Of a stretch of 17,365 nucleotides of DNA, positions 1 through 17,365 are shown piece by piece. The position numbers and the translations under genes were made by a program. The notes under the pieces were generated by a model, which was not told the origin of the DNA, did not search any database, and was given only the letters and a program-made list of their open reading frames with translations. The stretch lies in contig JACPHN010000176.1 in NCBI GenBank assembly GCA_016188575.1, positions 1 to 17,365 on the forward strand, in the 5' to 3' direction. Position 1 is the stretch's first letter. Each line of letters opens with the position of its first letter. This DNA comes from Candidatus Schekmanbacteria bacterium. Lineage in GTDB: Bacteria > CSSED10-310 > JACPHN01.

Positions 1-97
1 CGACATTCAGGTTGGACTTGTACTCAAGATCGAAGCGCATGAGCTAAAATATACCATGATCGCCCATCTAATGCAAGAGAGAGAAGAGCCGCTTCCT

Positions 98-118
98 CCC
101 CAGGGCTAAAGCCCGGGG
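98..118. repeat. Short palindromic hairpin (GGGCT-AA-AGCCC core)
   Basis: A near-perfect hairpin: CCCC, a bulged A, GGGCT, a two-base AA turn, AGCCC, GGGG. The core GGGCTAAAGCCC (103-114) is a complete palindrome apart from its turn. Palindromes of this sort are common dispersed intergenic repeats in high-GC genomes. No T-tract follows, so it is not called a terminator. Confidence 0.55.
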
Positions 119-137
119 CAACCGCGGCGAGACTTCG

Positions 138-584
138 GTGTCTTCCGGAGGCAGAGCGAATTCCGCGACCGCTGTCGGTCGACCTCGATTTGACGACTAT
201 CGACCTGGACACTACGGCAACGACGAGAGTGCAACCGCCGTCGAAAGCGCCGTCGCCACGCTGTCCATCGACAGCGGCTACACGCGCCGGCTCGACGTGC
301 ACGCGGCGTTGGCGCCTGGCCGCGGCATGCTTGCCGTGGATTGCTACGCCATCATCGGCGAGCGAGCCATGCCCGTCGCGGTATGGCCGGCGCCCGTGGT
401 GTCGCTGAATGATCCGAACGGCAACCTGAGCAGGCTGCCGGGATCTGTCGCCTCGTGCGACTTCGATCCCTCGTTTGACTCCTACCCGAAGCGGCTGGCG
501 CTCACCAACGCCGCAACCGCTACCGTGGGGATCGACCGCGTCGTGGAGACCGTGGACTGGAGCGGCGGAGTGGGGCAGCGCTGA
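138..584 (+). CDS. Unrecognised hypothetical protein (possible fragment)
   Basis: An open frame of 148 codons beginning with GTG, with no convincing ribosome site. I do not recognise the product. The C-terminal half reads more like protein than the N-terminal half, with alternating hydrophobic stretches such as ALAPGRGMLAVDCYAIIGER and ATATVGIDRVVETVDW. That could be a beta-rich fragment of a larger exported protein whose 5' end is lost. The opposite strand is also open over this whole stretch, as often happens in high-GC DNA, so the call is weak. It lies between a palindromic repeat and a ruined transposase locus. Confidence 0.22.
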   Translation: MSSGGRANSATAVGRPRFDDYRPGHYGNDESATAVESAVATLSIDSGYTRRLDVHAALAPGRGMLAVDCYAIIGERAMPVAVWPAPVVSLNDPNGNLSRLPGSVASCDFDPSFDSYPKRLALTNAATATVGIDRVVETVDWSGGVGQR

Positions 585-756
585 GGCGTAACCCTGAGTC
601 CACCGCCCCGCTCCATTCCCACAAGCGCCCGGATAAGGAGTGGCGGCGCGCAATGACCCTCCTCCGCTCACGCGGGGGAGGCCGCGAGAGGAGAACAACG
701 GCGAGCCCGCCGCTGTCCGCCCCCCGCCCCGACCCTCCCCCGCAAGCGGCTGAGCC
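585..756. other. Intergenic stretch with GC-rich short palindromes
   Basis: No convincing gene is seen. A short hairpin (CCTCC-N-GGGGAGG type, about 658-684) and further C-rich runs (about 718-740) look like degenerate copies of dispersed intergenic repeats next to the end of the transposase remnant. Confidence 0.3.
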
Positions 757-1014
757 TCAGGTATAGGTGAGGCGGGTGGCCGGTCCGTCTCGTGCTGGGG
801 GACCAAAGAGAAGGTAACACTCGGCGATGTCAGCGAGCCGCACCAGGCCTCGCCACAGTGTAATCATGCCGGGTTCACCGTCACGTTTGCGCGCCAGGAA
901 GCCCCCCAGGCGAGCAATCATGCGGACAGCATCGCGCCGCGAGAGCGGTTCGCCGACGGGCGGTTTTCGCGTCACCTTCCACACCAGCGCTCGGTGCTCG
1001 TGGTCTTCGAGCAA

Positions 1015-1178
1015 GGACCCGTAACGAAATAACTGTGTCAAGCACCGAGGCCGAGCGAGAAGGCCGCTGGCGAGGAACGACGACGAAGCGTATCAATGGA
1101 GCGATACGGCGAGGCGGAGAGACGAAGCCGGCGGCCTTCGCAGCCGGCAGAATGCAACAGCTATTGCGTTACGGGTCC
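1015..1178. mobile_element. 164-bp MITE-like element with 22-bp terminal inverted repeats
   Basis: The ends at 1015-1036 and 1157-1178 are inverted repeats matching at 20 of 22 positions, with outer sequence GGACCCGTAACG. The element sits inside the IS4 transposase remnant, and deleting exactly 164 nt restores the transposase frame. The interior holds smaller dyads (CGTATC/GATACG near 1089-1110 and GCCGGC/GCCGGC near 1128-1147) and no gene. An obvious target-site duplication is not seen. It is probably a non-autonomous element moved by a transposase encoded elsewhere. Confidence 0.7.
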
Positions 1179-1334
1179 CACGATCGTGCAGGGCAGCTTG
1201 GGGGTTTCACGGCCGGGCTTCATCAGGTGCAGGATGCGCCCGGCCACCACCATGTCGATGGCGAGCGCCGTCTCCAGGCGAGCGGCGGTCTCCAGTTGCC
1301 GGTCCTGGATTCGACACCCGCTCTTGAGCACCCG

Positions 1335-1403
1335 ACCAATACGGATGCCGGCCTTCAGGCCGGCGACATGTTAGGGCGGGGTTTCGGATCGGCTGACGAA
1401 GGG
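1335..1403. repeat. 69-nt in-frame palindromic insertion in the IS4 remnant
   Basis: Relative to the expected IS4 protein sequence there are 69 extra bases between the codons for FH and RVLKSGC. They contain a 7-bp perfect hairpin, GCCGGCC-TTCA-GGCCGGC (1347-1364), of the REP type. The length is a multiple of three, but the insert carries an in-frame stop (minus-strand TAA at 1371-1373). The exact boundaries are inferred from protein similarity recalled from the family, not from a second copy. Confidence 0.5.
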
Positions 1404-1567
1404 ATGAAAAAGCTCGATTCCCCACCTCTGGGTATACCCGCGCACCGCCGCAATGGCCTCCGCGAAGGTCGAGACGGTAACCGTGGTCAACAGCATCCAC
1501 TCCACGGGCTCCCGAACCTCCGCGGGCCAGGTGACGTGCGTCTTCGACCGCCGGCGCCGGGTGCTTC

Positions 1568-1849
1568 GTATCCGGCCGAATGACCCAGCTCGATCCAGCT
1601 TGGCGCACGATAGCACGTGCCGACATGGGTTGTGCAGTCAATGAAGGTCTCGATCAACACCGGCGAGTATCCGTAGCGCTCTTGCCAGTCACCGGGCAGA
1701 CGCCGCGGCGTCTTGGCCAGGAGATGGGAGGCCAGATTGGGAACGTGAGCTCCGCGAGCGATGGCGAACCGACTGTTGCAAACCACCTTGCGGATATTGG
1801 CTCGCCCCGCCGGCGCCGACCACTCGATCCACTGGTCGCGGATCGGCAT
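1568..1849 (-). pseudogene. DUF4338 (DruA-family) protein fragment
   Basis: A minus-strand frame reads IRDQWIEWSAPAGRANIRK, then NSRFAIARGAHVPNLASHLL, then DWQERYGYSPVLIETFID and GTCYRAPSWIELGHSAGY. This order (IGWS, N-RFLI, VP-LASH, YG-PVL-ETFVD, GTCYRA-NW--LG-T-G) is the hallmark of DUF4338, the domain of the Druantia protein DruA and of many IS-associated proteins. The first half of the family (roughly 150-200 residues) is missing. The C-terminal end runs by a single frameshift at about 1545-1568 into the IS4 remnant. That suggests either a fused DUF4338/IS4 protein or a deletion that joined two neighbours. It is not a working defence gene here. Confidence 0.7.
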
Positions 1850-1903
1850 GGACTGACCAACGCAAGCGGGGGGAGGTGAGCAGTTACCATCGGGTGTAAG
1901 GTA

Positions 1904-2216
1904 TGCCGGTTCGTCGCGACTACTGTGGTGCGAGCTCATTTACTGAGGGTTCATGTTTCAGTCGCACCGGAGGTCCCGCCGTGATACGCAACCAAGCAGC
2001 TCCGACCGCGCCCCGCAACGCCGTCCTGGCGATGCTCTTGCTCGTGGAGGCGGAGTCGTCGGTCGCGCCTGACGGTGCCAGAATCGTCGCTGGCAAGGCT
2101 GAGGTCAAGGACGGTACTGAATGGGTTGAGGTGAGGCTCAGCACAAAGGCGTGGAGTCCGGGCGATCCGGCAGGGCGCTATTCGAGGCACCCTGGCGACT
2201 CCAGGGGAGCCAGGCG
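1904..2216. other. No recognised gene between the IS remnant and the lipase operon
   Basis: A plus-strand frame is open from 1903 to 2229 and includes a stretch AVLAMLLLVEAESS with some protein character. No family is recognised, the opposite strand is equally open, and no ribosome site supports it. The last 15-20 bases hold the Shine-Dalgarno-like AGGGGAG that serves the lipase gene. A promoter for the downstream operon presumably lies here, but I cannot point to one. Confidence 0.3.
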
Positions 2217-3104
2217 ATGGAACCTCTAACTGACGTGGCGGGGATGCCGGCCCCGGTGGCGCTCGTCCTTTCGGGCGGCGCCAGCCTCGGGGCTCTGCAG
2301 GTTGGGCAGTTGCGCGCGCTTGCGGAGGCTGGGCTGGCGCCGGACTTGATCGTCGGGACTTCCGTCGGCGCTATCAATGGCCTGTTCATGGCGCAGGGGT
2401 TTACCCGTGACCGGGTCGAGGCGCTCGCATCGGTATGGTGCGCCCTGCGAAAGCAGGACGTCTTTGGCGCGCTGGGGCTCAGCAGCGCCCTGCGTCTGGC
2501 CCGGGGCGGGCAGACTCTGGCCACGTCCGCGCGGCTCGAGCATCTGCTCCGCCGCGAGCTCCCTGCGAGCCAGGCCGAGCTCACGGTGCACGCCCACGTG
2601 GTCGCCGTCGACTACTTGACCGGCGAGGCCGTTCTCCTCGGGGATGGCAATCCGCGGCGCAACGCTCTCGCCAGTGCCGCCATCCCCAACGTCTTCCCGG
2701 CCGTGGACATCAACGGCCGGCTCCTGGTCGATGGCGGTATCTCCGCCAATGTTCCCGTGTTGCCCGCGGCGCGGCTCGGAGCGCGGACGATCATCGTGCT
2801 CGACACCGGCTATCCCTGCGCTCTTGCCAGACCGCCCGCGGGAATCGTGGCCGGGATCCTTCATACCATGACTCTCACTCTCCGCAGCCAGGTGCACAGC
2901 GCGTTGCCGGCGCTCGCCAGAGACCATTTCGTCGTTTACCTGCCCGCGCCGTGTCCATTGTCCACGGGGCTCCACGATTTCTCCCGGACCCCAGAGCTCA
3001 TCAGCACCGGTTACGAGCTCGCCCGCGCCTTTCTGCGGAACCTCGAGGTGCGCGGCCCGGGAGTCCATGGTCATCCACACTTTCACCAGGAGACCGAAGC
3101 ATGA
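2217..3104 (+). CDS. Patatin-like phospholipase family protein
   Basis: This is a 295-residue single-domain patatin, the bacterial lipid acyl hydrolase family with a Ser-Asp dyad. The oxyanion-hole motif GGASLG is at residues 20-25, the nucleophile elbow GTSVG at 47-51 (Ser49), and the catalytic Asp in VDGG at 171-174 (Asp172). No signal peptide is visible, so a cytosolic or membrane-associated enzyme is expected. The ATG at 2217 is chosen because AGGGGAG lies about eight bases upstream; the same frame is open further upstream without such a site. Its stop codon overlaps the next start (ATGA at 3101-3104), so it is translationally coupled to the NrtS-like gene and then to arsS. The natural substrate cannot be read from the sequence. 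In this context a role in remodelling membrane lipids, perhaps arsenolipids, is only a guess. Confidence 0.9.
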   Translation: MEPLTDVAGMPAPVALVLSGGASLGALQVGQLRALAEAGLAPDLIVGTSVGAINGLFMAQGFTRDRVEALASVWCALRKQDVFGALGLSSALRLARGGQTLATSARLEHLLRRELPASQAELTVHAHVVAVDYLTGEAVLLGDGNPRRNALASAAIPNVFPAVDINGRLLVDGGISANVPVLPAARLGARTIIVLDTGYPCALARPPAGIVAGILHTMTLTLRSQVHSALPALARDHFVVYLPAPCPLSTGLHDFSRTPELISTGYELARAFLRNLEVRGPGVHGHPHFHQETEA

Positions 3105-3456
3105 TGTCTGGCCACGACCGACTCCCCGTAACCACCGCCCCAACCCTCTCCCCAAACTCTGCCGAGCCCAGGGAGGGCGGCGGCATTCCGCCCATTGCGG
3201 ACCTTTGCCGCGTGGTAACGCGGCGGATGATTCTTCGCAGCGTGCTTACCGCGGTAGCCGTCGGCGGGCTGCTCTTCGCCATCAACTCGGGAGCAGCGGT
3301 CGCCAGGGAAGGCATGACGAGCGGCCTGGCAACCAAGCTGCTGTTGACCATGTTGATCCCATTCCTGGTGTCACTCTCATCCGCGGCCATCACCCGCCAC
3401 GAGATGATCACGCAAACGGCGGCCGCCGGCGCCTGCGCCGAGCGGAGGGTCCGGCG

Positions 3457-3460
<4 letters not shown>
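3101..3460 (+). CDS. nrtS: NrtS-like small membrane protein (putative nitrate/nitrite transporter)
   Basis: The product is 119 residues long, with a polar N-terminal 40 residues and two hydrophobic segments at about 44-62 and 79-97. The pattern ILRSVLTAVAVGGLLFAIN, then a short linker with a second helix LLLTMLIPFLVSLSSA, matches NrtS. NrtS is a family of very small two-helix proteins linked to nitrate/nitrite uptake in cyanobacteria and now annotated widely. The N-terminal extension is longer than in most relatives. It overlaps the patatin stop (ATGA) and the arsS start (ATGA at 3457-3460), so the three genes are clearly one operon. An actual nitrate role is doubtful in this arsenic-related setting; it may move another oxyanion. 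Family assignment comes from motif recall. Confidence 0.65.
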
Positions 3461-4470
<1,010 letters not shown>

Positions 4471-4471
4471 T

Positions 4472-4489
4472 TGGCACCAGGAATCGAAC
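4472..4489 (-). other. 18-nt match to a tRNA 3' end (possible attachment-site core)
   Basis: Just after the arsS stop, the minus strand reads GTTCGATTCCTGGTGCCA, which looks like a T-loop, half the T-stem and an acceptor end with CCA. The bases before it do not pair as a T-stem and no other tRNA arms are present, so this is not a tRNA gene. Such fragments often mark the attachment site left by tyrosine integrases, but no integrase is in the window. It may be chance. Confidence 0.25.
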
Positions 4490-4536
4490 GGTAGACGCTT
4501 GGAGGGCGGGCCGCGAGACGACCAAAGGGGTGAATC

Positions 4537-5676
4537 ATGACTCTTGAAGCACTGCTCATCACGGCTGCCGTCGCCGCGCTGGCGTACGCGAACGGCGCGA
4601 ATGACGTCTCGAAGGGCATCGCGACGCTCGTGGGCAGCGGTGTCGCCAGCTACCGGCATGCCATGCTCTGGGGGGCAGTGTGGACCGGCGTGGGCGGCTG
4701 GCTGGGGGCGATCTTCGCAAAAGGCATGCTGACCACTTTCGGCGCTGGACTCCGCGGCCCCGGCGTGGCGCCGACACTTGCCGGGTCGCTGGCGGCGCTT
4801 GTAGGTGCGACCGGCTGGGTGTTGGTAGCGACGCGCACCGGCCTCCCCGTATCCACGACCCACGCGATCGTGGGCTCGCTCGGCGGCGTCGCAGTCCTGG
4901 CGTACGGCGCGGGTGGGATGCAATGGAGCACGTTCGGCGGCAAGATTCTGCTCCCGCTGTTGATGAGCCCGCTTCTCGCGCTCGCCTTCACCGGCCTTGC
5001 CCTACGGGCGGGGGGGCCCCGAACCAGTGGTAGCAACGCGGCCGCCGACTGCCTGTGCGCTGAGGTAGCCGGGGTGGCCGTCGCCGAGGCGGGAGCTCCT
5101 GGCGTCGCGGCTGCTGTCCTGCTCCCCGGAGCTCCGGAGCTGCGGGTCGCTCGCGGATCGGTCGGGAGCTGTGCGACCGAGCACCCGCAGGCGCTGCGCC
5201 TGACCCTTGGTCATGCGCACTGGGCAACAAGCGGCGCGACAAGCCTGGCACGCGGCATGAACGACGCCCCAAAGATTGTCGCGTTGGCGCTCGCAGCTTC
5301 CGCTTTGGGCGCGGGAGTCACGGCGTCGACGGCCCTGCTGTTCGCGCTCGTTACCGCCGGAATGGTCGCTGGTAGCGTGCTCGCCGGTCGGCGCGTGACC
5401 CGTGTCCTCGCCGAGCGCGTGACGCCGATGGACAATCGCGAGGGTTTCGCGGCAAACCTCGTGACGGCCGCGCTGGTCATCACGGGTGCCGTGCATGGGC
5501 TCCCGATGTCGACCACGCACGTCGCGGCCGGAGGCATCTTTGGCGCCGGAGCCGCGCGCGGGACGCTCGACACCCGGACACTCCGGGACATCGTCCTGGC
5601 CTGGGTGGTGACGTTGCCCGCCGCGGGGCTGCTGGGCGCGGCGAGCTACGCGATCGCAAGCATCTTTTCCAGTTGA
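4537..5676 (+). CDS. pit: PiT-family inorganic phosphate (anion) permease
   Basis: This 379-residue polytopic membrane protein shows the PiT internal duplication. The signatures GANDVSKG (20-27) and GMNDAPK (240-246) each begin a repeat, and the matching GLPVSTTHAIVG (102-113) and a later GLPMSTTHVAAGG close them. A hydrophilic, Cys- and Ala-rich loop (about 161-230) separates the halves, as in other bacterial members. PiT carriers take up metal-phosphate with protons and also admit arsenate. A Shine-Dalgarno-like AAAGGGG lies seven bases before the ATG. The gene follows arsS by 66 bp on the same strand, so it may be co-transcribed. That would fit phosphate or arsenate supply to the arsenic pathway, though this is inference from position. 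Confidence 0.9.
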   Translation: MTLEALLITAAVAALAYANGANDVSKGIATLVGSGVASYRHAMLWGAVWTGVGGWLGAIFAKGMLTTFGAGLRGPGVAPTLAGSLAALVGATGWVLVATRTGLPVSTTHAIVGSLGGVAVLAYGAGGMQWSTFGGKILLPLLMSPLLALAFTGLALRAGGPRTSGSNAAADCLCAEVAGVAVAEAGAPGVAAAVLLPGAPELRVARGSVGSCATEHPQALRLTLGHAHWATSGATSLARGMNDAPKIVALALAASALGAGVTASTALLFALVTAGMVAGSVLAGRRVTRVLAERVTPMDNREGFAANLVTAALVITGAVHGLPMSTTHVAAGGIFGAGAARGTLDTRTLRDIVLAWVVTLPAAGLLGAASYAIASIFSS

Positions 5677-6034
5677 TTCGCCCCCACGACGCCTGATGCA
5701 CATTGTCACCTGCCCGCGGGCGCTGCGGCGCGACAGTGATAGTATCGTCTGCCGGCGCGGAATCCCGGATTGTGCCGGGGGTGACGGAAACAACGTGCAT
5801 CGCGCGTACGGTGGTAGAGGTAATCACCTCCGCGAGGCGCGGCTCGCTCACGGCAGCGTGACGAAGTCACTGATCAGCGCTGATACCTGCATGACCTGCC
5901 CAGTCTGCGTCCTGGTCAGGCCGCGTTCCTTCAGGGTGGGCATCACGAGGCCGACCGACGCCCGCGATGATGGAGTGACAGACGGCGCCGCGGATGCCAT
6001 ACTACAAGAACCGTACTCAAGACTTCGAGAGACG
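5677..6034. other. Intergenic stretch, possible decayed coding remnant
   Basis: These 358 bases between the permease and the KamA-like gene hold no gene I can support. The minus strand has protein-like words (MPTLKERGLTRTQ, QVMQVSALISDFVT, then a stop and SEPRLAEVITST) that may be the remains of an older gene. I do not recognise the family. The plus frame is open into the KamA-like gene, but the peptide upstream of 6035 does not resemble that family. Confidence 0.3.
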
Positions 6035-7441
6035 ATGGCTCCAAGCCCGACCATTCAGCCCAAGACGTATACAGTCTACACGCGCCGCAACTTCGAGCGG
6101 CTACCCGCGCTCCGGCGGCTCTCACCCGGCGAGCTGCTCTCCATGAAGGCAGTCTCCGCGGTTCTCCCGTTTCGAGTCAATAACTACGTCGTCGATGAGC
6201 TCATTCGCTGGAACCGAGTGCCTGATGACCCGATCTATCGCTTGACCTTCCCGCACCGTGAAATGCTCGCCCCGGACGCGATCGCGCGGCTGGAGAGCAT
6301 GATCAGCTCGGGGACATCCGAAGCCGCGCTGCACGCCTGCGCGCGCGAGATACAGGCGCAGCTCAATCCTCACCCAGCGGGTCAGATGGAGCTCAACGTG
6401 CCGTTCGTGGACGGCAAGCCGTTGCTCGGAATGCAGCACAAGTATCGAGAGACGGTCTTGTTCTTCCCGAGCGACGGTCAGACGTGCCACGCCTATTGCA
6501 CCTACTGTTTCCGCTGGCCGCAGTTCGTGGGCATCGACCACCTCAGGTTCGCGAGCCGCCAGGCGGAGTCGCTGGCCGCCTACGTCGGCGCGCACCCGGA
6601 GGTCAATGGCGTGCTGATTACCGGCGGCGATCCGTTGATCATGAAGACCGCGGTGCTGCGCAAATATGTCGAACCGCTCCTCGCGTCGCACCTGGAGCAC
6701 CTCGTCAGCATCCGCATCGGGACGAAGGCGCCGGCCTACTGGCCATACCGGTTTCTCACCGATCCGGACGCCGATGACCTGATTCGCCTTTTCGAGCAGG
6801 TGCGGGGAGCCGGCCGCCATCTGGCAATTATGGCGCACTATTCCCATCCGCGTGAGCTCGAGACCCCGGCTGCTCAGGCCGCGCTCCGCCGTATCCTGAC
6901 GACGGGTGCCGTCGTTCGCTGTCAGGCGCCACTCGTTCGGCGGGTCAACGACGACCCGCAGGTGTGGGCAGACCTCTGGCGCCTCGAGGAGCAGCTCGGA
7001 GCGGTTCCGTACTACATGTTCGTCGAGCGTGACACGGGGCCAAAGGGCTATTTCGAGGTGCCGCTCGCGCGGGCTTGTGACATCTTTCGTACGGCATCTC
7101 GCCGCGTGAGCGGCCTGGCCCGAACCGTTCGCGGACCGTCCATGTCGGCGACGCCAGGAAAGGTCGAGGTCGTGGGTAGGGCGAACGCCGGAGGCGAGGA
7201 CGTTTTTGTCTTGCGATTCATTCAAGGACGGAACCCCGATTGGGTGGGGCGTCCATTCTTTGCAGCATGGGACGAGCATGCCACCTGGCTCGACCAGCTT
7301 CGGCCGGCCTTCGGCGAGACGGAGTTTTTCTGGGAGCCGGAAATGCGGGAAATCCGCGAGGCGCACCAGGCTCCGGCATGGGGGCTGCGCGTGCCGAAGC
7401 GCCGGAAGCTCGTGCTTTTCGGCCACGTCGAGTGGGAGTAG
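6035..7441 (+). CDS. KamA-family radical SAM protein (lysine 2,3-aminomutase-like)
   Basis: This 468-residue protein has the radical SAM motif CHAYCTYCF (Cys151, Cys155, Cys158), then LITGGDPL (194-201) and IRIGTKAP (227-233), as in lysine 2,3-aminomutase relatives. The N-terminal block LPFRVNNYVVDELI and DDPIYRLTFP is shared with a distinct long KamA-like clade. True lysine aminomutases bind PLP through a Lys in PGGGGK and hold the substrate with Asp residues just before it. Here the equivalent stretch reads GPSMSATPGKVEV (Lys376), so the PLP lysine may remain but the glycine run and the substrate Asp pair are not evident. A different substrate, or no mutase activity, is likely. The ATG at 6035 is chosen because similarity begins there; the ribosome site is weak (GAGAG). 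An aminotransferase pseudogene follows beyond an inserted IS, so the two may once have formed one operon. Confidence 0.85.
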   Translation: MAPSPTIQPKTYTVYTRRNFERLPALRRLSPGELLSMKAVSAVLPFRVNNYVVDELIRWNRVPDDPIYRLTFPHREMLAPDAIARLESMISSGTSEAALHACAREIQAQLNPHPAGQMELNVPFVDGKPLLGMQHKYRETVLFFPSDGQTCHAYCTYCFRWPQFVGIDHLRFASRQAESLAAYVGAHPEVNGVLITGGDPLIMKTAVLRKYVEPLLASHLEHLVSIRIGTKAPAYWPYRFLTDPDADDLIRLFEQVRGAGRHLAIMAHYSHPRELETPAAQAALRRILTTGAVVRCQAPLVRRVNDDPQVWADLWRLEEQLGAVPYYMFVERDTGPKGYFEVPLARACDIFRTASRRVSGLARTVRGPSMSATPGKVEVVGRANAGGEDVFVLRFIQGRNPDWVGRPFFAAWDEHATWLDQLRPAFGETEFFWEPEMREIREAHQAPAWGLRVPKRRKLVLFGHVEWE

Positions 7442-7487
7442 CCGCGGCTGGCGCCAGCGCACATCTACCGGACGGGCGTGCAGTGCT

Positions 7488-7516
7488 CCATCCATAGCGC
7501 GCTAGCGCTTGGGTGG
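7488..7516 (+). repeat. Left-end hairpin of the IS605-type element
   Basis: A stem of seven pairs (CCATCCA with TGGGTGG, one G-T pair), a bulged T, five more pairs (AGCGC/GCGCT) and a GCTA loop. It matches the right-end hairpin in its outer strand but has compensating changes in the inner stem. Y1 transposases recognise end hairpins of this kind. It also lies 47 bp after the KamA-like stop and could double as a weak terminator, with a T7 tract 15 bases downstream. Confidence 0.65.
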
Positions 7517-7614
7517 TGGTGAAGCACGCCTCTTTTTTTCTCTTTCTTCGTCTTGGCCTTGATGTTCAATGTCTTGGTCTTGCATTGACATGAGCGTGAT
7601 GCTAGAGTGATCGT

Positions 7615-8910
7615 ATAGCAATCGTCAAGCGTAAGGTAACCTATCGCCTGTACCCGACAAAAGTTCAGGCCGCGATGCTGTGGCAGGTTTTCGTGCTGCG
7701 TCAGCGCCTGTACAATGCCGCGCTCGAGCAGCGGATTTGGGCCTGGAAACAAAACGGCGTGTCTCTGACCTTCGCCGACCAGTGCAAGGAGCTCACCGAG
7801 CTGCGGGCCGACGATCCCGAGTATGCTGCTCTCAATGCCCAATCCTGCCAGGTAACACTCAAGCGCTTGGATCTCGCGTTCCAGGCCTTCTTTCGCCGGG
7901 TTAGGGCCGGACAGACGCCAGGCTTTCCGCGCTTCAAGTCGCTGCGCCGCTTCACAGGCTGGGGGTACAAGACACACGGCGACGGCTGGAAGCTGAACCA
8001 AGGGCTCAAGTTGAAGCACGGTTCCATGCGCATCTCTGGCGTGGGCGAGATCAAGATCCGTGGCGAAGCTCGTGACGCTGGCGAACCAAAGACTGTGGAA
8101 ATCCAGCTCAAGCGCGGCCGTTGGTTCGCCTCAGTGACGCAAGACTGTGAGCCACAGCGCGCGCACGGCACTGAACGTATCGGTTTCGATTGGGGCATCG
8201 AACGGTTCGGGAACCCTCCCACCGCCTGCGGCGGCGGGCGCCGCCCTAGACCTCGCTGCGCTCGGTTCCTCACCTTCGATGATGGCACCGGCGTTGAGAA
8301 TCCGCGGTTTCTGAGGAAGTCCGAACGCCAGCTCAAGGCCCGGCAGCGAGTGGTGTCCCGCAAAAAACGCGGATCGAAGAACCGGCGAAAGGCCGTGGCG
8401 TGTCTAGGCCGCGAGCATGAACGCATCGCGAACCGGCGCACGGACTTCTTGCATCAACAGTCCGCAAAGCTCATCGCGCGCGCCGAGCTCCTTGCCACGG
8501 AACAACTTGCGGTCGCCAACATGACCCGCAGCGCTCGCGGTACGGTCGAAGCCCCTGGCAAGAACGTCCGGCAAAAGGCCGGTTTGAATAGGAGTATCCT
8601 TGACGGTGCCCCGTCGGCGTTTGTCAGCATGGTACGCACCAAAGCGGCAGAAGCTGGATGCGTGCTCGTGGAAGCCCCGACGCGGAAGATCAAACCGTCG
8701 CAGTCCTGTCCGGCGTGTCCTCGGCAACAAAAGAAGACGCTTGCGGAGCGGGTCCACCGCTGCGCATGCGGCTGCGTGTTGCCGCGCGATCAGGCCAGCG
8801 CACAGGTTTGCTTGCATTATGCGTTAGCCCTTTCGGGGCCAGGAACTGGCCCAGGTGTAGAGGGGGCTCTGCCCCCGTCGAAGCACGAAACTCCATCCAT
8901 AGCGGCGTAG
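7615..8910 (+). CDS. tnpB: TnpB RNA-guided nuclease of the IS200/IS605 family
   Basis: The frame gives about 431 residues. The N-terminus AIVKRKVTYRLYPTKVQ is the usual TnpB opening but is preceded by ATA (7615) where ATG is expected. The first ATG, at 7675, would remove about 20 conserved residues, so translation from ATA or loss of the start must be considered. RuvC residues, numbered from 7615: Asp192 in IGFDWGIERF, Glu296 in LLATEQLAVANM, Asp392 in VLPRDQASAQ. The zinc finger is CPAC (365, 368) paired with CAC (383, 385). A 60-nt in-frame insertion (8209-8268) adds 20 residues rich in Gly, Arg and Pro just six residues after the first catalytic Asp. TnpB cuts DNA at the element's target motif using an RNA from the element's 3' end; the last hairpins overlap this gene's 3' end. 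Confidence 0.85.
   Translation: MAIVKRKVTYRLYPTKVQAAMLWQVFVLRQRLYNAALEQRIWAWKQNGVSLTFADQCKELTELRADDPEYAALNAQSCQVTLKRLDLAFQAFFRRVRAGQTPGFPRFKSLRRFTGWGYKTHGDGWKLNQGLKLKHGSMRISGVGEIKIRGEARDAGEPKTVEIQLKRGRWFASVTQDCEPQRAHGTERIGFDWGIERFGNPPTACGGGRRPRPRCARFLTFDDGTGVENPRFLRKSERQLKARQRVVSRKKRGSKNRRKAVACLGREHERIANRRTDFLHQQSAKLIARAELLATEQLAVANMTRSARGTVEAPGKNVRQKAGLNRSILDGAPSAFVSMVRTKAAEAGCVLVEAPTRKIKPSQSCPACPRQQKKTLAERVHRCACGCVLPRDQASAQVCLHYALALSGPGTGPGVEGALPPSKHETPSIAA
8209..8268 (+). repeat. 60-nt in-frame insertion in tnpB flanked by a 6-bp direct repeat
   Basis: CGGTTC occurs at 8203-8208 and again at 8263-8268, exactly 60 nt apart. The bases between are GC-rich and palindromic (GGCGG-GCG-CCGCC near 8233-8245, and GGTTC-GG-GAACC at the left junction). 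The encoded peptide GNPPTACGGGRRPRPRCARF has no counterpart in usual TnpB proteins, which run directly from the DWG motif's ERF to LTFDDG. It resembles the small palindromic elements that enter genes in frame, such as Rickettsia RPEs, though it is a different sequence. Confidence 0.6.
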
Positions 8911-8922
8911 CCGTTTGGATGG
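8836..8922 (+). ncRNA. Candidate omega (re)RNA 3' scaffold of the TnpB element
   Basis: Three perfect or near-perfect hairpins follow one another at the element's 3' end: GGGCCAG-GAA-CTGGCCC (8836-8852), GGGGGC-TCT-GCCCCC (8862-8876), and the 30-nt right-end hairpin (8893-8922; seven outer pairs and four inner pairs around a GTA loop). TnpB guide RNAs are known to arise from the 3' part of tnpB and the right end, with the guide taken from the bases just outside the element. Here the guide would begin near 8923-8930. The 5' end of the RNA is not visible. Confidence 0.6.
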
Positions 8923-10231
8923 CAGTAGCTCATCTGAACACCAACGTGCGCGGTCTGCCGATCTCCCCGACGGTCGCCATCAGCTAGCTGAGTGACCTCC
9001 TGCGACCGCAGGGACAGCGAATCTTCAAGCCAGGGCTCGGTCAGTCGCCCTTCCCGGTTCCGACTACAGTGGTCGAGGCGCTGCGGGCAAACGCCCATCA
9101 GAAGGCGTATCTCCCCGTCTTGGGCCTGCCGGCCCTGCGCGAGGCCTCGCCGAGTATCATCGGCGTAATCACGGCGTCGCATGCAACGCGGATGACATCA
9201 TCATCGGGCGTGGCTCCAAGGCGCTGATGTTTCTGCTCCAGGTCGTCTACTGCGGCGAGCTCATCGCGCCGGCGCCGGCCTGGGTGTCCTACGTTCCGCA
9301 GGCGCGCATCGTGGGGCCTACGGTCCGCTCGCTCCCTACGCGACTCGAGGACGGACGGCGGGTCGACCCGGGCACCCTCGAACGCCTCTGCCGCGAGCTC
9401 CCAGACCAGCCTCGCATGCTGATTCTCAACTATTCCAACAACCCGACCGGCACGACGTCCTCCCCAGCCGAGCTCGCCGCGCTCGCCGCCATCGCCAGCC
9501 GGGCTGGCGTCATCATCCTTTCCGACGAAATATGCGGGGAGCTGTGCTACACTGGAGCACACAGCTCAGTCGCTACCCTCTATCCGGAGGGAACGATCCT
9601 GAGCAATGGCCTGAGCAAGTGGTGCGGCGCCGGCGGCTGGCGGCTCGGAACGTTTGTTTTCCCGAGCTCTCTACGCTGGCTTCTCGATGCGATGGCCGTG
9701 GTGGCTTCCGAAACCTACACCACGACGAGCGCGCCCATTCAGTACGCGGCAGTGAAGGCATTCCGGGGGGATTCGCAGCGAGCGCTACCTGTGGAGAGCG
9801 CGTCGCATCCTCGCGGCGCTCGGCCGCGAGAGCGCGGCGAGACTGCGAGCGGCCGGGCTGCGGCTCGCGGAGCCCGCGGGGGGGGGTTTTACCTGTTTCC
9901 GGATCTGGGCCAGCACCGCGCCGCTCTGTCGCATCGGGGAATCCTGACGGCCTCCGCGTTGACCACCAGGTTGCTCGAAGAGACCGGCGTGGCGGTGCTG
10001 CCGGGCAGCGCGTTCGGTCAAGACGAATCGGAGCTGTCGGTCCGCATCGCTCATGTCGACTTCGATGGGCTGCGCGCGCTGGCGGCGCTCGGGCGCGAGG
10101 CGCCGGATTAGGCCATCGACCTGGCCTTTCTCACCGCCCACTGCGCCGATGTGCTCGAGGCCATCGACCGCATCTGTGGCTGGCTGGCCGCAAGCGACGG
10201 CCTCGGCCTGGCAGGACCCTTGACACAGTAG
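8919..10231 (+). pseudogene. Class I/II aminotransferase, degraded
   Basis: This is a PLP-dependent fold-type I aminotransferase. It shows LNTNVRGLPISPTVAIS and GLGQSPFPVPTTVVEAL at the N-terminus, then IIIGRGSKALMFLLQ, LILNYSNNPTG, LSDEICGE, the PLP-lysine motif SNGLSKWCGAGGWRLG (Lys codon at 9617), and LPGSAFGQDE at the C-terminus. The lesions are a TAG at 8985-8987, a one-base loss near 9145-9154, opposite frame changes at a G6 run (9765-9770) and a G9 run (9878-9886), and a TAG at 10109-10111, after which family-like sequence (LAFLTAHCADVLEAIDRICGWL) continues to the TAG at 10229-10231. Its apparent ATG at 8919 lies inside the IS right-end hairpin, so the IS probably replaced the native start region. 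The G-run changes could be sequence errors; the stops less likely so. Confidence 0.85.
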
Positions 10232-10354
10232 GCCGCGGCCGCGGTTCGGATCACCGGTATGTGGACGCCGAGGAATGTGCGGACCGCGTGACGGACTGAC
10301 GACTTGTTGGCGTTGCCCGCAGGAGCGCCGGCGACGTTCGCCAGGCGCGGTTAC

Positions 10355-11371
10355 TCAGTCCTCGATCGCGCTGTGTGGGTCTTGACCTGCACCGGCCCGC
10401 CGCACCATTCCGTAGCTCTTCAGCCGCCGCCACAGCGTATTCTCGCCGATGCCAAGCGCTTTGGCGGTGGCCTTCCGGTTGCCGCCGAGGCGCTCGAGCG
10501 ATGCCAGGATGTGCCGCCGTTCGACCTCGGCAAGCGTGAGGACGGGGGCGCCACCGGCCGAGGCTGGTTGTGGCGCCGGCGCGGTTCCACGTACCTCGGG
10601 CGGGAGGTCGCCGAGCTCGATGCGCGGCTTTCCCTCGGCCAGAACCACTGCCCGCTCGATCGCGTTTTCGAGCTCGCGGATATTCCCCGGCCACGCGTAG
10701 CGGTGGAACGCGTCGAGCACGTCCGAGGAGAGCGCGCACGGCCCGCAGTGGTTTTCGGTGCAGGTGCGGGCAACCAGCGCGCGGGCTAGCGGCAAGAGGT
10801 CCTCCGGCCGGTCGCGCAGTGCCGGAATCTCCAGCGGCACCACGCGGAGGCGGAAATACAGATCCTGGCGAAATGCGCCGGCCAAGACCAGCGCGTGCAG
10901 ATCGCGGTGTGTGGCGGCGATGATCCGTACGTCCACGGGCACGTCCCGGTTCGTCCCGACGGGACGGACCGCGCGCTCCTGAATGGCACGCAGCAGCCGC
11001 ACCTGCACCGCGGGCGTGGTCTCGCCGATTTCGTCGAGGAAGATCGTGCCCTGCTCGGCTGCCTCAAAGAGCCCCGCGCGAGCAGACTCGGCCCCGGTAA
11101 ACGCCCCCTTCGCGTGGCCGAACAGCTCGCTTTCGAGAAGGCCCTCCGGAAGCGCCCCGCAGTCGATCGCTACGAAGGGGCCGGCAGCCCGCCGCGAATG
11201 GGCGTGGATGTAGCGCGCCAGTCGCTCCTTGCCCGTCCCGCTCTCGCCGGTGACGAGCACCGTTGCTTCTGTCGGGGCGGCGCGATCGGCCAGCTCGATC
11301 ACCCGACGCATGGCGGGGCTGCGAGCGACGATCGCGGGTGCGTCCAGAGCCTTTGCAGCGCGGGGGTTCAT
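10355..11371 (-). CDS. Sigma-54-dependent activator, AAA+ plus Fis HTH, no sensor domain
   Basis: This 338-residue bacterial enhancer-binding protein has only the core. It carries Walker A GESGTGKE (42-49), the sigma-54 contact loop GAFTGA (89-94), Walker B IFLDEIGE (110-117), the [10 protein letters not shown] region (about 227-236), and a Fis-type helix-turn-helix, [24 protein letters not shown] (split in the family as helix-turn-helix), near 296-319. There is no receiver, GAF, PAS or V4R domain. Unusually, where related proteins have an ordinary helix before WPGN, this one has a C-x4-C-x2-C cluster with a His (Cys204, His208, Cys209, Cys212; bases 10736-10762). This is a plausible soft-metal site. 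The gene is divergent from merT. ATG at 11371 is chosen; an in-frame TTG sits just before it. It probably activates merT-merA-merP from the dyad at 11388 and represses itself from the same site. Confidence 0.9.
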
Positions 11372-11380
11372 CAATATGGA

Positions 11381-11408
11381 ATTATGTCTTGACCAGTCTG
11401 GAAGTCAA
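11381..11408 (-). promoter_or_regulatory. Sigma-70-type promoter for the activator gene
   Basis: On the minus strand, TTGACT (11408-11403) and CATAAT (11386-11381) are separated by 16 bp; each box matches consensus at five of six positions. The -10 box ends only nine bases before the ATG at 11371, so the transcript is expected to be leaderless or nearly so. The promoter is covered by the 22-bp dyad. Confidence 0.6.
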
Positions 11409-11409
11409 G
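11388..11409. promoter_or_regulatory. 22-bp dyad, putative activator binding site (UAS/operator)
   Basis: CTTGAC, 10 bases, GTCAAG: perfect 6-bp arms. The centre (11398) is about 115 bp upstream of the merT promoter's -12 box, a usual distance for the enhancer of a sigma-54 activator. The same bases overlap the -35 box and spacer of the activator's own promoter, which would allow self-repression, as XylR does at its own promoter. No second copy is seen nearby. Confidence 0.5.
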
Positions 11410-11499
11410 CCCCGCCATTTTGGAGCTCGCGGTCGCCGGCCGATCCGCGCCTCGCTCCGAAGTCACGCACCGGAAGCGGTTCTCGGCACGACGCAGAGA

Positions 11500-11515
11500 T
11501 GGCACTGATTGTGCA
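11500..11515 (+). promoter_or_regulatory. Sigma-54 promoter (-24/-12) for merT-merA-merP
   Basis: TGGCAC at 11500-11505 and TGCA at 11512-11515 give the invariant GG and GC with the required 10 bases between them. The only departure from TGGCAC-N5-TTGCA is a G in place of the T before TGCA. Transcription would begin near 11525 and leave a leader of about 50 bases before the merT ATG. Confidence 0.65.
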
Positions 11516-11576
11516 TTGGTGTCGCGGGCCGCGAGCGAAATCGGCCCTGACAAGCACTCACAAGAAGGAGAGCCAC

Positions 11577-12011
11577 ATGGGCTCACATAATGCTGACGCC
11601 TGCGGAAGCCAGGTAGTATTGGGCGACCTGGAACAAGCTGCACGTGAGAGCAGCGACCGGCGCCGGTCCCTGGCGCTCGGCGCCGGCGCGGTCGGCTCCG
11701 CGTTCGTGGCCTCGGCCTGTTGCGTTGGTCCGCTCGTGCTCACGCTGCTCGGGATCGGCGGTGGTGCGCTGCTCGTGGGGCTCGAGCCCTATCGGCCGCT
11801 GCTCACCGGCTTGACCGCAGTGTTCCTGGGCGGCGCATTCTGGCTTCGATACCGGAAGCTGCGCGCCGCCGCCAGGGCCGGCGGCGGCAGCGCGTGCGCG
11901 TGCCCGGCGCCGAGGGCGAGCAAGGTGGCGCACATCGCGCTGTGGGCTACCACGGCGCTGGTCCTGGCGGTTCTCGCGTTTCCCTACATCGCCCCGCTGA
12001 TCTGGGGCTGA
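11577..12011 (+). CDS. merT: Mercuric ion transporter MerT
   Basis: This 144-residue inner-membrane protein brings Hg(II) into the cytoplasm for MerA. A hydrophobic segment (about 33-62) carries the vicinal cysteine pair in SACCVGPLVLTLLGIGG (Cys48-Cys49). The family words GLEPYRPLLTGLT (68-80) follow, then a cytoplasmic loop with CAC (Cys107, Cys109), and a last helix LVLAVLAFPYIAPLIWG. The N-terminus is about 20 residues longer than in classic Tn21/Tn501 MerT. The ATG at 11577 has GAAGGAGAG five bases upstream. It is first in a three-gene plus-strand operon, with 16 bp to merA. The presumed control is the -24/-12 promoter and the divergent activator; no MerR gene or MerR-type operator is present before it. 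Confidence 0.93.
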   Translation: MGSHNADACGSQVVLGDLEQAARESSDRRRSLALGAGAVGSAFVASACCVGPLVLTLLGIGGGALLVGLEPYRPLLTGLTAVFLGGAFWLRYRKLRAAARAGGGSACACPAPRASKVAHIALWATTALVLAVLAFPYIAPLIWG

Positions 12012-12027
12012 GCGAAAGGAGTCGAAC

Positions 12028-13467
12028 ATGGTCATCAGCAACTTCGTGGACCGGACCATCAATCGCGGTGAAGAGCTGGACCTGCTCGTCGTCGGGGCCG
12101 GCTCGGCGGGATTTGCCGCCGCCATCCGGGCGGCCGAGCTCGGCGCCCGGGTGGCCCTGGTCGAGCAGGGCGGACTGGGCGGAAGCTGCGTCAATGTCGG
12201 TTGCGTGCCGTCGAAGACGCTGATGCGCGCCGCCGAAGCCCATCACCGGGCCGGTCACAGCGCCTTCGCGGGGATTCGCAGCCATCCGGAGGTGCCGGAT
12301 TTCGCGGCCGTCATCGAACAGAAACGGCTGCTCGTCGCCGAGCTCCAGCAGGCCAAGTACTGGGATGTGCTCGCGTCGTACCCCTCCATCGCACTGCTTC
12401 GCGGTGCGGCTCGGTTTCTTCCGGCCGGGAGCGTCACCGTCGCCGGCGAGCCCGTGCGCGCCCGCAAAGTCGTGATCGCGACGGGCGCGGCTCCGTGGAT
12501 GCCGCCGATCCCCGGGCTTGCTGCCTCGGGGTTTCTGACGAGCACGACCCTGATGGAGCTCGAGGACCTGCCGCGGCGCCTCATCGCCATCGGCGGTGGC
12601 GCCGTCAGCCTCGAGCTCTGCCAGACCTTCGCCCGCTTCGGTAGCCAGGTCACCGTGCTCGAAGCTCTGCCGCGGATCCTTCCGGGAGAAGACGCCGAGG
12701 TGAGCGAGGCGCTCGCGGCCTACCTGCGCGAAGAAGGCATTGTGGTGCGCACCGGCGTGCGGATCGCGGAAGCTCTGGGCGGAGTCGGCGCGCACCGCGT
12801 CGCGATCGAGGATGGCGAGCGACGCCTCGTCATCGAGGGAGACCGGCTGCTTGTCGCTGCAGGGCGCAGGCCACGCACCTCCGGAATCGGCCTGGAAGAA
12901 GCGGGAATCGAGCTTGGGCCACAGGGCAACGTGATTGTCGATGAGCACCTGAGGACCTCGCGGGCTGATGTCTACGCGGCCGGCGACGTCATCGGCGACC
13001 CGGCCCTGGTCTACGTGGCCGCGTATGCGGGAGGCATGGCCGCCGAGAATGCTCTGAACGGCGACGTGCGGCGGTACGATCTGACAAGCGTGCCGCGCGT
13101 CACGTTCACGGCTCCCGCCGCCGCGGCGGTGGGCCTCACCGAGGCCGAGGCGCGAGCGCGGGGCGTCGCGGTGGCGGTATCCAGACTGCCGATGAGCCAC
13201 GTGCCGCGGGCGATTGCCGCACGTGACACCCGCGGCTTCATCAAGCTAGTCGCGGACGAGAAGACGGGCCACCTCGTCGGCGCCCACATCCTGGCGCCCG
13301 AGGCGGGCGAGCTGATCGCACAGGCGGCCATGGCCATGCGTTTCAGCATCCGCACCGAAGAGCTAGCAGCGTTGCTTTACCCGTATCTGACCAATGCGGA
13401 AGGTCTGAAGCTCGCCTGTCAGGCCTTCCAGAAAGATGTGGCGCGACTGTCGTGCTGCGCCGCATGA
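12028..13467 (+). CDS. merA: Mercuric reductase MerA (without NmerA domain)
   Basis: This 479-residue flavoprotein reduces Hg(II) to Hg(0) with NADPH in the cytoplasm. The FAD motif VVGAGSAGFAAAIRA (about 21-35) leads to the redox disulfide GGSCVNVGCVPSK (Cys54, Cys59). The second dinucleotide motif is AIGGGAVSLEL, and the FAD-binding AAGDVIG is in place. The C-terminal part has the mercury-ligand tyrosine region YPYLTNAEGLKLA and the terminal vicinal pair LSCCAA (Cys476-Cys477), which set MerA apart from lipoamide dehydrogenases. There is no N-terminal MerP-like domain; a separate HMA-domain lipoprotein is encoded next. The ATG at 12028 follows AAAGGAG by seven bases. Confidence 0.95.
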   Translation: MVISNFVDRTINRGEELDLLVVGAGSAGFAAAIRAAELGARVALVEQGGLGGSCVNVGCVPSKTLMRAAEAHHRAGHSAFAGIRSHPEVPDFAAVIEQKRLLVAELQQAKYWDVLASYPSIALLRGAARFLPAGSVTVAGEPVRARKVVIATGAAPWMPPIPGLAASGFLTSTTLMELEDLPRRLIAIGGGAVSLELCQTFARFGSQVTVLEALPRILPGEDAEVSEALAAYLREEGIVVRTGVRIAEALGGVGAHRVAIEDGERRLVIEGDRLLVAAGRRPRTSGIGLEEAGIELGPQGNVIVDEHLRTSRADVYAAGDVIGDPALVYVAAYAGGMAAENALNGDVRRYDLTSVPRVTFTAPAAAAVGLTEAEARARGVAVAVSRLPMSHVPRAIAARDTRGFIKLVADEKTGHLVGAHILAPEAGELIAQAAMAMRFSIRTEELAALLYPYLTNAEGLKLACQAFQKDVARLSCCAA

Positions 13468-13484
13468 GCAGGAGGTAATCGACA

Positions 13485-13841
13485 ATGGAGCCCGCAATGC
13501 ATCCAGCCAACAAGGTAGCTCGCGATCACGTTGCGTGGCGCGCGCTCCTCGTGCTCGCTGTGGCGGCAGCGGTCGGTCTCGCGGCGTGTGCGTGCAATGA
13601 CCGCGCCACGCCCCCGCCGCCTGCCTCGGCGGCCGAGGCGGCGTTCTCCGTTCAGGGGATGACCTGCGCCTCGTGTGCGGTCGCGGTCCGCGCGGCCGCC
13701 AAGGGCGTGCCCGGGGTCTATGACGCGCGCGCCGACGCCGAACAGGGCAGCGCGTGGGCGAGCTACGATGCGCAACGCACGACCGTCCAGGCCATCGCGC
13801 GCGCGATCAGCGACGCCGGCTACCCGGCCACGGCGCAATAA
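13485..13841 (+). CDS. merP: MerP-like HMA-domain lipoprotein
   Basis: The product is 118 residues. An N-terminal signal with a long alanine/leucine core ends in a lipobox LAAC (Cys35), so the protein should be a lipoprotein. A proline-rich linker leads to a heavy-metal-associated domain (about 54-115) with the metal site GMTCASC (Cys61, Cys64) and a family-typical end, ISDAGYPA. MerP normally is a soluble periplasmic protein that hands Hg(II) to MerT; this one is likely tethered to a membrane. AGGAGGT lies eight bases before the ATG at 13485, a strong ribosome site, and the gene follows merA by 17 bp. The extra Cys at position 37 beside the lipid Cys is notable. It could also be called a generic HMA lipoprotein, but the operon supports mercury. 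Confidence 0.88.
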   Translation: MEPAMHPANKVARDHVAWRALLVLAVAAAVGLAACACNDRATPPPPASAAEAAFSVQGMTCASCAVAVRAAAKGVPGVYDARADAEQGSAWASYDAQRTTVQAIARAISDAGYPATAQ

Positions 13842-13844
13842 CCG

Positions 13845-13970
13845 GCGTCGGCCGAATGTCCCGGTCCCAAACCTGCAGCCGAAGCCGTCCCGTGTCCCCT
13901 AAAAGCCGCCTGGGATGCGAGATGTGCCAGGATGGGCGCAGCTAGAGCATAAAGCACATTCGGCCGACGC
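13845..13970. repeat. 126-bp structure bounded by 15-bp perfect inverted repeats
   Basis: GCGTCGGCCGAATGT at 13845-13859 recurs inverted at 13956-13970. The 96 bases between carry no gene but include a smaller dyad (CCTGG/CCAGG near 13908-13931). The first arm begins three bases after the merP stop, and the second arm is followed by TTTTT (13973-13977) and the truncated end of the IS1595 transposase. It may be a MITE-like element or a long-range terminator; the loop is large for a terminator. Confidence 0.6.
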
Positions 13971-13976
13971 TGTTTT

Positions 13977-14424
13977 TACCTCCGCGGGGTTGTCCTTGTG
14001 TCCGGCCACGATGTAGATCTCGTCACACTCGACGGTGCCTTCGAGCTTGATGGGTCGCTTGGCCTCGACGATGCGTTCTCGGAGCTGGTCCGTCATCTTC
14101 CGCGGGTCGTCCTTGCCGAGTGCCGAGTCCCAGCTCGCGGGCGATCTGCTGATTCGACAGGTTCAGCCCCATCAGATAGAGGCACAGCACCCAGACTCGA
14201 AGCGGCTGATGGTGCCCGGCGAAAATCGTCCCCGGCAGGTCGTCGAAGCGCCGCTCACAGGCCTTGCACAGGTAGCGCTGCCGCTCCCGCTGAGTCTCGT
14301 CTCGCCCTTGCCTGGTCACTTGTTCCGAGCCGCGGTCCGGGCAGCGGGCTCCGTCTGGCCAGCGCATCTGCCGCACCGTCTCGAACCACCTCGCGTCGTC
14401 GATGCGAGTCTGGATGTTTGTCAT
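13977..14424 (-). pseudogene. IS1595-family transposase, truncated and frameshifted
   Basis: The minus strand reads MTNIQTRIDDARWFETVRQ, an N-terminal zinc-ribbon region (CPDRGS, where relatives have CP-CGS, then YLCKACERRFDDLPGTIF), then VLCLYLMGLNLSNQQIARELGL. A frameshift follows, and the sequence resumes as RKMTDQLRERIVEAKRPIK and GTVECDEIYIVAGHKDNPAEV, the start of the ISXO2-like DDE domain with its first Asp. The shift is caused by an exact 7-bp tandem duplication (GCCGAGT at 14115-14121 and 14122-14128); removing one copy restores the frame. The rest of the catalytic domain is missing, cut off beside the inverted-repeat structure. One zinc Cys is also lost. Confidence 0.85.
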
Positions 14425-14497
14425 GCCGCAAGTATCGCCATGGGGAGCGCGCCGCGCAACCCCGCCTCCTCTCTCCAGAGCACCGGGAGCCACCGAT

Positions 14498-17365
14498 CTA
14501 CTCGACGCGGGCCAGCTCCCCGGATTCCGTAAGGTTGGTATCACCGCCGGCGAATCCAATGGAGTCCCGAGCCGTCCAGCGCCCCACCGCCGCGTCGTAG
14601 TCCCGGGCGCCAAACCGCACCATGCCCGTATCCGAATCGTAGAGCCCGCCCGCGAATCCGAACGGCTGAAAGCCAGGGTTGGTGTCGGTCAAGACGCGCC
14701 CCCCAGGCGTCGTAGTCCAGCCGTTGCGCCACGGCGCCGGTGGCCGCGTTCACTACCATGCGCACGCTCCCGAGGTGGTCGCTCAGGATGCGGCAAGTCG
14801 TGCCGTCGCGCACCATCGCGTCCGGCACGTGGGGACGGCTGGCGTAGACGAACACTGACACAACGGCACCGCTGCCGTCGAGCTCCGCCACGGGTTCGAG
14901 CGCGTCCTGATAGAGCCACGCCTGTTGCAAAACCCCGTTGATCTTCTTGCCGACGCGCCGCCCGACTCCGTCGACCTCGTAGGTGATCGCCGGTCCGTCG
15001 GGGAGGGACACCGAACGGAGGTTGCCGAGCACGTCGAACACGTAGCCCGTCGTCCCCTTCGGTCCCGTCTTGCCGGCGAGCTGCCCGGCGGCGCCGAAGG
15101 CGCAGGTCGTGTCCCCGTAGGCCGCCAGCCGATCCTGTCCGTCGTAGCTCGCCGCGATCGTCCCCGCGGGCGTGGTTTCCGACAGTCGGTTGCCGTTGGC
15201 GTCGTAGGTCCAGCTCGCCGCGGGTGCCCCGTCTTCCGTCACCGCCGCGAGGCGCCCTGCCGCATCGTACGCGTAGGCCACATCAAGCGCCTCTCCCTGC
15301 ACCGTCTCCTGCTTGGCGACAATCCGGCCGAGGTCGTCGCGCTGATAGGTCACGGCGTACAGCGCGTCGCCTCCGGCGGACGCCGAGTAGGAGCTCAGGT
15401 CTCCGTAGCTATCGTACGCGTACGTGTCCGTGACGCCGCCGAGCGCCGTGCCGCTCAGGAAACCCGTCGCCGCGTCGCGCGTCAGAGTCACCGGCCCGGC
15501 CCCGGTCACCAGCCCGTCATCGTCGTAGGTGTACGCGGTCTCGTTGCCGCCGTTGGCACGCCGCGAGCTGATCCGGAAGTCGTCGTTCCAGGTGACGTCG
15601 ACACTGCCGGCCACGGTCCCGGTCCACGCCACACCCAGAGGCAGCACCCCGTCCGAGCTCAGCGTCAGGTCGGTGCCGTCGGGTCCGGCGATCACGGCGA
15701 GCCGGCCGGTGTCGCCGTCGTGGGTGACAGCGATCTCTCTGCCATCCGGAAGCTCCAGGCGCGCGAGACGACCTCCGGCGTTGTATTGAAGGTTCACCGC
15801 ACGACCTAGCGCGTCGGTCACCGGTTCCGCACGACGGTCGAGATCGTAGCTCGCGGTGGTGCTCCATCTGTCAGGGCCGGGTTCGGTGGTCGCATCCGGC
15901 GCCGGCGGGTCGTACGACGCCGCCAGGTCCACCGGCGTGTAGGTGAAGAGGTGCGCCTCCCGGTCCGGCGGCGTCACCGCGGTCACGTTCGCGCCGGCAT
16001 CCCACGCGAGCCCGATCGCGCCGCCATCGGGAGCCGTAACCCCGAGCGTCCTGCCGACGAGGTCGTAGGCAAACGCCGTGACCCTCTCGAGCGGGTCCCG
16101 TGACCGACGCCACGTTCCAACGAAGATCGTAGGCGACCGTGGTCGTCCGCGTGCCCTGGCTCACCCCGGTCAGTCTGCCCTGCGTGTCCCACGTGAAGCT
16201 CGCGGGCAGCATCCCGGCGCGGGACGACTCCACGATGCGGTCCTCGCCGTCGAGCGTCACGGTAGCCGTCCGCCCCAGTGGCGATGTCAGGGTCCACCGC
16301 CGGGCTGCGGCGTCATAGACGGCCTGCCAGGTCCGCCCGCCGATCGTCGCGGCTTGCCGCAGCTCGGTCGCGCTGAGCGGGCCGCCCGGGTCGGCGAGCG
16401 TCGCCTGCCGGTCGATCGTCGCCACCCGCTCGCGGCCTCCCGGCATGCGCGCGGCGATCCGCGAGGTGTACGCCGCCTCCGTGCCCCACCGCGGGTCCGC
16501 GGCGATCTCCGTCGTCACTGCCCTCCCCGACGGCGCCGTCACTTCGGTGCGCCCTGACCGGTAGGTCTCGGTGCGCGTCACCAGGCCCGCAGGGTCGGTC
16601 ACGACGCTCACCGAGTGCTCGTTCCCCAGCTTCTCCGAGCGGTAAGTCGTCGTCAACCCCTCCGCCGTCGTCAGCGACACCTCGTGGTCGTTCGTGGCCG
16701 CGATCAGCGCGCGCGCGAGCCGCTTGCCGCCACCCGCGGCGCCTTCGGCGTAGACCAGCAGCCCGAGCTCGTCGTACTGATAGGTCGAGGTGAAGCCACG
16801 CGGCGTCGTGAAGCTGGCGAGCAGGTCACCGCTGTCGTAGGTCATGGCCGACACCCCGCCCGCCTCGTCGGTCACCGACGCGAGCCGGCCGCGGGCGTCG
16901 ACCGCCAGCGCAGTCCGGTGGCCGTTCGGGGAGACGATGGCAGTCGGGACGCCGCCGGCGTCGCGTGCGATCGCCGTGGCGTTGCCCGCGCCATCGGTCA
17001 CGCCGGTGAGCCGGTTCTCCGCGTCGTACGAGAACGTCCAGGTGACCCGGCCCGTCAGCCCGTCGAGCGTGCGCAGATGTCGGCCACGCGACGAGAAGAC
17101 GTACACCTCGCCACCGTCGCGCGAAACGACGGCGATTTCGTCCGTGCCGGTGCCAGCGATGGAGCGGATCTCGCGGATCCGGCTGTTGCCGCGGTCGGCG
17201 ACGTAGATGCGCCCGTTCGGCGCAACCGTCACGCCTGCCGGCGAGTCGAAGGTCGCGACCGCGGCGAGCTCACCATCTCCGGCGGTACCCGCCGCGCCGG
17301 ACCCGGCGACCGTGGCGAGCTTGCGACTCTGCTCCACGGCGCGCACGCGCCCCTGTTCGGTATCG
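14498..17365 (-). pseudogene. NHL/YD-repeat (Rhs, teneurin-like) protein, partial and frameshifted
   Basis: Open to the window edge at its 5' end. The order is an NHL-type repeat (ATVAGSGAAGTAGDG, then GVTVAPNGRIYVADRGNSRI), then a junction GGEVYVFSSRGRHLRTLDGL, then a long run of YD repeats (such as FSYDAENRLTGVTDGAGN). Last comes the Rhs-core end [20 protein letters not shown], and [28 protein letters not shown]. Single-base changes break it near 16088-16100 and at a G6 run near 14701-14706, giving three frames. The conserved end NLYG also appears one T short. No toxin tip follows; the sequence breaks off beside the IS1595 remnant. Intact relatives form beta-barrel shells, either carrying toxins or on the cell surface. 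The regular frame before and after each shift suggests recent decay or sequence error. Confidence 0.85.

Follow-up and report, generated by a model that had tools for sequence, protein, structure and literature searches.

Boyd and Barkay, in a survey that covered 272 mer operons, scored MerR, ArsR and MerD as regulators (PMC3466566). In MerR-controlled systems of the Tn501/Tn21 type, the regulator is divergent from merT, its operator lies over the regulator's own promoter, the three cysteines of the Hg(II) site lie across the coiled-coil dimer, and DNA is untwisted at a sigma-70 promoter. The locus studied here lies in a stretch of 17,365 nucleotides from a Candidatus Schekmanbacteria bacterium (hereafter, the window). 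It resembles these systems in its divergent layout, in predicted binding sites over the regulator's own promoter, in an expected three-cysteine Hg(II) site and in having identical target genes. However, it has no MerR protein or operator, its enhancer lies at a distance, its cysteines are in an AAA+ lid, and its mer promoter is predicted to depend on sigma-54 and ATP hydrolysis. In ArsR-controlled mer operons (Sulfolobus, Streptomyces), a cytoplasmic metal-responsive regulator is likewise found beside the mer genes, but ArsR works by repression at an ordinary promoter, and its fold is unrelated to that of the window's regulator. In the literature searched, we found no description of sigma-54-controlled mer genes, and the papers retrieved on sigma-54 and mercury were unrelated.

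The window's regulator is a short sigma-54 activator, and other such activators offer partial parallels. PspF-type activators without a regulatory domain also consist of an AAA+ domain and a helix-turn-helix (HTH) domain only; PspF, which does not have the cysteine motif, depends on a partner protein for its control. In XylR/DmpR-type circuits, enhancer sites overlap the regulator's own sigma-70 promoter, a likeness to the window, but an N-terminal domain senses aromatic effectors and the targets are other genes. Among solved AAA+/HTH structures, ZraR comes closest in both sequence and fold, and its output is also linked to metal; however, a kinase partner senses the metal, ZraR has a receiver domain, and in the alignment it has no lid cysteines. 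In NifA, a sigma-54 activator of alpha- and beta-proteobacteria, metal binding has been proposed for conserved cysteines of the AAA+ region (PMC10590331). NifA senses redox state, contains a GAF domain and carries four cysteines, which are distributed over the AAA+ domain and the beginning of the linker, whereas the window's activator has three cysteines before the sensor-II segment, and its predicted targets are mer genes. Mer operons and bacterial enhancer-binding proteins are known kinds, and a sensor position in the AAA+ lid is unreported in the literature searched.

The protein-coding genes of the locus are these:

10355 to 11371, minus strand: short sigma-54 activator, 338 amino acids from the ATG at 11371, with a TTG at 11374 as an alternative start
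11577 to 12011, plus strand: merT, mercuric transport protein (PF02411, E 6.7e-18, above the cut-off), with a CC motif in the first membrane helix
12028 to 13467, plus strand: merA, mercuric reductase without an N-terminal HMA domain (TIGR02053, 526 bits against a cut-off of 454)
13485 to 13841, plus strand: merP-like HMA protein (PF00403, E 1.7e-12), with the motif GMTCASC

Inspection of the MerA translation revealed both the active-site CVNVGC and the C-terminal CC; with the transport gene merT, this identifies 11577 to 13841 on the plus strand as a mer operon. The merP-like protein, in which we spotted a lipobox-like signal (GLAAC) by eye, scored 56 bits with TIGR02052, below the cut-off of 92.55. 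The gene order merT-merA-merP, as read in a preliminary description of this DNA, is therefore correct, with the third gene best called MerP-like. The divergent sigma-54 activator with an intact GAFTGA loop, also read there, is confirmed by its domains in Pfam and NCBIfam: AAA+ (PF00158, E 6.7e-69), AAA_lid_14 and a Fis-type HTH (HTH_8, PF02954, E 8e-13). The Walker motifs, GAFTGA and HTH mark it as a bacterial enhancer-binding protein, as do, judging from sequence and conservation, the -24/-12 promoter and upstream paired dyads described below. Neither Pfam nor NCBIfam finds an N-terminal sensor or regulatory domain, and the open frame extends only about ten codons upstream. There is no NtrC-type receiver domain at the N terminus, so the protein is not classed as a two-component response regulator. 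An AlphaFold model (pLDDT 88) matches the AAA+ structures of ZraR, FleQ and FlrC. The genome encodes RpoN (PF04552, E 3.7e-63).

The preliminary description further proposed that mer is transcribed from a sigma-54 promoter before merT, and we found this element:

11500 to 11515, plus strand: predicted -24/-12 (sigma-54) promoter TGGCACTGATTGTGCA, with a predicted start at about 11526, conserved before merT

The element lies 62 bp ahead of the merT start, has a GG to GC distance of 10 bp and is the sole exact match to TGGCAC-N6-TGCW within the window. A single match is weak evidence by itself, because near matches are common, and we therefore give more weight to recurrence. Sixteen further activators of the same subfamily were found, mostly in Myxococcota, with orthologs showing 59-73% identity. 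The preliminary description had called for a search for such activators next to mer genes; at least 13 of the 17 have mer genes beside them, with three or more phyla represented. Twelve, including the window's, are directly divergent from merT or, in L105, from merP-merT; that of L010 lies inside a mer cluster that also has merB. The subfamily is small, and its independent cases number fewer than 17: the proteins of L011, L108 and L109 are nearly identical, and L011 and L108 have nearly identical regulatory regions as well. Among 8 genomes of the window's own phylum there was no other ortholog, plasmid-borne relatives in PLSDB had no more than 51% identity (the top matches being ZraR-like), and no viral contigs with MerT were found.

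All 12 subfamily loci scanned have a -24/-12 element with at most three mismatches ahead of merT, whereas seven other merT loci from Myxococcota have none with at most two mismatches, and also lack the dyad pair. Given this absence, the recurrence of the activator beside mer genes, and the conserved promoter and dyads, sigma-54 control of mer, as originally proposed, is very likely. It is conceivable that the pairing is incidental, with mer being read from a different promoter and the activator acting on a different target: most known mer operons are MerR-regulated (PMC3466566), and the genome has 81 matches to sigma-54 activators. We consider this highly improbable, because about ten distinct regulatory regions show this combination of divergent pair, paired dyads and -24/-12 element, and neither a sigma-70 promoter for merT nor a MerR operator is predicted in the window. 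A merR gene elsewhere with a matching operator here, which the preliminary description had named as contrary evidence, was also sought. In this genome, which is 94% complete, the best match to a mercury-type MerR has 43 bits against a family cut-off of 150.85, and no operator match in the window exceeds chance; we therefore rejected MerR acting in trans, although the missing part of the genome might hold a merR gene. By inspection, no ArsR-type gene was recognised among the window's open reading frames.

Upstream of the activator, we identified the following elements:

11370 to 11380, no strand: dyad 1, ATCAATATGGA, two mismatches to TCCA-N3-TGGA, at the activator's start codon
11392 to 11402, no strand: dyad 2, ACCAGTCTGGA, one mismatch, within the spacer of the activator's predicted sigma-70 promoter
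11414 to 11424, no strand: dyad 3, GCCATTTTGGA, one mismatch, with the predicted mer start about 107 bp downstream
11381 to 11408, minus strand: predicted sigma-70 promoter of the activator, TTGACT-N16-CATAAT, with 10 of 12 consensus matches

The centres of the dyads (11375, 11397 and 11419) are exactly 22 bp apart, and two or three copies of TCCA-N3-TGGA, spaced by 22-24 bp, are the conserved enhancer of nearly all subfamily loci. The window's best pair was equalled in none of 300 shuffles. Of 16 loci tested, 13 have a pair with this spacing ahead of the activator gene, and shuffling gave 0/300 for 11 of these; in addition, L010 has a pair in its merP/merT intergenic region. The dyads of L110 are weak. 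The preliminary description had asked whether a dyad at enhancer distance is conserved, and one is; it is not, however, the long dyad CTTGAC-N10-GTCAAG (11388-11409) originally proposed. We rejected that long dyad as the enhancer because it occurs in the window only; its right arm doubles as the -35 box of the activator's predicted promoter. A promoter of the form TTGCCT-N16/17-(T/C)AnnnT is found in the same place in L011, L109, L185, L186, L188, L189 and L191, so that the dyads overlap the activator's predicted sigma-70 promoter in the window and seven relatives.

One feature of the activator went unmentioned in the preliminary description:

10736 to 10762, minus strand: codons of C204-T-E-N-H-C209-G-P-C212, a candidate Hg(II) site in the AAA+ lid, directly before the WPGN-x-REL (sensor II) segment

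In the AlphaFold model, this region consists of a helix (189-206), a loop and a second helix (216-224). The motif C-x4-C-G-P-C is invariant in all 17 subfamily activators and absent from all of the roughly 80 other close sigma-54 activator homologs examined. It makes the activator a plausible mercury sensor, and the three-cysteine cluster probably binds mercury itself. The sister sequences L111 and L112 have neither the cysteine motif nor a nearby merT. As L105 and L193 fall outside L111/L112 in our tree, with weak support, we dropped the claim of a single origin for the cysteines; one gain with a loss and two gains are both compatible with the tree.

Two other roles for the cysteines merit consideration. 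The activator might drive mer through sigma-54 and yet be held off by an unlinked partner in the manner of PspF, whose lack of an N-terminal sensor domain it shares, while the cysteines form a structural site; a C-x4-C-x2-C arrangement could, for example, bind zinc. This seems unlikely: a non-systematic look revealed no conserved partner gene recurring beside the activator, and the cysteines occur only in the mer-linked subfamily and are missing from its nearest relatives, which is unlike what would be expected of a general structural site. Alternatively, the cysteines might respond to thiol or redox stress, or to soft metals more broadly (Cu, Ag, Cd, As), with Hg(II) as one inducer of several. 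In L187, L192 and L193, no mer gene is present in the DNA examined and the divergent gene, judged by Pfam or by eye, is CopZ/BFD-like, which leaves room for another metal as the ligand in these loci. The -24/-12 element is poor in L192, and none is convincing in L187, L190 or L193. However, mer genes serve mercury and accompany most of the subfamily, including merB in L010, and we regard a broader sensor as similarly doubtful for the window.

We therefore favor, as the likely explanation, a one-component sigma-54-dependent mercury switch with the lid cysteines as its Hg(II) site. Without Hg(II), the activator would sit on the dyads and, through their overlap with its own promoter, keep its own level low, while sigma-54 RNA polymerase at the -24/-12 element would be held as a closed complex. 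C204, C209 and C212, which lie beside the sensor-II helix in the loop joining the first two helices of the lid, would bind Hg(II), and this may alter subunit packing or ATPase activity. The activator would then assemble on the paired dyads and touch the polymerase via GAFTGA, and ATP hydrolysis would open the merTAP promoter. The binding of the dyads, the identity of the ligand and its cysteines, the switching step and autorepression are all inferred.

If this explanation is true, it would represent a further route to the control of mercury resistance, one that is silent when off and needs no partner protein. We lean slightly toward the wider proposal that these activators form a new class of direct metal sensor, in which an Hg(II) site in the AAA+ lid gates the ATPase without a sensor domain or partner, and which replaces MerR at mer operons in several phyla. 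A metal site inside the AAA+ motor would offer a simple handle on how nucleotide hydrolysis is gated in sigma-54 activators, and the switch would provide an orthogonal part for mercury biosensors.

The mer genes of the window and the elements predicted to control them are arranged as follows.

Features of the mer region in the window (gene assignments from Pfam and NCBIfam)
11371 (ATG; or TTG 11374) to 10355, minus strand, divergent to the mer genes: activator ORF of 338 codons (PF00158, AAA_lid_14, HTH_8)
11408-11381, minus strand: TTGACT-N16-CATAAT, a good predicted sigma-70 promoter of the activator
Centres 11375, 11397 and 11419: three TCCA-N3-TGGA dyads (dyads 1-3)
11577-12011, plus strand: merT
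12028-13467, plus strand: merA, above the TIGR02053 cut-off
13485-13841, plus strand: merP-like gene with an HMA domain and GMTCASC, under the MerP cut-off

The preliminary description proposed that this operon is run by the divergent sigma-54 activator, and that reading stands. The activator's GAFTGA is unbroken, merT, merA and the merP-like gene lie opposite it, and the arrangement recurs in relatives; judged on sequence, sigma-54 control of the operon is very probable. No other domain precedes the AAA+ domain of the activator, and MerA lacks an N-terminal HMA domain. The window's genome has one RpoN and 81 matches to sigma-54 activators.

With the activator as query, we scanned some 85,000 species genomes. 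Among the matches listed, the closest are L010 and L011 (68 and 70% identity), both within mer loci; the other listed matches fall below 60%, and merT is absent from the fetched DNA of the other 78 loci among them. Profile searches of L011's phylum (Myxococcota) and class, and of the phylum of Desulfofustis, brought the subfamily to 17 members, the window included. Twelve of the 17 activators are divergent from merT (one of these twelve, at L105, from merP and merT). At L010 the activator is last in a run, merP-zf_CopZ/BFD-lipoprotein-redoxin-merB-activator, that is divergent as a whole to merT-merA, and L190 has merP and a partial merA in the activator's vicinity. Because the window's genome belongs to a small phylum of its own and L194 to the Desulfofustis phylum, the activator-mer unit, also present in Myxococcota, occurs in at least three phyla.

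The zf_CopZ/BFD-like [2Fe-2S] proteins repeatedly adjoin the activator, including at loci where no merT is seen (L010 3343-3843; L192 7468-7722, where the contig ends within the gene; and, by eye, the divergent frames of L187 and L193, loci at which no mer genes were found). They are possibly mercury or copper chaperones.

In the activator tree, the 17 members together with L111 and L112 form one group (support 100/98), within which 15 of these 17 members are monophyletic (99/94). The placement of L105 and L193 outside L111/L112 has weak support, so the cysteine motif discussed below may have been gained once or twice. Close to the sister activator at L112 (3718-6867), which has no such cysteines, is a MerA-like flavoprotein (34% identity) that may show an ancestral target of the subfamily.

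In the phylum of L011, merT occurs in 30 of 377 genomes, at 33 places. A MerR-like regulator is nearby at 16, an ArsR-like one at 2 and a subfamily activator at 6, and 9 have no regulator assigned, a split that is approximate since tblastn used a single MerR and a single ArsR query. With this search, the merT loci L144, L156, L161, L163, L164, L166, L168 and L170 showed none of the three. At L159 (3429-4778, genome G226), a different short sigma-54 activator (41% identity, no cysteine motif) is convergent to a merT-like frame.

The preliminary description asked whether the -24/-12 motif before merT is conserved; such an element is present in all 12 subfamily loci scanned (exact GG-N10-GC spacing, at most three mismatches). 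The dyad of that description did not hold up; no coordinates were given, and the most visible candidate, CTTGAC-N10-GTCAAG, is not conserved and is partly the -35 box of the activator promoter. The conserved predicted enhancer of subfamily loci is instead TCCA-N3-TGGA, whose copies are paired at 22-24 bp, about two helical turns. In 26 such sites the half-sites are almost invariant and the centre unconstrained, a tally that overstates conservation because sites were chosen by match to the pattern itself. Against 300 dinucleotide shuffles per locus, the pair was never equalled at 11 loci, and was equalled 4 times for L110 and 8 times for L187; this test was devised after seeing the window, L010 and L011, so these three are not independent. 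It found no significant pair at this spacing in L190, L193 or the region before the L010 activator. The L010 pair sits between merP and merT, with -24/-12 elements on either side facing both ways (TGGCACCGCCGTTGCT and TGGCCCGGTCGATGCT). The dyad pair is missing (at least five mismatches) from seven further merT loci of the phylum, which are mostly MerR-linked and also have no -24/-12 element at up to two mismatches. Single matches are not rare, as one-mismatch copies of TCCA-N3-TGGA occur at chance frequency in the window; the weight of evidence for these predicted elements is in spacing, position and recurrence.

Dyad 2 falls in the spacer of the activator's predicted sigma-70 promoter. Seven relatives have TTGCCT-N16/17-(T/C)AnnnT in the same register; there too a dyad occupies the spacer, and its neighbour lies immediately beyond the -10. 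Given this overlap, occupied dyads should repress the activator gene, and autorepression is fairly likely.

The window also encodes arsS (arsenosugar biosynthesis radical SAM protein, TIGR04167, 429 bits) followed by a PHO4-type phosphate transporter (3067-5676), and therefore holds arsenic and mercury genes together on one 17-kb contig. Further genes encode a radical SAM protein of the KamA family (lysine 2,3-aminomutase-like), whose open frame includes a long N-terminal extension (5696-7441), and a TnpB-like RNA-guided endonuclease (7675-8910; NF040570, 182 bits), near which no partner transposase was seen. A class I/II aminotransferase gene (9227-10111) immediately downstream of the activator lacks its N-terminal part (the profile begins at position 94) and is probably broken. 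Downstream of merP, an IS1595-type zinc-ribbon fragment and adjoining RHS-repeat-like minus-strand frames that appear shifted (14023-14613 and 14541-17346) may be the scar of an insertion.

Among 272 mer operons, Boyd and Barkay (2012; PMC3466566) counted merR in 195, arsR in 22 and merD in 78, and the parts consulted describe no other regulator types; a 2021 update (PMC8261052) does not mention sigma factors. Searches of largely open-access literature that combined mercury resistance with sigma-54 gave unrelated papers only. The novelty of sigma-54-controlled mer is accordingly provisional.

All 17 members carry C-x4-C-G-P-C between the first two lid helices (C204, C209 and C212 in the window). 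The motif is missing from L012-L089, the same-genome paralogs examined, L111, L112 and L195, which have ordinary sigma-54-activator sequence there. An AlphaFold model (34-row alignment, mean pLDDT 88) matches the AAA+ domains of ZraR, also the closest solved sequence, FleQ and FlrC. It places C204 near the end of helix 189-206 and C209 and C212 in the loop ahead of helix 216-224, after which comes the WPGNIREL sensor-II segment. Cysteines in a sigma-54 activator have their nearest precedent in NifA of alpha- and beta-proteobacteria (PMC10590331), and XibR is an NtrC-type regulator that binds iron (PMC5130282). From the neighbouring genes and thiol chemistry, we infer that the lid site binds Hg(II), and the activator probably senses Hg(II) directly through these cysteines.
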